Positions 1 to 64,000 of a stretch of 64,000 bases of DNA are shown here, piece after piece (within the stretch, counting starts at the first letter, position 1; the number at the start of each line of letters is the position of its first letter). The DNA lies in NCBI RefSeq assembly GCF_900009265.2, contig NZ_LR735009.1:170476-234475 (forward strand), in the 5' to 3' direction. The position numbers and the translations under genes were made by a program. Under the pieces are notes generated by a model. That model did not search any database. It saw nothing but the letters and a program-made list of their open reading frames with translations, and had not been told where the DNA came from. The DNA comes from Planktothrix paucivesiculata PCC 9631 (lineage in GTDB: Bacteria; Cyanobacteriota; Cyanobacteriia; Cyanobacteriales; Microcoleaceae).

Positions 1-1
1 T

Positions 2-409
2 AATAATATAATAACTTTAACTAGTTATGGTAAAGTATTAGCAGAATCTGGAAATAATCAAAAAGCTTGTGAAATTTTTGAGCAGTCTTTACAACTTGAA
101 CCTAAAAATACAAAAACTTTAACTAGTTATGGTAAAGCATTAGCAAAATCTGGAAATAATCAAAAAGCTTGTGAAATTTTTGAGCAGTCTTTACAACTTG
201 AACCTGATAATATAATAACTTTAACTAGCTATGGTAAAGCATTAGCAGAATCTGGTAATAATGAAAAAGCTTGTGAGATTTTTGAGCGGTCTTTAGAATG
301 TGAACCTAATGATATAAAAACTTTAACTAGTTATGGTAAAGCATTAGCAGAATCTGGTAATAATGAAAAATCTTGTGAGATTTTTGAGCGGTCTTTACAA
401 ATAAAACCT
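2..409 (+). repeat. Four 102-bp tandem TPR-coding units
   Basis: Units start at 2, 104, 206 and 308 and differ at only a few bases. Each encodes a 34-residue TPR containing SYGKALAESGNN and ACEIFEQSL. A diverged fifth unit follows. The array is cut by the window start, so copy number is unknown. The near-identity points to recent duplication or gene conversion. Confidence 0.85.
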
Positions 410-1864
410 GATGATCTTATTACCATAGCTAGATATGCTAATATTCTAAGTAAATATGGAAAAATTTTATCAGATGCTAGAGAATTTGAAAAAGCCTGTA
501 AAATTTATAAGCGATTATTACAAATAAAACCTGATAATTATATGTTTTTTATATACGCTAGATGTTTAGAGGAGTTGGGTAGATACACAGATGCCATATC
601 TCAACTTCAAGCGATAGATTTTGATAATCTCCCACAGTATCATGTAAATGTTATTCATATCATTTTAGGAAGACTTTACTATTGTCTGAAATCTTATGAA
701 CAGGGAGATAAATATTTTAATTTAGCAATTGCTAATTCAGATGATATAGAGCAGTCATTACTATTTAGTGCCAGAAGTATTTTGGCTCATAATCCTCATA
801 ATGAAACTGCTGTTAAGTTGTTACAACAGATTGCTGAGGAATCACCAAGCTACTCTCAAGCAATAGAAATTTTGACGCTAAATTTAAGTCAAGAAGACTA
901 CTTTAAAATGGTCAAATTAGATTACCAAAGTGGTTTAAATGACACCGAGATGCTGAATCGAGCAATTTATCATAAAATTGCCAATGAAATCAGCATTCTC
1001 AAAGGAATTGCTTACCGAATTTTGCGATTCTCTCAAGCAGAAGATCCTTTACTAACAGGTATCATTGCTGATATTGAAGATGTACTTGAAGAAGTTAACC
1101 ACCGCAGAGCATTAGAAAAATCTCAAATAGCAACTATTTCTGATGATGAATACGAGCAAATTTTAGAAATTATTTCCAAAACTGCTCATGATATTTCTGA
1201 CTTTGTTAATAACCAATTGGCAATTATTGAGTCTAAAACTAGACGTGCCATCAAAAAACTTGTTGTTGATGCTCCTCACTATCCACAATTTGAGAAACTA
1301 TTAGCACAGCTAGAATTAACTCAAGTTGCTCTCAGTGATCTTAAAGCAATTAACGAAGGGATCAAAATTAAAAATCATCACTTTAAAGTCAAAAAACTAT
1401 TTGAGAAATGGGAAGCTAACCCTAATATTGAGAATGCTTCCATTACTCTGGATATTCAAAATGGTGACGCAGAATTTAATGGTGATGAGGAGAAAATAAA
1501 AAGCATTATAAATGAATTATTAGAAAATTCTCTCAAACACAATGCCAAAAAACTAGATTTACGAATTTTGATGACAGCACAGGATGTTATTAATCCTTCA
1601 GGAATTCGTGGTGCTACTATTCCGGGTGAACAGAAATATCTATTAATTGAGTTTAGTGATGACGGTCAAGGAATTCCTTTAGATAAAAAGGATTGGATAT
1701 TTCAACCTCTAAAAACTACAGCAAGCGAAGGTCATGGTAGCGGTTTGGGATTATTTATCATCCGCAAAACATTAACGAAGATGAACGGATACATCCAAGA
1801 AACTGGATGGAAAGGAGCTAAATTTAAAATCTATATTCCCTACACAAAAGGCGAAAATATTTAA
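2..1864 (+). CDS. TPR-repeat sensor histidine kinase (5' end outside window)
   Basis: The frame is open from base 2 to the stop at 1864 with no start, so the gene begins upstream; 620 residues are visible. The first ~180 residues are TPR units of 34 residues, four of them nearly identical. The C-terminal part is a GHKL ATPase: N box NELLENSLKH, G1 box DDGQGIP, G2 box GSGLGLFI. A canonical H box is not obvious; His324 in YHKIANEISIL is the best phospho-acceptor candidate, and AHDISDFVN further on is an alternative. No membrane segment is visible, so a cytoplasmic kinase sensing through TPR contacts is inferred. The response-regulator gene starts 101 bp downstream and is the probable partner. 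The family is clear; the signal is unknown. Confidence 0.85.
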   Translation, partial: NNIITLTSYGKVLAESGNNQKACEIFEQSLQLEPKNTKTLTSYGKALAKSGNNQKACEIFEQSLQLEPDNIITLTSYGKALAESGNNEKACEIFERSLECEPNDIKTLTSYGKALAESGNNEKSCEIFERSLQIKPDDLITIARYANILSKYGKILSDAREFEKACKIYKRLLQIKPDNYMFFIYARCLEELGRYTDAISQLQAIDFDNLPQYHVNVIHIILGRLYYCLKSYEQGDKYFNLAIANSDDIEQSLLFSARSILAHNPHNETAVKLLQQIAEESPSYSQAIEILTLNLSQEDYFKMVKLDYQSGLNDTEMLNRAIYHKIANEISILKGIAYRILRFSQAEDPLLTGIIADIEDVLEEVNHRRALEKSQIATISDDEYEQILEIISKTAHDISDFVNNQLAIIESKTRRAIKKLVVDAPHYPQFEKLLAQLELTQVALSDLKAINEGIKIKNHHFKVKKLFEKWEANPNIENASITLDIQNGDAEFNGDEEKIKSIINELLENSLKHNAKKLDLRILMTAQDVINPSGIRGATIPGEQKYLLIEFSDDGQGIPLDKKDWIFQPLKTTASEGHGSGLGLFIIRKTLTKMNGYIQETGWKGAKFKIYIPYTKGENI

Positions 1865-1965
1865 TTTTGTTAGATTTGATATCAGTTGCAATATAGGGAT
1901 ATACTAGCTAGCAGTATAATTTAGTTTCTATTTTCCTGTTCTCAATCCCTTAAAATCACAGAATT

Positions 1966-3045
1966 ATGCAGACAGAAAACGTGCATTTGCTATTGGTAGA
2001 AGACAATTCTGGTTTCCTCAGTGAACTGGTGGATTGGTTGAATTATTACGGTTATCTTCATATTGAGACGGCTTCTAGTGTCGCTCAAGCAACAGAAAAG
2101 TTATGTAATCCTTTTGATGTCATTATTGCTGATATGCGGATGGAGCAAGATGACAGTGGATTTGCGATTGTTGAGCAGGTAAAAGCACTTAATCTTTCAT
2201 CAGTAGTAATTATCCTAACTGCTAATGATACTGTTATAGATTGCCGTAATGCGTTTAAATTTGGCGCTTGGGATTACATTTCTAAAAATATGCGGGGTAA
2301 TGTCTTTGATGCTGTACATGATTCTATTGAAGAAGCGATTACCTATTTTAATCGCTGGGGTAATGTCCACAATGAACAATGGATAACTGAGAATCTGGAA
2401 AGTTTAGAAAAAGATTACTGGGGAAAATACATTGCAGTTATTAATAAGACCGTGATCGAAACAGCAGATAAAGAAGATAGTCTCAACGCATTACTGGAGC
2501 AGCGAAAATTGAGACGATTTTTAACTACTATCAGAAAAATAGGTGATTTACAACCAATTTCCCAGCTTATAAAATTACCAGAAAGTCCAATATTAGAGTA
2601 CAAAAGCACTTTGCAATGGGATGTTAAACAAAATCGTAAAAATGAGGACTTGAGATTTAGTGTCCTCAAAACTATAGCCGCGTTTCTTAATTCTGAAGGG
2701 GGAACGTTAATTATTGGAGTTGAAGATAATGGTAATATTTTTGGTTTAGAGCAAGATTTGGCTTTACTTTCCAAAAGTTCTCAAGATCAATTTGAGCAGA
2801 CAATTGTGAATCTGATTTGCGATCGCATCGGTGCTGGATTTATGTCGTTAGTTACAGTTAGATTTGAGACTATAGACAGCAAAACAGTTTGTGCAATTAA
2901 TATCAGAAAGTCAGATATAATAGCTTTCATGCAAGGTAAAGATAAAAAACCAGAGCTTTATATTCGTGCTGGTAATACCTCAAAGTCTCTTGATATTTCA
3001 GAAACAGTAGAATTTTGTCTCAAGCGGAAGGGCTTACTACTATAA
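1966..3045 (+). CDS. Response regulator with C-terminal AlbA_2 (Schlafen-type) domain
   Basis: 359 residues. Residues 7-125 are a receiver domain with the acidic pair Glu12-Asp13, phospho-acceptor Asp56 (IIADMRM), Thr85 (ILTAND) and Lys107. A helical linker follows. From residue ~206 to ~330 comes an AlbA_2 domain, recognised by LEYKSTLQWD and by GGTLIIGVEDNGNIFGL near residue 245. No helix-turn-helix is seen. AlbA_2 domains occur in Schlafen-like proteins and in some bacterial regulators, and are thought to bind nucleic acid. The gene lies 101 bp behind the TPR kinase, so phosphorylation control of the AlbA_2 domain is inferred. The last codons and stop lie in a dispersed repeat, so the native C-terminus may have been altered. 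Confidence 0.85.
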   Translation: MQTENVHLLLVEDNSGFLSELVDWLNYYGYLHIETASSVAQATEKLCNPFDVIIADMRMEQDDSGFAIVEQVKALNLSSVVIILTANDTVIDCRNAFKFGAWDYISKNMRGNVFDAVHDSIEEAITYFNRWGNVHNEQWITENLESLEKDYWGKYIAVINKTVIETADKEDSLNALLEQRKLRRFLTTIRKIGDLQPISQLIKLPESPILEYKSTLQWDVKQNRKNEDLRFSVLKTIAAFLNSEGGTLIIGVEDNGNIFGLEQDLALLSKSSQDQFEQTIVNLICDRIGAGFMSLVTVRFETIDSKTVCAINIRKSDIIAFMQGKDKKPELYIRAGNTSKSLDISETVEFCLKRKGLLL

Positions 3046-3050
3046 TCCAT
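3027..3050. repeat. 24-bp direct repeat, copy 1
   Basis: Begins gaagggcttactac and matches 4058-4081 over all 24 bases. It covers the last codons and stop of the AlbA_2 regulator. The second copy is preceded by tagccct, forming the hairpin arm agccct/agggct of a common cyanobacterial dispersed repeat. Confidence 0.8.
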
Positions 3051-3056
3051 TTAGAT

Positions 3057-3992
3057 TCACTTAATTGTTTGTTCTAATCGATTAGCTAAGGCAATAATAT
3101 CATCTTTTCGGGCTATTTGTTCCACCCATTCTGAGGGAATATTATTAAACCCATAATAAATTCCGGCTAAACCTCCTGTGACTGCGGCTGTTGTGTCGGT
3201 ATCTTCTCCTAAATTAACAGCTTTGAGAACTGCTTCTGAGTATGAAGATGTTGTTAATAAACACCATAACGAGGCTTCTAAAGTATGAATAACATAACCG
3301 CCCGATTGAATTTCATCAATTGATAACTGGTCAATATTACCTCTAAAAATGCGGTCAAACCGAGAAGATTCTACGGTTAAACTAGGATGATAATAAATCG
3401 GTTTTACGGCTTCTATACCTTGAAGATAGGCGGATTTCAGGTCTAATCCTTGGAGTAATTTAACCGCAATACTAATATAAATTCCGCAGGCAATTTGGGA
3501 ACGAATATGAGCGTGTGTTAAACAGGAACATTCATGCACCCACTGGATTAATTGATAGAATGACACGGAAGAATATAAATAAGCCATGGGCAAAATCCGC
3601 ATCAAAGAACCATTGCCATTGCTACGTTCATCGGTTTCTCCCGCTTCCACTGGATTTACCCCATTTTGGAGGTTTTTAATTGCGTTATTAGTGGTTCCTC
3701 CAATATCAAATATAACGCCATGGGCTGCCCATTCTTGATGATAGCGCCAACGACAAAAAGATGCCGCGATCGCTTTTAAATTATAGCCCTGACAGAGACT
3801 ATCTGCTAAACACAACATCAAGGAACTATCATCCGACCAAGTACCCGGGGGTTGTCGATGGGTTCCATAGCCTGTCATCATTGTGATGGGGTTTTTTAGA
3901 CGTTCTTGGCGACTGGTAAATTCCACCGGAACACCCAACGCATCCCCCACACAAACCCCGATTAAACCCGACAAAATTACTGATTTTTTCAT
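3057..3992 (-). CDS. ADP-ribosylglycohydrolase family protein (DraG-like)
   Basis: 311 residues, normal for the family, which removes ADP-ribose from proteins or hydrolyses ADP-ribosyl compounds with a binuclear metal site. Metal-site motifs are present: GVCVGDALG at the N-terminus, GTWSDDSSLM with Asp54-Asp55, GNGSLMRILP in the middle, and GEDTDTTAA with Asp264, Asp266 and Thr267 near the end. No nitrogenase or DraT gene lies nearby, so the classical dinitrogenase-reductase substrate is not supported; the substrate is unknown. It runs convergent to the regulator gene, 11 bp apart, and is bracketed by a 24-bp direct repeat. Confidence 0.88.
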   Translation of the reverse strand: MKKSVILSGLIGVCVGDALGVPVEFTSRQERLKNPITMMTGYGTHRQPPGTWSDDSSLMLCLADSLCQGYNLKAIAASFCRWRYHQEWAAHGVIFDIGGTTNNAIKNLQNGVNPVEAGETDERSNGNGSLMRILPMAYLYSSVSFYQLIQWVHECSCLTHAHIRSQIACGIYISIAVKLLQGLDLKSAYLQGIEAVKPIYYHPSLTVESSRFDRIFRGNIDQLSIDEIQSGGYVIHTLEASLWCLLTTSSYSEAVLKAVNLGEDTDTTAAVTGGLAGIYYGFNNIPSEWVEQIARKDDIIALANRLEQTIK

Positions 3993-4057
3993 ATTAAAAT
4001 CCTTTTATAGTAATCCTAATTTAGACTCAAAAGTCAATAGGAAAAACCGTTAGCCCT

Positions 4058-4081
4058 GAAGGGCTTACTACTATAATCCAT
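4058..4081. repeat. 24-bp direct repeat, copy 2
   Basis: Identical to 3027-3050. The minus-strand stop codon of the SLC13-type transporter gene (4071-4073) lies inside it, so both flanking genes end in this element. Confidence 0.8.
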
Positions 4082-5864
4082 ATAGCCAAATAATTAATAA
4101 GGGGGTAATTATAGCTAAGATTATACTCAAGGGAGCACCTACCCGGGTAAAGTCGAAAAATTTATATCCTCCGGGGCTATAAACCATTGTATTAGTTTGA
4201 TAACCAATGGGAGTCATATAACTATTAGAAGCCGCAAAAGTTACCGCATACATAAAAGCAAAGGGATTTAAACTTAATGCAACCGCAACTTTTACCGCAA
4301 CGGGAATCATCAATACAACCGTGGCATTATTAGAAAGAACTTCTGTCAGAATGGATGTGGCAATATAGAATAATAATAATATCCAATAACCCGATAAGTT
4401 GCCTCCCAAACCTACTAAAGTATCCGCTAACCATTGGGTCGCACCGGATTTATCCATCGCTATTCCTAATGGAATTAATCCCGCTAAGAGAAATATCACA
4501 TCCCAACGCACAGAACCATAAATTTCTCCGGGTTTGAGACATCCGGTAATTACCATTAAAATTACACCCGCTAAAGCACTAACTAAAATGGGCATAATTT
4601 CAAAGGCTGCTAGAATAATAACCCCCAAAACGATCCCCAGAGCAATCCAGGCTTTATCCTGTCTCAGTGTTTCTACATCTCGTTCTTCTAAAACCAGAAG
4701 TTCTCGGGTGGTTTGTAACCCAATAAAACTTTGTTTTGGCCCTTGAAGTAATAATAAATCTCCAAATCGGAGGGTAACTTTCCCTAATCGCCCTTGAACT
4801 AATTCTGAACCTCGACGAATGGCTAAAACCGTGGCGTTGTAGCGTTGACGGAATCTTAAATCTTTTAAAGTGGTTCCGATTAACCGAGAATTGGATAAAA
4901 TCAAAACTTCGGCTATTTTTTCCTGTCCAGAACTCAAAATAGTTTCTAAAGATTCTTCCTTAAATTTAACATCGGGAAGAATATCTAAGCCTTTTTCATC
5001 TCTAATTTTTAGTAAATCTTCTCGACTACTTCTAACAATTAAAATATCTCCGACACTTAATATTTTATCAGCCAAAGGTTGAGCAAACCGCATATTATTC
5101 TGAATCAATTCTAACACATCTAAGTCAAATTTGCGTTGAATTTCACTCTCTTTAAGGGTTTGTCCCACTAAGCTAGAACGGGGGGTAATGACTAATTCAC
5201 TCACATAATCTTTTAAACCATATTCGGCTTGCAGAATATCAAAATTTGCGGGTTTGCGGTCGGGGAGAAGTCGAGGGGCAACCACAGCTAAATAAACAAT
5301 CCCAATCGTAAAAGTAATAATTCCTAATACAGTAAACTGAAATAACTGAAATTCCCCATATCCCATTTGTTTGGAAATACCACTTGCTAAAACGTTTGTT
5401 GAAGTCCCAATAACCGTAATCATCCCCCCCAAAACCGTCGAATAGGATAGAGGAATTAATAATTTAGAGGGGGAAATTTTTTGTTTGCGACACCAATCTT
5501 CGACAATCGGCAAGAAAATTGCAACAACGGCGGTATTATTAATAAAAGCAGTAATCGGCCCAACAATTAACCCCATGACTAAAATTTGTTGGCTGGCTGT
5601 TGTTCCTCCCCATTTCAATAACCAATCTCGAACGGTTTGTACTACCCCGGTTCTTGTAATTCCAGCACTTAAAATAAACATTGCCATCACCGTAATGGTG
5701 GCGGAGTTACCAAACCCGGATATTCCTTCCTCGGGTGTGACTAACCTCAAAAGCATTAAAACAACGGTGACAGTAAGCGCCGTTAAATCAACAGGAAGCC
5801 ACTCAAAAATGAAGGCAATTAAAGCTAGAATAACAATCCCAAGTGTTAGAACAATGTTCGTCAT
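4071..5864 (-). CDS. SLC13/DASS-family permease with two RCK_C (TrkA_C) domains
   Basis: 597 residues. The N-terminal ~195 and C-terminal ~190 residues are hydrophobic and form the two halves of a divalent anion:sodium symporter fold (NNTAVVAIFLPIV in the first half; EVLSNNATVVLMIPVA in the second). Between them, about residues 205-375, lie two RCK_C-type soluble modules (SLVGQTLKES and LIGTTLKDLRF begin them). This is the layout of cyanobacterial and algal SLC13 permeases related to sulfate transporters such as Chlamydomonas SLT/SAC1. The substrate, sulfate or a dicarboxylate, cannot be read from sequence. No partner genes are adjacent. Confidence 0.87.
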   Translation of the reverse strand: MTNIVLTLGIVILALIAFIFEWLPVDLTALTVTVVLMLLRLVTPEEGISGFGNSATITVMAMFILSAGITRTGVVQTVRDWLLKWGGTTASQQILVMGLIVGPITAFINNTAVVAIFLPIVEDWCRKQKISPSKLLIPLSYSTVLGGMITVIGTSTNVLASGISKQMGYGEFQLFQFTVLGIITFTIGIVYLAVVAPRLLPDRKPANFDILQAEYGLKDYVSELVITPRSSLVGQTLKESEIQRKFDLDVLELIQNNMRFAQPLADKILSVGDILIVRSSREDLLKIRDEKGLDILPDVKFKEESLETILSSGQEKIAEVLILSNSRLIGTTLKDLRFRQRYNATVLAIRRGSELVQGRLGKVTLRFGDLLLLQGPKQSFIGLQTTRELLVLEERDVETLRQDKAWIALGIVLGVIILAAFEIMPILVSALAGVILMVITGCLKPGEIYGSVRWDVIFLLAGLIPLGIAMDKSGATQWLADTLVGLGGNLSGYWILLLFYIATSILTEVLSNNATVVLMIPVAVKVAVALSLNPFAFMYAVTFAASNSYMTPIGYQTNTMVYSPGGYKFFDFTRVGAPLSIILAIITPLLIIWLYGL

Positions 5865-5900
5865 GTGAGTGAAATCAGGTGTTGATTTTGTGTTTTTGGT

Positions 5901-5999
5901 TAGGGTTAGGGAACAGGGAACAGGGAACAGGGAACAGGTTATAGGTTATAGGTTATAGGGAATAGGGAATAGGGAATAGGGAATAGGTTATAGGTTATA
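5901..5999. repeat. Short tandem repeats (cagggaa, taggtta, tagggaa)
   Basis: Consecutive runs of 7-bp motifs: gggaaca, ggttata and gggaata. They fill the gap upstream of the SLC13 permease gene. The same motifs recur near 29496 and 56600. Confidence 0.85.
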
Positions 6000-6000
6000 C

Positions 6001-6062
6001 TCTGCTCCCCCTGCTCCCCCTGCCTCCCCTGCTCCCCCTGCTCCCCCTGCCTCCCCTGCTCC
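6001..6062. repeat. GC-rich ctccccctg tandem repeat
   Basis: Repeats of ctgctccccctgc and its variant ctgcctcccc, ending at the stop of the nucleoside transporter gene. The reverse-complement motif (gggagcaggg) recurs at about 56478-56525. Confidence 0.85.
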
Positions 6063-6063
6063 A

Positions 6064-7554
6064 TTAAGACTTAGGAGAGGGAGAAACAGTCGGTTTCGGA
6101 GAAGGACTGACTTTAGGCGCGGGAGTTGGGGCGGGGGAAACCGTTGTATTTGGGGCTGCTGGCGTACTGACGGCCGGAGGAGTGGCCGCGGGTTCTCCCA
6201 TAATGCTGGGATTTCCATTATCGTAGAATCCAGCTAAACAGGCAATCATCATCGTGGCTAAGGTTCCCCCCAATAGGGCTTTCCAACCCAATTCGGAAAT
6301 ATCTTTCCGGCGGGAGGGGACTAAACCGACCATTCCGCCGACGAAAATTCCCACGGAAGCAACATGGGCAAAACCCGATAAAGCATAACTCACAATTAAC
6401 ACGGTTCTCGGGGTAATTGACCCGGCTTTGGCGGCTTCTGCTAAGGCTTGATAGGGGGGAATGGCTGTTTCTAATAAACGACGACCAATAATTACTGAAG
6501 CTGTCCAAGAATCCTCAAAGGGAACTCCAGTTAAAATGGTTACAGGATAAAAAATAAATCCCAAAATATTCGCTAAAGTGACAACTTGAAAAAAGTCTCC
6601 GACTGGACTTGGTAATAAACCCAACCAAGCTGAAAATTGATTAACCAAAGACAGTAATCCCAAAATTAAGATTAAAATCGCAGCAATGGCAACGGACATT
6701 TTTACGCCATCTAATGCGCCAATAATTGCTGAATCTAGGGGACTAACTCGTTCTATAAGTTCACCGCCAACGGTTTCTAATTCAGGTTTTTCACCTTCAT
6801 GCGTAATTAAGTTTTCTTCGGTTTTTTCTTCGGGGAGCATCCCTAATGTTAGGGGTCTTTCGGTTTCAGGAACTAAAATTTTAGAAATGACAAAACAGGC
6901 GGGAATAGCCATAATAGAAGCGGAAACTAAATGCCCTAAAATATTAGGAAAAACTGGTTTCAAAAAACTAACATAAATGGCTAAAGTTGAGGAAGCAGCC
7001 GTTCCAAAACAACAGGTTAAAATGGCACATAATTCTGAACGGGTCATTTTTTCTAAATAGGGCTTGACCACAATAGCCGCTTCAATTCCGACAAAAATAT
7101 TTGCTGCGCCGCTTAAGGCTTCCGCTCCACTTAAGCGCATGGTTTTATAGAATAACTTGGCAAAAACATTCGTTATAACTTGAATCACCCCTAAGTTATA
7201 TAATAGTGCCATTAAACCGGAGAAAAAGATCACCGTGGGTAAGGCGCGAAAGGCAAAAATATAACCTAAATTGACATCGGGAGTTTGTCCGGGAAGGGGA
7301 ACAATATTTTTTCCAAAGACAAATCTAGCCCCGGTATCCGCAGCATAAAATAAACTATCGAGAAGACTACTAAACCATTCTAAGGCCGTTCTCGTGGGTG
7401 GAAATAGAAAGACCAGAAAGGCTAAAACTAACTGTAGGCCAATCCCTAAACCCATGGTTCGCCAGGGGACAACTCGTCTATCTTCTGAAAATAACCAAGC
7501 AATAAAGCAAAGGCCAAAAATTCCTAAAAATGAAATCAGATTCAAGTAAGTCAT
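6064..7554 (-). CDS. nupC: Concentrative nucleoside transporter (NupC/CNT family)
   Basis: 496 residues. CNT proteins take up nucleosides with Na+ or H+. The core is recognisable: FVGIEAAIVVKPYLEKMTR, LTCCFGTAASSTLAIYVSF and YALSGFAHVASVGIFVGG are the conserved substrate and cation-binding segments, set among about ten membrane helices. An acidic, soluble insertion of about 45 residues sits in the middle. The C-terminus carries a ~50-residue Pro/Ala/Ser/Thr/Lys tail (SPSPKPTVSPSPKS) that is not part of the fold and abuts the GC-rich repeat, so it may have grown from repeat DNA. The start follows upstream sequence without an evident Shine-Dalgarno. Confidence 0.9.
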   Translation of the reverse strand: MTYLNLISFLGIFGLCFIAWLFSEDRRVVPWRTMGLGIGLQLVLAFLVFLFPPTRTALEWFSSLLDSLFYAADTGARFVFGKNIVPLPGQTPDVNLGYIFAFRALPTVIFFSGLMALLYNLGVIQVITNVFAKLFYKTMRLSGAEALSGAANIFVGIEAAIVVKPYLEKMTRSELCAILTCCFGTAASSTLAIYVSFLKPVFPNILGHLVSASIMAIPACFVISKILVPETERPLTLGMLPEEKTEENLITHEGEKPELETVGGELIERVSPLDSAIIGALDGVKMSVAIAAILILILGLLSLVNQFSAWLGLLPSPVGDFFQVVTLANILGFIFYPVTILTGVPFEDSWTASVIIGRRLLETAIPPYQALAEAAKAGSITPRTVLIVSYALSGFAHVASVGIFVGGMVGLVPSRRKDISELGWKALLGGTLATMMIACLAGFYDNGNPSIMGEPAATPPAVSTPAAPNTTVSPAPTPAPKVSPSPKPTVSPSPKS

Positions 7555-8034
7555 AAGTATTTTTGGAGGGATTTATGGTATAGGACAGGAAACACTAAAA
7601 CACAGGAATAGAAATTCTTAATAGAATATTCTAGTTTGATAATTTGGAATACTACTATAGTGGATTTGAGTCTGGTGATAGACATTGACTCCCAAGGACA
7701 ACTAGGATAGGGAGTCCCCAACTCAGGACTACATCCAAGGGGATAGGAATAAATAGCACTCGGTACTATATTATCCCCACTCTATTGATTGTTTGCTGAT
7801 TTCGGTGTGCCTTTTGTTCTTGTGCAAACCTACCATTAACCCCGTTAAACGTCAATGTTGGTGAATTAAGGAATTATAAATGGAATTAGGATGGCTATAT
7901 CTATTTCGGTTCAGTTTATCCTAACCTCACAAATAAAATCAGGGTTTCTTCTATTACCCATTACCCATTACCCATTACCCATTACCCATTACCCATTACC
8001 CATTCGTAATTCGTAATTCGTAATTCGTAATTAC
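7555..8034. other. 480-bp intergenic region with stem-loop and tandem repeats
   Basis: No convincing gene. It serves as the 5' region of the minus-strand nucleoside transporter. A perfect 7-bp inverted repeat (gactccc/gggagtc, 7687-7693 and 7710-7716) lies about 135-160 bp upstream of the transporter start. 7953-8032 holds tandem repeats. Confidence 0.6.
7953..8032. repeat. Tandem repeats attaccc and gtaattc
   Basis: A run of a 7-bp unit (tacccat) passes directly into a run of another 7-bp unit (cgtaatt). The same units recur at 37360-37430, 41175-41212, 53610-53640, 56580-56620 and 58100-58190. Confidence 0.88.
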
Positions 8035-10833
8035 CTATCTACGATTTATCCACCACTTATAAACCAGTTTTTCCATTTCAATCCAGATAAACATTAAGGC
8101 ACTAAAACCGAAACAAATTGATAATTCAGTAAAGTTTAAAAAGTGAGTTCCAAAGAAACTTTGGAAGGGAGGAAAATAAACTAAGAGTAACTGAAGTACC
8201 GTAGTTAATCCTACTGCACCCCACAAATAGGGGTTGGTTTTAGGATTCATTTGAATGGTCAATTGAGTATCGGAACGAACTGCTAAAGCATGACCCATTT
8301 GGGCTAAACATAAAGTAGTAAATACCATGGTTTTCCAACGTTCGGGGTCAGGAGTGCCTTGAGTATAGTTGTAAGCCCAAACCATCAAAACAATCGTTAA
8401 AATGGCAAAAACAATCCCAATTCTCACCATATATAACCCTAATCCTCGCGCAAAAATACTTTCACGGGGATTATAAGGAGGACGTTGCATCACCGCAGGT
8501 TCAGCAGGTTCCATTGCTAATGCTAAAGCGGGTAAACCATCGGTAACAAGGTTCATCCATAAAATTTGTAAAGGGATTAACGGCACACCCCCGCCTAAAA
8601 GGGGAGAAGCCGCAATCACTAACACTTCCCCAATATTACTACCGAGAATATATTTAATAAAACGGCGAATATTACTATAAACAACTCGCCCTTCTTCTGT
8701 AGCCGCAACAATGGTAGCAAAGTTATCATCCAATAAAATCATATCACTGGCTTCTTTACTAACATCAGTTCCGGTAATTCCCATAGCAATACCGATATCT
8801 GCCTGTTTCAAAGCCGGAGCATCATTAACACCATCCCCAGTCATCGCTACAAATTCGCCGTTTTTTTGTAAGGCTTGAACAATCCGTAGTTTATGTTCAG
8901 GAGAAACTCGCGCATAGACACTCACATCTTCAACTTTTTGTTCTAATTCCGTTTGAGTTAATTTCTGTAATTCCTGACCTGTTAAACTTAAAGAATCTAA
9001 TTCGGCAATGCCTAAATCTTGAGCAATAACTTTTGCAGTTAATTGATGATCTCCAGTAATCATCACTGGACGAATTCCGGCTTCTCGACATAGTTTAACC
9101 GCTTCTCGAACTTCAGGACGAGGCGCGTCTAACATTCCTACTAATCCTAACCAAACTAATTCCTGTTCGGAGCCTTCTTCCTCTCCTTCTGGCGGTAATA
9201 TTGTTAAAGATCGAGTGGCAAATCCCAAAACCCGTAAACCTTTCCCCGCCATTTGGTTATTTTGTTCGAGAATTCGTTGACGGTCTGCTTCTGCTAAAAG
9301 AACGTTTTGATTTCCCACCAAAACAGAAGTACATTGAGCTAAAATCAACTCCGGTGATCCTTTAGTGAACATCACACATTCTGGACTTTCCTGGTCTGGA
9401 AGTTGTTGACAAATCACACTCATTCGCTTACGTTCTGAGGAGAAAGGAATTTCAGCAACACGAGGTTTTTTGTGATTTTGAATATCTCTAAATAAACCTA
9501 CTTTTCCCGCTAAGGATAATAACGCTCCTTCCGTGGGATCTCCTAGAATAATCCATTTATGATCATCTTGTTGTAATTGAGCATCATTGCACAAAACACA
9601 AGCAGTTAAAATGGGTTCTAAAATTTTATAATCTGAGGAAATTGTGTTATTTTGTTCAGAAGTTATCGGTATTAATTCCCCTACTGGATCATACCCTTCT
9701 CCGGTGACTTGAAACACTTGATCAAAGGTCTGAATCGATTGCACCACCATTTTATTTTGGGTGAGAGTTCCGGTTTTATCCGAACAAATTGTTGTTACAG
9801 AACCCAAGGTTTCCACCGCCGGAAGTTTCCGAATTAAAGCATGGCGTTTGACCATTCTTTGTGTACCAATAGCCAGAGTAACTGTTACCACCGCAGGTAA
9901 ACCCTCTGGAACTACCGCCACCGCCATACTCAGGGATACTTCTAATAAATCTTCTAAACTCTGAAAACTGCCTGTTCTGATCACCCCACCCACTACAATT
10001 AGGGCAACCAAGGCCAAAGACCCACTAACTAAAACATTCCCTAACTGGGTCATCCGTTGCTGGAGGGGAGTGGGTTCGGTTTCTACCCCCTGGATCATTT
10101 CGGCGATGCGTCCGAGTTCCGTGGTCATTCCGGTATTAGTGACGATGACCTGTCCCCGTCCCTGGATCACTTCCGTCCCCATGAATACCATATTCAGGCG
10201 ATCGCCTAAAGGGGCATCTTCGGATAATTCCATACTCGGTTTTTTAATTACCGCTTCTGCTTCCCCCGTTAAGGCCGCCTCACGCACCTGCAAATTTTGG
10301 GCTTCAACTAGGCGACCATCGGTCGGAATTTGGACTCCAGCCTCCAGAAACATGATATCCCCCGGAACCAGTTCTTTCGCTGCCAGTTCTTGCATTTTGC
10401 CGTCCCGCACCACCCGAACTCTAGGGGAAGACATTCGTTTCAGGGCAGCTAGAGCCTGTTCTGCCCGGCTTTCTTGGAAATAGCCCAACATCCCATTCAA
10501 AATCACAATTGAAAAAATGGCAACGGCGTCCTTGGGGAAGTTGCCTTTGCGAAAATCAATCACGGCCGATACAATGGCCACGGCAATCAGCATCACGAGC
10601 ATAATATTCGTGAACTGATCCCATAAAATCTCCAAGGTACTGCGACCAGGAGCTTCTTTTAATTCATTCAGACCATACTGTTGCTGACGTTGAGTTACCT
10701 GTTCTGACGTTAACCCGGCTTCACTATCGGTATCTAGGATCTGGAGAGCTTTGTCAGCACTCAAGGTATGCCAGGTTTTGAGGGGTGCTAAGGGTGAATC
10801 TGAAGACATTGATGAGGATTCGGGAGATACCAT
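8035..10833 (-). CDS. P2A-type Ca2+-transporting P-type ATPase (PacL-like)
   Basis: 932 residues, standard for SERCA/PacL-like pumps that export Ca2+ by ATP hydrolysis. Order: N-terminal cation-ATPase domain ([19 protein letters not shown]), TM1-2, actuator domain ([11 protein letters not shown]), TM3-4 with [10 protein letters not shown] (the helix-4 ion-site PEGL motif), phosphorylation motif CSDKTGTLT with Asp352, nucleotide-binding domain, hinge [12 protein letters not shown], and C-terminal helices containing [12 protein letters not shown]. All key residues are intact. Transport of Mn2+ or Na+ cannot be excluded from sequence. It stands alone between repeat-rich gaps. Confidence 0.92.
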
Positions 10834-10948
10834 TGTCTAAGTCCTAAAAGTTCCAGCTAATCTATTCTGATTTAATCATAAGTCATTAATCGGTGATCAC
10901 TCTAAAATTCCAGAAGAAATTCCCTCAGAAGTGTTAGAAGTTGCAGCT

Positions 10949-10979
10949 TTCGTGTCTTCGTGTCTTCGTGTCTTTGTGG
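10949..10979. repeat. Short tandem repeat (ttcgtgtc)
   Basis: Three to four copies of an 8-bp unit in the gap between the UbiA-type operon end and the P-type ATPase start. Confidence 0.7.
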
Positions 10980-10995
10980 TTTATTGGAGAATAAA

Positions 10996-12063
10996 TCAAT
11001 CAAATAAATGAATATTAAAATACAAAATTACTAAATAAGAAATTAGCCAGATCATCAAACTCAATTTAATTGTCGGGTCTTGAATTAAAATCTGGCTGGG
11101 TTCTTCCCCATCTGCTAAAACCGTAACTAACCATTTATAGTGCATCACCGCATAATAAACAATGGGAACTGTAATTACTAAAGAAGGATTTTTACCCGAT
11201 TGTATTGTAAATAAAGCATAGCACATAATCGTCATAGTTGCCGTACTATTTAGCAGAGAATCTAAATAGGGTAAGGTATATTGGGAGAGAACTGGACGCT
11301 GTTGGTTTTTGCTTCCCCGTTGATAGAATAACTCTAAATAAGAAGGTTCAGAATTAGGTGATTTTAAGTCGGGCTGTAGGGATGTTTCAGGATAAAAATT
11401 CTCTTGATTATTTTGAAGATGTAATAAAGATAATAATTCCGAACGCCGTTTAGAAAAGCCTAGAAATAGAGTTAGGAAAAAGGTACATAAAACAATCCAA
11501 GCCGTCGGCATATCTCCTAAGGAATAAATTCCTGCTAATAGCCTCAGAACAAAACCAAAGGCAATACAACTGACATCAAATAGGGGTGAATTTTTGAGTT
11601 TTAGAGAATAAATAATATTATTAATTGCATAGAGTAAAACACAGATCAATGTGGGGATTCCTAACCCATAAGCACCTAAAAGGGAAAGTATTGTTAAACA
11701 AAATGCGATCGCTAATCCGGTTTTAATAGAAACTTGACCACTGGCAATCGGACGATACTTTTTTTTGGGATGTAGGCGATCGCGTTCCCGATCTTGAATA
11801 TCATTAAAAATATAAATTGCCGAAGCCATAGCCGAGAAAAAAATAACTGTTAATATTGATAATGGAATGGACTGGGGTTCTAATAGTCTCCCACCAAATA
11901 AAAGTCCGGCTAAACAAAATAAATTTTTTGTCCATTGATGGGGGCGAATCAGTTTAATTAGGGGGGGCAAAGTTGAGGATTTCACGGGAATAAATTCGGG
12001 AGCAGTTTGATAATCATGGGTTTCTAATATTGATTTAGAATCCTCTGATTTCGGTGTTTTCAT
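10996..12063 (-). CDS. UbiA-family prenyltransferase, decaprenyl-phosphate phosphoribosyltransferase type
   Basis: 355 residues with about eight membrane helices. The first Asp-rich motif is N87-D88-x-x-D91 followed by DRLHPKKKYRPIASG, the signature of the branch that transfers phosphoribose from PRPP to polyprenyl phosphate (mycobacterial Rv3806c type), not of ubiquinone or chlorophyll prenyltransferases. The second motif region is YSLKLKNSPLFDV. A hydrophilic loop at about residues 208-265 (SKRRSELL, RPVLSQYTLPYLDSL) also matches this branch but is longer than usual. Last gene of a seven-gene operon, 22 bp behind the SMR-like gene. Lipid acceptor and final product are unknown. Confidence 0.83.
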   Translation of the reverse strand: MKTPKSEDSKSILETHDYQTAPEFIPVKSSTLPPLIKLIRPHQWTKNLFCLAGLLFGGRLLEPQSIPLSILTVIFFSAMASAIYIFNDIQDRERDRLHPKKKYRPIASGQVSIKTGLAIAFCLTILSLLGAYGLGIPTLICVLLYAINNIIYSLKLKNSPLFDVSCIAFGFVLRLLAGIYSLGDMPTAWIVLCTFFLTLFLGFSKRRSELLSLLHLQNNQENFYPETSLQPDLKSPNSEPSYLELFYQRGSKNQQRPVLSQYTLPYLDSLLNSTATMTIMCYALFTIQSGKNPSLVITVPIVYYAVMHYKWLVTVLADGEEPSQILIQDPTIKLSLMIWLISYLVILYFNIHLFD

Positions 12064-12085
12064 AGGATTAAAAATAATAAATTAT

Positions 12086-12448
12086 TTAACGAGACATAAC
12101 AATAATTCCAGTAACAATTAAACCTAATCCCATCATTTGATTCAAGCCAAAACGCTCTCCTAATAAAAGACTTCCAGTTAAGGCGACTAAGCTAAAACCA
12201 ATGGCGGCAAATACGGGATAGGCGGTAGAAACGGGTAAACTATCAAGAGCTTTGGCAAACACAATTAAATTAATCCCATAAACGATAATAGCTGCCATAA
12301 ACCAAGGGGATAATAACAGGGTTAATAAACTTGGGTCGGGAGCTTCTAGGCGAGATTTTTTCAGCAATAAGTTACCGATTCCGCTATTAATAGCCGCAAT
12401 TAAAACCAAACTCCAGGAAATCCAGTTGATTGAGTTAATGTTATTCAC
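12086..12448 (-). CDS. Small four-helix membrane protein, EamA/SMR-like
   Basis: 120 residues with four hydrophobic helices, the size of a small multidrug resistance or ArnE/ArnF subunit. Typical features are GNLLLKKSR after helix 1, ALDSLPVSTAYPVFAAIG in helix 3 and GERFGLNQMMGLGLIVTG in helix 4. The Glu of the SMR drug site in helix 1 is not present (INSGIGNLL), which favours an ArnE/F-like role in moving a lipid-linked sugar. That role is inference from its place between an epimerase gene (9 bp) and a polyprenyl-phosphate phosphoribosyltransferase gene (22 bp). Confidence 0.75.
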   Translation of the reverse strand: MNNINSINWISWSLVLIAAINSGIGNLLLKKSRLEAPDPSLLTLLLSPWFMAAIIVYGINLIVFAKALDSLPVSTAYPVFAAIGFSLVALTGSLLLGERFGLNQMMGLGLIVTGIIVMSR

Positions 12449-12457
12449 AGTGTATAA

Positions 12458-13483
12458 TTAAGATAGTTGTTTTAACACCCAAAGTAACTTTTCTTTCACC
12501 GGGCGACGATGGGCAGATCCGGCTTTTTCCGCTTGCAGTTGATTATAGTTTAGTTTAAACCAATCATAACTTTCACGGAACATTTCATCGTTAGAATATT
12601 TAGGTTTCCAGCCTAATTTTAGCAGGGGATCGACATCAAAATAAAATTCTTTGTGATAGGTTAAATAATGCCAAGGAGCCAGGGGACTTAATCCCATCCA
12701 GTCTAAGATTTGTAATGTTCCAATAGTTAATCCCGTGGGTAAACTTTTAACCTGAGAATCGGTTTCGGCATATTCAATTAAATGTTCTAATCCTTCTCGT
12801 AATGTGCCAAAGCGATCGCTTCCCACATTATAGATTCCAGGTTGACCTAAATCCAAAGCTAAAAGATAGGCGTCCATCAAATCATGGGCATGGACAAATT
12901 GAAATTTAACATCACCACTGCCAATCACATAGACATTTTTTCCCTCTTGAATCCATTCAAATAATATCTGGAAAATTCCTAATCTGCCTTCGCCTAAAAT
13001 CGTCCGAGGACGAATTACAATTAAGGGTAAACCCGCTTGATCACAAATCTCTCTAACAGCTAATTCCCCCGCTAATTTTGCCCGTCCATAAATTTCAACC
13101 GCTTTGGTAGGGGTATTATTAGTAATCGGACATTCAGCCTCCCCAAATAGGGCACTAGAACTCATGTGAATAAAAGTTTTAACTCCGGCTTTTATCGCTG
13201 CTTCGGCTGCGATTTTACTGCCTTCTACGTTGACTTCCCAAAACTTATTCCCCGATTTAGTTAAGGGAACTAAAGCCACGTTATGATGGACAATATCAAT
13301 GCCTTTCATGGCTTTTTCTACCCCATCGCAATCGCAAATATCACAGTTAATAAATTCAATCTCTGGGGGACGGGTTAAATCTTCCCAAATATCTAAAATT
13401 TTGACATCTTCCCCCCGTTGATATAATCGTCTAGCAATTAAGTTTCCTAAAAATCCCGACCCTCCGGTAATTAAATGTTTCAT
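12458..13483 (-). CDS. NAD-dependent epimerase/dehydratase, extended SDR
   Basis: 341 residues. The Rossmann nucleotide-binding motif GGSGFLG is at Gly7, Gly10 and Gly13, and the catalytic Tyr132-x-x-x-Lys136 pair lies in IYGRAK, with HMSSSALFG supplying the Ser. These proteins oxidise, epimerise or dehydrate nucleotide or lipid-linked sugars, or act on 3-beta-hydroxysteroid-like substrates. Context with a UbiA phosphoribosyltransferase and an FAD oxidoreductase suggests the NAD-dependent step of a sugar-lipid pathway, as DprE2 does in mycobacteria; this is inference. It is 16 bp behind the DUF218-like gene. Confidence 0.85.
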   Translation of the reverse strand: MKHLITGGSGFLGNLIARRLYQRGEDVKILDIWEDLTRPPEIEFINCDICDCDGVEKAMKGIDIVHHNVALVPLTKSGNKFWEVNVEGSKIAAEAAIKAGVKTFIHMSSSALFGEAECPITNNTPTKAVEIYGRAKLAGELAVREICDQAGLPLIVIRPRTILGEGRLGIFQILFEWIQEGKNVYVIGSGDVKFQFVHAHDLMDAYLLALDLGQPGIYNVGSDRFGTLREGLEHLIEYAETDSQVKSLPTGLTIGTLQILDWMGLSPLAPWHYLTYHKEFYFDVDPLLKLGWKPKYSNDEMFRESYDWFKLNYNQLQAEKAGSAHRRPVKEKLLWVLKQLS

Positions 13484-13499
13484 GGTTTTATTGTTAATT

Positions 13500-14054
13500 T
13501 TAAAAGCTATTTTTTAATTGATAAAATCTGATTATATTATACACTAAAGCCACTAATTCGTAAAGTAAATTTGCAGGTAAATAATGATAAAACCAAAGAC
13601 GGAGTGGCATTTTGCGATCGCTAATTTCAGGAACAGAAGTAATCACCGATTGAATCTTATAGCCACAGAATTTAAACATCAACTTACTGCGAAAAGCGTG
13701 GGGTTGATTACAGTATAAAATCACATCATCTAGGGGCCATCTTCCTTCTGTTTCTAGGCATTTTCTGAGTAATCTAGCATTATCAAAGGTATCAAGATAG
13801 GGACGATCTTTAATATTTTTAGGAACAAAAACCTGAAGTTCAGGGCGATGATTAATTAGATATTTTGCGGCATAATCTTCTTCTGATTCAGGACAACCGA
13901 AACAATTCCCCGGAGAAATATAGATTGTTTCATGCTCAGAAACCTGCTTTAAAACTTGTTTTAAAACCGCTTCAAAATAATTCGATAAAAAATAATATTG
14001 GGCTAATTCTTCCCGAAAAACTAACCCTTCTGTCACGACAACATGACTAACCAT
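13500..14054 (-). CDS. DUF218/YdcF-like protein
   Basis: 184 residues. The pattern resembles DUF218 proteins: SPGNCFGCPESEEDYAAKYL for the SxG...SEA motif, DTFDNARLLRKCL for the conserved ENA segment, and YCNQPHAFRSKLMF for the TSxxHxxRA segment with the His retained. The family is poorly characterised; some members (ElyC, SanA) affect envelope assembly. It has no clear signal peptide, but a hydrophobic C-terminal stretch is present. The start is 2 bp behind the preceding epimerase stop, so it is co-translated. A role in the lipid-sugar pathway is inferred from position only. Confidence 0.65.
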   Translation of the reverse strand: MVSHVVVTEGLVFREELAQYYFLSNYFEAVLKQVLKQVSEHETIYISPGNCFGCPESEEDYAAKYLINHRPELQVFVPKNIKDRPYLDTFDNARLLRKCLETEGRWPLDDVILYCNQPHAFRSKLMFKFCGYKIQSVITSVPEISDRKMPLRLWFYHYLPANLLYELVALVYNIIRFYQLKNSF

Positions 14055-14056
14055 AA

Positions 14057-15124
14057 TTAATCTAATCCCCCATAATTCTCAAAGATCCATTTTAGGCTTC
14101 TTCGCATTCCTTCTTCTAAAGCAATGGTCGGATTATAACCTAATTCCCGTTGAGCTTTAGCAATAGAGCAAGCAATGGTTTTATTCATTTCTGAGAGAAC
14201 ATGAATTTTTTGATGATAAAATCCTAAACTTTGTAATGTTCCATCAACTACTAAAGCAATTTCACTAGCTAAACCGGGTAATTTTAAGCGTTTATGAGTA
14301 CAGGATTGTTGAAATTCCGCTTCTAATAAATGTTCTATTGTCTTAATAATATCATTCATGGAGTAGGGTTTTTCATCCGCTATCCAATAGGTTTCTCCGT
14401 TGGATTTTTCGGTGATTGCTGCTAATATTAATCCTTGACAAATATTATCCACATAAGCCATGGATCGTAAATTATTCCCATCTCCAACTATTGGCCCTTT
14501 GCCATCTCTAATCATCTTAAAAAATAGGGTTTGACGTTGGGGTTGATGGGGGCCATAAAACCAAGGGGGACGGATAATCACGGTTTCAATTTTTCCCTGT
14601 TGCTGATAGCTATTTACGGCTAATTCCATTAACATTTTTGAACGTCCATAGTTCATATAGGGATGATAGGAGGAGGTTTCATCAAATAAATGATCGGGAT
14701 GGAGATTACAACCACAGGGAGAATTTGAAGATACAATAATCGCTCGTTTTATCTTAGCAGAAACCGCCGAATTTAATAGATTTTTTGTTCCTTCTACATT
14801 GATTTGATAAAATTCGGATATTTTTTGAGGATGAATAATTCCGGCGGTATGGAATAAAATAGCATTTTCGGCATTTTCACAAAAGCGATCGCAATCTTGA
14901 GGATTTCTCAAATCTCCTTGATAAACTTCTATTTGATCTGATATTTTTTTTAATACTGTTGGATCTTGATTCGGTAAAATCAAACAGCGAATTTTTAAAT
15001 GATTTTGAGGTTGATTTAGGGGTTTAAAATCTGCTAATCCTTTAACTAAAGATTCGACTAAATTAATTCCTAACCAACCTAATGCACCTGTAACCAAAAC
15101 TAAATTTGTGTTGAATTTGATCAT
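14057..15124 (-). CDS. NAD-dependent epimerase/dehydratase (3-beta-HSD-like SDR)
   Basis: 355 residues. The Rossmann motif GALGWLG has Gly13, Gly16 and Gly19; the catalytic pair is Tyr159/Lys163 in NYGRSK, with IIVSSNS before it. It differs from the other epimerase of the operon in length and in the segment LHPDHLFDE, so the two are not recent duplicates. The N-terminal 60 residues have a longer loop after the first strand than usual. Likely a second dehydrogenase or epimerase step in the same pathway. A 104-bp gap with palindromes separates it from the GMC gene upstream. Confidence 0.83.
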   Translation of the reverse strand: MIKFNTNLVLVTGALGWLGINLVESLVKGLADFKPLNQPQNHLKIRCLILPNQDPTVLKKISDQIEVYQGDLRNPQDCDRFCENAENAILFHTAGIIHPQKISEFYQINVEGTKNLLNSAVSAKIKRAIIVSSNSPCGCNLHPDHLFDETSSYHPYMNYGRSKMLMELAVNSYQQQGKIETVIIRPPWFYGPHQPQRQTLFFKMIRDGKGPIVGDGNNLRSMAYVDNICQGLILAAITEKSNGETYWIADEKPYSMNDIIKTIEHLLEAEFQQSCTHKRLKLPGLASEIALVVDGTLQSLGFYHQKIHVLSEMNKTIACSIAKAQRELGYNPTIALEEGMRRSLKWIFENYGGLD

Positions 15125-15195
15125 AATTTTATTTGTTGTTGTGCTTCAGCACAATTACAGTTGTTGTGATGTGGCACTATCTTATGTTGATAAGA

Positions 15196-15209
15196 TGCGC
15201 TTAAGCGCA
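15196..15209. repeat. 14-bp perfect palindrome tgcgcttaagcgca
   Basis: Lies between the GMC gene and the epimerase gene and is followed by two copies of gcgcaacaacgg. A near copy (tgcgctgaagcgca, followed by acaacggg) is at 55028-55041. Probably a dispersed repeat; transcribed, it would form a hairpin inside the operon. Confidence 0.7.
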
Positions 15210-15228
15210 ACAACGGCGCAACAACGGA

Positions 15229-16701
15229 TTAGGGATTGAGGAATTTTAACGCATTTCGACGCGCGATCGCCATAATTGTACCTTGAGGATTAACCCCAGG
15301 TGCGGTACAAAGTAAACTGGCATCAGCAATATATAAATTATTGAATCCATGCACTTTACCAAAGGAATTAACCGCACATTTTTGTAAATTTTCTCCCATG
15401 GGACAGGAGGAAAAAATATGAACTGTCATTAAATTAGTTTGTTTTATAGGAAGTTTTTCGGGTATTTTATCTAAATCTTTGGGATGAGTCAAGGGGAAAC
15501 TATTAGAAATACTAGGATAAAGAATTTTAGCATCCGCTTCAAATAATAATAGGGCTAATTTCTGTAATGCTTCTGATAAATTTTTTAAGTCTTGAGATGT
15601 TAATTTATAACGAACTAAAGGATCACGACAAAAGGGAATATTTCTCACTGTACCATAACCTTCCCCTGTAATCATAGCATAATAAATTGCCATTTTTTGC
15701 CATTTTTTTTGTACTTCTTCTGTATAGTTAGGATGGTCAGTCATTCCCACGGATAAATAGGGAGGAGAACTAATGGAACACCCAAAACTAAATTTAGGAG
15801 AGAATTCCTTAACTTGATGGACAGGAACTCCCATATCTAAGGTGTTAATATCTTGATCAAATTGAGCAATTATTTTAACTGTTGGGTGCATTCTTAAAGC
15901 ATTACCAATATTATTTTTAATTCCACTGCGTCTTAATAAGGCTGGAGTTTGAATTGCACCACAACAAACAAATACTGTTTCTGCTTGAATTTTGATCAGT
16001 TGTTTGGGAGAGTTATTAACTTGATGATAACCTGTTAAAATCCAGTTTTTATCGCTTTGATGAATCTTTTTTATCCAGGTATTTGCTAATAGTTTACATC
16101 CTGCTGTTAAAGCTCTAGGAATAAAAGTTTCTGTCATTGATTGTCGAGTCCCTTTAGGAACATGATTTTGATCCGATGATTCTTGATAACGAAACCAGCG
16201 AGGCACTTCTAAAGATTGCCAATTTAAACGGGTTGCACCTTCGTGTAATTTCAAGGAAGCACTGGGAGCTTTTCCTGGTAAATAACAGACATTAACCGCT
16301 TGTTCGCAGGCTTCAAAATGGGGAATTAAATCGGCTTCTGTTAAAGATTCTACTTCAAATTCTTGACTCCATTGTGCTAAAATATCAGAGGATGTACGAT
16401 GATATAAACCGCTATTAATTTCACTTCCTCCCCCCACACATCGACCTTCCACATATTGAATTTTGGGCTGTCCAAAAGCGGCAGTTAATCCGCCATTGCG
16501 ATATTTTTGGATCATTTCTTCAACAGAAAAAGGTTCACAGGATTCTAGGGATAAATAGGCTCCTTCTTCAATTAATAAAACATCCCGTCCAGCTTCCGCC
16601 AATAAACAGGCGGTAATCGCTCCCCCTGGGCCAGAACCAATCACAGCAATTTCAACTTTTAAAGGAGATTCAGATGGGGAAATTAGGTTAGATTCAGACA
16701 T
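15229..16701 (-). CDS. GMC-family FAD oxidoreductase
   Basis: 490 residues. The ADP-binding fold is at the start (VIGSGPGGAITACLLAEAG, Gly22, Gly24, Gly27), the FAD-contact motif is VGGGSEINSGL, and the C-terminal catalytic region contains His428 (MTVHIFSSCPMG) and Asn471 (GVNPQGTIMA), as in glucose-methanol-choline oxidoreductases. It lacks a twin-arginine signal. Closest by layout are bacterial GMC dehydrogenases acting on alcohols or sterol-like rings. It could oxidise a polyprenyl-linked ribose as DprE1 does, although DprE1 belongs to another FAD family; substrate uncertain. The small gene upstream ends 8 bp before its start. Confidence 0.87.
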   Translation of the reverse strand: MSESNLISPSESPLKVEIAVIGSGPGGAITACLLAEAGRDVLLIEEGAYLSLESCEPFSVEEMIQKYRNGGLTAAFGQPKIQYVEGRCVGGGSEINSGLYHRTSSDILAQWSQEFEVESLTEADLIPHFEACEQAVNVCYLPGKAPSASLKLHEGATRLNWQSLEVPRWFRYQESSDQNHVPKGTRQSMTETFIPRALTAGCKLLANTWIKKIHQSDKNWILTGYHQVNNSPKQLIKIQAETVFVCCGAIQTPALLRRSGIKNNIGNALRMHPTVKIIAQFDQDINTLDMGVPVHQVKEFSPKFSFGCSISSPPYLSVGMTDHPNYTEEVQKKWQKMAIYYAMITGEGYGTVRNIPFCRDPLVRYKLTSQDLKNLSEALQKLALLLFEADAKILYPSISNSFPLTHPKDLDKIPEKLPIKQTNLMTVHIFSSCPMGENLQKCAVNSFGKVHGFNNLYIADASLLCTAPGVNPQGTIMAIARRNALKFLNP

Positions 16702-16709
16702 AATAATTA

Positions 16710-17081
16710 TTAGATATAATTCAAGGATTTTATATAATTAGATTGCCAATATAATACCACTAGACTTTCATAAAATCGCATCAAGTCTCGGCAAATTTGA
16801 AAAGGGGAATTTTTCCAGGCTTGAATTAGCTGTTGACGCACAGATGGGGATTGAGAATGAAAGAAAGAACCTGTACGCAGGAGTCCCCAAATATCAAAAA
16901 TTAATGTTAAAATCAATAAAGGTAATCTCAGATAATCCGGCATTCGATTCTGTTGTTCAATCACAAAATTAACGGCTGAATTATTAGGGAAATACTGGAT
17001 AATTGGAGAATCTTTAAACCGATAATCAATCAAAGAATAACACAGGGCGGAGACTGTAGTTGTAAAAAATCGTTTAATCAT
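16710..17081 (-). CDS. Small conserved-looking protein upstream of GMC oxidoreductase
   Basis: 123 residues and not recognised with confidence. It contains a hydrophobic helix (LRLPLLILTLIFDIWGLL) followed by a helical segment with QLIQAWKNSPFQICRDLMRF and YESLVVLYW. The Trp/Arg/Tyr pattern recalls the small partner subunits of some GMC dehydrogenases (gluconate 2-dehydrogenase subunit 3 type), but this is weak. First gene of the seven-gene operon, 8 bp before the GMC gene, so a partner or membrane anchor for that enzyme is the most economical guess. Confidence 0.65.
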   Translation of the reverse strand: MIKRFFTTTVSALCYSLIDYRFKDSPIIQYFPNNSAVNFVIEQQNRMPDYLRLPLLILTLIFDIWGLLRTGSFFHSQSPSVRQQLIQAWKNSPFQICRDLMRFYESLVVLYWQSNYIKSLNYI

Positions 17082-17160
17082 TGTTAACCTATAGAAAAAT
17101 CAACCCTAAAAGTTTAAAATAGAAAATAGATTCAATTCCTAAGATAAATTTTAAAATTTT

Positions 17161-18258
17161 ATGCAACAGTATAGTGAAATTATCCTAATCGGTGGTGGTT
17201 TGATTGGCTTGTCCCTCGCGGTTGAATTAAAATTGCGGGGAGCGACGGTCACGGTTTTGAGTCGGGATGTCCAAGAGGCGGCGGGTTTAGTTGGCGCGGG
17301 AATGTTAGCCCCCCAAGCCGAACAACTGCCCCCTGGCCCGATGCTAGAATTGTGTTTACGCAGTCGTGCCCTCTACAATGACTGGACGCGCAAACTGGAG
17401 GAAATCACGGGGTTAGATACGGGATATTGGCCTTGTGGTATTTTATCTCCGGTTTATGAACGTCCCCCCTGTACCCGTTTAGAGGCCACTCAAGACACCC
17501 CCAGCTATTGGTTAGAGTCCGAAGCCATTTTACAGCAACAACCGGGCTTAGGGGCTGATGTGGTCGGGGGTTGGTGGTTTCCCCAGGATGGTCAAGTCGA
17601 TAACCGTCGGGGGTTAATTAAAATATTGCAAAGGGCGGCTCAGGAATTAGGAGTTAAAATAGTTGAGGGAGTTACGGTAGAAAAATTGGTAAATTCTCCT
17701 AATAAAATTATCACAGAAATTCAGACAAATCAAGGTAATTTTGGAGCGGATCATTATATTTTAACGGCGGGTGCTTGGTCGGGACAATTGTTATCAATTC
17801 CCGTCTATCCCCGAAAGGGACAAATGTTATCAGTGCGGGTTCCCAACCCTATTCAAACGTTACCTTTAAAACAGGTTTTGTTCGGTTCAGATATTTATAT
17901 TGTGCCGCGTCGAGATGGTTTAATTGTGATTGGAGCGACATCGGAAAAAGTCGGTTTTAACTCCGGTTTAACCCCGAATGGAATTGAAGCGTTACTCTCA
18001 GGAGCAATTCGATTATATCCAGGTTTAAAAGAGTTTGAAATTCAAGAATTTTGGTGGGGATTTCGACCGGAAACCCCCGATTCAATGCCCATCTTAGGTC
18101 AGAGTTCTTGGACAAACTTAACCCTAGCAACGGGTCATTATCGGAATGGGATTTTATTAGCTCCGGTTACGGCTCAATTAATTTCTAATTGGGTCTTAAA
18201 TCAACAGGATGACCCGTTATTAAATTACTTTAGAGGCGATCGCTTTCAAGTATTATGA
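17161..18258 (+). CDS. thiO: Glycine oxidase ThiO
   Basis: 365 residues, FAD-dependent D-amino-acid-oxidase family. ThiO converts glycine to the imine needed for the thiazole ring of thiamine. Evidence: N-terminal GGGLIGLSLAVEL (Gly11-Gly16), GAGMLAPQAEQ, the central GQVDNRRGL segment, and the C-terminal FRPETPDSMPILG and TGHYRNGILLAP, which are typical of ThiO. In several cyanobacteria ThiO is fused to ThiG; here it ends before any ThiG part and is instead overlapped (ATGA) by a membrane-protein gene. Divergent from the operon at 17081. Confidence 0.9.
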   Translation: MQQYSEIILIGGGLIGLSLAVELKLRGATVTVLSRDVQEAAGLVGAGMLAPQAEQLPPGPMLELCLRSRALYNDWTRKLEEITGLDTGYWPCGILSPVYERPPCTRLEATQDTPSYWLESEAILQQQPGLGADVVGGWWFPQDGQVDNRRGLIKILQRAAQELGVKIVEGVTVEKLVNSPNKIITEIQTNQGNFGADHYILTAGAWSGQLLSIPVYPRKGQMLSVRVPNPIQTLPLKQVLFGSDIYIVPRRDGLIVIGATSEKVGFNSGLTPNGIEALLSGAIRLYPGLKEFEIQEFWWGFRPETPDSMPILGQSSWTNLTLATGHYRNGILLAPVTAQLISNWVLNQQDDPLLNYFRGDRFQVL

Positions 18259-18863
18259 AATGGGTATATGATAATTTAGATATACAAACCGATCTAGGAT
18301 TTATTCTCCAGTGGATGTTTGTCACCTTGGTGGGTTTTTTAGTTAGTTTAATTTGGATAGAAATTGGAGAAAGACCCGATTTAGGAGCCTTAGAAGGAGC
18401 CATTGGCGGATTAATTATTAGTTTGGCTCAATGGTTTGTTTTAAAACAGTATATTACCCAAAGTTGGCGCTGGATTTTTATTCATGTTTTCCTGTGGAGC
18501 ATTATCGCCTTCACTCCTCTGGGACTATTGGGTTGGGTCACTCCGCGCACTTTGAGTCTAACCCCGAGAATAATTTATGGGCTAATTGAAGGGGTGAAAT
18601 TAGGATTGTGTTTAAGTTTAGGACAATGGTTGGTCTTACGCACCGAAGTCTTTCACGCCTGGCGATGGATGATAGCTACCACACTCGCTTGGGGAATTGC
18701 ATTACCTATTGGTTGGATGTTTGGAGCAATGATCCGTCAGGGAACTAGCTTTTTTCTGGGAGATGTTTTAGGTTTGTTCCTAGTTTGGACAATTGTAGCT
18801 GGGTTGGGCGGAATAGCACTGACTCGATTATTATGGTATCCGCTTAAGCCGAGTGATTGGTAG
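18255..18863 (+). CDS. Hypothetical polytopic membrane protein
   Basis: 202 residues with about six hydrophobic segments and little soluble sequence. It shows an internal two-fold pattern: LEGAIGGLIISLAQWFVLKQ and IEGVKLGLCLSLGQWLVLRT both have a Glu-Gly start and end in QWxVL before a basic/polar residue, followed by WRWI or WRWM. This suggests a duplicated helical hairpin. The start overlaps the thiO stop as ATGA, so translation is coupled. No function can be assigned; a role in thiamine metabolism or transport would be speculation from position. Its 3' end overlaps the FHA gene on the other strand by 20 bp. Confidence 0.8.
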   Translation: MKWVYDNLDIQTDLGFILQWMFVTLVGFLVSLIWIEIGERPDLGALEGAIGGLIISLAQWFVLKQYITQSWRWIFIHVFLWSIIAFTPLGLLGWVTPRTLSLTPRIIYGLIEGVKLGLCLSLGQWLVLRTEVFHAWRWMIATTLAWGIALPIGWMFGAMIRQGTSFFLGDVLGLFLVWTIVAGLGGIALTRLLWYPLKPSDW

Positions 18864-19302
18864 GGCGGGTTAGGTGTTGATCCTGATCAACCACGGTTGT
18901 ATCCTCGTTGGGATGGGGAAAAAGCGGTTTTGGAGGAGATTGACACTGATGTTCCGATTGATCTAAGTCTGTTCCTGCGGCTAAAACCAATTCCGTCGCA
19001 TCAGGTAGAATATTACAGAGAATTTTAGGGCCAGAGATAGCCAAGCGAATCACCTGTCCATCAACTAAACGAATTTGTTTAACCGCTTGTCCATCGATAT
19101 AGGTTCCATTGGTTCCCAGATTCACAACCAGCCAATTTTGACCGACATGACAAATTTCGACATGATGACGGGAAACAACTGCACTATACAGGACAACATC
19201 ATTTTTCAGCGATCGCCCAATCCGAATTACCTTGTCCTGGTCAAATAGCCAACTGCGGACAGGAATCGATTGGAGAGGATGTAATAAGGTTAATCTAATC
19301 AC
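18844..19302 (-). CDS. FHA-domain protein
   Basis: 152 residues. Residues ~22-95 form a forkhead-associated phosphothreonine-binding domain: IRIGRSLKNDVVL, SRHHVEI with the conserved Ser and His, and NLGTNGTYIDG with the conserved Asn-Gly. The rest is low-complexity and polar, so it is probably an adaptor. A second FHA gene lies 180 bp upstream on the same strand, suggesting a shared Ser/Thr-kinase signalling context, but no kinase gene is in the window. Confidence 0.87.
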   Translation of the reverse strand: MIRLTLLHPLQSIPVRSWLFDQDKVIRIGRSLKNDVVLYSAVVSRHHVEICHVGQNWLVVNLGTNGTYIDGQAVKQIRLVDGQVIRLAISGPKILCNILPDATELVLAAGTDLDQSEHQCQSPPKPLFPHPNEDTTVVDQDQHLTRPTNHSA

Positions 19303-19481
19303 ATTGGCACAATCTAACCATTAACAGCTATGCCTAAAACCCATTTTATCCCAGGGAACACCGCAATACCCTTAGATAAGCTATTAATAGTTGACAAAAC
19401 CCTCTATTCCATGACTAAAAGCTTTTAGAACTGATCAACTAATCAGGTTTAGAGGGCGATTGACATCAGCATTTAATCGTT

Positions 19482-20204
19482 TTAATTCTTGGAAACCTGA
19501 AAAATAAACGAAACCAAATCCCCTTTCCCTAAAGAAATGCGATCGCCGGGTTTTAACCGATGACGATTCCCCTTGGGCAGAGCCGTATTATTAATATAAG
19601 TGCCATTAGAACTGCCCACATCTTCAATATAATACGCATCTCCTTCCAGGCGAATATCCGCATGGCTACGAGACACAATTTCCGAATTGGGAAATCCTGA
19701 AACATCCACATCGGGGGGGACTAAATCATTCGGTTTTCCTAAATGAATCACTGATACATTTTGGGGTAATTCCACATCCGTACTGGTTTGGACATGAATT
19801 AACTTAGCCGTCTGTTGCTGTAACTGGGTAGCAGAACTTTGGGAACCCAGATTCATTGGGATCGGAGGCGGTTCAGGAATGACCACCGGAACTTCTGGGG
19901 GAGTCGTTTCCATCGCCACCGGAGGGGGAGATTTCTCTAAATTCAACCCCGAACTCACCGCCACTTCCGGTGTGGGTTCATTCGGAGGCGAAACCACCGT
20001 CGGAATTACGGCCTGCATTTCCTCCTCATTAGTGACCGTAGCGGGTTGTAAATTCGACCCACACTGACCACAGAAAGCCGCATCCGTTTGTATTGTCGCC
20101 CCACAATGGGGACAACTGGTGGTGGAGGGCAAGGGGGTATAACACGCTTCGCATTGCGTCGCCCCTTCGGGATTTTGATGACTACAATTCGGACAAACAA
20201 TCAT
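19482..20204 (-). CDS. Double zinc-ribbon and FHA-domain protein
   Basis: 240 residues. Residues 1-55 carry four CxxC knuckles forming two zinc ribbons (CPNC, CEAC, CPHC, CGQC). A Pro/Val/Glu-rich linker runs to about 130. The C-terminal FHA domain shows VIHLGKPND, EIVSRSHADI and VGSSNGTYINN, with the phosphopeptide-binding Ser, His and Asn retained. This architecture is common in cyanobacteria as an adaptor reading phosphothreonine. It reads toward the smaller FHA gene and may be co-transcribed with it. Confidence 0.88.
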   Translation of the reverse strand: MIVCPNCSHQNPEGATQCEACYTPLPSTTSCPHCGATIQTDAAFCGQCGSNLQPATVTNEEEMQAVIPTVVSPPNEPTPEVAVSSGLNLEKSPPPVAMETTPPEVPVVIPEPPPIPMNLGSQSSATQLQQQTAKLIHVQTSTDVELPQNVSVIHLGKPNDLVPPDVDVSGFPNSEIVSRSHADIRLEGDAYYIEDVGSSNGTYINNTALPKGNRHRLKPGDRISLGKGDLVSFIFQVSKN

Positions 20205-20265
20205 AGGAGTTATATCAACAAATTTGAGTAAAATTAGGGTTTTAGATGCTTAATTGGGGCCAATT

Positions 20266-20985
20266 TTAAGCGAGTTTCGCTCCCGCTTCGGAATCTAATA
20301 ACCACCATAGTTCCCCTAGGGGTTGAATTAGGCGGCTAGGATAGGTCATGGCATCCCCTTGGGCTGCGAACACCTGGGCTAAGGGTTCTTGCTTATTTGA
20401 CCCCGTGACCATAAATAGGACACAACGGGCATGATTAATCAAGGGAACTGTAAAGGTGATTCGGGGTTGACCGTCCTTATTGCCCACGGTAATTAAGCGA
20501 TCCTCAACGGTTAAGGCTGCGGTATGGGGAAATAAAGATGCGGTATGAGCATCATCTCCCATCCCTAATAAAACCACATCAAAAGCGGGGAACTCTCCGG
20601 CATTGAGGGCAAAAAATTGTACTAACTCCCTATTGTATTGTTCTGCATCGGCAATGGGATTATTAGCTAAGGTTGGCATCGGATGAATATTGGTGGCGGG
20701 TAAATTTACCCGATCCAGCCAAGCCTGCGCTGCCATTTTTTGGTTACTATCGGGGTGATCTGGGGCTACATAGCGTTCATCTCCCCAAAAAACATGAATT
20801 TTATCCCAGGGTAAAAGTTGTCGCGCCAGGGCTTCATATAGGGGTTTGGGGGTACTCCCTCCGGCCAAGGCGATCGTAAATTGATCCCGAGTTTCCAGTG
20901 CTTCTGCGATTTTAGCCAGAAGGATTTCTAAAGCTCGATCAATGAGTTCCTCTCGATTTGCTAAAATTTCTATATTTTTTTCCAT
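20266..20985 (-). CDS. pgl: 6-phosphogluconolactonase
   Basis: 239 residues, the standard DevB/Pgl length. It hydrolyses 6-phosphogluconolactone in the oxidative pentose phosphate pathway. Motifs: TIALAGGSTPKPLYEAL near the N-terminus (phosphate-binding loop), IHVFWGDERYV, and LLGMGDDAHTASLFPHT with the catalytic His region. The zwf and gnd genes are not in the window. A 61-bp gap separates it from the FHA gene downstream. Confidence 0.93.
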   Translation of the reverse strand: MEKNIEILANREELIDRALEILLAKIAEALETRDQFTIALAGGSTPKPLYEALARQLLPWDKIHVFWGDERYVAPDHPDSNQKMAAQAWLDRVNLPATNIHPMPTLANNPIADAEQYNRELVQFFALNAGEFPAFDVVLLGMGDDAHTASLFPHTAALTVEDRLITVGNKDGQPRITFTVPLINHARCVLFMVTGSNKQEPLAQVFAAQGDAMTYPSRLIQPLGELWWLLDSEAGAKLA

Positions 20986-21132
20986 GGGGATTACCTCGCA
21001 CCGATGAAGTTAGGGATCAAATTAACAGGCTAGAATAATCATAGGGGGTTTTGTCTGTTAGCGGTTGAGGGATAAAACCCAACAGTTATAGCTCCGTGAA
21101 CATTCAATTCAGCAATAGGCTGTTTGTCAGTT

Positions 21133-22338
21133 ATGTCAATTCATCACCGAATTCCTGAATCTATTCGTGCCGTGGGGGAAGAATTGCGGTTTCTCCTCCA
21201 ACCTCGGATTTGGGGTTCTGTCGGTGTTCTGGCGGTGGTGGGGATTTTCTTTTGGCAGTTTTCTGAAAACCCCGAATGGTTTAGCTTAGACCCAGATTCC
21301 ACCCTGAATCCCGGGAATTCTGGCAGTCAACTCACCCCGGAACAACAATCCATTGCCGCGGATATTGATAACTCTAAAGTCCTACTCGAAGCATTGGGGG
21401 GTAATAATTCCCTAGCCGGGCCGCTGAATACGAATATTGAGGTGAATAATAGTTTACTCAAACCGGCTCAGGATCAGGCTAAAAAAACTGAATCGACTCC
21501 TGGGTCTAATCCTTTATTAGACAGTTTCCTCAACCTCTTGCCCTCAAAAACTCCAGCCTCTTTAGAGGGAAATTCCCCAAAACCTTCTAATCTGGGGAAT
21601 CGGGCGGCGGAAAATTCCCCCATAGAAACCAATTCAGGTTCTAACTTAGGTGTAAAAGGGTTAGGTTCTCCCTCCACAGCGACCGAAAATCCCGAAACGC
21701 CACAAACTTCCCTACAACAAGCCATGCAGAACTATCTGCAAACCCAGGAAACCCAAAACACGGACGGGAATTCGCCCTCGGATACCACGGATGGGACAAA
21801 TAACTCGGTCATATCTGGAACAAATTCTACTGATACACCTCCGAATAGTCTGGTGAATCCGAATTCGGCCGTAAATCCCATCTCCCCAACAACCGTGGGT
21901 GTCACACCGTTTACCGGAAGTCCTACGGTTGTAGGAGGGGCAACCCAACCCAGTTGGAGCGTTCCCAGAAGCAATCCCAATCCAGCTATTGGTATAGTTC
22001 CCCTGGCTCCGAATCCCTATCAAACTAATGTCACCCTGCCTCCTGTGCTTCCCACCGTGCCAACGGTTACACCTGGAACGCCCCCAATGGGTGGATATTC
22101 TAACTTTAATTCTTTGCCGTTAAATAATACCCCGCCCTCCTATTCCGTTACGCCTAACACGGGGATTAACAGCACTGTTCAACCGGTTCAACCCAATAAC
22201 TATATGACTCCTAGTAATCTGAATCCTAATATCCAACAGGGTCAAATTGGTCAGCCCCAACCTAATTTTTCCGTTCCTAACCAGGCTCCAGGTCGTTATA
22301 TTGGTGGGGGGGAAATTAATACTTTTGCTAATCCTTAA
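21133..22338 (+). CDS. Hypothetical single-pass protein with long Pro/Asn/Ser/Thr-rich region
   Basis: About 401 residues from the ATG at 21133; a TTG three codons earlier is also possible. One membrane helix lies at about residues 27-44 (VGVLAVVGIFFWQF). The rest is disordered low-complexity sequence rich in Pro, Asn, Gly, Ser and Thr, with short motifs such as PNPNIQQGQIGQPQPNFSV near the end. Likely an N-terminally anchored extracytoplasmic tail. No domain is recognised. The codon pattern is normal and the frame is long and clean, so it is a real gene of unknown function. Confidence 0.8.
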   Translation: MSIHHRIPESIRAVGEELRFLLQPRIWGSVGVLAVVGIFFWQFSENPEWFSLDPDSTLNPGNSGSQLTPEQQSIAADIDNSKVLLEALGGNNSLAGPLNTNIEVNNSLLKPAQDQAKKTESTPGSNPLLDSFLNLLPSKTPASLEGNSPKPSNLGNRAAENSPIETNSGSNLGVKGLGSPSTATENPETPQTSLQQAMQNYLQTQETQNTDGNSPSDTTDGTNNSVISGTNSTDTPPNSLVNPNSAVNPISPTTVGVTPFTGSPTVVGGATQPSWSVPRSNPNPAIGIVPLAPNPYQTNVTLPPVLPTVPTVTPGTPPMGGYSNFNSLPLNNTPPSYSVTPNTGINSTVQPVQPNNYMTPSNLNPNIQQGQIGQPQPNFSVPNQAPGRYIGGGEINTFANP

Positions 22339-22374
22339 TCGGGTTTTAGCCTAATTGCATTAATATCCAATGGG

Positions 22375-22845
22375 TTAACCTAAAAAACGACTTAAATCAA
22401 ATTCTCCTTCGGGTACGGAGGAGCGATCGCGTTCCGCCATTAAGATTAATAATAATCGATCGGAATAATCCACAGTCCCGCGACATTCATCTTGTAGAAC
22501 TTCCAACCCGCCATTGGCATATTCTTCAAAAATTAAGGCTCTTTCTTCTTCCGCTTCTAGGTCAAACGGAGATAAAAGTTTGATATTTTCGGTTTCGGCG
22601 ATCGCTACTAATTTAATAATTCCATCATACCCCCGAGAAATAAAAACTTCCAGGGAAATGGGCCCGGGATCTCGCTTAGAAAGTCCATCAACGGTCATCC
22701 GTTTTTGCCGTCGTTTTCCTAATAAGGCAGCAAAGGCAATGACGTCGGCGTAGGTTTGAAACGGCCCGGTTTTGCCTTCTATTTCGGTGAGCGATCGCAC
22801 TAATTCCGCCTTATCTTTAGCAATTCTAATTCGACTAACAGCCAT
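22375..22845 (-). CDS. DNA phosphorothioation-associated protein 4 (Dnd-associated) homologue
   Basis: 156 residues. The whole length matches my recollection of the Dnd-associated protein 4 family: RIRIAKDKAELVRSLTE, GPFQTYADVIAFAALLGKRR, PISLEVFISRGYDGIIKLVA, and FEEYANGGLEVLQDE, the most diagnostic segment. These proteins occur beside dnd phosphorothioation or related restriction genes, with unknown biochemical role. No dndA-E, dptF-H or ssp gene is in this window, so it is an orphan copy. It follows a MazG-like gene by 18 bp on the same strand. Confidence 0.8.
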   Translation of the reverse strand: MAVSRIRIAKDKAELVRSLTEIEGKTGPFQTYADVIAFAALLGKRRQKRMTVDGLSKRDPGPISLEVFISRGYDGIIKLVAIAETENIKLLSPFDLEAEEERALIFEEYANGGLEVLQDECRGTVDYSDRLLLILMAERDRSSVPEGEFDLSRFLG

Positions 22846-22863
22846 AATTAATCAGCATAAAAA

Positions 22864-23190
22864 TTAAGTGCATTCAGTCCAAAGTAATTTGATTTTATGT
22901 TCAAATCCGCCTTTTTCTGCCCGTTTATGATCCCGTTCTAATAAAATCCGTTCATCTTCAATGCCATAGGTTTCCATTAATGCCGCTATCACTTCCAATA
23001 AATCCGCTAATTCACGGACTAATTCCCCCGGTGAGGCTTGAGCTACTTCCTGGGCTTCTTCGATTAGTTTATCCCGTAAGGCTTGACGATATTCGATTTC
23101 TGATAACGTTGTAATATTATACTGAAATCCTGATTTTTGAATCAGTTCTGGGATGCGATCGCGGACTAATTTGTTATATTCTTGATGCAA
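22864..23190 (-). CDS. MazG-like nucleoside triphosphate pyrophosphohydrolase
   Basis: 108 residues of the all-alpha NTP pyrophosphatase fold: YNKLVRDRIPELIQKSG at the start, EEAQEV (metal-binding EExxE type) and ELADLLEVIAALM (ExxD), then a C-terminal RAEKGGFEHKI. Stand-alone versions hydrolyse non-canonical or excess NTPs. It lies directly upstream of the Dnd-associated gene (18 bp) and is likely co-transcribed, hinting at a shared DNA-modification or nucleotide-defence role; this is inference. Confidence 0.87.
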   Translation of the reverse strand: MHQEYNKLVRDRIPELIQKSGFQYNITTLSEIEYRQALRDKLIEEAQEVAQASPGELVRELADLLEVIAALMETYGIEDERILLERDHKRAEKGGFEHKIKLLWTECT

Positions 23191-23278
23191 GGTATAATTC
23201 TCCTATAAAATAATTGCACCTAATTTTTATTTTGTGCTATTTTTTATAGTTTAACAAGAGTTGCAAGCTAAGTAAACA

Positions 23279-24034
23279 ATGAGCAAATCTTTATATCAAT
23301 ATTTATCCCCTATTCTTTATAGCGTGGTGGTGATTTTGTTGGGATGTCTGTTCAACGCCGATCCCACCCTTGCCTTAACTGCCCCAAAAGTTGATTCTGT
23401 TTATGAATACCGCACCCTCCACAGTCCCGACGGGATTGGGAAATTTTATCTAGGCAGAGAAATTGCTCAGGTGATGGGCCATGAAGGAGCCGGATGGTTA
23501 GAACGTCCGAGTCGAGAAACCTCCGAACAACCGGAACAAGCGATCGCTGCTTTAAATTTAAAACCCACTGATATTGTCGCCGATATTGGGGCGGGAACGG
23601 GATATTTTAGCTTTAGAATTAGCTCCTTTGTTCCCCAGGGAAAAGTCTTAGCTGTGGATGTACAACCGGAAATGTTAGCACTGATGAATTTTGTGAAAAC
23701 CCAGGAAAATATTCAAAATGTTCAACCAATTTTAGGAACCGAAGATCACCCGAATTTACCAGAATCTACCATTGATTTAGCCCTAATGGTTGACGCTTAT
23801 CATGAATTTGAATATCCCCAAGAAATGATGCAAGGAATTGTCCAAGCCTTAAAGCCTGGGGGACGGGTGGTATTATTAGAATATCGCCAAGAAAATCCAT
23901 TGATTTTTATTAAAGGACTCCACAAAATGTCAGAAAAACAAGTCAAAAAAGAAATGGCAGCCGTGGGTTTAAACTGGAAAGAAACCCAAGATTTTTTACC
24001 CCAACAACATTTTTTAGTCTTTGAAAAACCTTGA
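23279..24034 (+). CDS. Exported class I SAM-dependent methyltransferase
   Basis: 251 residues. The first ~35 residues are a signal peptide; Cys23 in LLGC could be a lipoprotein site. The methyltransferase fold follows: motif I VADIGAGTGYFSFRI, the acidic VLAVDVQPEM, and LALMVDAYHEFEYP. Proteins of this type (exported, with LHSPDGIGKFYLGR before the domain) are common in cyanobacteria and bacteria, with no established substrate. An extracytoplasmic methyltransferase is unusual because SAM is cytoplasmic, so the true location needs direct evidence. Confidence 0.85.
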   Translation: MSKSLYQYLSPILYSVVVILLGCLFNADPTLALTAPKVDSVYEYRTLHSPDGIGKFYLGREIAQVMGHEGAGWLERPSRETSEQPEQAIAALNLKPTDIVADIGAGTGYFSFRISSFVPQGKVLAVDVQPEMLALMNFVKTQENIQNVQPILGTEDHPNLPESTIDLALMVDAYHEFEYPQEMMQGIVQALKPGGRVVLLEYRQENPLIFIKGLHKMSEKQVKKEMAAVGLNWKETQDFLPQQHFLVFEKP

Positions 24035-24144
24035 CTATTAACCTGCTTTAGAGAAAAATTTCTATCGAAAGGGAACTTAATAATGGTAGGATAGCTGTAT
24101 CAGTGCGTTTTTACGACTATGTTAAATTAAGAATTGATATCAAT

Positions 24145-25593
24145 ATGACTGTTAGAGTTCGTCTTGCTCCAAGTCCCACCGGAAATTTACATATAGGAAC
24201 TGCTAGAACTGCCGTTTTTAACTGGTTATTTGCCCGCAACCAAGGAGGCACTTTCGTCCTGCGGGTCGAAGATACCGACTTAGAACGCTCTCGCCCCGAA
24301 TATACGGAAAATATTCTCACCGGGTTAACTTGGTTAGGCCTAACTTGGGATGAAGGGCCATTTTATCAATCCGAGCGGTTAGAATTATATCGGCAAGCGA
24401 TCGAAACCCTGCTGGAGAAAGGCTTAGTCTATCGTTGCTATTGCACCCCAGAGGAACTAGACGCCATGCGAGAAGGGCAGAAGGCGAGAAATGAAGCCCC
24501 CCGCTATGATAACCGCCATCGTCATCTGACACCCGAACAGCAAGCCGCCTTTGAATCCGAGGGTCGTCAGGCGGTGATTCGCTTCAGAATAGACGATGAG
24601 CGAGAAATTAGTTGGAATGATTTAGTGCGGGGAAAAGTTACTTGGAAGGGCAGTGATTTAGGCGGTGATATGGTCATTGCCCGGGCTTCTGGTAGTGGCG
24701 AAATTGGGCAACCTCTATATAATTTTGTGGTGGTTGTTGATGATATTGATATGAATATTACCCAAGTGATTCGAGGGGAAGATCATATTTCTAATACTCC
24801 TAAACAAATTCTGTTATATGAAGCTTTAAATGCCAATATTCCCCAATTTGGTCATACTCCTTTAATTCTGAATGCGGAGGGTCGCAAATTATCCAAACGG
24901 GATGGTGTGACCTCGATTTCTGATTTTAGAACTATGGGATATACCCCCGAAGCTCTTGCTAATTATATGACCCTATTGGGTTGGACTCCTCCCGATGCTA
25001 CGGAAGAATTATTTACCTTGGAAACCGCAGCTAAACACTTTAGTTTTGATCGAGTTAATAAAGCCGGGGCAAAGTTTGACTGGGATAAATTAAATTGGAT
25101 TAATAGCCAATATCTTCATAAAATGCCGATCCCAGAATTAACTCAGTTATTAATCCCCTATTGGCAAGAAGCGGGTTATCAATTTGACTCTAATACCGAT
25201 CAATCTTGGTTAGAACAGCTTACGGCATTAATTGGCCCTAGTTTAACAACTCTTAAAGATGCGGTGGAAATGAGCCGATTATTTTTTATGGAAAGCGTTG
25301 AGTTAGACGAAGAAGCAAGAACTCAATTGCAACAGGAAAATGCGATCGCCATTGTGCAGGCAATTCAGGATAAAATAACCCAACAACGAGATCAACCCTT
25401 AACATCCGATGCTGCTAAAGCAATAATTAATAGTGCGATGAAAGAAACAAACGTCAAAAAAGGGTTAGTAATGCGATCGCTTAGAGCAGCTTTGATGGGG
25501 ACAATGCACGGCCCAGATTTAATTGAATCTTGGGTATTGTTCCATCAAAAAGGGATTGATTTAATTCGTTTTCAAACTGTTTTACAGGGTTAA
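24145..25593 (+). CDS. gltX: Glutamyl-tRNA synthetase
   Basis: 482 residues from the ATG at 24145. A GTG 42 bp upstream is open, but [18 protein letters not shown] is the canonical N-terminus. Class I motifs: HIGH as H16-I-G and KLSKR at residues 248-252 (GRKLSKRDG). It charges tRNA-Glu and, where GatCAB is used, tRNA-Gln; in cyanobacteria the product also feeds tetrapyrrole synthesis. No CAAD domain is fused to it, but a CAAD gene begins 20 bp after its stop. Confidence 0.95.
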
Positions 25594-25613
25594 TATTTAA
25601 CGAGGCAGATATT

Positions 25614-26705
25614 ATGGCAAATTCTCCCAGATCTCGCAAATCATCCGATGCAAAAGGCAATTCTTCCCAATCTAAAAAACCTAAGCCTACAGTTGATCCA
25701 ATTCCTACCTCAGAATCTGAGGAAGAAACGGAAGTTGATACTTCCCTATCCTCGTCTTCAGAACCTCCTATAGTTATGGAAGAACCCGTAGCTGAGGAAC
25801 CCATGGTTGAGGAACCTGCTGTTGTTGTGGAAGAACCTGTTGCTGAAGAACCGATGATTGAGGAACCTGCTGTTGTTGTGGAAGAACCTGTTGCTGAGGA
25901 ACCGCCTATTGTTGTGGAAGAACCTGTTGCTGAGGAACCGATGATTGAGGAACCTGCTGTTGTTGTGGAAGAACCTGTTGCTGAGGAACCGCCTATTGTT
26001 GTGGAAGAACCTGTTGCTGAGGAACCCATGGTTGAGGAACCTGCTGTTGTTGTGGAAGCACCCGTAGCTGAGGAACCGATCGTTGAGGAACCGCCTGTTG
26101 TTGTGGAAGAACCCGTAGCTGAGGAACCTGTTGTTGTGGAAGAACCTGTTGCTGAGGAACCGCCTATTGTTGTGGAACCAACCGTAGCAGAAGAACCTCC
26201 TATGGTAGAGGAAGAACCGGAAGCGATCGCCCAAGAACCCACACCCGAACCCTTGGTTGAAGATCAACCGAAATGGGTGAATACTTCAGCAACGGAAATT
26301 TTATTCAATGCTGAACCGATCAGTGCCAGTAAAGTTGAAGTGGTGATTGATTCTCCAACGACTTTCTCCTATGATTCTGTTAACCAATCTGTACAACCTA
26401 TGAAAGAAGAAATTCTCGCATTTTTATCTGAACTCCCCGAAAATTTAGGAAGTTTCTTTAAAGATTACAAACGTCCTTTAACCACGGTCGGTTTAATCGT
26501 TGCCTTCTTAATTACCTTCAAAATTTTAGTAGGATTAGTAGAAATTATCAATGAAATTCCTCTAATCAAACCTACCTTTGAAACCGTTGGTTTAGGATAC
26601 TCAGCTTGGTTTATTTATCGTTATCTTCTCAAAGCAGATAATCGCAAAGAACTCAGTGCAGATTTTAATACCCTCAAAGAAGAAATCCTGGGTAAAAAAT
26701 CATAA
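25614..26705 (+). CDS. CAAD-domain membrane protein with long Glu/Pro/Val repeat
   Basis: 363 residues. Residues ~1-50 are polar. About 52-215 is a degenerate repeat built on VVEEPVAEEP. Residues ~265-360 form a CAAD domain (cyanobacterial aminoacyl-tRNA synthetase appended domain, the CURT1 fold): an amphipathic helix, two membrane helices (TTVGLIVAFLITFKILVGL; VGLGYSAWFIYRYLL) and a C-terminal amphipathic helix (LSADFNTLKEEILG). In some cyanobacteria this domain is fused to GluRS, IleRS, LeuRS or ValRS and anchors them to thylakoids; stand-alone versions bend membranes. Here it is separate but 20 bp behind gltX, so joint transcription is likely. The repeat may act as a flexible tether. Confidence 0.88.
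   Translation: MANSPRSRKSSDAKGNSSQSKKPKPTVDPIPTSESEEETEVDTSLSSSSEPPIVMEEPVAEEPMVEEPAVVVEEPVAEEPMIEEPAVVVEEPVAEEPPIVVEEPVAEEPMIEEPAVVVEEPVAEEPPIVVEEPVAEEPMVEEPAVVVEAPVAEEPIVEEPPVVVEEPVAEEPVVVEEPVAEEPPIVVEPTVAEEPPMVEEEPEAIAQEPTPEPLVEDQPKWVNTSATEILFNAEPISASKVEVVIDSPTTFSYDSVNQSVQPMKEEILAFLSELPENLGSFFKDYKRPLTTVGLIVAFLITFKILVGLVEIINEIPLIKPTFETVGLGYSAWFIYRYLLKADNRKELSADFNTLKEEILGKKS
25771..26210 (+). repeat. In-frame degenerate repeat coding EEPVAEEP
   Basis: Copies of gaacctgttgctgaggaacc with variants, arranged in higher-order blocks (MVEEPAVVVEEP / PPIVVEEP). The spacing keeps the reading frame. It also creates long open antisense frames that are not genes. Confidence 0.88.
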
Positions 26706-26722
26706 ACTAAACAGTTGTAACA

Positions 26723-27220
26723 ATGACTAATGCCACTCTCAAAAACTTAGCATTGGGCGTTGTGATGGTGACGGTTGGGTTATTGCTGCCTCGTTCAGTG
26801 GAAGCTCAACCGTTTAACGGCGCATCCACCCCCATGTTTGAAAATATCAGCCTCAGTCCTCAATTCAGACCTAACCCTCTGTTGATTCGGGGATTAAGTG
26901 GAGGGCCAACTTTGGCTAAGGATATCGCTGGACGCCAAGAAACCCAAACCGGAACTTGTCAGGGTTATGTGGATCAACAACCGGATCATACGGTAATTTT
27001 AACCAGTTTTTTTGATTATTTAAAACTGCAAGTCCAAAGTAGCGAAGATACGGTTTTAGTGATTCGAGGGCCGGGGGGAAGTTGGTGTAGTGATGATGCT
27101 AAAGACATGAATCCTAGTATTGAAGGTCAATGGTTATCGGGAAAATATGAAATTTGGGTAGGGTCTTATAAACCCAATGCTTATCACCCCTATCTGATTT
27201 CAATTACGGATAAACCATAA
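26723..27220 (+). CDS. Secreted protein of unknown function
   Basis: 165 residues. A clear signal peptide with likely cleavage after SVEA (residue 28). The mature part contains GTCQGYVDQQPDHTVIL, VLVIRGPGGSWCSDDA and YEIWVGSYKP. Two Cys residues (in GTCQG and SWCSD) could pair. The pattern resembles small beta-sandwich domains like those after peptidases (PPC type), but no firm family call is made. It starts 17 bp after the CAAD gene stop, so gltX, CAAD and this gene may form one transcript. Confidence 0.8.
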   Translation: MTNATLKNLALGVVMVTVGLLLPRSVEAQPFNGASTPMFENISLSPQFRPNPLLIRGLSGGPTLAKDIAGRQETQTGTCQGYVDQQPDHTVILTSFFDYLKLQVQSSEDTVLVIRGPGGSWCSDDAKDMNPSIEGQWLSGKYEIWVGSYKPNAYHPYLISITDKP

Positions 27221-27234
27221 TAGGATTTTCATTA

Positions 27235-27882
27235 TTACTCACTATGATGTTGTTCACGAACCCAACGTCTAAAATCTTTTAAGGTGGCAGTTTCTCCGTC
27301 CCGCAAACCTTGACGAATATATTGGGGAATAATTTCTAAAGGCAGCCAGGGAAAATGTAAACTTTGAGTTGATTTTTGATAGGATTGAGTGGTTTTATCT
27401 AAAACAAAAACCTCTAATTTCTGACCCGTATAACGCCATAGTTCAGGAATTTCAAAAGCAGCATAAATCGCTTGTTTATCTAAGGAACTGCTAGTTATAT
27501 CAATTTCCAATACTAAATCAGGAGGTGGGTCTGATTCCAAATCAATATTCTGTTTATGTCTAACTAAGGGTTCATTATTCAAATAATAACAAGAATCCGG
27601 TTCTGCACCTTTTAATAATTCTTCTCGTTTTAAGGTTAAAGAACCCATTTTTTTTAAATTTAGGTTTAATTCATCTGCTATAGCCCGAATTAAATCATCA
27701 ATAAACCGATTATTATTTTCATGTTCTCCTAATGGAGTCATAATTTCTAATACTCCCTGATCATAATATAAACGAATCAGGCGATTATTTCCTAAATCGT
27801 TTAATAAATTAATAAATGTTTGCCAACTGACTTGATTTAAAACCGTGCGTTGTTCAGGTATGGTTAAAGTCGCTGTAGTCAT
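27235..27882 (-). CDS. Uma2-family (DUF820) putative endonuclease
   Basis: 215 residues, a PD-(D/E)XK-type family expanded in cyanobacteria. Family features: LLNDLGNNRLIRLYYDQGVLEIMTP split across the N-terminal half (key part YDQGVLEIMTP), GAEPDSCYYL, PPDLVLEIDITSSSLDK with catalytic Asp, Glu and nearby residues, and IPELWRY. Function is unproven in most members; association with mobile DNA is common. It runs convergent to the secreted-protein gene with a 14-bp gap and has its own upstream gap. Confidence 0.88.
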   Translation of the reverse strand: MTTATLTIPEQRTVLNQVSWQTFINLLNDLGNNRLIRLYYDQGVLEIMTPLGEHENNNRFIDDLIRAIADELNLNLKKMGSLTLKREELLKGAEPDSCYYLNNEPLVRHKQNIDLESDPPPDLVLEIDITSSSLDKQAIYAAFEIPELWRYTGQKLEVFVLDKTTQSYQKSTQSLHFPWLPLEIIPQYIRQGLRDGETATLKDFRRWVREQHHSE

Positions 27883-28031
27883 AGTAGGTTTACCTCGATC
27901 AATTTAGTATAACCTCAAATCAATTATGGGGCAAGGGCAGAAATTGTAAGGGGAGTGAGCATCTGTGTCATCAACACCATTTTGAGCGCGGGTCTGCTAA
28001 GGATGATGGATAGAATTTAGCCTCCATTCAA

Positions 28032-29489
28032 TTAAACACTGGACTGTTTTACTGCCTGAATTGCCTTTCTGCGAACTTCTAAAATTTGACCAATCTCACG
28101 AGCAAAACTCGGTTGCCGTTCAATCATTTGATTAACAACAATCGAAGAAAAGATCATCACTTCGAGATCTTCAATAGCAGTTACAGAAACTGTACTAGGT
28201 TCACCAGAAAAAAGAGCCATTTCCCCAAAAAATTCTCCTGCTTTCAGTGACAATACTTCGCATTCAGTTCCCCACGCATCCGGGGTTGTTAAAAGGGCTT
28301 TTCCTGAAATAATAATATAGAGATCGTTACCTGGATAGCCTTGCTGAATTACTTTTTCTCCTGTACCAAAGTGATGAAGCATAACCCCTTGAGACAGGTT
28401 ATCTAGGTTAGTTTGTTCTTTTTTGAGAGGCACAAATACCGGAATTGATTGTAGGGTTTCAGCAAATTTTTTGGAAGGATCTTCTAATCGAGAATTCGAG
28501 CCACGAGTATGATATAAAGTGCGAATTGGAAAGGGAATTTTTAAATTATTGCGTTGGGCTGCATACCAAATTCGAGTCATAAACCGATCCCGAATTTTCT
28601 CCAATTCGCTATAGTTTTCAATAAAAAATTTTACCTCATAAGTTACACTAGAATCATCATAAGAAAGGGTAAAAATCTCCGGTTCGGGTTCGCTTAAAAT
28701 TCCCTGAGTTGAAAGGGCTGTGCTTTTTAAAACTTGTTTGGCTAAATTCGGTGGATCATTATAGGAAAACCCAATTTGAATCCGTTCTCCATGAAGCCGT
28801 AAGGGTTGGCTAAAATTATGAATGGTTTCTCCACCAATCACTTTATGGGGAATTACAATCATTTCCCGATCAAAGGTTTGTAGGCGCACTGCACGCCAAT
28901 TAATATCAATAACTTGTCCGACCGTATCTCCTACTTTTAACCAATCTCCAACGGTAAATGGACGCTCAAATAGCAGTGCAATTCCTGACATAATACTGCC
29001 CAATGTATCTTGAAGTGCTAAAGCAATGACGATGGAACTAACCCCCAATGCCGTTGCTAAACCTGCCAGATCTGCATTCCAAACACTTGACAATGCGATC
29101 GCCGTTCCTACCAAAATCAAAAATAGTCGAGAAAGATCAATCAGAAGTTTAGGAAATCTAGCTCGCCAAGTATCAGCTTCTGCTTGTTCAAATAAGATAA
29201 CATTCAGTAGAGAAAGTGCAGCATGAATCACGAAAATCCACAACAAAGTTTGCACTGTTCTGATTAAATTGCTATTATGATCAAGTTTGAGAACATACTG
29301 CATAAACAGCAAGAACACAAGGACAGGTAAAACCAAATTTCGCACCACCTGTAAGGTTGTTGCTAGAGGTTTACCCCGTTTTTTTAATCGATGGATAATT
29401 TCCCCCAGAACGATAATCAAAAAAGGAAATCCAACCGCAAGGGTGATTGACCAAATAAATAAATTACTTTGAATAATTGTAGGGTTCAT
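28032..29489 (-). CDS. MscS-family mechanosensitive channel with C-terminal cyclic-nucleotide-binding-type domain
   Basis: 485 residues. Four to five N-terminal helices lead into the MscS pore and beta domain (LATALGVSSIVIALALQDTLG; FTVGDWLKVGDTVGQV). A cNMP-type beta barrel occupies residues ~360-475 (GNDLYIIISGKALL; FFGEMALFSGEPSTVSVTA). In cNMP sensors the phosphate cassette is GE(x)AL...R-S/T-A; here the Arg position reads STVS, so canonical cAMP binding may be lost. The fusion is known in bacteria (bCNG channels). An adenylate cyclase gene lies 114 bp upstream on the same strand. Confidence 0.9.
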   Translation of the reverse strand: MNPTIIQSNLFIWSITLAVGFPFLIIVLGEIIHRLKKRGKPLATTLQVVRNLVLPVLVFLLFMQYVLKLDHNSNLIRTVQTLLWIFVIHAALSLLNVILFEQAEADTWRARFPKLLIDLSRLFLILVGTAIALSSVWNADLAGLATALGVSSIVIALALQDTLGSIMSGIALLFERPFTVGDWLKVGDTVGQVIDINWRAVRLQTFDREMIVIPHKVIGGETIHNFSQPLRLHGERIQIGFSYNDPPNLAKQVLKSTALSTQGILSEPEPEIFTLSYDDSSVTYEVKFFIENYSELEKIRDRFMTRIWYAAQRNNLKIPFPIRTLYHTRGSNSRLEDPSKKFAETLQSIPVFVPLKKEQTNLDNLSQGVMLHHFGTGEKVIQQGYPGNDLYIIISGKALLTTPDAWGTECEVLSLKAGEFFGEMALFSGEPSTVSVTAIEDLEVMIFSSIVVNQMIERQPSFAREIGQILEVRRKAIQAVKQSSV

Positions 29490-29495
29490 TGTATA

Positions 29496-29522
29496 GCAGG
29501 GAACAGGGAACAGGGAACAGCT
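29496..29522. repeat. Short tandem repeat (gggaaca)
   Basis: About three to four copies of a 7-bp unit, the same family as 5908-5937, between the MscS-type gene and the adenylate cyclase gene. Confidence 0.8.
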
Positions 29523-29603
29523 TAACTGGGAACACCGGAGGAAAAGACTTCACCGTCTAGCTTTCAGCTTTCAAGATTCGGTTTAAAATGCCTATAAACT
29601 TAT

Positions 29604-31748
29604 TCATAAAATTCCCAAGCTCTCAACTTCAATCGGTGAGTGTTTACTTTTCAATAACCACCCATTCAATTTAGGTTTACCATTAACTTCTTTCTCCGAT
29701 ATTGGCTCAAACTGATAAAGATCCTGAAGCCGACGATAAACGGTCTGAGATACTAAAATTCTGCCGGGTGGACAGGCATTTTTCAGGGCTGTAGCCAGGT
29801 TGATCGTATCACCCCAAACATCAAAAATACAGCGATTTCGACCTACAATTCCCGCAATAATATCCCCAGCGTTAATACCAATTGAAATATTCAAGGATAA
29901 TCCCCGTTCATGACTAAATCGACGCACAATAATCAAAATTTCTAAGGCAACATCAATGGCGCGTTTATCGTGATCAAGATAAGGAATTGAAAGCCCACAA
30001 ACGGCTAGATAACTATCTCCAATTGTTTTAATTTTTTCCATCCCATACCGTTCAGCAACTTCATCAAATGCGGTGAATAAATCATTTAAAATAGCGACGG
30101 ATTCATTAGCACTTAAGGAGCTAGATAGTTTAGAAAATCCGGTTAAATCGGAGAACAAAACAGCAACATTTGATAGATCTTCAGCCATATCTTTGTTTCC
30201 CCGTTGAAACCGTTTTGCTACTGAAGTAGGAAAAAGACTTAACAATAATTCTTCATTTTCCTGATTTTTTTGTTCTACCAGTAAGGTTTGAGCCTGTAGA
30301 CTCCGTACAATTTTATTAAAGGATTTTGCTAATTCTCCAAATTCATCTTCCGTTTCTAAAGGTACGATTGCATCAAGTTGTCCGGCGGAAATTTTGCGGG
30401 TTCCCTTAATTAATTGATTGATCGGGTTCACAAATAAATTGGCTAAAACCATGGCTATTAATGTTATTAATAACATTAGTAATGTCGCTGAAATTAGAAT
30501 TTGGTTCCGAAAGGAATAAATCGGAGCATAAGCTTCTGATATATCTATTTCTGATAAAATCACCCAGTCTAATCCGTCAATGCGAAGGGGTGCAAAGGAA
30601 CTCAAAACCGGAATGTTTCGATAGTCTCTAATAGTTCGAGTTCCTTGCTTACCATTTAACGCATCGGCAACGGCTTCTGTTCTCACATATTGTTGTAAAA
30701 TAGACGTACCATATTGATTGATTCGGTTGATTTCTGCCTCACTCATTCCTAGGGATCTCAACGCTTTAGCATAGCCTTTTGGATCTTGTACTAAAAACCT
30801 GGAAATGGAACGCATTAAGGTATCTCGTCCGACTAAATAAGTTTCTCCGGTTTGACCCAAACCATCGCTTTCCCAATGCTGATTACCCGTCATTACATGA
30901 TTAATTTCATTAACTGGAAGTTGAAAAGCTAACACCCCAATTAGCTCAGATTGATTCAAAATAGGAGCCGCGATAAATGCGGCTGGAGCGCCATAGGAAG
31001 GAGCATAAGCTTGAAAATCAATGATTGTGGCATAGTCCTTTGATTGTGCTTCTTTTACCTTCTGAAATAGATCAGCGAGATTACTATTTTGATAGGGGCC
31101 GTTTTCCAAATTAGTTGTAAAGTCAGTTTCTTTGAAAACGGTATAAACGATATTTCCTTGGGGATCAATTAGGAACATATCGTAATAACCAAACTTCTGA
31201 ATAATATTGCGAAAAATAGGGTGATAGCGAGCATGAATTTTGCTATATTCGCTCCCATCTTTGGCATAATCTAAGGCCTCTTTTTTACCCACTGGATGGG
31301 GATTATCAGCAATATAATAATATTGTAAATAGCGCGAAGCGATTGTTTTGGGTAGATAGGATTCTAAAATCGGTGAACCTTCTTCAGTTTCGGTGAGGCG
31401 GGGAAGAAATTTGTCACGGTAGTAAGTGATTAATTTGGGGTCAAAACTCTGTGTAATATTAATAGTTTGGAGTTGAGGATAAGCCGTTGCAAATTCTTGC
31501 ATCGCCGCGATGATTGCTGGATCTTCGCTCAAGGTTTGGGTATGATTGCGAATATTTTTAAAGTAGGATTCAATTTGGTAAGCTTTGGAAGCGCGAACAC
31601 TCGTTAACTGATTAAATACTCGGTGTGTTAGATTTAATTTTCCACTCCGATACCCTAAATAAGCAGTTACTAAAATTGAACAACTGCTGACGGCTAGCAG
31701 CATCATGATCAATTTGGATTTGATACTGACAGAGGTGAGCGATCGCAT
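29604..31748 (-). CDS. Membrane-bound adenylate cyclase (Cache-HAMP-class III cyclase)
   Basis: 714 residues. TM1 lies at residues ~10-30, then a large extracytoplasmic Cache-type sensor, TM2 at ~410-440 and a HAMP segment (PINQLIKGTRKISAGQLD). The C-terminal class III cyclase domain (~525-700) has metal aspartates in LFSDLTGFS and TIGDSYLAV. Substrate determinants are Lys in MEKIKTIGD and Asp in FDVWGDTIN; Lys/Asp is the ATP-specific pair, so cAMP is the expected product. An Asn and Arg are also expected in the transition-state site; NLATALKNA supplies the Asn, but where Arg is usual the sequence has Lys. It reads toward the MscS gene. Confidence 0.9.
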   Translation of the reverse strand: MRSLTSVSIKSKLIMMLLAVSSCSILVTAYLGYRSGKLNLTHRVFNQLTSVRASKAYQIESYFKNIRNHTQTLSEDPAIIAAMQEFATAYPQLQTINITQSFDPKLITYYRDKFLPRLTETEEGSPILESYLPKTIASRYLQYYYIADNPHPVGKKEALDYAKDGSEYSKIHARYHPIFRNIIQKFGYYDMFLIDPQGNIVYTVFKETDFTTNLENGPYQNSNLADLFQKVKEAQSKDYATIIDFQAYAPSYGAPAAFIAAPILNQSELIGVLAFQLPVNEINHVMTGNQHWESDGLGQTGETYLVGRDTLMRSISRFLVQDPKGYAKALRSLGMSEAEINRINQYGTSILQQYVRTEAVADALNGKQGTRTIRDYRNIPVLSSFAPLRIDGLDWVILSEIDISEAYAPIYSFRNQILISATLLMLLITLIAMVLANLFVNPINQLIKGTRKISAGQLDAIVPLETEDEFGELAKSFNKIVRSLQAQTLLVEQKNQENEELLLSLFPTSVAKRFQRGNKDMAEDLSNVAVLFSDLTGFSKLSSSLSANESVAILNDLFTAFDEVAERYGMEKIKTIGDSYLAVCGLSIPYLDHDKRAIDVALEILIIVRRFSHERGLSLNISIGINAGDIIAGIVGRNRCIFDVWGDTINLATALKNACPPGRILVSQTVYRRLQDLYQFEPISEKEVNGKPKLNGWLLKSKHSPIEVESLGIL

Positions 31749-32053
31749 AATTATAAAAAGTCAGGATAGAGTTTACCTCCCAATGGAGTATAACTTAAAA
31801 GTTCAGAACACAATATGTCATAATCAAAGCTGACCTATTATTATTGTTTTTTTCTTAATTATCAGCAGCAAAAGCTACAATTAGAGAAGAAATTAGATGA
31901 TCCTATTTCTACGTTAGAGACTAAAATTAATGCTTTTTGTCTGTATCGCTATCCGATTAAAAAGCCAATAATTTATTAAATAGGGAGTCAAAAATTATCT
32001 GATTTTCCCTATCTTCTCCCTCTTCAAGAAAGAAGAATAGGGAATTTATAAAA
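31749..32053. other. 305-bp intergenic region, no supported gene
   Basis: Separates the cyclase gene from argD. It is AT-rich. A ~43-codon plus-strand frame ending at 31979 (QQQKLQLEKKLDDPISTLE) looks protein-like but lacks a start; it may be a gene relic. Nothing else is supported. Confidence 0.5.
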
Positions 32054-33313
32054 TTAAGCTGTTAACTGTTTTAAGGCATTTTCAACCGCTTGTAACGCCT
32101 GATTAACTTCTTCCTCCGTCACAATTAAAGGGGGCACAAAACGTAACACTTTCGGGCCAGCCGGAACTAACAATAACCCCGCTTCCATTGCCACTTTCAC
32201 CACTTGAGGAGAGGTTAATTCCACATCTTCTTTTAATTCTAAACCATTAATTAAACCCCAGCCTCGGACTTCGGCAATTAAATCAGGATATTTTTGGGCA
32301 ATTTCTGTTAACTTGCTGCGAAGTTGTTCTCCCCGTTTTTGGACATTTTCCAGAATATTTTCTGTTTCTAAGGTTTGACAAACTGCCAACGCCACCGCAC
32401 AAACAAAAGGATTTCCGCCAAAGGTAGACGCATGACTTCCAGGTTCAAAAACATCACAAAACCCTTTACACATCATCGCCCCGATGGGAATACCACCGCC
32501 CAAACCCTTCGCCGAGGTAAAAATATCGGGCTCAATTCCTAAATTTTCATAACCCCATAATTTACCACTGCGACCCACGCCAACCTGAACTTCATCTAAG
32601 ATTAAAAGAATGCCTTTTTCATCGCAAATTTGCCGAACTCGTTGGAAATATTGAATATCCCCAGGACGGACACCTCCTTCTCCTTGCAGCGCTTCTAACA
32701 TAATCGCGGCTACCCGTCGCCCGTCTTTATCAACATCAGCAATTGTTGATTCTAAAGCCTGAATATCATTATAAGGAACATACACAAACCCAGGTACTAA
32801 CGGACTAAAACCTTTTTGATATTTAGGTTGTCCGGTAGCTGTAATTGTAGCTAAAGTTCGACCATGAAAACTGGCATGGGCGGTGATAATAACTGGGTCT
32901 TCAATATTTAATTTTTCGTGGGCATATTTGCGAGCTAATTTAATCGCTCCTTCGTTTGCTTCCGCTCCAGAATTACAGAAAAAAGCTTTATCAGCACAGG
33001 AATGATCTGTTAACCATTTGGCTAATTCTCCCTGCACGGGAACATAATATAAATTAGAAACATGGTGCAGAGTTTTAATTTGTTTGGTGACCGCTTCAAT
33101 TAATACCGGATGGGCGTGTCCCAGGGTACAAGTAGCAATTCCGGCGACAAAATCTAGGTATTCTTTGCCGTTAGTATCCCAAACGCGACACCCTTCTCCC
33201 CGCTCTAAGGCAATGGGAAAACGGACGTAGGTATTCATGACATGGGAATTAAAGTCATCAATACTAAAATCGCTGGTGACAGGCTCTTTTTTGACTAAGG
33301 TTTCTGGACTCAT
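32054..33313 (-). CDS. argD: Acetylornithine aminotransferase
   Basis: 419 residues, class III PLP aminotransferase converting N-acetylglutamate semialdehyde to N-acetylornithine in arginine synthesis. Motifs: GIATCTLGHAHP near the start, FFCNSGAEANEGAIKLAR, the cofactor Asp in LILDEVQVGVGRSG, the PLP-binding Lys in TSAKGLGGGIPIGAM, and STFGGNPF. All are intact. The specific ArgD call over other ornithine or GABA aminotransferases rests on overall pattern and length. No other arg genes are nearby. Confidence 0.92.
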   Translation of the reverse strand: MSPETLVKKEPVTSDFSIDDFNSHVMNTYVRFPIALERGEGCRVWDTNGKEYLDFVAGIATCTLGHAHPVLIEAVTKQIKTLHHVSNLYYVPVQGELAKWLTDHSCADKAFFCNSGAEANEGAIKLARKYAHEKLNIEDPVIITAHASFHGRTLATITATGQPKYQKGFSPLVPGFVYVPYNDIQALESTIADVDKDGRRVAAIMLEALQGEGGVRPGDIQYFQRVRQICDEKGILLILDEVQVGVGRSGKLWGYENLGIEPDIFTSAKGLGGGIPIGAMMCKGFCDVFEPGSHASTFGGNPFVCAVALAVCQTLETENILENVQKRGEQLRSKLTEIAQKYPDLIAEVRGWGLINGLELKEDVELTSPQVVKVAMEAGLLLVPAGPKVLRFVPPLIVTEEEVNQALQAVENALKQLTA

Positions 33314-33399
33314 AAATTACTCCTAAATTCGGTTTGTGTTTGATTTCTAAATTTTAGGGTAAAATCTTCGTTTCCGGGGTTTGTTTTGTCACCAAATCC

Positions 33400-33774
33400 T
33401 TATAATTTATATTCTAAAGGTTGACAAAATTGATCAATTCCCGATTTCACCGCATAAATGACAACCGGAGTAATTAATAGGGCTGGACATTGATTTTCAG
33501 CAATTAGAGATTCTACCATTGCTGTAATATTACCCTGAATTAATTCTTCCCGCAGGTCTTTATTACACAAACTAACCCGATATCGTTTGGCTAAACCATC
33601 TAACCAATTTTCAGAAGTATCGGGTGACTGACCCACATAAATTGCCATTTCAATGGCCGCATCTTCGAGATCTCCTTCACAATTTTCAATTCTATCTAAG
33701 GCTTCTAAAGCAACGGAATATTCAGCTAATTGTGAGCGAAATTGAGCAATTTCCTGAGATGTGAGAATAATCAT
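33400..33774 (-). CDS. Conserved-looking hypothetical protein
   Basis: 124 residues, mostly helical, without signal peptide or motif that I recognise. It includes LEALDRIENCEGDLEDAAIE and CPALLITPVVIYAVKSG. It lies 17 bp after ruvC on the same strand, so it is probably the last gene of the chlI-ruvC-orf series. The clean frame and operon-like spacing support a real gene. Confidence 0.75.
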   Translation of the reverse strand: MIILTSQEIAQFRSQLAEYSVALEALDRIENCEGDLEDAAIEMAIYVGQSPDTSENWLDGLAKRYRVSLCNKDLREELIQGNITAMVESLIAENQCPALLITPVVIYAVKSGIDQFCQPLEYKL

Positions 33775-33791
33775 AAATAATCCGTTATACT

Positions 33792-34313
33792 TCAGTGAAT
33801 TAATTCGTATTGGAAAATTATATCAGGATCAAACCAAGCTGTTAATGCCACCGCCAAAGCGTCCGCAGCATCATCAGGTCTAGGAATTTCTGTTAAATTC
33901 AATTCCCGAGCCACCGCTTCTTGAACTTGATATTTATCCGCATTGCCATGTCCCGTCAAAGCCTTTTTAATTTGACCGGGAGTAAACTCAATTAACGGAA
34001 TTTGGTGTTGAGCCAAGACTAATAATAACACTCCTTTGGCTTGAGCAACGGCAATAGTATTTGCCATGCGATAAAAAAAGAGTTTTTCCACAATAGCTAA
34101 ATCCGGTTTTATCTGGGTTAATAACTGGTTTAAATCCTCATAAATAATACATAAACGCTTGCCTAATTCAGTTTTAGCAGGGGTTTTAATCACTCCAAAA
34201 TCAATTAAAGAAACCGCTTCTTGCTCTTGAGTTTTATCATTAATTTGACATTCAATTGCCCCAAATCCTAATATTGCTAAACCCGGATCAAAACCTAAAA
34301 TTATTTTTTTCAT
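33792..34313 (-). CDS. ruvC: Holliday junction resolvase RuvC
   Basis: 173 residues, the usual length. It cleaves four-way junctions during recombination repair with RuvAB. The four catalytic acids appear as Asp9 (ILGFDPGLA), Glu76 (AIVEKLFF) and the C-terminal Asp148/Asp151 pair ([13 protein letters not shown]). [14 protein letters not shown] is the conserved basic segment before them. A stem-loop separates it from chlI upstream. Confidence 0.94.
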
Positions 34314-34322
34314 AAAATTTAA

Positions 34323-34349
34323 GGTGCGTCAGCCAACAGCCCACGCACC
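34323..34349. terminator. Stem-loop between chlI and ruvC
   Basis: A 7-bp perfect stem (ggtgcgt at 34323-34329, acgcacc at 34343-34349). On the plus strand it is followed by attttt; on the minus strand it follows chlI by ~20 bp but lacks a T-run, so it may be an attenuating hairpin or a dispersed repeat (ggtgcgt elements recur at 61027 and 61571) and not a full terminator. Confidence 0.45.
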
Positions 34350-34367
34350 ATTTTTGTCAAGCATTAA

Positions 34368-35459
34368 TTAGGCATCAGGTAAACCAAAGACTTGACGGAA
34401 AACCTTTTGAACTTTGAAACCAGAATCAATAGTTTCTAAGGGATCTTTGCGTAAACGGTGACGCAAACATAAGGTAATCACCCGTTGAATATCATCGACG
34501 GTGACTTCTGTGCGTCCTTCAAAAGCTGTTAAGGCTTTAGCCGCCCGGTTACTAACAATATCTCCGCGTAAACCATCCACATCTAATTCTGAACAAATCT
34601 GGGAAATTTTTACCCGTAAATCATAATCAATTTGGACAGAGGGCAGAAGATTTTGCGCTTCTACCAGTTTATTTTGTAATTGGTTTTGGTCATTAATATG
34701 GGTTTCTAAAAAGCTTTGAGGATTTTGATCAAAAGAGGTTCTTTCTTCAACAATTTTAACTCGTAAATTCGGCTCTTTTACGGTTCTAATTTCGGCGTGC
34801 ATTCCAAACCGATCTAATAATTGTGGACGTAACTCCCCTTCTTCGGGGTTTCCTGAACCGACTAACACAAACCGCGCGGGGTGACGGATGGAAATGCCCT
34901 CCCGTTCTACGGTATTCCAACCACTGGCCGCCGAGTCTAACAAGACGTCAACTAAGTGATCATCCAGGAGGTTGACTTCATCGACATACAAAATCCCCCG
35001 ATTTGCTTTGGCCAGAAGTCCGGGCTCAAAGGCTTTCACCCCTTCAGATAGGGCTTTTTCAATGTCAATTGTGCCACAAACTCGGTCTTCCGTGGCCCCC
35101 AAAGGCAGATCCACCATCGGGACTTTTTTCCGAGATACGGGAATATCCTGATGTTGACTCAGACGCTCGCGGACGCTATCACTCATCAATTCCGCATCGG
35201 TGGGATGGCTATTGAAGGGGTCATCGGCGATCACTTCAATTTCGGGAAGCAGGTCAGCGAGGGCCCGGATGGTGGTGGATTTTCCTGTGCCGCGATCGCC
35301 CATAATCATCACACCACCGATTTTAGGATCGATAGTATTTAAAATTAAAGCCAGTTTCATTTCTTCCTGGCCGACAATTGCGGTGAAGGGAAAAACAGGA
35401 CGACGAGACAGGTTGACCGTTGTTTGTGTATCTTTTGGCGTGACGACAGTTGAACTCAC
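34368..35459 (-). CDS. chlI: Magnesium chelatase ATPase subunit I
   Basis: 363 residues, AAA+ subunit that with ChlD and ChlH inserts Mg2+ into protoporphyrin IX for chlorophyll. Walker A is GDRGTGKST (Gly57-Ser61), Walker B is [13 protein letters not shown], and the sensor-containing segment is [21 protein letters not shown]-terminal [16 protein letters not shown] is typical. Its presence marks a phototroph. Divergent from the RodZ-like gene with a 170-bp shared upstream region. Confidence 0.96.
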
Positions 35460-35629
35460 AGTTTACTCTCAATTTCCAATATTAACGTAATTTATTTTTA
35501 CATATTCAGTTAAAAAATGCTGAAACATTTTGAGCCAAAAGATTTTTTCACAACCTCCGCATCCGGAATCACAACCAAACCATAGAAGAAAGGAACTTAG
35601 ATAGGTGGTATTGAGGCGGGGTATCAATT

Positions 35630-36697
35630 ATGGAACTAAATCCGGTCAATGGTTTTGGTGTGACAGCACCGACAACAGCAGAGGTCTCTCCTGAAGGTTT
35701 ACGCTCCCTAGTGCGTCAAATTGAAACGGAATTATATTGTAGTGAAGTCTATAATATTGCTCTAAAAAGTTTACAAAAAATGTTAGGACAGGCGGCTAGT
35801 AAAGCTGAAATTGTGATTAAAGCCGTGGGACGAGAAGCCATTCAATTGTCTTTAAAACAAATGGCCAGACAAGAAACAGCGATTATTTCTACCCTGTCTT
35901 CTGCTGCTAATCATTCTATTTCCGTAACTGCTATTCCCTCGCATGATCCCGATAGTTCTACTCCTACAGAAATTCAAACTGTTGTCGTTTCTCCCCTGGG
36001 GTTAGTTGCGGGATATCAAGCACCGGATTTAACGGTAGAATCTCCAGAAAAAACTCCGAGTGTTTCTGAATTAGATAATATTCCTAAAACTAAAACTAAA
36101 CCTCAGAATCAAGCAGAAATTAACCATCAAATTCAGGAAAAACAAAAGATCTATTTACAAGAAATTGGGGTAGAACTGCGTAAAGCTAGAGAATCCTATA
36201 GTCTTACATTACAGCAAATGCACTATTTTACTTTAGTGCCTCTGCATCATTTAGAGGCTTTAGAACAGGGAAAACTTGAGACTTTACCGGAAGATATTTA
36301 TATTCGCGGGTTTATTTATCGGGTGGCGAATGCCTTGGGATTAGAAGGGGGAAAAATGGCATCATCTTTTCCTTGTTTGGAATTTAATCAACCCGTAGGA
36401 AAGTTTAATTCTAAGGTTGATATTGATTCAGAATTTTACCTCAATTCAGCCCATTTATATTTGGGTTATGCGGCTATTCTAGCAAGTTCTATGGGAGGAG
36501 TTGCTTGGTTATCTCAACAAAGTGTTCCTGATGTGACTCTCCCTCCCGATATTCAGAATTTATTAGAACAACAAGTTCCTCAATCTCGCCATCCAGAACC
36601 AACAAATCCTGTGCCCGGGAGACAATCAAAAACCCATGATATTCAGATTAGCTCGGATTTTTCTCCGCCAGAAATGATAGAGGTTGCAACTTGTTAA
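35630..36697 (+). CDS. RodZ-like protein with HTH and one membrane helix
   Basis: 355 residues. A helix-turn-helix of the HTH_25 type at residues ~174-240 (IGVELRKARESYSLTLQQM; PEDIYIRGFIYRVANALG) is followed by a single membrane helix at ~275-294, as in RodZ, which links MreB to the cell wall machinery. Unlike Escherichia coli RodZ, a ~165-residue N-terminal extension precedes the HTH and the periplasmic part is short (~60 residues). Whether it works in cell shape or as a membrane-bound regulator cannot be decided here. Confidence 0.82.
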   Translation: MELNPVNGFGVTAPTTAEVSPEGLRSLVRQIETELYCSEVYNIALKSLQKMLGQAASKAEIVIKAVGREAIQLSLKQMARQETAIISTLSSAANHSISVTAIPSHDPDSSTPTEIQTVVVSPLGLVAGYQAPDLTVESPEKTPSVSELDNIPKTKTKPQNQAEINHQIQEKQKIYLQEIGVELRKARESYSLTLQQMHYFTLVPLHHLEALEQGKLETLPEDIYIRGFIYRVANALGLEGGKMASSFPCLEFNQPVGKFNSKVDIDSEFYLNSAHLYLGYAAILASSMGGVAWLSQQSVPDVTLPPDIQNLLEQQVPQSRHPEPTNPVPGRQSKTHDIQISSDFSPPEMIEVATC

Positions 36698-36714
36698 CCC
36701 TAATTTATTTTATC

Positions 36715-37356
36715 CTATATTTTCTTAAAAATCAAGGATAAATTATTAGCTGGCATGGTGACAACTTCCACTAATTGCAGATTTTCTAATGTTGCAATTT
36801 TGCTCACCGCTTCTAAATCCCTGACTCCCCATTCTGGGTTAGATAACCGCAAAGAAGTATCAAAATCTTGATTACTAGGTGTGGTGTGTTTACCATTTTG
36901 TTTATAGGGGCCGTATAAATATAAAATTCCTCCTGGGGGTAAAATTCGATTAGCACCTGCCATTAATTTGAGGCAAGCTGACCAGGGGGAAATATGAATC
37001 ATATTAATATTAACAATCGCAGTAATCGGAAATTCCTGTAAGCAAAAGGGCAATTTTAAATCGGGATTTTCGACTAACCAAATAGATTTTTGTACATCTA
37101 ATTCTAAAGGAGGAAATAAATTATCTGAAGGAAAATAGGTTTCCCAAGCTAAAATACTGGCTTGCAAAATCGGATTAACTTCCGATGGCAACCATTTTCT
37201 CGGTTGCAACTCTGGAGCAAAAAATACCGCGTGTTGTCCTGTACCACTGGCTATTTCTAAAACTGTTCCTGTGGCTGGAAGTACCCGTTTTAAGACCTCT
37301 AAAATTGGTTGTTGATTTCGTTCTGTCGCCGGGGCATATTGTCGAGCATCGTTCAT
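36715..37356 (-). CDS. DUF938 SAM-dependent methyltransferase
   Basis: 213 residues from the ATG at 37356 (MNDARQYAPATERNQQPIL, the standard start of this family). An upstream in-frame start at 37485 would add 43 residues translated from tandem repeat DNA and is rejected. Motif I is TVLEIASGTGQHAVFFA, then INMIHISPW and GGILYLYGPYKQNGKHT, all family-typical. The substrate is unknown. Convergent with the RodZ-like gene, 17 bp apart. Confidence 0.88.
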   Translation of the reverse strand: MNDARQYAPATERNQQPILEVLKRVLPATGTVLEIASGTGQHAVFFAPELQPRKWLPSEVNPILQASILAWETYFPSDNLFPPLELDVQKSIWLVENPDLKLPFCLQEFPITAIVNINMIHISPWSACLKLMAGANRILPPGGILYLYGPYKQNGKHTTPSNQDFDTSLRLSNPEWGVRDLEAVSKIATLENLQLVEVVTMPANNLSLIFKKI

Positions 37357-37359
37357 TTT

Positions 37360-37458
37360 ATTAATGGGTAATGGGTAATGGGTAATGGGTAATACTTCGA
37401 CTTCGCTCAGTAACAGGGTAATGGGTAATAAACTGATAACTGATGACTGATGACTGAT
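37360..37458. repeat. Composite dispersed repeat (taatggg; cttcgacttcgctcagtaac; actgatg)
   Basis: Holds taatggg units, one copy of cttcgacttcgctcagtaac (37395-37414), and a run of ctgat(a/g)a/ctgatga units. The same elements recur near 40980-41035, 56551-56620, 58100-58200 and 58940-58984. Confidence 0.85.
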
Positions 37459-37459
37459 T

Positions 37460-40033
37460 TTACCATTGAGGATTAGATTCAACAAAAGCTGTTACAATAT
37501 CTGGAGGAACAGGTTTAAGAAAGAAATAACCTTGGGCATATCCACATCCTAAAGACCGTAATTGTGTCAGTTGATAGGCTGTTTCTACCCCTTCAGCAAT
37601 CACCTCTTTATTTAAAGCATGAGCTAACCGAATAATGGTGCGGACAATGGCTAAGTTTTCTCCCGCTTCATCTGCTTCTATTTGTCCGACAAAAGACCGA
37701 TCAATTTTCAGCGTATCAATGGGAAATCTAGGTAAATAACTCAAGGAAGAAAACCCCGTACCAAAATCATCAATACTTAATCTTAACCCCAAGGCTTTTA
37801 ACCGATTTAACAAATTAATAGTAGCATTCAAATCATCCATAATCACACTTTCTGTAATTTCCAATCTCAACCCAGTTGGGTTAATTCCTGAAGTGTGAAT
37901 AATCTCTTGAATTTGTTCGACTAAATCAATTTGAAAAAACTGTCTAGCGGATAAATTAACTCCTAAAATCAATTCGGGTTGCCAATGAAATTGTTGTTGC
38001 CAAATTTTCAATTGATTACAGGCTTCTTGAATTGCCCATTTACCCATGGGGACAATCAATCCTGTATCTTTTGCTGTGGCAATAAATCGTTCTGGAGTAA
38101 CTAATCCTTCCTGGGGATGTTGCCAACGAATTAAGGCTTCAAACCCAGAAATTTTACCGGATTTCAATTCAATCACCGGTTGATAATATAACACAAATTC
38201 TTGACGTTCTAGGGCTAATCTTAAAGAGGTTTCTAATTCTAATTGCTCAATGCAATTAACGTGCATGGTCTGTTCAAAAACCTGTATCATTCCCTTTCCT
38301 AAACTTCGGGCGCGATACATGGCAGTATGGGCATTTCTTAATAAATAATCTGCCTTTCCTTCGGCGGTTTGACTGAAAGCAATTCCCATACTTAAAGTCA
38401 TAAAAATATCATGATTATTCAAGTTAAAAGGAGAAAGGAGAGTATTTTCAATGCGATTAGCGACAAAAATGGCATTTTCAGGGGACTTTAAATGTTCAAT
38501 TAAAATCGCAAATTCATCCCCACCCAACCTAGCAATAATATCTTTATTTCTCAAACAATATTTAATTCTCTGGACAATCTCAATTAATAATTGATTTCCC
38601 GCTGCATATCCTAAACTATCATTAATTCGCTTAAATCGATCAATATTTAAAAACACAACTGCACATTGAGATTGCTCATTCTTTGTATTTGTAATTGCCC
38701 ATCCCACTCGGTCTAAAAATAAAATCCGGTTAGGTAATCCGGTCAAGGTATCATGCAAAGAATTATGAATTTGTTTATAAGCAATCACCCCTGTTCCTGA
38801 CAAAAATAAGGAAAAAATAGGAGCAATAATAGGAACCCAAATATTTAATAAAAATAGCCCGTAGCTCGTTCCCAATAAACTCACAATTCCGATTGCTAAA
38901 GCTCCCCCCTGATTCAGAGGATGGGAAATTTTCCACATTAATATCCCCCCGGCTATTGCCCAAATCCCTATCCAGAATAGTTCTAAATATTCAGGCATAA
39001 ACCTAAATAAATCTGAAGTAGATAATAGATTGGGAGATTGATAACTTAGGGTAGAATTAATAATCTGGCTTACCATTTGAGCATGAATTAGTACCCCAGG
39101 CATTTTAAAATCATCCCCGGCTTTAATACTATAGGGGGTTAAGAAAACATCGGGAATACTCGGGGCGGTTGTCCCAATTAAAACGATTTTATTTTTGATC
39201 CAATCGGGATTAACTTGATTTGATAAAACCTCTCCGATACTGACAATTCTAGCAATTTCTGGAGTGCGATAATTGAGTAAAATTTGGTATCCTCGATCAT
39301 CAATATTACCATAGCCTCCATCTCCAGATTTTAAGGGGAAAAATATAGTTTTTCCCAGTTCCATATATTGAGGATATTGGCTATTATTTTTAGGTTCAAT
39401 TCCCTGGGCTTTTAAGTAAATTAATGCTAGTTGTAAAGAAAAAGCAAAAACCGTTTGCTTATCCTGGCTACTGGCAAATAATAACTGGCGACGCACCACC
39501 CCATCCGGGTCTAATACTAAATCATTAAATCCAATGTTTTCGGGAGAAATTCCCGGGGGAGGTGACACACTGGGATTTTTAGGATTTCCGATTTTGGTAA
39601 TTACAATAACATTATCTGCTTTTAACTGCTGTGATAGTTCAGCACCACCCGGTTCTAGGGGTAAATCTCGGTACAAATCCAAGCCAATTACCCGGGGTTG
39701 ATGTTGTTGAAGTTTAGAAAAAACCTCCGCCAAAACTTGATCGGTCAAAGGCCATTGTTTTTGAGATTGGATATCATCTTCAGTAATAGCAACAATTAAT
39801 AAGTTAGGATCAGGTTCAGGAATAGACCGTAAACAGACCAACGCATCAAACATTCTTAATTCTAACGGTTCTAACCAGCCTAATTTTTGACATCCGACCA
39901 CAAACACCGTAACTATTAAACTTGTCGATAAAGCCGGGGATAACCGGACTAAGGAGGGTAAAACTTTCCCTTGATCTCCGGGCTTCGGTAAAGATAACCA
40001 AGTTTTGAGAAAACGCAACTTTCGAGAAAACAT
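37460..40033 (-). CDS. CHASE2-GGDEF-EAL cyclic-di-GMP signalling protein
   Basis: 857 residues. A first membrane helix at ~30-50, an extracytoplasmic CHASE2 sensor (~50-335) and three helices (~345-425) precede a diguanylate cyclase domain with intact GGDEF (RLGGDEFAIL) and an inhibitory RxxD site five residues before it (RNKD). The C-terminal phosphodiesterase domain has FEALIRWQHP, LEITESVIM, SIDDFGTGFSSL and IAEGVET, so both activities look possible. It would tune c-di-GMP, which governs motility and biofilm in cyanobacteria. CHASE2 ligand unknown. It stands alone. Confidence 0.93.
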   Translation of the reverse strand: MFSRKLRFLKTWLSLPKPGDQGKVLPSLVRLSPALSTSLIVTVFVVGCQKLGWLEPLELRMFDALVCLRSIPEPDPNLLIVAITEDDIQSQKQWPLTDQVLAEVFSKLQQHQPRVIGLDLYRDLPLEPGGAELSQQLKADNVIVITKIGNPKNPSVSPPPGISPENIGFNDLVLDPDGVVRRQLLFASSQDKQTVFAFSLQLALIYLKAQGIEPKNNSQYPQYMELGKTIFFPLKSGDGGYGNIDDRGYQILLNYRTPEIARIVSIGEVLSNQVNPDWIKNKIVLIGTTAPSIPDVFLTPYSIKAGDDFKMPGVLIHAQMVSQIINSTLSYQSPNLLSTSDLFRFMPEYLELFWIGIWAIAGGILMWKISHPLNQGGALAIGIVSLLGTSYGLFLLNIWVPIIAPIFSLFLSGTGVIAYKQIHNSLHDTLTGLPNRILFLDRVGWAITNTKNEQSQCAVVFLNIDRFKRINDSLGYAAGNQLLIEIVQRIKYCLRNKDIIARLGGDEFAILIEHLKSPENAIFVANRIENTLLSPFNLNNHDIFMTLSMGIAFSQTAEGKADYLLRNAHTAMYRARSLGKGMIQVFEQTMHVNCIEQLELETSLRLALERQEFVLYYQPVIELKSGKISGFEALIRWQHPQEGLVTPERFIATAKDTGLIVPMGKWAIQEACNQLKIWQQQFHWQPELILGVNLSARQFFQIDLVEQIQEIIHTSGINPTGLRLEITESVIMDDLNATINLLNRLKALGLRLSIDDFGTGFSSLSYLPRFPIDTLKIDRSFVGQIEADEAGENLAIVRTIIRLAHALNKEVIAEGVETAYQLTQLRSLGCGYAQGYFFLKPVPPDIVTAFVESNPQW

Positions 40034-40152
40034 GAATTTAAGGTAAAATGCAAATACCGGGAATGATTTTAATTAAATGCTCGTTCTAGGTATAATTTAC
40101 GCGAAATCTTTTCTGTGACTGGAAATTTTGACTGAGACCTATTGAATTTATT

Positions 40153-40980
40153 ATGACTAATTCCCTTCCTATTCCTGTAATTGTTAATGGCGCCGGCGGA
40201 AAAATGGGCCGCGAAGTGATTAAAGCGGTCGCCGCATCTCCCGATATGACATTGTTGGGGGCGATTGATCATAACCTGGCTTATCAAGAACAGGATGCGG
40301 GAACTTTGGCGGGAATTGACCCCCTAGAAGTTCCGATTACCAATGACCGAGAGGGAATGTTGGCGATGGCAGCCCAGGAAAAACAGCCCGGGGTGATGGT
40401 AGATTTTACCCATCCTGATTCAGTGTACGACAATATTCGGGCGGCGATCGCCTATGGGGTGCGTCCAGTTGTCGGAACTACGGGGTTAAGTCCGGCCCAA
40501 ATTCAAGACTTAGCGGAATTTGCGGATAAAGCCAGTATGGGGTGTTTGCTGATTCCTAATTTTTCCATTGGCATGGTGTTATTACAACAAGCCGCTATTG
40601 CCGCTTCTCGCTATTTTGATCATGTGGAAATTATCGAATTACATCATAATCAAAAAGCCGATGCTCCCAGTGGTACAGCCATTCAAACGGCGCAATTATT
40701 AGCAGAATTAGGGAAAACCTATAATTCTCCCCTAGTAACAGAAACCGAAAAAATAACCGGGGCAAGGGGCGCCGAAGCCGGAGAGGGAATTAGAATTCAT
40801 AGTATCCGTTTACCCGGATTAATTGCCCATCAAGAGGTAATTTTTGGGGCGGCAGGTCAAGTTTATACCTTACGTCATGATACTAGCGATCGCTCCTGTT
40901 ATATGCCCGGAGTTCTACTAGCGATTCGCAAAGTCTTAGCCTTGAAAACCTTGGTTTATGGATTGGAAAAAATTTTATAG
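40153..40980 (+). CDS. dapB: 4-hydroxy-tetrahydrodipicolinate reductase
   Basis: 275 residues. It reduces the dipicolinate precursor in lysine and diaminopimelate synthesis. Motifs: [16 protein letters not shown] (nucleotide binding), [21 protein letters not shown], and [15 protein letters not shown] with the catalytic His-His and Lys. The start at 40153 gives a normal N-terminus. Followed by a repeat-filled gap. Confidence 0.95.
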
Positions 40981-41212
40981 TAGGGAATGGGTAATACTTC
41001 GACTTCGCTCAGTAACAGGGTAATGGGTAATGATGATTGATTTTTTGAATGTTATAATAACTGATTTAGGGGAATAGGGAATAATGATTCATTTTTCCAG
41101 TGTTCTAATAAAATCAATATCATGCTAATTTACCATGGGAGTTTCGTTTATTAAAGATTCTATATCTTTCTCCATTTGTAATTCGTAATTCGTAATTCGT
41201 AATTCGTAATTA
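40981..41212. repeat. Dispersed and tandem repeats downstream of dapB
   Basis: Contains taatggg units, a copy of cttcgacttcgctcagtaac (40997-41016) and, at 41175-41212, five to six copies of the unit gtaattc. No coding potential seen. Confidence 0.8.
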
Positions 41213-41218
41213 AACAAA

Positions 41219-41962
41219 ATGCTTATTCCCATAACTCGTCAAACCTTTGAAGAATTAATTCCATCTGTAGCTACAGGTGAACAATATAAGTATTGTTGGG
41301 GAAAACCCAGAGATTTTTTAAAACGTCTATTGGTTTCGGCGGTTTGTTTAGCGGTTTGGATTTTTCTGGAATATACCGTACAAGGAGATACCCTGAGAAT
41401 TCTAGTATTAATCGCTGGAATTATCTCCTCTTTATATTGGTTATGGATGCCCGTTTGGGAAGCCAGTTGGCGGAATATTAAATATCGAAAATATCCCTAT
41501 GCGGGATTTTTACAGGGAAAAATTCTGGATTTCTATATTAGTGAAGCGGTCACAGAACAACAGGAATCTGTGAACAAGCGCGGAGAACTAATTATTATTG
41601 AAAACTTGGAAAGAAGAATTAATGTAGAAGTCGGAGATGCTACCGGGTTTAGTACCTTAATTCAAGCTCCCCTAAATCGCAACCATAAACGCTTACGTCG
41701 GGGTCAAGTTGCCCAAATGATTGTGATGTCTTATTTAGATGATTTAAGCGAAATTAATGAAGTTTCCGATATCTATATTCCTAGTCAAAATCTTTGGATT
41801 AGTGACTATCCCTACGTCCGTCGAGATATTTTCAAGGAAATTAGCCATCGTTTCCAGTCCCGTCGTCCCAAAAAAGCACCTCCTTCTCCCCAAACTTCTG
41901 CCATTGAACGTTATCAACCCGCAAACGGTTATGATCAGGTTTATGATGATGACCAACCCTAA
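41219..41962 (+). CDS. Conserved cyanobacterial membrane-associated hypothetical protein
   Basis: 247 residues. Two hydrophobic helices at ~38-55 and ~60-80 (LLVSAVCLAVWIFLEY; ILVLIAGIISSLYWLWMP) are followed by a soluble C-terminal two-thirds with a beta-rich part (ELIIIENLERRINVEVGD) and a basic tail. I recall similar cyanobacterial proteins sometimes annotated as phosphate permease, but nothing in the sequence supports transport. Function unknown. Confidence 0.75.
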   Translation: MLIPITRQTFEELIPSVATGEQYKYCWGKPRDFLKRLLVSAVCLAVWIFLEYTVQGDTLRILVLIAGIISSLYWLWMPVWEASWRNIKYRKYPYAGFLQGKILDFYISEAVTEQQESVNKRGELIIIENLERRINVEVGDATGFSTLIQAPLNRNHKRLRRGQVAQMIVMSYLDDLSEINEVSDIYIPSQNLWISDYPYVRRDIFKEISHRFQSRRPKKAPPSPQTSAIERYQPANGYDQVYDDDQP

Positions 41963-42362
41963 CCGGACAATTTCTCCCCAATAGATTAAATAATCTAATA
42001 CCTACAATCGAACAATTTTAAAATTTAAAATTAGCCCCATTTCACAATTCTTAATAAAAGCTCTGCTAATGAGAAAAATTTCTATTAAGCTCACGACTTG
42101 ACAATACTTTCAGCGAATGTTAGAGTTTTAGTAAATAGACTAAGATTGCATACCTTATAACAATACCCCAAATCAGAAGCCCCAAACCCTATAAAAACTC
42201 TAAAAATCAACCAAACTCCCCAAAAACAACCCCGAATAAAACCCGATCATCAACTTTCTAAATTCCACCCTTTCCGCACACCCCTTGACAAAAAGACCAA
42301 AATATGATAAGGGCTAACTAATAACTTAGTATTTTCAACCCCTTTGTGGTTAAATAAATTGA
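41963..42362. other. 400-bp intergenic region with promoter-like elements, no gene
   Basis: AT-rich and without a supported frame. At 42098-42126 there is a plus-strand sigma-70-like pair: ttgaca, 17-bp spacer, tagagt. A second ttgaca lies near 42285 with tatgat only 12 bp behind it. Neither faces an annotated gene, because cobH is on the minus strand. Confidence 0.4.
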
Positions 42363-42989
42363 TTAATTCCCATTCCCTTCTCGACCATAGGCTTGCCAAG
42401 CCAGATCAACCAAAGCATCCACCAAAGCCACGGCCACTACCGCACTGCCCTTGCGTCCATCAATCCGAATATGGGGAACCATCGAATCATTCAAACGAGA
42501 CTTAGCCACATCAGCCCCAACAAAACCCGAAGGGGTGGCAATCACCAAAGCGGGCTTGATTTCCTCCGCCTCAATTAAATCGACTATCCCAGAAAGGGCC
42601 GTTTGTTCCTGACCAATCACAAAAATCGCCTCGGGATAGCGCCTTGCTAACGTCTCAATCCCCCAAGCCGAGCGAGTTTTTTCCCGTTGCGGTCGAGTTA
42701 CCGCCTCCATGGAACAATAAACCGGATTAGCAAACGTGGAAAGAATTCGAGGAGTAATCCCCACCTGTACCATAGGCACATCCACCACAATCGTTGTCCG
42801 GGCTGCTAAAGCCGCCGCCCCGCCTTGTAAAGCTTGGTCAGAAAACCGCACTAAACTTTTATATTCAAAATCCGCCGTCGCATAAACCACTCGACGCACA
42901 ATTTCATATTCGGCTGGCGAAAGGACATGATCGCCAATTTCATCGTCAATAATTCCTAAACTCTGGGCATCGGTAATATGCCATTCCAT
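42363..42989 (-). CDS. cobH: Precorrin-8X methylmutase
   Basis: 208 residues. CobH/CbiC moves the C-11 methyl to C-12 to form hydrogenobyrinate or cobyrinate in cobalamin synthesis. Typical segments: VVYATADFEYKSLVRFSD, GGAAALAARTTIVVDVPMV with the active region, and PALVIATPSGFVGADVAKS. Length is standard. No cobalamin riboswitch was recognised upstream, but a 17-bp palindrome lies ~35 bp before the start. Confidence 0.94.
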   Translation of the reverse strand: MEWHITDAQSLGIIDDEIGDHVLSPAEYEIVRRVVYATADFEYKSLVRFSDQALQGGAAALAARTTIVVDVPMVQVGITPRILSTFANPVYCSMEAVTRPQREKTRSAWGIETLARRYPEAIFVIGQEQTALSGIVDLIEAEEIKPALVIATPSGFVGADVAKSRLNDSMVPHIRIDGRKGSAVVAVALVDALVDLAWQAYGREGNGN

Positions 42990-43023
42990 TGTGACTCGCC
43001 GATTATTACTGAAGTTCTGGGCT

Positions 43024-43040
43024 TAAGTAAAGTTTACTTA
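43024..43040. promoter_or_regulatory. 17-bp palindrome upstream of cobH
   Basis: taagtaaagtttactta has 8-bp perfect arms around a central base and ends 35 bp before the cobH start codon. Position and symmetry fit an operator for a dimeric regulator; the regulator is unknown. Confidence 0.4.
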
Positions 43041-43106
43041 GGGCAACCAGATTACAACTCACCCAGTGTATCAGGTTGTTGCCGTGATTGCCAAAAAAGT
43101 GAGGGA

Positions 43107-43142
43107 AAATCGGTCAGACTCTATTAACTCCCACCGACTTTC
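43107..43142 (-). terminator. Possible terminator after psb32
   Basis: On the minus strand an 8-bp stem (aagtcggt/accgattt, one G-T pair) with an ~18-base loop is followed by tttt. Weak stem and large loop, so low confidence. Confidence 0.3.
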
Positions 43143-43152
43143 CTTACTCTGC

Positions 43153-43956
43153 TCAACCTTCCTGGGAGAAGGACTGATTTAATAACGGAGTCAGATAGGC
43201 TACCAAGAAACCAATTAAAAACCCTGAAATATTGCGGACAAGGGGAAGCCATTCTTGGGTACGGGAGATCACCGGGCCAATTCCGAAGGCAATAAATAAA
43301 ATTCCCCATAGCGGCGAGAAAATTAACGCCCACTGCCAGGAAATCAATTGTCCAGACTTGCGGGGAATACTCGCCACACCGCAAATAATCCCACCGATAG
43401 CAGAAGTAATTAGGGTTAAAATCCATTGTTCTGGAGGAAGCCCCGGAACTACCCGACAACCTCCTTGAATTAAACAGCCTTGAATAGTATCAATAGATTG
43501 AATAATTGATTGGTCTTCCCCATTGTCTCTAACAAAATATTGATTTCCGAAGCGAGTTTGTAACTCCACCCAGAATGTCCGAGACAGAAACGGGTAAACC
43601 TGACGACCGACGCTAAAGTTGAGGATATTACCCCCCCGTTCATCAGCTACGACTAAAACGCTTTTATCATCCAGTCCCCAATACTCCTTAACCGCGCGAC
43701 CGGGGGTTTGGTCAAATTGAGTTAATACCCTAACTTTCCAACCCGTTTCGGTTTCAAAGTTTTCTATATCCTTGGCTAAGATATTTTCTTGGACATCGGT
43801 AAAAATTCCCGCCAGGTCAATGACAGGGGTTTGAATTTCAGGAAGTAAATCTGGATTATTAAACGCATAAGCAACCGGGGTAATTGCCCAGGTGGAGAGG
43901 GTTATAGCTAATATAGCAATAGAGAGAAGCAATCTGTTTAGCCAATTCTGTTGCAT
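43153..43956 (-). CDS. psb32: TPM-domain protein, photosystem II repair protein Psb32 type
   Basis: 267 residues. A signal peptide ending near AYA (residue ~31) is followed by a TPM domain (residues ~40-165: PVIDLAGIFTDVQENILAK, KSVLVVADERGGNILNFSVG) and by three to four C-terminal membrane helices. Psb32 in Synechocystis (TLP18.3 in plants) protects photosystem II and helps its repair in high light. The extra C-terminal helices differ from the single C-terminal helix usual for the plant protein. It lies upstream of cobH on the same strand, 163 bp apart, probably independent. Confidence 0.85.
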   Translation of the reverse strand: MQQNWLNRLLLSIAILAITLSTWAITPVAYAFNNPDLLPEIQTPVIDLAGIFTDVQENILAKDIENFETETGWKVRVLTQFDQTPGRAVKEYWGLDDKSVLVVADERGGNILNFSVGRQVYPFLSRTFWVELQTRFGNQYFVRDNGEDQSIIQSIDTIQGCLIQGGCRVVPGLPPEQWILTLITSAIGGIICGVASIPRKSGQLISWQWALIFSPLWGILFIAFGIGPVISRTQEWLPLVRNISGFLIGFLVAYLTPLLNQSFSQEG

Positions 43957-44391
43957 GGTAGATCCTATAAGTGTCTATAATTGTGAGCAATATTGGTTTT
44001 TTGTTAACCGAGAGATAATCAGACTCTCATTTTCTTTACAATTTTTAACTTTATCACAGAATTGGCACTCATTGGGCGCGCCCATTGGTGTCAACTTCAG
44101 CTAAAAAACCCTGATTATAGCTGAGATTAGATCCCCCTAAATCCCCCTTAAAAAGCAGGGGGTTTTCATTTTCCCAAATGCGATCGCTATCTTCAAAAAA
44201 AATTATCAATTTTTCCGATCAAATTCTCTCTAATTTTCATCAGATAAGTGGGAAATATTAAGAATGAACAATTTTCATATTTATTAACAGCAAAAGATAG
44301 CCATTGTCTTGATTAATAAGACTTTATGACTATTTATTATTAAATATTTTGAATGTTTTTTTAGAAAAATAGTTTTAAAAACTTAATTAAT
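43957..44391. other. Intergenic region between psb32 and transposase, including left IS end
   Basis: 43957-44130 carries the upstream region of psb32 with no gene. 44131-44155 is one part of a split MITE-like repeat (agatccccctaaatcc...), and from 44156 the sequence belongs to the insertion element up to the transposase stop. Confidence 0.6.
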
Positions 44392-45483
44392 TCAGGCGAT
44401 CGCTAAAATCTTTTCCCAATTATTTCCCAACCATGACTGTCCCTCTTTTATTGAGCTAAAACCCAAACTTCTGTATATATTCAAAATTAATGTTACTAAT
44501 AACGAGAATTTTCCGGCTACGTCTATGCCTTTTATTCTTGATTTATCTTCATTAAAATTCACATCTTTGACCCAATGTACTTGATTTTCAATTAACCAAT
44601 GTGCTTTAATTTTTTCTGCAAATGTTTTCGCACTTAATTTCTGACTACTAATATAATATAAAGTCTCATTATATTCTTGATCACCCCGAAAACCCGTTCT
44701 TTCTACCTGAATAAAACTTTGAAGATGAGGATAATTTTTATGGTTGACATTTTGGCTATCAAATACTGATACTTTTCTGCTAATATTTCGCCCATGACTG
44801 ACATCTTTTTCTTCATATACCGTTAAAGGTTTTTCGATTTCTGCTAAAATCTTGATCCGATTGTGCAATTTAATTTGATTCCCTTTTACCGTAATTAAAT
44901 AATTATTTTTGCTCTCAATTATTGCCTGAGTTGTTTCCTTACTACAATGGAGAGCATCGAGGGTAAATACTTTATTTAATAACCCGCATTTTTCTATCAT
45001 AGACAGAACTTTAGCGTTTTCAGAACTTTGTTTACTTTCAAAACTTTCCGATTTAATTACTAACTTTGTTTCTTGACTAAACCAAGATACCATAATTAAC
45101 ATATTTTGTTTCTGATTTTCATAGTTAGTCAGGGTGTTTTTTAAAGATTTTCCATCGATCGCAATCCAATCAACGCCTTCTTGTTGCCAATAATATTCCT
45201 GGACTATTGACTGAAAAACCAACTGAATTTCTATTGAATTTATTCCGAGCATTACTCGTCTTATGGTACTATAAGACGGCAATTTTTTAGTGTTAGTTTC
45301 TAATAATTTAATTAGCTTATTTTCTTCATTTTTTCTAAAATTATCTATTTGCTTATAAGTAACATTGCCAGTTAGCAGTGCTAAAACAATGATAGTCAAC
45401 ACTACCCATAATTCATGTCTTTTACCACGATTTTTCCGAAAATCCTTGACTAACTTCAGTTGTTCGATTATACTGTTTAACAT
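44392..45483 (-). CDS. ISAs1-family transposase
   Basis: 363 residues, full length for the family. DDE residues are visible: Asp in WIAIDGKSLKN, Asp in FTLDALHCSKET and Glu in WLIENQVHWVKDV. N-terminal DFRKNRGKRHELWVVL matches the family start. No internal stop, so it may be active. Upstream, 45499-45514 and 45532-45547 form a 16-bp perfect hairpin (aataaaagtgatcttt) inside the element, ~16 bp before the start codon, which could limit expression by readthrough. Confidence 0.92.
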   Translation of the reverse strand: MLNSIIEQLKLVKDFRKNRGKRHELWVVLTIIVLALLTGNVTYKQIDNFRKNEENKLIKLLETNTKKLPSYSTIRRVMLGINSIEIQLVFQSIVQEYYWQQEGVDWIAIDGKSLKNTLTNYENQKQNMLIMVSWFSQETKLVIKSESFESKQSSENAKVLSMIEKCGLLNKVFTLDALHCSKETTQAIIESKNNYLITVKGNQIKLHNRIKILAEIEKPLTVYEEKDVSHGRNISRKVSVFDSQNVNHKNYPHLQSFIQVERTGFRGDQEYNETLYYISSQKLSAKTFAEKIKAHWLIENQVHWVKDVNFNEDKSRIKGIDVAGKFSLLVTLILNIYRSLGFSSIKEGQSWLGNNWEKILAIA

Positions 45484-45498
45484 AGTTTTTTAAAATCA

Positions 45499-45547
45499 AA
45501 TAAAAGTGATCTTTCTTTGATTTTACCAAAAAAAGATCACTTTTATT
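45499..45547. promoter_or_regulatory. 16-bp inverted repeat upstream of transposase
   Basis: Arms aataaaagtgatcttt (45499-45514) and the exact complement (45532-45547) enclose a 17-base loop between the IS end and the transposase start. Likely a hairpin that blocks impinging transcription or translation, as in many IS elements. Confidence 0.5.
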
Positions 45548-47967
45548 TTCTTTTTTACCCCCGACAATGAAAACACCCTGCTTAAAAAAGGGGGTTCTGA
45601 AGTTTCCGGTTCCCCCCTTTGATAAGCAGGGGTTAGGGGAGGTGGAGTAACAATAAATACCACAAACCGATCGCTTAAAATATACCATTCCAAAATGGCG
45701 GTATTGTCCCCCGTCAACGCTTGAATATCGCTAAAGGGGATGGGTTGAACCTTTTGGGTGAGGCGGAAATCACCGTCAATGGGCGTAATATCACGGGTAA
45801 TGAGGTCGTCGAGTTGTTGCCGCAGTTCGTTGAGACGGCTACGGTCTGGGGGTGGGGTTTGCAGGGCTGCGATATTGGGGCTACGTTCTCCGGTTGTCCC
45901 GTCCCCAAAGCGGTTGCGGGTGCGTTCTTCGATTTCCAGGCGGCGTTGTTCGGTTTCGATGTTTCGACGCAGACGGTCGAGTTCATCGAGGACGGTTTGG
46001 GGGATATCCCCTTTGGGGTAAAGGTCACGGGTTGCCAACAGTTCAACGAGGTTACGGGTTTTGCTGCGTTCAACATATTCTATGGCGGCGGTATAGTTTT
46101 TCAGTTCGATGCAAACTTCCACCATTCGTTGATAAAGATCTTGCCATTCTTCGGCTAATTTCTGTTTATCCGCATCTCCCCCTTTAACAATTCCCGCCCG
46201 TATTTCTTCGACGGTTTCAATGGCATTATAAAAAGTATCATAAGCTAATTGCCATTGTTGAGATTTTTGATAAGCCAGTCCTAAATTAAATGATGTTCCT
46301 AGATAATTGTAAGGAAATGCTGCACGGGTATAAATTTCTAAAGTGGCTTGAGATGCTGCGATCGCCGATTCCATATTATCGGCTTTTTCCCCTTTGATTC
46401 TACCATAATAGGCACCAGCCAGATTATTTTGAGTCATTGCCCAATCTTCAGGGAAAGCTGCACGGGTATAAATTTCTAAAGCGGCTTGGTAGGCTGCGAT
46501 CGCCTGTTCAATATTCTCGGCTTTTTCCCCTTTGATTCGATTCTTATAGGCAATAGCCAGATTATTTTGAGTCATTGCCCATTGTTGAGGAAAAGCTTCA
46601 CGGGTATAAATTTTTAAAGCATCTTGGTAAGCTGCGATCGCCCATTCAATATCATCCGCTTTTTCCCCTTTTATTCGATCCGAATAGGCAAGAGCCAGAT
46701 TATTTTGGGTGGCTGCCCAATCTTCAGGAAAAGCTTCACGGGTTCTAATTTTTAAAGCCGATTGGTAAGCTGCGATCGCCCGTTCAATATTATCGGCTTT
46801 TTCCCCTTTTATTCTTTTATAATAAGCAAAAGCCAGATTATTTTGAGTGTCTGCCCATTTTTGAGGAAAAGCTTCACGGGTTCTAATTTCTAAAGCAGCT
46901 TGGTAAGCTGCGATCGCCTGTTCAATATTATCGGCTTTTTCCCCTTTGATTCGATCCTTATAAGCACCAGCCAGATTATTTTGAGTTTCTGCCCATTCTT
47001 CAGGAAAAGCTTCACGGGTTCTAATTTCTAAAGCCACTTGGTAGGCTGCGATCGCCTGTTCTATATTATCAGCTTTTTCCCCTTTTATTCGATTCTTATA
47101 GGCAACAGCCAAGTTACTTTGAGTCATTGCCCATTGTTGAGGAAAAGCTTCACGGGTTCTAATTTCTAATGCAGCTTGGCAGGCTTTGATCGCTTGTTCA
47201 ATATTATCGGCTTTTTTCCCTTTTATTCGATCATTATAAGCACCAGCCAGATTATTTTGAATGTCTGCCCATTTTTGAGGAAAAGCTTGATAGGTTCTAA
47301 TTTCTAAAGCCGATTGGTAAGCTATGATCGCCGATTCAATATTATCGGCTTTTTCCCCTTTTATTCGATTCCAATAGGCAATAGCCAAATTATTTTGAAT
47401 GGTTGCCCATTGTTTCGGAAATGCTTCACGGGTATAAATTTCTAAAGTGGCTTGGTAGGCTGCGATACTAATTTCTAAATTGTTCTTTCGACTTCCCAGG
47501 GGAAACTGTTGGATTAAATCACCAAAATTGACAATATCTGCGGCAATATAGGTAGCTTTTTCTACGGGAAATTCTTTAAATTTAGCAATTGCCCACTTCG
47601 TTAAAATATCGGCTAAATTTTCATCAAGTTTATCGAGATTTTTGGCAAGTAGGGGATAAACAATTTGAGGATTACCTCCACTTTCTGAAACGGCTTGCAA
47701 AACTTCCATTAAAAAGTTTGAATAATCTTCAGGGGAATTCGTTTTACCTAGCAAAGTCGATAATTGTTCTGCTAAATTGATTAAAAATTCCGCATCTTGT
47801 TGTCTTCCGTCTTCCTGCAATTGTTGGGATATTGCTAATAAAACCTGTAGGAAATCTTGATCCAGTAATTCTTGATTGTCCTGTAATATTTGCGATTCTT
47901 CGCCACTGGGACAGGCGAGAAGATTGTTAATTAAAGTTAGATAGGCGTTGAGGCGTTGTTCGTTCAT
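45523..47967 (-). CDS. TPR protein, CHAT-type, truncated by MITE and IS insertion
   Basis: 814 residues as read now. After a helical N-terminus (~150 residues) come eight near-identical 46-residue TPR-like units (NNLAIAYKNRIKGEKAD core), then the linker typical of CHAT proteins (YVERSKTRNLVELLATRDLY) and the first strand of the CHAT region (ILEWYILSDRFVVFIVTP). From about residue 776 the frame runs into MITE-like DNA and then into the IS end, closing with KKKIKVIFFW. The catalytic CHAT His and Cys are missing and no CHAT sequence is found beyond the IS, so this is a degraded gene. CHAT proteins are caspase-like peptidases; activity is lost here. Confidence 0.85.
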   Translation of the reverse strand: MNEQRLNAYLTLINNLLACPSGEESQILQDNQELLDQDFLQVLLAISQQLQEDGRQQDAEFLINLAEQLSTLLGKTNSPEDYSNFLMEVLQAVSESGGNPQIVYPLLAKNLDKLDENLADILTKWAIAKFKEFPVEKATYIAADIVNFGDLIQQFPLGSRKNNLEISIAAYQATLEIYTREAFPKQWATIQNNLAIAYWNRIKGEKADNIESAIIAYQSALEIRTYQAFPQKWADIQNNLAGAYNDRIKGKKADNIEQAIKACQAALEIRTREAFPQQWAMTQSNLAVAYKNRIKGEKADNIEQAIAAYQVALEIRTREAFPEEWAETQNNLAGAYKDRIKGEKADNIEQAIAAYQAALEIRTREAFPQKWADTQNNLAFAYYKRIKGEKADNIERAIAAYQSALKIRTREAFPEDWAATQNNLALAYSDRIKGEKADDIEWAIAAYQDALKIYTREAFPQQWAMTQNNLAIAYKNRIKGEKAENIEQAIAAYQAALEIYTRAAFPEDWAMTQNNLAGAYYGRIKGEKADNMESAIAASQATLEIYTRAAFPYNYLGTSFNLGLAYQKSQQWQLAYDTFYNAIETVEEIRAGIVKGGDADKQKLAEEWQDLYQRMVEVCIELKNYTAAIEYVERSKTRNLVELLATRDLYPKGDIPQTVLDELDRLRRNIETEQRRLEIEERTRNRFGDGTTGERSPNIAALQTPPPDRSRLNELRQQLDDLITRDITPIDGDFRLTQKVQPIPFSDIQALTGDNTAILEWYILSDRFVVFIVTPPPLTPAYQRGEPETSEPPFLSRVFSLSGVKKKIKVIFFW
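45581..45645. repeat. MITE-like repeat, major part (split by IS)
   Basis: With 44131-44155 this forms a ~90-bp element having imperfect inverted ends (cctcccctaacccctgctta; agatccccctaaatccccct). Similar elements are widespread in cyanobacterial intergenic DNA. It encodes the aberrant PPLTPAYQRGEPETSEPPF tail of the truncated TPR protein. Confidence 0.65.
46310..47480 (-). repeat. Eight 138-bp tandem coding repeats
   Basis: Units repeat every 138 bp (for example gattatttt at 46422 and 46560) within the TPR-CHAT gene. They are more alike in DNA than needed for the fold, a sign of recent unequal exchange. Confidence 0.85.
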
Positions 47968-48368
47968 GGTTAGGGGTGGGAAATAGAGGAGATAGAGATT
48001 ATTTTAAAAACGATTAGGCCGTTTATTCGGCGTGTCCTGGGAACTATTAGTCATAACCCTAACTCCCTAATGCAAGTCTGGTTAAATTATACCTCAACAG
48101 GGAGTTCAGAAATCGGGTTTCTTCCTTAAATCTGGGTGAGGATAAAAAGATTGTTGTAGAAACCCGGTTTCTAGTCTAGCTCAACAGGGAGTTCAGAAAC
48201 CGGGTTTCTTCCTTAAATCTGGGTTAGAATACAAAGATTATTGCAGAAACCCGGTTTCTAGTCTAGCTCAACAGGGAGTTCAGAAACCAGGTTTCTTCCT
48301 TAAATCTGGGTTAGGATACAAAGATTGTTGCAGAAACCCGGTTTCTTGGAGTTTAGGCTGTGATATCC
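47968..48368. other. 401-bp intergenic region dominated by an 87-bp tandem repeat
   Basis: No gene seen. 48093-48346 is the tandem repeat; the rest is the upstream region of the TPR gene. Confidence 0.7.
48093..48346. repeat. 87-bp tandem repeat, three units
   Basis: Units start at 48093, 48180 and 48267 (ctcaacagggagttcagaaa). Each contains gaaaccgggtttct and gaaacccggtttct, near-perfect palindromes, so each unit can fold into hairpins. No spacer variation, so it is not a CRISPR array. Confidence 0.85.
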
Positions 48369-48650
48369 TTAATAAACTTCGTCATGAGTTCCAATATTAA
48401 TCAGTAAAATATCTTCTTCTCCTGTGTCTTCATTGCTCACAAAATTAAACACAATGCGACAATCATAATCTACAATACAAGACCAAGCCCCCGCTAAATC
48501 TCCTTTTAATTTATGTGTTCTCAAGATAGGATTAAAAGGTTCCCTTTCTAACAATTTTAATCTTTCTGCAATCCTTGCTTTCAACTGAGGATTCTTCTTA
48601 ACTGTAGCTTTAAGAGCGCGTTTAAAAGCCGATGAAGTAATTAAATTCAT
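48369..48650 (-). CDS. RelE/YafQ-type toxin (mRNA interferase)
   Basis: 93 residues, RelE/ParE superfamily. Segments: SSAFKRALKATVKKNPQL at the start, THKLKGDLAGAWSCIVDYDCRIVF and LLINIGTHDEVY at the end, with the C-terminal His-Asp-x-x-Tyr pattern of ribosome-dependent YafQ/RelE RNases. Its start overlaps the stop of the 70-residue gene (ATGA), the classic antitoxin-toxin coupling. Likely functional. Confidence 0.87.
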   Translation of the reverse strand: MNLITSSAFKRALKATVKKNPQLKARIAERLKLLEREPFNPILRTHKLKGDLAGAWSCIVDYDCRIVFNFVSNEDTGEEDILLINIGTHDEVY

Positions 48651-48859
48651 TCATCTAAATCCGCCATTAACTCATCTACCGTAACTTTTTGCGTTTTTCC
48701 CTGCTTATATTCTGCATGAGCCTCGGCAATACTGGCGGCAATTTCCTTTCTCCTTTTTTCTCCTAATCGTTTTTGGAGAATTTCAATTAAAAAATCTTGC
48801 TCTAACTCAGACAGAGATTCTGCCATTTCTAAAACTTGATTAAAATTGGCTTTTTGCAT
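48647..48859 (-). CDS. Antitoxin of RelE-type module
   Basis: 70 residues, acidic and helical (LSELEQDFLIEILQKRLGEKRR; KVTVDELMADLDE at the end). The C-terminal tail is typical of an antitoxin wrapping its toxin. It overlaps the toxin start by 4 bp. A similar antitoxin type is frequent in cyanobacteria. DNA-binding type not clear. Confidence 0.82.
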   Translation of the reverse strand: MQKANFNQVLEMAESLSELEQDFLIEILQKRLGEKRRKEIAASIAEAHAEYKQGKTQKVTVDELMADLDE

Positions 48860-48865
48860 AATAGG

Positions 48866-49072
48866 TTAATTGATTGTATTTTGACTTAGAGTTCCTCTAA
48901 CTAACTCAATTTGCTGTTTTAATTCCTCCCAAGACACCTCCTCCTCATCCTGACGCGCATGAGCTACCAACACATCATAGAAATCTTCCCACAACTCACC
49001 CCACTCTGCTAAATCAATTAATACCGCCTGCTTTTCCCCCGCCTCATTCACAACAAATTGAATCCCTTTCAT
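48866..49072 (-). CDS. Small antitoxin-like protein (Phd-like start)
   Basis: 68 residues from the ATG at 49072, which has a good aagga 9-10 bases upstream; a TTG 18 bp earlier is open but lacks this. MKGIQFVVNEAGEKQAVLIDLAEW resembles cyanobacterial antitoxins that begin like prevent-host-death proteins. It lies 6 bp before the second antitoxin gene, so three genes form one transcript with one recognisable toxin. It may be an extra antitoxin or a relic of a second module. Confidence 0.7.
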   Translation of the reverse strand: MKGIQFVVNEAGEKQAVLIDLAEWGELWEDFYDVLVAHARQDEEEVSWEELKQQIELVRGTLSQNTIN

Positions 49073-49187
49073 CGTTTTTTTCCTTAGCAATGAGAATAAC
49101 TGCTATTTTAACCAAACAAAGCTGACTCGATGTTTATGAAACCCAAAACCATCAAGTTGTTAGATGTGTTCGCTCTCACCTTAGATA

Positions 49188-50078
49188 TTAAAACAAAGGT
49201 TTAATTCCTGCTAAATCCAAAATTTTAGGAATTAAATCTTCCCGTTTAACCGCCATAATATGTACCCCATGACAGAGTTCTCTCGCTATTTTAACCTGTT
49301 CCGATGCGATTAAAATACCTTCTTCTAGGGGGTGTTTAGACTGTTCTAAACGATCAATAATTGCATCAGGAATACAAACCCCAGGAACATATTTATTAAT
49401 AAATCGAGCATTTTTAGCAGATTTCAATAAAAATATTCCAGCTAAAATCGGCTTTTTACTACTATCAGCAATTTCAGTCATAAATTGATCGAATCGATCA
49501 AAATCAGTAATTAATTGACTTTGAAAAAACTGCGCCCCCGCTTCTATTTTACGTTCAAATCGACTTTTTAACCCTGACCAACTGGAAGATTGGGGATCAA
49601 CAGCCGCCCCCGGAAATAAATCCGTGGCGCCATCGGGTAGGGTTTTATTATTCCAATCTTTACCTTGATTCAGTTTATCAATTGCTTGTAATAATCGCAC
49701 AGATTCTAAATCAAAAACCGCCTTAGCATCGGGATGATCTCCAGCTTTTACCGGATCACCAGTTAAGGCTAAAACATTTCTAATTCCTAACGCCTGGGCT
49801 CCTAATAAATCCGCTTGTAAACCAATGCGATTGCGATCGCGACAAGCCAATTGATAAATCGGTTCTACCCCATGATGCAATAAAATAATTGAAGCGGCCA
49901 GGGAACTCATTCCTAAAACAGCCCGACTCCCATCGGTAATATTAACCGCATGGACTCGACCTTTGAGGAGTCTGACCATTTCAATCATGTGGCTAGGGTC
50001 TGCGCCTTTGGGGGGGGCGACTTCCGCCGTTACAATAAATTCATCTAAAGTTTGACAAGCAGTGCGGAAACGATTCAT
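49188..50078 (-). CDS. Methylenetetrahydrofolate reductase-family protein
   Basis: 296 residues, FAD-binding TIM barrel. Features: FIVTAEVAPPKGADP (catalytic Glu), AVNITDGSRAVLGMSS, GIRNVLALTGDPVKAGDHP (the strongest family motif), FFQSQLITDFDRF and PILAGIFLLKSAKNARF. It would reduce methylene-THF to methyl-THF for methionine synthesis. It differs slightly from E. coli MetF (for example APPKG in place of FPPKT), as do many cyanobacterial versions. Symbol withheld for that reason. Confidence 0.88.
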   Translation of the reverse strand: MNRFRTACQTLDEFIVTAEVAPPKGADPSHMIEMVRLLKGRVHAVNITDGSRAVLGMSSLAASIILLHHGVEPIYQLACRDRNRIGLQADLLGAQALGIRNVLALTGDPVKAGDHPDAKAVFDLESVRLLQAIDKLNQGKDWNNKTLPDGATDLFPGAAVDPQSSSWSGLKSRFERKIEAGAQFFQSQLITDFDRFDQFMTEIADSSKKPILAGIFLLKSAKNARFINKYVPGVCIPDAIIDRLEQSKHPLEEGILIASEQVKIARELCHGVHIMAVKREDLIPKILDLAGIKPLF

Positions 50079-50195
50079 TCTTAAAGTTTAAGGTGGTTTT
50101 TCAAAGGTTAATGTTTAGAATTTGTAGCCCGGTTGAAAGTTCCTGAATCAGATCATCAAATAGGGATGATCAATTAAAATTCATCGGAATTAAAC

Positions 50196-51203
50196 TTATA
50201 AAGGTCGGGAATATCCCATGGCTTCCTTAACGCGAGTTAGGGTTTGATTAGCCACCACTTCGGCTTTTTCTCGACCGTTTTTTAACACCGATTCTAAATA
50301 GCTTCTATCATCCATCACCGCTTTATATTTTGCTTGGATGGGTTGAAGATTTTCAATCAGAGTTTCTGTGAATAAAGGTTTAAATTGACCCCATCCCATA
50401 TCCTGAGCTTCTGCTGCAACTTCTGCTTTAGTTTTACCCGCTAAAATTCCATAGAGCATCAATAAATTATGACATTCTGGACGGTCTGGATCATCAAAGG
50501 TTAAACCGCGAACTGCATCGGTTTTACAGCGTTTAATTTTTTTAGTAATTGTATCAGGATCATCTAATAAATTAATCCGACTTAATTCGGAGGGATCGGA
50601 TTTTGACATTTTGCGAGTCCCATCGCTGAGACTCATTACCCTAGCACCTTCGGGACGAATTAAAGGGTCGGGTAATTTTAACAAAGTCTTTCCTTTTCCA
50701 AATAAATGATTAAACCTGACGGCTAAATCTCTGGTTAATTCCAGATGTTGTTTTTGATCTTCCCCGACGGGAACTTTATCCGCATCATAAAGCAAAATAT
50801 CCGCCGCCATTAATACGGGATAATCGAGTAAACCAACACTGACATTTTCCCCCTGTTTAATTGCTTTTTCCTTGAACTGAATCATATCTTCTAACCAATT
50901 CATTGGGGTGATACAATTCAGGAGCCAGGCGAGTTCAGTATGGGCGGAAATATGGGACTGAACAAAAATTGTAGAATAGGCTAAATCAATGCCACAGGCT
51001 AAATAAAGGGCGGCAATGGTGTAGGTATCGGTTGCTAAGGTGGCAGGATTATGGGGGACGGTAATGGCGTGTAAATCGACAACACAGAAGAAGTTATCGT
51101 ATTGCGCTTGATGGTCTACCCAGTTGCGAATTGCACCTAGATAGTTGCCTAAATGTAGGTTTCCGGTCGGTTGTACTCCAGATAGAACTCGCTGTTTACC
51201 CAT
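50196..51203 (-). CDS. trpS: Tryptophanyl-tRNA synthetase
   Basis: 335 residues, bacterial class I enzyme. HIGH-type motif PTGNLHLGNYLGA (His17) and KMSKS at residues 198-202 are intact, with AADILLYDADKVPVGEDQKQH between. Its start codon is only 3 bp from the start of the divergent potassium-channel gene as drawn, so the two share or overlap promoters. Confidence 0.95.
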   Translation of the reverse strand: MGKQRVLSGVQPTGNLHLGNYLGAIRNWVDHQAQYDNFFCVVDLHAITVPHNPATLATDTYTIAALYLACGIDLAYSTIFVQSHISAHTELAWLLNCITPMNWLEDMIQFKEKAIKQGENVSVGLLDYPVLMAADILLYDADKVPVGEDQKQHLELTRDLAVRFNHLFGKGKTLLKLPDPLIRPEGARVMSLSDGTRKMSKSDPSELSRINLLDDPDTITKKIKRCKTDAVRGLTFDDPDRPECHNLLMLYGILAGKTKAEVAAEAQDMGWGQFKPLFTETLIENLQPIQAKYKAVMDDRSYLESVLKNGREKAEVVANQTLTRVKEAMGYSRPL

Positions 51204-51206
51204 AAG

Positions 51207-52100
51207 ATGATATTAACTGAACTTAATACTCTATCTTGGCACGAATGGGATAATATGGTTAAAAAATTGAAGCATCGTGTGTTTCTGCTTTTAGAGACGA
51301 AGGAACACCAACACCCGTTAGGCCGATTTTTTAAATATTTTTTAATCTTTTTAATTACCTTAAATACTCTAGCGGTTGGTATTGAGTCGATGGATGAAAT
51401 ATTTAAAGTTTATAAAACGAGTTTACTTGTATTTAATCAGTTTTCGCTGGGGGTTTTTACCTTGGAATATATATTAAGGGTCTGGTCATGTACGATCCTT
51501 AAAAAATATCGTCATCCGGTTTGGGGAAGGCTAAAATATATGTTAACTCCCCTAGCAATTATTGATTTAATTGCTTTTTTACCCTTTTATTTTCCTTTTG
51601 ATCCCGGCAATTTTCAAGAGATGAAACTCTTGCAATTGACTCGCTTTTTACAAATTTTAAAATTAGGTCGTTATTCCCAGGTCACTCAAATTTTAACCGA
51701 AGTTATTAGACTGCGAAAAAAGGAATTAATCTTAACGTTAGATATGGTAATTTTTTTATTAATATTTTCAGGAAATTTAATTTATTTTGCCGAACATGAA
51801 GCACAACCGGATAAATTTCCCCATATTCCGGCGTCAATGTGGTGGGCGGTAATTACCTTAACAACGGTGGGTTATGGAGATGTTTATCCTATTACTCCCA
51901 TGGGAAGATTATTAGGGGGTATTTTAGCGTTATTAGGAATTGGACTTATTGCCTTACCTGCGGGGATTATTGCCTCGGGTTTTACGGAAGTGATTGCCCT
52001 GAATCAACGAGGAAATAAAACCATTGATCCTAAAATTTGTCCCCATTGTGGTAAAAATATTGATCAACCTCTGGAACATTCTAGGGATCTTGATCATTAA
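51207..52100 (+). CDS. Six-TM voltage-gated-type potassium channel
   Basis: 297 residues from 51207; an inner ATG at 51255 (MVKKLKHRVFLLL) is an equal or better start because the first would leave only 3 bp to trpS. Six helices, a selectivity filter TTVGYGDVYP, and a poorly charged S4 segment (RFLQILKLGRYSQV), so voltage sensing is doubtful. The C-terminus has a small zinc-knuckle motif CPHCGKNI, an oddity for this family. Likely plasma-membrane K+ conductance. Confidence 0.88.
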   Translation: MILTELNTLSWHEWDNMVKKLKHRVFLLLETKEHQHPLGRFFKYFLIFLITLNTLAVGIESMDEIFKVYKTSLLVFNQFSLGVFTLEYILRVWSCTILKKYRHPVWGRLKYMLTPLAIIDLIAFLPFYFPFDPGNFQEMKLLQLTRFLQILKLGRYSQVTQILTEVIRLRKKELILTLDMVIFLLIFSGNLIYFAEHEAQPDKFPHIPASMWWAVITLTTVGYGDVYPITPMGRLLGGILALLGIGLIALPAGIIASGFTEVIALNQRGNKTIDPKICPHCGKNIDQPLEHSRDLDH

Positions 52101-52164
52101 TTGATTTTGCGGTTATGATTGAAAAGGTTTAATCGAATTTTGCTAAAATAAAGGAGGTTTAATC

Positions 52165-52395
52165 ATGGGACTAGAACGTAAACTATTTAGAGGAATGTTT
52201 GAACAAACAGAAACGGTCGAATTGAGACAAATATGTTTTACTCCCAGTCGCATTTTTGAACCTGGACATTATATTGCTGGAGAGTTACCCGATATTGCTT
52301 TTGATATGGGTTTAGTGGATAAATTACCCCCAGTTCGGGGCAAAAGTGCCGAAATTAGTCAACCCTATTCTGATGATATTCAACATGATCAATGA
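52165..52395 (+). CDS. Small hypothetical protein upstream of bioF
   Basis: 76 residues. [25 protein letters not shown] and [21 protein letters not shown] show no known domain. An aaaggagg sequence lies ~10 bp before the ATG, a strong ribosome-binding site, which supports translation. It overlaps the bioF start by 11 bp, so coupling is likely. Function unknown. Confidence 0.68.
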
Positions 52396-53596
52396 TGCTT
52401 ATGCTTGGATTGAAAAAGCACTCCATACCATTCATAAAGCGGACTGGTATCGTTCGGTTCAAACTGTCGAAAGTCAACCGGGATCGACTCTGATGATAGA
52501 GGGTAAATCCTTAATTAATTTTGCCAGTAATGATTATTTGGGATTGACCGGAGATCAACGGCTAATTGATGCAGCGATCGCCGCAACTCAAGAATTTGGT
52601 ACGGGGGTAACGGGGTCTCGACTGTTAACTGGACATCGCCAACTCCATCGAGATTTGGAATTAGCGATCGCTGCTTTTAAACAAACCGAAGATGCTTTGG
52701 TTTTTAGTTCCGGTTATTTAGCTAATATTGGCACAATTGCGGCTTTAGTCGGACAAAGGGATTTGATTTTATCCGATGAATATAACCACTCTAGTCTGAT
52801 AAATGGGGCGAAAATGAGTGGCGCAACCGTGTTAGAATATCAACACAATAACCCGGTACATTTGAGAAAACTATTAGAAGAAAATCGTCTTCCCCACCGC
52901 AAAGCACTGATTATTACCGATAGTGTATTTAGCATGGATGGGGATTTATGTCCCCTACATGATTTACTTGATTTAGGGGAAGAATTTTCCTGTATGGTAT
53001 TAGTAGATGAAGCCCACGGAACCGGGGTTTTTGGTAAAAATGGCGCCGGATGTGTAGACCATTTTAACTGTACGGGAGAGCCTTTAATTCAGATGGGAAC
53101 TCTTAGTAAAGCCTTGGGAAGTTTAGGGGGTTATGTAGCGGGATCGGCGGAATTAATTGACTTTTTAAGAAATCGTGCCTCTAGTTGGATTTATACCACC
53201 GGATTAAGTCCTGCGGATACCGCCGCCGCCTTAGCAGCAATTAAGATTGTGCAAACTGAACCCCAACGCCGGGAACAATTATGGCAGAATGTGAAAACTT
53301 TAGAAACCCTATTTCAAGACCATAAAAAAACATCTAATTTACCGATTTCCCACACCCTTTCCCCGATTTTTTGTGTTCCGATTAAAGATGCAGCCACGGT
53401 ATTAACCCTCAAAGATCAACTCAAAGAACAAGGAATTTTTGCCGCCGCGATTCGTCCCCCCACCGTCAATACCAGTCGGATTCGGATTTCCCTAATGGCA
53501 ACTCACACCCCCATCCAGTTGCAAACATTGGTTCAAGTTTTAACGGATATAATTTTTGAAGGAAACACCAAGGAACAAGGACACCAAGAGGTATAA
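52385..53596 (+). CDS. bioF: 8-amino-7-oxononanoate synthase
   Basis: 403 residues from the ATG at 52385 ([13 protein letters not shown]). Upstream in-frame starts at 52346 (GTG) and 52373 (ATG) are possible but less typical. PLP enzyme that condenses pimeloyl thioester and alanine in biotin synthesis. Motifs: [42 protein letters not shown] and the PLP Lys242 in [14 protein letters not shown]. All are intact. CAI-1 synthase or KBL are relatives; residues fit BioF best. Confidence 0.9.
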
Positions 53597-53605
53597 TTAA
53601 GGAGT

Positions 53606-53642
53606 ATTAATTCGTAATTCGTAATTCCCCATTCCCCATTCC
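53606..53642. repeat. Short tandem repeats before SLH lipoprotein gene
   Basis: Two units of attcgta and two of ccattcc, of the same families as 8005-8032 and 58175-58190. They fill the gap between bioF and the lipoprotein gene. Confidence 0.7.
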
Positions 53643-53650
53643 TTATATTA

Positions 53651-54967
53651 ATGAAACACATTCTTCTATTGACTGGTTTAACTGTTAGTTTAATCGCTAC
53701 CCTCTCCTCCTGTGCCAATAGTCCCACGGGGGAAGCTATCAAAAACTCCCTGCAAGCTGATCCTCAATTAGAAACCAATTCTCCCCCACCAGAACCCATA
53801 ATCACACCCACTAAAACCCCTCAACCTGTAATTCCTGTGGTGGAACTTCCGGCTGATTTTCCCTCGGAAATTCCACTCTATGGAAATGCTATTTTACGAG
53901 AGGTGATGCCTTCAACTACAGATAAAACGGCTGTTATTACCCTTTGGGAAACGGTTGATCCCAGTAATGCGGTTCAAAGTTTCTACAAAAAAGAATTAGA
54001 GACAAAAAAATGGCAAATTATCGATAATTTAGAAACAGAAAATAACGATAATCTGAATGCCAAAAAAGACAATTTAAAAGTTACTATTGTCCAACAACCG
54101 AATGCTCAAGGGGATGGAAAAACATATTTTCAAATTCGTTATCAACCCATTCCCGTTAAGGTGGTTACGACGCCAACACCATCACCTTCTCCCTCTCCCT
54201 CTCCCTCTCCATCACCCACCCCTAAGACAATCCCTAATACTGAAACACCGGACAATAATTCTGTTCCTCCAGAGTTAAGTTCATCTGTTGCTGATATTGC
54301 AAAATTGGGTATTTTTAAAGCTCCAAACTCTCAAGAAACTGGAATTTTACCTAATCCGAATGGTACAATTACTCGTAGTCAATATGCTCGTTGGTTGGTA
54401 GAGGTGAATAATAAATTATATGCCGATAACCCCGCCAAACAAATTCGGTTAGCGGCGGGGAATAGCCAACCGATTTTTACAGATGTACCGAAAAATCATC
54501 CGAATTTTGCTGAGATTCAAGGATTAGCAGAAGCTGGGTTAATTCAGAGTCCTTTATCGGGAGATAATACAGTAACAAAATTTCGTCCCGATTCTGTTTT
54601 AACCCGGGAGGATTTAATTGCTTGGAAAGTGCCTTTAGATACTCGACAGTCTTTACCCAAAGCTAATATTGATGCAGTTAAAGAAAGATGGAGTTTTAAA
54701 GATACCTCTAAAATTGATCCGGGGGCTTTACCTGCTATTTTAGAAGACTATAATAATGCGGATAATTCTAATATTCGCCGGATTTTTGGGTACACAACTC
54801 TATTTCAACCTAAAAAACCTGTGACTCGTGCGGAAGCAGCCGCGACTCTTTGGTATTTTGGATTTCAAGGGGAGGGAATTTCGGCTAATGAAGTTTTAAA
54901 TAATCCTAACCCTAACCCTAATCCTAATCCTAACCCTAATCCTAATCCTAATCCTGATCCTAATTAA
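53651..54967 (+). CDS. SLH-domain lipoprotein with Pro-rich linker and Asn-Pro tail
   Basis: 438 residues. Lipoprotein signal with Cys21 (ATLSSCAN). Residues ~70-165 form a globular part (VELPADFPSEIPLYGNAIL, VQSFYKKELETKKW) similar to domains that follow in cyanobacterial S-layer proteins. A Ser-Pro linker lies at ~175-190. One or two SLH modules (ITRSQYARWLVEVNN, IFTDVPKNHPNFAEIQGLA, FRPDSVLTREDLIAW, VTRAEAAATLW) bind cell wall polymer. The C-terminus is an Asn-Pro repeat. Likely outer or periplasmic surface protein tethering layers; precise role unknown. Confidence 0.87.
   Translation: MKHILLLTGLTVSLIATLSSCANSPTGEAIKNSLQADPQLETNSPPPEPIITPTKTPQPVIPVVELPADFPSEIPLYGNAILREVMPSTTDKTAVITLWETVDPSNAVQSFYKKELETKKWQIIDNLETENNDNLNAKKDNLKVTIVQQPNAQGDGKTYFQIRYQPIPVKVVTTPTPSPSPSPSPSPSPTPKTIPNTETPDNNSVPPELSSSVADIAKLGIFKAPNSQETGILPNPNGTITRSQYARWLVEVNNKLYADNPAKQIRLAAGNSQPIFTDVPKNHPNFAEIQGLAEAGLIQSPLSGDNTVTKFRPDSVLTREDLIAWKVPLDTRQSLPKANIDAVKERWSFKDTSKIDPGALPAILEDYNNADNSNIRRIFGYTTLFQPKKPVTRAEAAATLWYFGFQGEGISANEVLNNPNPNPNPNPNPNPNPNPDPN
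54901..54965 (+). repeat. Telomere-like hexamer repeat (cctaac/cctaat)
   Basis: About ten 6-bp units in frame encode alternating Asn and Pro at the end of the SLH protein. Slippage would lengthen or shorten the tail without a frameshift. Confidence 0.88.
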
Positions 54968-55027
54968 TGATTAATTAGGTTGCTCATTTAATTCCCTGAA
55001 GGATTCCCAACGAGAATTAGAGAAGAT

Positions 55028-55041
55028 TGCGCTGAAGCGCA
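55028..55041. repeat. 14-bp palindrome-like repeat tgcgctgaagcgca
   Basis: Second copy of the element at 15196-15209, again followed by acaacgg. It lies between the SLH gene and the CCB-type gene and could form a short hairpin. Confidence 0.65.
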
Positions 55042-55157
55042 ACAACGGGATTGATAATCTATACGGGGTAGTATCATCGTGAAGATGGGGGACACGCTCG
55101 TTTTTAATCTCCCCGATTCGTCTTATAATTTTTAAAACTAGAGTGGCTTAATTTATT

Positions 55158-55688
55158 ATGACTCCCGTAATCCCTTCTACGTTTGTGTTGACACTGTTAA
55201 TGGTGATTGGCTTATTCTTCTTTGTTCGAGCTTCAACTAAAGACCGAATAGAACAGGAAAAACTGATCGCCGAACAGGGAGCAGAATCCTTGCTCACACA
55301 AATCCGACAATATTTCGCCTCCCGAGCCTATCGGATTACGGAGTTAAATCGGGAAAACAATCAAATTACCTTTGAAGGGCTAGTGCGCCCCAGTTGGTTT
55401 TTAGCCATCTTCCTAACTCTGTTAACGGCCGTAGGGCTATTATGTTTGGGGTTAGTCCTATCGATGGTTGTGCCCAGCGTAGGCCAACTGTTTTGGGGAT
55501 TGGTGTTGCTTTCGCCCCTAGGTGGTTGGTTTTATTGGAAAGGCTCCGGGCGTCCAGAACAGGTCTGTCTCAAGTTGGATGACGTCATTGATCAGGGCAA
55601 CCAAACTCAAAGTTTAATTACCGTAACTGCTCACCGAGACGAACTGGCGACGCTTAAACAAGCACTCAACCTCAAAGCCTGGGAATAA
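55158..55688 (+). CDS. Cofactor assembly of complex C subunit B (CCB2/CCB4-like)
   Basis: 176 residues. One N-terminal helix (TFVLTLLMVIGLFFFVRAS), a soluble loop, then a two-helix hairpin (PSWFLAIFLTLLTAVGLLCLG; LFWGLVLLSPLGGWFYW) and a C-terminal cytosolic part. The segments STKDRIEQ and ITFEGLVRPSWFLA are typical. CCB proteins attach heme ci to cytochrome b6 in the b6f complex. Cyanobacteria and chloroplasts share them. Confidence 0.85.
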   Translation: MTPVIPSTFVLTLLMVIGLFFFVRASTKDRIEQEKLIAEQGAESLLTQIRQYFASRAYRITELNRENNQITFEGLVRPSWFLAIFLTLLTAVGLLCLGLVLSMVVPSVGQLFWGLVLLSPLGGWFYWKGSGRPEQVCLKLDDVIDQGNQTQSLITVTAHRDELATLKQALNLKAWE

Positions 55689-56025
55689 TTTTAATTCCCA
55701 CCGGGTTCAAAACCGCAAACATGACAACAATGCCAACGGTCTTGAATCTTTATTCAGGATATAACTACCACAATTAGAACAATTTTGATTCGTGGTACTG
55801 GGGTGGGGAGTAATTCCAACTTGTCAGCAAGAATCAACAGAATTAACCCCAACCGGCACCCAGAATCAACGGACTAATTTTTTTCCTTCGCGCCTGCCTT
55901 ATCAGAGTTAAGGACTGAAGCTCATATTGCTCATGGCTCTCATCAGGTGTCACGGCTCAAGAAAAGCTCTGGATTATCAAACCCTTTCATTAAGAGGATG
56001 GGATGTTGCAGACAACATCTCGATT
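55689..56025. other. 337-bp intergenic region with zinc-ribbon gene relic
   Basis: Holds the frameshifted zinc-ribbon relic at 55691-55815. 55816-56025 shows no supported gene. Confidence 0.45.
55691..55815 (-). pseudogene. Frameshifted zinc-ribbon relic
   Basis: On the minus strand one frame reads NQNCSNCGSYILNKDS and, after a one-base shift, the next reads RWHCCHVCGFEPGGN then a stop at 55691-55693. Together they make two CxxC knuckles and a complete small zinc ribbon. No start codon was seen. Either a decayed gene or a sequencing slip. Confidence 0.35.
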
Positions 56026-56349
56026 TCAAACCCCCTTAGCTGTGGAAGCAGAGGAAACCAATGTGGCTTTCTCCACAAGCTGTTTTAAACTCGGGAATAA
56101 AAAGTGATTCTCCTCAACGTACTGGGCTCCAAATAGACCCTTTTCAGCCCAGAAGTATCGATCTGTGGTATGCTCATTTCGTTTTACAAGAAGCAGAGCC
56201 GGAGGAATAATTCCTTCAGCGTGGATAAACTTACGAGCGGCCGTTACGGGTTTATCTTCGCCACTTGAGATGCTATATTGAGGCACACATTCTAAAATCC
56301 TACGTCCTTCTTGTCTGCGACGGCTTTTACGCTTACGTCTTCTAGCCAA
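56026..56349 (-). CDS. DUF3155 protein
   Basis: 107 residues. A strongly basic start (MARRRKRKSRRRQEGRR) is followed by a small domain (KPVTAARKFIHAEGIIPPAL, YFWAEKGLFGAQYVEENHF). This matches a cyanobacteria-specific conserved protein of unknown function; the basic N-terminus suggests RNA or ribosome contact, which is inference. It has its own upstream region with repeats. Confidence 0.82.
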   Translation of the reverse strand: MARRRKRKSRRRQEGRRILECVPQYSISSGEDKPVTAARKFIHAEGIIPPALLLVKRNEHTTDRYFWAEKGLFGAQYVEENHFLFPSLKQLVEKATLVSSASTAKGV

Positions 56350-56477
56350 CTTGTTGACCTCCTTTTTAAGCAGGCGGGTTGTAAATATAGCTACAAAATC
56401 CGAGAGAATTATATCCTTTCTAGTTCAAAATATCAAGCTGTTTTAATAGATTGACACAAATTGATAAAGAAGGCGAT

Positions 56478-56625
56478 CGGGAAGGGGAGTAGGGGAGCAG
56501 GGGGAGCAGGGGGAGCAGGGGGAGTAAACTATAACCTATGGCTTATAACCCATTACCCTGTTACTGAGCGAAGTCGAAGTATTACCCATTACCCATTACC
56601 CATTACCCATTACCTATAACCTATT
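56478..56625. repeat. Composite repeats before sensor kinase gene
   Basis: gggagcaggg units at 56478-56525, then ataacctat units, a copy of the cttcgacttcgctcagtaac element on the minus strand (56560-56579), then tacccat units. It fills the space between two divergent genes, so promoters there must lie within repeat DNA. Confidence 0.82.
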
Positions 56626-56640
56626 TAGCCTTTGAATTTT

Positions 56641-58026
56641 ATGCTCACAGCCAGTGCTGAATTTGTCCAACTGTGTCGCACCCAACTGTCATTGACGGCG
56701 AGTTTGGGGGCGTCGTTGAGTGTGGTCTATCTGGCAGAGGCGTGGGTAGATGAGGAACATAAAAAACTGATTCCTATTGCCAGCTATCCTGAAACATCCC
56801 TGGATAATTTGGATATTCGGGGTTTGATGGGTTTACCTGAAACGTTTATCCCCAGTTTACCTCCTAGATTAAGGATAGAACGGGCCGGACAAAGAAAGAT
56901 ATTAAGACCGGCGGTGGAAATTGATGATTGTTCAGAAACTCCCGGGTCAACCGAAGACCCCCGACAACAACGGAGTCAAAAGGTTTTGGCTTTAATTCAA
57001 GAGGATGTGGTCTTGGGATTTTTAGTCACTGGACGCAATGATCGACCCTGGAATGCGGAGGAATATGTTCAACTTCAGGCGATCGCCCATACCCTCACCC
57101 TAGGCTGTATTTTAGATCAACGCGCCCAATGGTTTGAGCAACAGTTAGACCGACAACAACATCTGCAAGGACAACAGGCTGATGCACTGCATAATATTTT
57201 TCATCAACTTAAAAGCCCGCTAACGGCCGTTCGTACCTTTGGTAAATTATTATTAAAGCGACTCCTACCTGAAGATAAAAATTATCCCATTGCTAAGGGG
57301 ATTTTACGCGAGAGCGATCGGATTCAAGAACTCTTAGAACAGGCGGATCAAACCTTAGAATATACCGAAACCTCCCTGAGTTTGCCTCTGACGCTGGAAG
57401 TGGCGACCCCTAGGACTCAAACCTGCTTATTTTCGGCTCCTATCTTGCCCCTACTGCCCGCTTGTGATCAACTTGAACCCCTCTTTTTATCCGAGATATT
57501 ATTACCTTTGATTATATCGGCTCAGGCGATCGCCCAGGAACGAAAACTCGGCTGTGAAGTCGATCTACCTGAAAATCTGCCCCCGATCCAAGGCAATGCT
57601 AAAGCCCTACGGGAAGTTCTGAGTAACCTCCTGGATAACGCCCTCAAATATACTCCCCCTGGGGGAAAACTCTATATTCGAGTTCAACTGGCCCCCCCTT
57701 CCCTAGAGTCCAAAAACCTAAACCCTCAAGTGGGGATTGGAATTAGTGATACTGGCCCAGGCATTCCCCCCGAAGATTTAGAGCATCTTTTTGAGCGTCA
57801 CTATCGGGGTGTTCAGGGGAATTCTGAAATTCCGGGGACGGGGTTGGGGTTAGCGATCGCCAAGGCTTTAATTCAACAAATGCAAGGAGAAATTCAAGTC
57901 TTTTCCCCCGCCAATCCTGCGTGGACATCCCCGGATCGGGACAAACCCAATGGCCGTTTCCCGGGAACTACATTTATTTTATGGGTGCAGGTTGCCATCC
58001 CGGATCAAGAATTGAACTTAATTTGA
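56641..58026 (+). CDS. Sensor histidine kinase with GAF-like domain
   Basis: 461 residues from the ATG at 56641; a TTG three codons earlier is open. Residues ~1-150 form a GAF-like sensor (LTASLGASLSVVYLAEAWV; VVLGFLVTGRNDRPWNAEEY). HisKA phosphoacceptor His188 is in FHQLKSPLTAVRTFG. ATPase motifs: LSNLLDNALKYTPPGG, ISDTGPGIPPEDL and GTGLGLAIAKAL. No membrane helix. No response regulator next to it, so it is an orphan kinase. The overall order resembles cyanobacterial kinases placed in phytochrome-like or circadian signalling, but no bilin Cys is evident. Confidence 0.9.
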   Translation: MLTASAEFVQLCRTQLSLTASLGASLSVVYLAEAWVDEEHKKLIPIASYPETSLDNLDIRGLMGLPETFIPSLPPRLRIERAGQRKILRPAVEIDDCSETPGSTEDPRQQRSQKVLALIQEDVVLGFLVTGRNDRPWNAEEYVQLQAIAHTLTLGCILDQRAQWFEQQLDRQQHLQGQQADALHNIFHQLKSPLTAVRTFGKLLLKRLLPEDKNYPIAKGILRESDRIQELLEQADQTLEYTETSLSLPLTLEVATPRTQTCLFSAPILPLLPACDQLEPLFLSEILLPLIISAQAIAQERKLGCEVDLPENLPPIQGNAKALREVLSNLLDNALKYTPPGGKLYIRVQLAPPSLESKNLNPQVGIGISDTGPGIPPEDLEHLFERHYRGVQGNSEIPGTGLGLAIAKALIQQMQGEIQVFSPANPAWTSPDRDKPNGRFPGTTFILWVQVAIPDQELNLI

Positions 58027-58099
58027 TAGAATTATTCTTTCTCAACTCATCTTTCCCCTATCCCACAGGATACTCAAACCTAGAGGATGAAATATTTTC

Positions 58100-58200
58100 T
58101 TACCCATTACCCATTACCCATTACCCATTACCCATTACCCATTACCCTGTTACTGAGCGAAGTCGAAGTATTACCCATTCCCCATTCCCTGTTCCCTCCT
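58100..58200. repeat. Tandem tacccat repeats and dispersed element
   Basis: About seven tacccat units, the cttcgacttcgctcagtaac element on the minus strand (58149-58168), then cattccc units. It fills the gap before the SLATT gene, whose start is 11 bp after the repeat. Confidence 0.87.
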
Positions 58201-58210
58201 ATAAAAAACC

Positions 58211-58822
58211 ATGAGTGCATCCAGTAGCCCTGATGATAATATTAATCAACCTATGACTTCCTCTCCTGCTTCAGAAGAAAGTTTAAATAAACCCCTCCCC
58301 TATGTTGTCCAAGAAGATATCATTTATCGGGCCGTTGAGCGAAAAACTGTTTGTAGGGTTTTGAGTCAAGCTCATATTGATGTTTCAATTCGTTGGTCAA
58401 CCGCCCATCTTTATATTGGGATTCCTAGTACAATTTTAGCGGCTGTTGCTAGTGTGCAAGCCATTAATAGTTTAGGGGGAGAGTATAAATTAGTATCTGT
58501 CATTATTGCAATTTTAGTGGCAATTCTCGCCCCTCTCTTGACTTTTTTAGATCCTAATGGTAGGGCTAATAATCATTTGAATGCTTCTCGGGTCTATGAA
58601 CAAATGGCAGATCAATATGACTCTTTTATTCTCAAATGTCGCTTAGAACCTCGATCAATTCAAGAGGAATTTAATGATTTAACCCAGCTTAATTTTTCCT
58701 ATAGTGAAGGCAAAAAATCCTTACCCGCCTGTCCAGAATGGGCATATCAGAAAGCTATTAATACCAATAATGCCGTACAAAAACTGATACCAATGGCGGC
58801 AAAAAATTCCGCCAGACAGTAA
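58211..58822 (+). CDS. SLATT-domain two-TM protein
   Basis: 203 residues. A polar N-terminus is followed by VCRVLSQAHIDVSIRWSTAH, two membrane helices at ~66-87 and ~93-113, and the post-TM segment FLDPNGRANNHLNASRVYEQMADQYDSF. This layout (helix, 2TM, Arg/Tyr-rich helix) fits the SLATT domain, a 2TM effector predicted to make pores in nucleotide-signalled antiviral or conflict systems. No nucleotidyltransferase (SMODS) or SLOG partner is visible, so activation would be independent or by the neighbour. No Shine-Dalgarno evident. Confidence 0.72.
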   Translation: MSASSSPDDNINQPMTSSPASEESLNKPLPYVVQEDIIYRAVERKTVCRVLSQAHIDVSIRWSTAHLYIGIPSTILAAVASVQAINSLGGEYKLVSVIIAILVAILAPLLTFLDPNGRANNHLNASRVYEQMADQYDSFILKCRLEPRSIQEEFNDLTQLNFSYSEGKKSLPACPEWAYQKAINTNNAVQKLIPMAAKNSARQ

Positions 58823-58973
58823 AATCAGTAATCAGTAATCAGTTATTAGTGTAAGAGTTAAGGTTTAAGACTTAAGAGTCAATAGTTAACTCTTGATCCA
58901 TACCTTGATACTTTTTAACTGTGATATTTTTTAACTGTGTACTCTTTAACTGATAACTGATGACTGATAACTG
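58823..58973. repeat. Tandem repeats (gtaatca; gataactgat)
   Basis: Short direct repeats of atcagta and ctgat(g/a)a type run up to and into the start codon of the next gene. No gene seen. Confidence 0.75.
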
Positions 58974-59621
58974 ATGACTGATTTAGAGGGATTAGAAATT
59001 ACTTCAGGGGAAATTAAACATTGGAGTGGTATTCATAAAAATTTCCTGTACCGACCTGCGATCGCTAAAAAATTGATGGGGGAAGGGTTAAAAACCTTAA
59101 TTATTGCCGGGTTATTATTAATTAGTTATTGGATTTGGAGTTTAATTTTCCCAGAATTTTCCTTAATATTTATTACCATTTACTTAATTATTATCCTTCT
59201 ATTAATTATTGAAGATATTATCAAAATTTGGTTAACTTTAACCCGTCCCCAGTGTGTCAAACTCTTGAATCAAGTTGATCGTTATAATGCCATTGTCAAA
59301 GCCTTAAATATTTATAATCAACTCGAAGCGACGGAACATCCCCCAGCAAAATTAGAAAATCGAGATAGAATTATTCAATCCTTGAAATTAATTAGAGCCG
59401 AATTAATTAGGGGGTTAAAAATAGAACGTATCTTGAAAAAACATAAAAAATTTATTGCTAAAAATCCAGATTTTTTTGATCCAAATTTTACCCTCCTCAC
59501 CTTCTTACAAACAGAAAAACCCACAAAAGAACAGGGAATCCTCCTTTATCAAGCCTTTGAAATAGCCTCGGAAGTTCATCAACAATTAAGGCAACTTCAG
59601 GAGCAAAAAAAATCCCATTAA
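58974..59621 (+). CDS. Two-TM helical protein of unknown function
   Basis: 215 residues. After a polar start come two membrane helices (~41-62 and ~63-84: IIAGLLLISYWIWSLI; IFITIYLIIILLLIIEDI) and a long helical, basic C-terminus (KLIRAELIRGLKIERILKKH). The ATG lies in repeat DNA (actgatgactgat), so the true start is uncertain. Second 2TM gene after the SLATT gene, same strand, 151 bp apart. A joint membrane complex is possible. No family assigned. Confidence 0.72.
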   Translation: MTDLEGLEITSGEIKHWSGIHKNFLYRPAIAKKLMGEGLKTLIIAGLLLISYWIWSLIFPEFSLIFITIYLIIILLLIIEDIIKIWLTLTRPQCVKLLNQVDRYNAIVKALNIYNQLEATEHPPAKLENRDRIIQSLKLIRAELIRGLKIERILKKHKKFIAKNPDFFDPNFTLLTFLQTEKPTKEQGILLYQAFEIASEVHQQLRQLQEQKKSH

Positions 59622-59688
59622 ATGCTAGGCTTTTGTTAATATATTGAAAACCCTCCCCAAGCCTCAACATATTTTGATTAAAATACCA

Positions 59689-61011
59689 ATGCGACCTAAA
59701 ATTATTGTTCTCGATGATGACCCCACAGGTTCCCAAACCGTCCATAGTTGCTTACTCCTGACCCAGTGGGATGTGGAAACCCTGCGACTTGGACTGGCTG
59801 ACCAATCTCCGATTTTCTTTATTCTGACTAATACCAGAGCCCTAACCCCAGACCAGGCCGCCGCCGTCACCCGTGAAGTCACCCAAAATTTGAAACTAGC
59901 CCTGGCTGCGGAGTCCATTACTGACTTTCTGGTGGTGAGTCGTTCCGATTCTACCCTGCGAGGTCACTATCCCGTAGAAACCGATGTGATTGCGGAGGAA
60001 CTTGGCCCCTTTGATGCTCATTTTCTGGTTCCTGCTTTTTTTGAAGGGGGAAGAATTACCCGCAATAGTATTCATTATTTAATCATTGATGGTGTAGAAA
60101 CTCCAGTTCATTTAACCGAATTTGCCAAGGATTCTGTCTTTGCTTATCAACATAGTTATTTACCCGATTATGTCACCGAAAAAACGAAAGGTTTGATTCC
60201 TTCGGAAAAAGTAGAACAATTTTTATTAGCGGATATTCGGATAGGGACATTAACTCGATTAATGGAATTAACCGGGAATCAATGCGTGGTTGTTGATGGT
60301 GAAACTCAAGCGGATTTTGATCAATTAGCTTCTGATATTATTACCGCCGCCAGTCAAGGAAAACGCTTTTTATTCCGAAGTGCGGCTAGTATTTTAACCT
60401 CTTTAGCGGCTTTAGGAAATCAACCGATTCCCGCCGAAGAAATGGGAAAATATACGCGCAATGGGAAACCTGGGGTGGTGATTATGGGTTCTCATGTTAA
60501 AAAATCTACCCAACAATTAGAACAACTATTACAAGCACCTGGAATAGTCGGAATTGAGGTAGATGTTTCCCATTTATTAGAAGAAAGTGAGACTCAAAGA
60601 CAGGAATTATTACAACAGATTTTAGACCAAATTTATGCTATTCATAATGCAGGTCAAACTCCGGTAATTTATACCAGTCGTCAAGAATTACAATTTGATA
60701 CGGTAGAAATTCGGTTAGCCTTTGGGGCTAAAGTTTCAGACTTACTAATGGATATTGTCAGAGGTTTACCGCCCGATATTGGATTTTTAATTAGTAAAGG
60801 GGGGATTACTTCTAATGATGTATTGAGTAAAGGATTAGCTTTAAAAACAGCCCGATTATTAGGTCAAGTTTTGGCAGGTTGTTCAATGGTTAAAACTTCC
60901 TCTAATCATCCCCTTTATCCTAATTTACCTGTGGTTTTATTTCCGGGAAATGTGGGAGATGCGAACGGTTTAGCAACAGTTTATCAGCGTTTAAGTCAAC
61001 CGCAAACCTAA
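59689..61011 (+). CDS. Four-carbon acid sugar kinase family protein (DUF1537)
   Basis: 440 residues from the ATG at 59689 (MRPKIIVLDDDPTGSQTVH, the family start). A TTG 45 bp upstream is rejected. N-terminal domain: DDDPTGSQT with catalytic Asp and FLVVSRSDSTLRGHYPVE. C-terminal nucleotide-binding domain: GVVIMGSHVKKS, ISKGGITSNDVLSKGL and LFPGNVGD. Members phosphorylate threonate, erythronate or related four-carbon acids. Partner isomerase or dehydrogenase genes are absent, so the substrate is open. Confidence 0.9.
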   Translation: MRPKIIVLDDDPTGSQTVHSCLLLTQWDVETLRLGLADQSPIFFILTNTRALTPDQAAAVTREVTQNLKLALAAESITDFLVVSRSDSTLRGHYPVETDVIAEELGPFDAHFLVPAFFEGGRITRNSIHYLIIDGVETPVHLTEFAKDSVFAYQHSYLPDYVTEKTKGLIPSEKVEQFLLADIRIGTLTRLMELTGNQCVVVDGETQADFDQLASDIITAASQGKRFLFRSAASILTSLAALGNQPIPAEEMGKYTRNGKPGVVIMGSHVKKSTQQLEQLLQAPGIVGIEVDVSHLLEESETQRQELLQQILDQIYAIHNAGQTPVIYTSRQELQFDTVEIRLAFGAKVSDLLMDIVRGLPPDIGFLISKGGITSNDVLSKGLALKTARLLGQVLAGCSMVKTSSNHPLYPNLPVVLFPGNVGDANGLATVYQRLSQPQT

Positions 61012-61025
61012 ACTCAAAAATGTTA

Positions 61026-61090
61026 GGGTGCGTAGGCGCAATTAATTAGTAAATCCAGTAATTAACAATTTGCTCCTCGCACCATCTTTT
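61026..61090 (+). terminator. Stem-loop repeat after DUF1537 kinase gene, copy 1
   Basis: ggtgcg (61027) and cgcacc (61078) enclose an imperfect inverted repeat around agtaaatccagtaatt, followed by atctttta. Position 15 bp after the kinase stop suggests a terminator. A close copy is at 61571-61637. Confidence 0.5.
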
Positions 61091-61283
61091 ATTAAGAAAA
61101 ACTGCCGCCCCGGGGTTTGATGATGGGAATTTATTCCATGTCGGTCGAAAAAATTACTCTCCAAATACTTCAGTTGGGAGAGAACTCGAAAGCTGGTATC
61201 AGGTGCTGGTAGAATTGATCATAAGTTGTACTCAGCTAGTTTGGGTTAACTTAGTGTTCTATATGATTTATAAGAGGTAATGT

Positions 61284-61523
61284 ATGTCAAGTATTCGGAA
61301 TATTGCCAGTAATCCAGGTGACACTTGGGATGATTTGAGTTGGACAGATATGAACGATATGGAGCAAGCTTTGTGGGTCACTTTAGGCTGGAATGAAGCT
61401 AGTTGGGAAGAAGAATCTGAAGCTCCCGATTCTAATGAGAAATATTGGGAGGAATTAACCCAAAAGGAACGGGATGCAGCAACAAAACTCGGTTATAACC
61501 AATCTTATTGGGATGAGGATTAA
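61284..61523 (+). CDS. Small acidic Trp-rich protein with two LGW/LGY motifs
   Basis: 79 residues. It holds two related motifs: DMEQALWVTLGWNEASWEEE and WEELTQKERDAATKLGYNQ, each made of W...L...E..A...LG-aromatic-(x)3-W. This pattern occurs in proteins of algae and cyanobacteria as a small helical unit. A good aagaggt lies before the ATG, so expression is likely. Function unknown; the aromatic repeat suggests protein-protein contact. Confidence 0.72.
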   Translation: MSSIRNIASNPGDTWDDLSWTDMNDMEQALWVTLGWNEASWEEESEAPDSNEKYWEELTQKERDAATKLGYNQSYWDED

Positions 61524-61570
61524 GTTCAAAATAAAGACCCAATTTGTATTATTAATTAAATAGTTTTTCT

Positions 61571-61637
61571 GGTGCGTAATGTGCAATTAATTGATGAGTA
61601 AATCCATCATTAACAATTTGCTCCTCGCACTTTTTTT
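61571..61637 (+). terminator. Stem-loop repeat with T-run after Trp-rich gene, copy 2
   Basis: ggtgcg (61571) and cgcac (61626) close a long imperfect hairpin (tgatgagtaaatccatca is nearly palindromic) followed by ttttttt, so it fits a rho-independent terminator. Same core as 61026-61090. Confidence 0.6.
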
Positions 61638-61718
61638 ATTGATTAATAAAATTTTGGGTGCACTTTTTAAGCGGTTATAATATTATTATATAATTTTAAC
61701 ATTATAGTAGGTAAGCCC

Positions 61719-62117
61719 TTGACTCAAGCGCCAGACTATGAAACTGAAAGATCTGCCTTAATTGCAGAACTTCAAGCCAGAGGAATCAGGCATAATCCTG
61801 AAAAGATTGTGCGAATTGCTAGATGTGCGGATGATCAAATTGTATTCTTAGAAACGGGAGATGAAAACCGAGGTTTACAGCATATTTTAGCGAAAGCCGA
61901 TCAATTTGCTAGAATAGGAATCAATGTAGATGAAATTGTTGATGTTGTTATGGGAGCAATTACCAAAGGAAGCATTGTTAGTTTCCAAGGTAGGGACACA
62001 GTTAACCCCCGTCCAGTTTATCAACTTATTCATAAGGGTGAGATCAAATATATTGCAGTTACAATGGGTAATAATGGATATATTGTAGGGGCAAATCCGA
62101 GAACAAAACTAAAATAA
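61719..62117 (+). CDS. Stand-alone polymorphic-toxin-like C-terminal domain
   Basis: 132 residues from a TTG preceded by aggtaa; no ATG is available, and the frame is open for ~15 codons upstream. The sequence matches my recollection of toxin tips in contact-dependent and polymorphic toxins: HNPEKIVRIARC, GLQHILAKADQFARIGIN (His55), and RPVYQLIHKGEIKYIAVT then NNGYIVGANP. Several such domains are RNases of the BECR fold; the specific family number is not certain. There is no delivery or linker region, so it is an orphan or cytoplasmic form. An immunity-type gene follows 21 bp downstream. Confidence 0.7.
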   Translation: MTQAPDYETERSALIAELQARGIRHNPEKIVRIARCADDQIVFLETGDENRGLQHILAKADQFARIGINVDEIVDVVMGAITKGSIVSFQGRDTVNPRPVYQLIHKGEIKYIAVTMGNNGYIVGANPRTKLK

Positions 62118-62138
62118 TCTTTATAGAGGTTCAATTAT

Positions 62139-62699
62139 ATGCCTAAAAAAATTAGACTGATGACAGATTATGGATGTTATCCTTTATGGTGGGATGAACC
62201 TGATCAAGTGGGTGATTTAGATCCAGAATCTTTACCTTTAAGTCAAGAAATCATTCAACGTTTGTATCATTGGGCTGATGCTTTTGATGCACGATTAAAC
62301 TTTGCTGATCCTTCTGATTCTCCTGAAGTTACACCGGAAGAAGTAGAGCATTTTGAATGGCAAGGATTAAGTTTATGGAAACAGTTAAATCAGGAATTAG
62401 CACCTAATTATGAAATAGTTTATTTTAGTAGTCATTTTCATCAAGTTTTTACTGATCCAGTTGAATTAGAGGAAAAATTAAAGCTAAATCTGATAAAATT
62501 TAATCAAATTTCTTGGGAAGATGCCAAGGAAAATATAACTCAATTGTTTGACCAAGTTGTGGCGAATCGAGATATTATTGTTATTAATCGTGCTGAAGGG
62601 GAAAGTGTGGTTTTAATAGCGATAGAGGAATTGAATCATTTAATAGCAACTGCTCATTTAGAAAATGAAAAACAAACGATTGGAACCCAAAATTATTAG
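62139..62699 (+). CDS. Immunity-like domain fused to Phd/YefM-type antitoxin domain
   Basis: 186 residues with gagg 9 bases before the ATG. Residues 1-~105 (RLMTDYGCYPLWW, DPESLPLSQEIIQRLYHWAD, YEIVYFSSHFHQ) resemble small acidic proteins encoded beside polymorphic toxins. Residues ~123-176 (ISWEDAKENITQLFDQVVAN, ESVVLIAIEELNHLI) match a Phd/YefM domain, which normally represses its own operon and neutralises a toxin. The fusion would give both binding and autoregulation. It sits right behind the toxin-like gene. I know of no described case, but this is unverified. Confidence 0.72.
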   Translation: MPKKIRLMTDYGCYPLWWDEPDQVGDLDPESLPLSQEIIQRLYHWADAFDARLNFADPSDSPEVTPEEVEHFEWQGLSLWKQLNQELAPNYEIVYFSSHFHQVFTDPVELEEKLKLNLIKFNQISWEDAKENITQLFDQVVANRDIIVINRAEGESVVLIAIEELNHLIATAHLENEKQTIGTQNY

Positions 62700-62820
62700 A
62701 TCAGAATCTTTAATTACCATTACATTAGATCCTGATGTTGCTGAAGTTTTTAAAACGTCTGAAGCGGTTAATCATGCGTTACGTTCTTTACTTTCTGCTA
62801 TTCCTCAAACAAATTCGTAA
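62665..62820 (+). CDS. 51-residue antitoxin-like protein
   Basis: Overlaps the preceding gene by 35 bp. It reads MKNKRLEPKIIRSESLITIT, then LDPDVAEVFKTSEAVNHALR, and resembles small cyanobacterial proteins found next to toxin or nuclease genes. The pattern SLITITLDPDVAEVF is coherent protein, and the overlap suggests coupled translation. It is below common length cut-offs for gene calling. Function unknown. Confidence 0.6.
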   Translation: MKNKRLEPKIIRSESLITITLDPDVAEVFKTSEAVNHALRSLLSAIPQTNS

Positions 62821-62906
62821 GATATGCAAGGTTAAACCACACGCACCAACTTTTTATTCTTTAAGATAATAGAGTAGGTGTGCTACGCTTACATAGACGA
62901 CAACAA

Positions 62907-63905
62907 CTAAAGCCGTTCTAACCAATGTTCCAAAGCTATATTCACTAGATTTTCTAGCTGACTAGGAGGTTCTGTAGAATCTGTAACTTGAATAAATTTT
63001 TCAAAATGTTTGTATGAATATAATTTTTGTTGGGAAATATAACCTATCCAGTAGATATTTTTCCAATCATTTTTCAAAAAAATTACCATTCTACCGATAG
63101 CATATTTTAAATTTCTATTTCGTCTGTCTGGAATTGGTAAATATAAATATAGATCTGGGTCTTTAGAACCTATCTTCTGACAAATTTCAATACAGATATT
63201 ATTTTTACCTCGTCCGTACTTAATAACTCCTCGTCTGCTATTAATTTCTTCAATTTTTTCATGAAAACATAAAATATATTTTCTCAGCCTTAAAATATAT
63301 TCTTGTTGCTCTGATGATTGATTTTCAATGATTGTCAATAAAAAGCCGGGTGGATCAGATAAATTGGATTCCAGATCCGAGATCTCATTTTCATTATAAG
63401 GAATTTCTGCTTGGGTTACTTGCTTAGTATCAAGATGAGTTAAAGATAAAAAGAAACGGCTTTCTTCTTTAACGATTTTAAACCATAAAAACTCTAAAGC
63501 TAGTTTACTATATTCTTGATCAATAAAATTTTGTTGATGGAAACTTGGCATAATAGCCATTAATCGAATAGAGTTACTATAATCAATCCCTAAATCAAAA
63601 GGCTTAACAGTAATTAGATTATTATAGTAACGAGTTAACTGTTGCACTACTCTTGGATCTTCTACATTTTTTAGTTCTATTATAACTAATTGTTTCTGTT
63701 TGTCCAATGCTAAAATATCACAAAAACCTCCATTAACTTTATATTGACGTTTTAAAGGTGTAAGTTCTAATAAATTGCTCAAATTATCCCAAATAAAATC
63801 TTCTAAGGCTTCTTCACTACCAAACCCCCATTGATTCCGCCCTTTCTTAAACAGTTTGTTAATTTTTGGAGGACGTATCGATTGACTATTGCCTGAAAGT
63901 TGCAT
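62907..63905 (-). CDS. PD-(D/E)XK nuclease-like protein, NucS/DUF91 type
   Basis: 332 residues as drawn from the ATG at 63905. The nuclease core is near the N-terminus: SEEALEDFIWDNL, then Asp63 (GGFCDILAL) and Glu77-x-Lys79 (IIELKN), the PD-(D/E)XK signature, followed by QLTRYYNNL. The C-terminal half is unlike NucS and could recognise DNA. The frame stays open upstream to the window edge (GRRYSKILKTDQYLQEYK), so an earlier start beyond 64000 is possible. The accessory surroundings fit a defence or repair nuclease. Confidence 0.78.
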   Translation of the reverse strand: MQLSGNSQSIRPPKINKLFKKGRNQWGFGSEEALEDFIWDNLSNLLELTPLKRQYKVNGGFCDILALDKQKQLVIIELKNVEDPRVVQQLTRYYNNLITVKPFDLGIDYSNSIRLMAIMPSFHQQNFIDQEYSKLALEFLWFKIVKEESRFFLSLTHLDTKQVTQAEIPYNENEISDLESNLSDPPGFLLTIIENQSSEQQEYILRLRKYILCFHEKIEEINSRRGVIKYGRGKNNICIEICQKIGSKDPDLYLYLPIPDRRNRNLKYAIGRMVIFLKNDWKNIYWIGYISQQKLYSYKHFEKFIQVTDSTEPPSQLENLVNIALEHWLERL

Positions 63906-64000
63906 AGATTTTTTAAAAAGTTTATCTTGATAAATTTTGTATTCTTGTAGATATTGGTCTGTTTTTAAAATTTTACTATAGCGACGACCCCTATTAATAT

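Follow-up and report, generated by a model that had tools for sequence, protein, structure and literature searches.

The window analysed here, a stretch of 64,000 nucleotides from Planktothrix paucivesiculata PCC 9631, carries a small cassette that is probably an intracellular type II toxin–antitoxin (TA) module built from a CDI toxin/immunity pair, in which the CdiI immunity domain is joined in one frame to a Phd/YefM antitoxin domain (Table 1). The toxin ORF is followed, after a gap of 21 bp, by the fusion ORF on the same strand, an AGG lies 7 bases 5' of the toxin's TTG start codon, and the end of the fusion ORF shares 35 bases with a 51-aa ORF. As in type II TA modules, the genes of the toxin and of the proteic antitoxin are small, adjacent and co-directional, without delivery.

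Table 1. Features of the cassette, in window coordinates.
Feature	Position	Strand	Remarks
TATAAT-like -10	61676-61681	+	Just before toxin start
Imperfect inverted repeat TATAATATT/AACATTATA with TATAAT-like -10	61676..61706	+	Position common to Planktothrix copies
Free-standing BECR-fold toxin, CdiA-CT homologue (Serratia marcescens BWH57)	61719..62117	+	132 aa, TTG start
CdiI-YefM fusion, presumed antitoxin	62139..62699	+	186 aa
CdiI immunity domain of fusion, residues 1-97	62139..62429	+	phmmer 6.2e-18 to 7m5f_A; Foldseek 8.5e-11
Phd/YefM DNA-binding and dimerisation half, about residues 121-175	62499..62663	+	Pfam PF02604 4e-8; Foldseek 1.0e-3 to 2a6q_A YefM
51-aa ORF, BrnA-like ribbon-helix-helix (RHH) half	62665..62820	+	PF14384 E 8e-4, below cut-off

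The toxin is homologous in sequence and fold to chain C of PDB entry 7M5F (7m5f_C, 'Toxin CdiA'; phmmer, 3.9e-26) and is predicted to be an RNase of the BECR fold. Its nearest Pfam family is PBECR1 (E 0.0068, below the cut-off), and it matched neither an NCBIfam model nor, at E 1, BrnT of Pfam. The preliminary description had taken this gene for a toxin tip without any delivery region, which agrees with a stop-to-stop frame of only 148 aa; a CDI toxin, by contrast, forms the C-terminal end of a CdiA exoprotein that CdiB exports. The source genome holds a single toxin match and four TPS-domain matches, all of the latter on contigs other than that of the cassette. The candidate catalytic residues proposed for the 7M5F toxin are H47, E51, H52, and R89 (PMC8616854). 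In the phmmer alignment H47 and R89 are kept in the window toxin (as H55 and R98), E51 is replaced by K59, and H52 falls in a gap; with two of the four candidate residues changed, the activity of the window toxin could differ. Of 40 aligned toxins, 35 carry the second His; it is missing from the window copy, L106, L142, L154, and L155, and the His-less branch in Planktothrix is under purifying selection.

The second protein is composed of two recognisable halves, as the preliminary description had read it in proposing an immunity domain fused to Phd/YefM beside the toxin. Residues 3-97 match the 7M5F immunity protein (7m5f_A, 'CdiI'; phmmer, 6.2e-18), and residues 123-175 match YefM (2a6q_A; phmmer, 4.9e-4). 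The Phd domain had been placed at about residues 123-176, and Pfam PhdYeFM_antitox does match residues 124-175 with 33.4 bits against a cut-off of 29.8, the NCBIfam YefM model scoring 27.2 bits, far under its cut-off of 121. The predicted YefM fold of the C-terminal half is intact when compared with 2a6q_A by Foldseek. The protein stops 11 residues past the matched YefM half (position 175), and the canonical C-terminal toxin-binding tail, which in YefM includes a YoeB-binding peptide (PMC4803016), is absent. Nor does a partner yoeB follow, the listed downstream ORFs being the 51-aa ORF and an opposite-strand NucS_C protein. Ten Phd/YefM matches were found in the source genome, seven of them above the cut-off. 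Searches with the toxin and the fusion gave no sequence match at E 1 to the MqsR, MqsA, BrnT, or BrnA chains in the PDB, and none of the PADLOC models matched the toxin, the fusion, or the 51-aa protein at E 0.01.

At E 1e-5 or better, the toxin gave 86 matches spread over 63 of the 388 genomes of the order, and the longest open toxin frame among these matches is 221 aa, a decayed read-through in G371, followed by one of 190 aa. The 70 loci examined cover 73 of the 86 matches and are not 70 independent places, since L024 and L052 overlap. A CdiI homologue, mostly unfused in cyanobacteria, adjoins the toxin in 69 of them, the exception being L069, where the contig ends just past the toxin. The co-occurrence of toxin and immunity gene anticipated in the preliminary description was therefore found, the fused form being found only in Planktothrix. 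CdiI itself was detected in 88 of 388 genomes of the order and in 35 of 386 of the phylum, the two sets overlapping. A contig scan with one genome per species gave 212 CdiI relatives, the best 80 of which, at 79 loci, were examined. In these loci, cyanobacterial toxin frames without a visible break span 117-170 aa, broken ones being shorter, and about 21 of the 79 have a lone CdiI without an adjoining toxin. Among the same best 80 of 212, the toxin domain ends longer frames in Yersinia rohdei (522 aa, upstream end open) and at two Chloroflexota loci (404 and 357 aa). It also stands at the end of frames on four viral contigs (one of 532 aa and three of 374 aa) and was found in six plasmid records, two each from Pantoea, Rhizobium, and Streptomyces. 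In two of the six, one Pantoea and one Rhizobium record, it lies under a hemagglutinin-repeat protein, and in one Streptomyces record under an ALF-repeat protein. No match was obtained when plasmid DNA was searched with 61600-62900, plasmid proteins with the YefM half, or phage GenBank proteins with the toxin, and the scan of viral contigs with the fusion returned no relative.

Some cyanobacterial toxin frames open with an ATG right after a stop codon (125-aa frames in L017, L019, and L042), which indicates that these toxins are genes of their own. Free-standing toxin frames across the order, with long frames only elsewhere, show the loss of delivery to be a family trait in cyanobacteria, and one that is probably older than the fusion. 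The earlier idea that the fusion converted a delivered toxin into an intracellular one must accordingly be given up, as the toxin is free-standing in cyanobacteria generally and mostly accompanied by an unfused CdiI. Several arrangements deserve separate mention. At L038 and L193, both of G169, toxin and cdiI are divergent with their starts close together, unlike the other examined loci; L052/L024 (G371:C65) contains three tandem toxin-cdiI cassettes, one of them decayed into the in-frame CdiI-toxin-end frame of 221 aa. On a Chloroflexales contig, a 320-aa frame whose N-terminal part is CdiI-like and is followed by a long C-terminal extension (L177:4684-5643) lies downstream of a toxin-CdiI pair.

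The genus group Planktothrix comprised ten genomes, six of which encode CdiI-YefM: G000 (the window), G075, G140, and G260 with 186 aa, G273 with 173 aa, and G245 with 256 aa. The recurrence of the two-domain frame in six of ten genomes argues that the fusion is not a sequencing accident. In G245 an RHH part continues in one frame after CdiI-YefM, and the YefM part has diverged to 67% identity to the window copy. Both G126 and G190 keep the toxin beside a 139-aa CdiI from which the YefM part is absent, so the YefM part seems dispensable for neutralisation. Over 36 bases, the tail end of the G126 CdiI together with the sequence just behind it agrees with the RHH region of G245 at 30 positions, which points to deletion of a YefM part once carried by its ancestor. 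Of the remaining genomes, G239 retains a CdiI remnant of 56 residues, and G367, which is 73% complete, gave no CdiI match. Outside the genus, CdiI frames longer than 150 aa were read by eye in G096, G057, G169, G232, G181, G128, G247, G387, and G371, shorter ones being unable to hold both domains, and none was found to carry a Phd/YefM domain. The CdiI of L191 (G096) ends in a different, acidic C-terminal tail, EIDEKEWLRAAASNPVFDFLKDPEEDIYTLADGQPFND, with no Pfam match, and the toxin at that locus is seemingly an N-terminal remnant.

The substitution patterns of the Planktothrix copies point to purifying selection on the toxin, on CdiI, and on the YefM half. Pooled dN/dS values with codon-bootstrap intervals were 0.42 (0.26-0.73) for the toxin (seven copies, the recombinant left out), 0.39 (0.21-0.83) for CdiI residues 1-110 (five copies), and 0.32 (0.15-0.83) for the YefM half (five copies, without G245). 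The estimate for CdiI residues 35-110 over six copies was 0.49, with an upper limit of 1.05. The recombinant is G260, in which the toxin from about codon 25 through CdiI to about codon 34 has been exchanged as one block, the YefM part being unchanged. In 60-base windows, identity between G260 and the window copy drops from 0.93-0.98 to 0.49-0.75 inside the block and returns to 0.95-1.00, with 0.79-0.92 further out on both sides. The exchanged block is closest to cassettes from outside Planktothrix (65% for the toxin, 79% for CdiI), and the replaced toxin has the second His. CdiI of 7M5F contacts its toxin by way of the beta1-beta2 loop and three 3-10 helices, and K5, D9, Y10, W16, and D25 are conserved (PMC8616854). 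The block thus covers part of the interface, and the joint exchange of toxin and CdiI would be expected of an interacting pair.

A likely origin of the fusion is visible in Nostocales, where a profile made from four Planktothrix YefM parts retrieved unfused Phd/YefM genes next to CdiI. Anabaena catenula (L126) and Nostoc sp. NMS9 (L152) show the gene order toxin, cdiI, yefM, yoeB, with both YefM and YoeB exceeding their Pfam cut-offs. A yefM also follows cdiI in L118 and, broken, in L117, with a remnant in L143, and stands directly before a toxin-less cdiI in L111, L135, and L148. Several of these cassettes adjoin the same gene, which we take to be chlB, and the loci may thus derive from one ancestral site. 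The Planktothrix fusion would be best explained by the in-frame joining of a neighbouring yefM to cdiI, with loss of YoeB and of the YoeB-binding tail. L118 (3923-6390, Dolichospermum circinale) is unusually dense, with toxin-cdiI, yefM, a Gp49-type toxin plus a regulator-like ORF, and a second cdiI within 2.5 kb.

The YefM residues R10 and R31 are essential for DNA binding (PMC4803016). The position of R31 is occupied by Arg in five of the six fusions, the window included, and by Pro in G245, and that of R10 by Arg in the other five and by Lys in the window, which makes DNA binding by the YefM half of the fusion plausible. The inverted repeat TATAATATT/AACATTATA before the toxin was considered as an operator. 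It is perfect in G075 and G140, where 0 and 7 of 300 shuffles were as good, and not significant in the other six of the eight copies (65-104 of 300 shuffles as good, 104 in the window), the best repeat in L092 being another one; it was therefore dropped as evidence. TGTACA, the core recognised by E. coli YefM, is absent from the 300 bases upstream in all eight copies. The promoter and terminator scans gave seven hits against 8.2 expected and two against 1.0 expected, respectively.

An overlapping 51-residue protein had been listed after the fusion, and the ORF is indeed present with its overlap; it cannot be regarded as a conserved component, as counterparts occur at this locus in only two other genomes of the ten, as RHH parts in G140 and G245. 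In G245 the counterpart is the part fused in frame to CdiI-YefM, and the window ORF lacks 69 bases (23 residues) that G140 has. The match to BrnA_antitoxin (E 8e-4; 20.2 bits against a cut-off of 26.1) covers only profile positions 26-51 of 68 and thus neither a full domain above the cut-off nor, in the window, one with an adjoining BrnT. Another relative is the antitoxin beside a BrnT-like toxin in G126 (L102), with BrnT at E 8.8e-8 and BrnA at 0.0023, both below cut-off. Judged from these matches, the 51-aa ORF is probably what is left of a second antitoxin gene, namely a BrnA-type RHH half.

Other elements were recorded around the cassette. A short repeat with ends like GGTGCG...CGCACC occurs upstream in two copies (61027-61093 and 61571-61640, 83% alike) that bracket a 79-aa ORF (61284-61523) without a Pfam match; sister genomes have more copies at their cassettes, including one directly 3' of the shortened CdiI in G126 and G190. 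Adjoining the module on the opposite strand, 62907-63905 (-) encodes a protein with a NucS C-terminal nuclease domain (38.1 bits, cut-off 24), which also matches PADLOC PDC-S18 (2e-10). Further upstream, a two-TM SLATT-like protein (58211-58822, +) matches PADLOC 2TM effector models (7.8e-22) and is followed by a 215-aa ORF (58974-59621) without a Pfam match.

If the cassette works as a type II TA module, the toxin, probably translated at a low rate from its TTG codon, would remain inside the cell, where the CdiI half of the fusion would bind and mask it, as the 7M5F complex suggests. The YefM half would dimerise and bind the promoter DNA of the module, so that free or toxin-bound antitoxin could repress the operon. 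Such an arrangement may have arisen after a toxin-cdiI cassette was brought next to a yefM-yoeB module and the two became fused, YoeB and the YoeB-binding tail then being lost.

The same locus can be read more simply, as a plain toxin-CdiI pair whose CdiI ran into a neighbouring yefM relic and has since carried an idle YefM tail. The loss of the YefM part in G126 and G190, its shortening in G273 (173 aa) and divergence in G245, the second antitoxin relic adjoining the fusion, and the operator repeat that is not significant in six of eight copies are all compatible with such a neutral read-through. However, an idle tail is hard to reconcile with a two-domain frame kept in six of ten genomes, with purifying selection on the YefM half (0.32, upper limit 0.83), or with an intact predicted fold that retains Arg at the R31 position in five of six copies, and we consider neutral read-through rather unlikely. 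The presence of YefM-YoeB pairs next to the unfused cassettes of L126 and L152, together with the ten Phd/YefM matches in the source genome (seven above the cut-off), raises the further thought that the YefM half still neutralises YoeB toxins encoded elsewhere in the genome, making the fusion a bridging double antitoxin; the YoeB-binding C-terminal peptide of YefM (PMC4803016) is nevertheless absent from a protein that ends 11 residues past the YefM half, which renders this role very improbable.

Toxin and immunity genes might also be stored undelivered, to be recombined onto a two-partner-secretion exoprotein, a role that has been suggested for orphan CDI modules. Some cdi loci are known to include orphan toxin/immunity modules (PMC9086364), TPS-domain proteins are encoded in all ten genus genomes, and both the exchange of toxin plus CdiI as a block in G260 and the lone CdiI at about 21 of the 79 loci that represent the best 80 of 212 relatives are what such a reservoir could leave behind. 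But orphan modules are typically without a start codon according to the part of PMC9086364 drawn on here, whereas the Planktothrix toxin has one, preceded by an AGG, and its promoter region is conserved. The source genome contains a single toxin match, no long toxin frame occurs among the 86 matches of the order, and a cassette kept silent would have no use for a DNA-binding domain. Storage is thus an improbable explanation, and an intracellular TA module is the preferred reading.

Compared with known systems, the cassette is closest to CdiA-CT/CdiI of Serratia marcescens BWH57 (7M5F), with which it shares homologous toxin and immunity domains of the same fold and the toxin-first gene order. 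In BWH57 the toxin forms the tip of CdiA and is paired with a 98-residue CdiI (PMC8616854), whereas in Planktothrix the toxin is free-standing, CdiI is joined to YefM, and E51 and H52 are not kept. The C-terminal end of the fusion recalls the YefM-YoeB module through the DNA-binding half of YefM; it differs in having no adjoining YoeB and no YoeB-binding tail and in the position of the YefM half, C-terminal to another antitoxin-like domain. The overall plan is that of MqsRA and BrnTA, with the toxin first and an antitoxin that bears its toxin-binding domain N-terminally and its DNA-binding domain C-terminally: mqsR precedes mqsA, MqsA binds its toxin N-terminally and DNA C-terminally (PMC2791442), and BrnA, which ends in an RHH domain, regulates its own operon (PMC11980606). 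In the present case, however, the antitoxin halves are CdiI and YefM, with no PDB sequence match to those systems at E 1, and the DNA binding is putative.

That orphan polymorphic toxins can work as type II TA systems is already known from the orphan Rhs toxin/immunity pairs of Salmonella (PMC7043789), which resemble the Planktothrix cassette in that an undelivered polymorphic toxin tip acts intracellularly with its immunity protein. Those pairs seem to involve other toxins, and no DNA-binding domain on the immunity protein is mentioned in the part of that source drawn on here. BECR toxins fused to antitoxin domains are also known, one of them ParE-like with Phd/YefM (PMC11980606). These TA-like toxin tips and BECR-antitoxin fusions lower the novelty of the Planktothrix fusion. 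The preliminary description knew of no earlier report of the architecture, and no account of an immunity-YefM/Phd fusion was found in the open-licence literature, as far as its accessible parts extend.

A hint of a connection with phages comes from two IMG/VR records of 47,107 and 60,722 bases, in which a toxin-free CdiI homologue (L185:5995-6342 and L186:5995-6342) lies in the phage early region and is 60% identical to the window CdiI. The two records contain the same ORFs and are probably the same phage. The gene is flanked by genes for an integrase-like protein and a DnaB-like helicase; a regulator is nearby and, in the 47-kb record, a large terminase follows further on. The toxin was not matched in either record at E 1, both of which may be fragments. 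A toxin-free CdiI in a phage would fit counter-defence, and protection of the lysogen against delivered toxins would fit equally. A broader picture can be offered as tentative and, taken as a whole, somewhat doubtful: CDI pairs would constitute a widespread chromosomal TA system of cyanobacteria, possibly serving phage defence; in Planktothrix the immunity protein would have become a transcription factor through the capture of YefM, with an RHH added in one genome; and temperate phages would carry a toxin-free CdiI as an antidote.

According to the portion of the 2012 survey of polymorphic toxins drawn on here, nothing at the time indicated that any immunity protein serves as a transcription factor (PMC3482391), and the CdiI-YefM fusion is a direct candidate for such a protein. 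The unfused neighbours in Nostocales suggest a route from a delivered weapon to a self-regulated intracellular switch. Since fused, shortened, and RHH-extended forms exist within one genus, the idea that unrelated antitoxins exchange their DNA-binding domains can be put to the test in Planktothrix.
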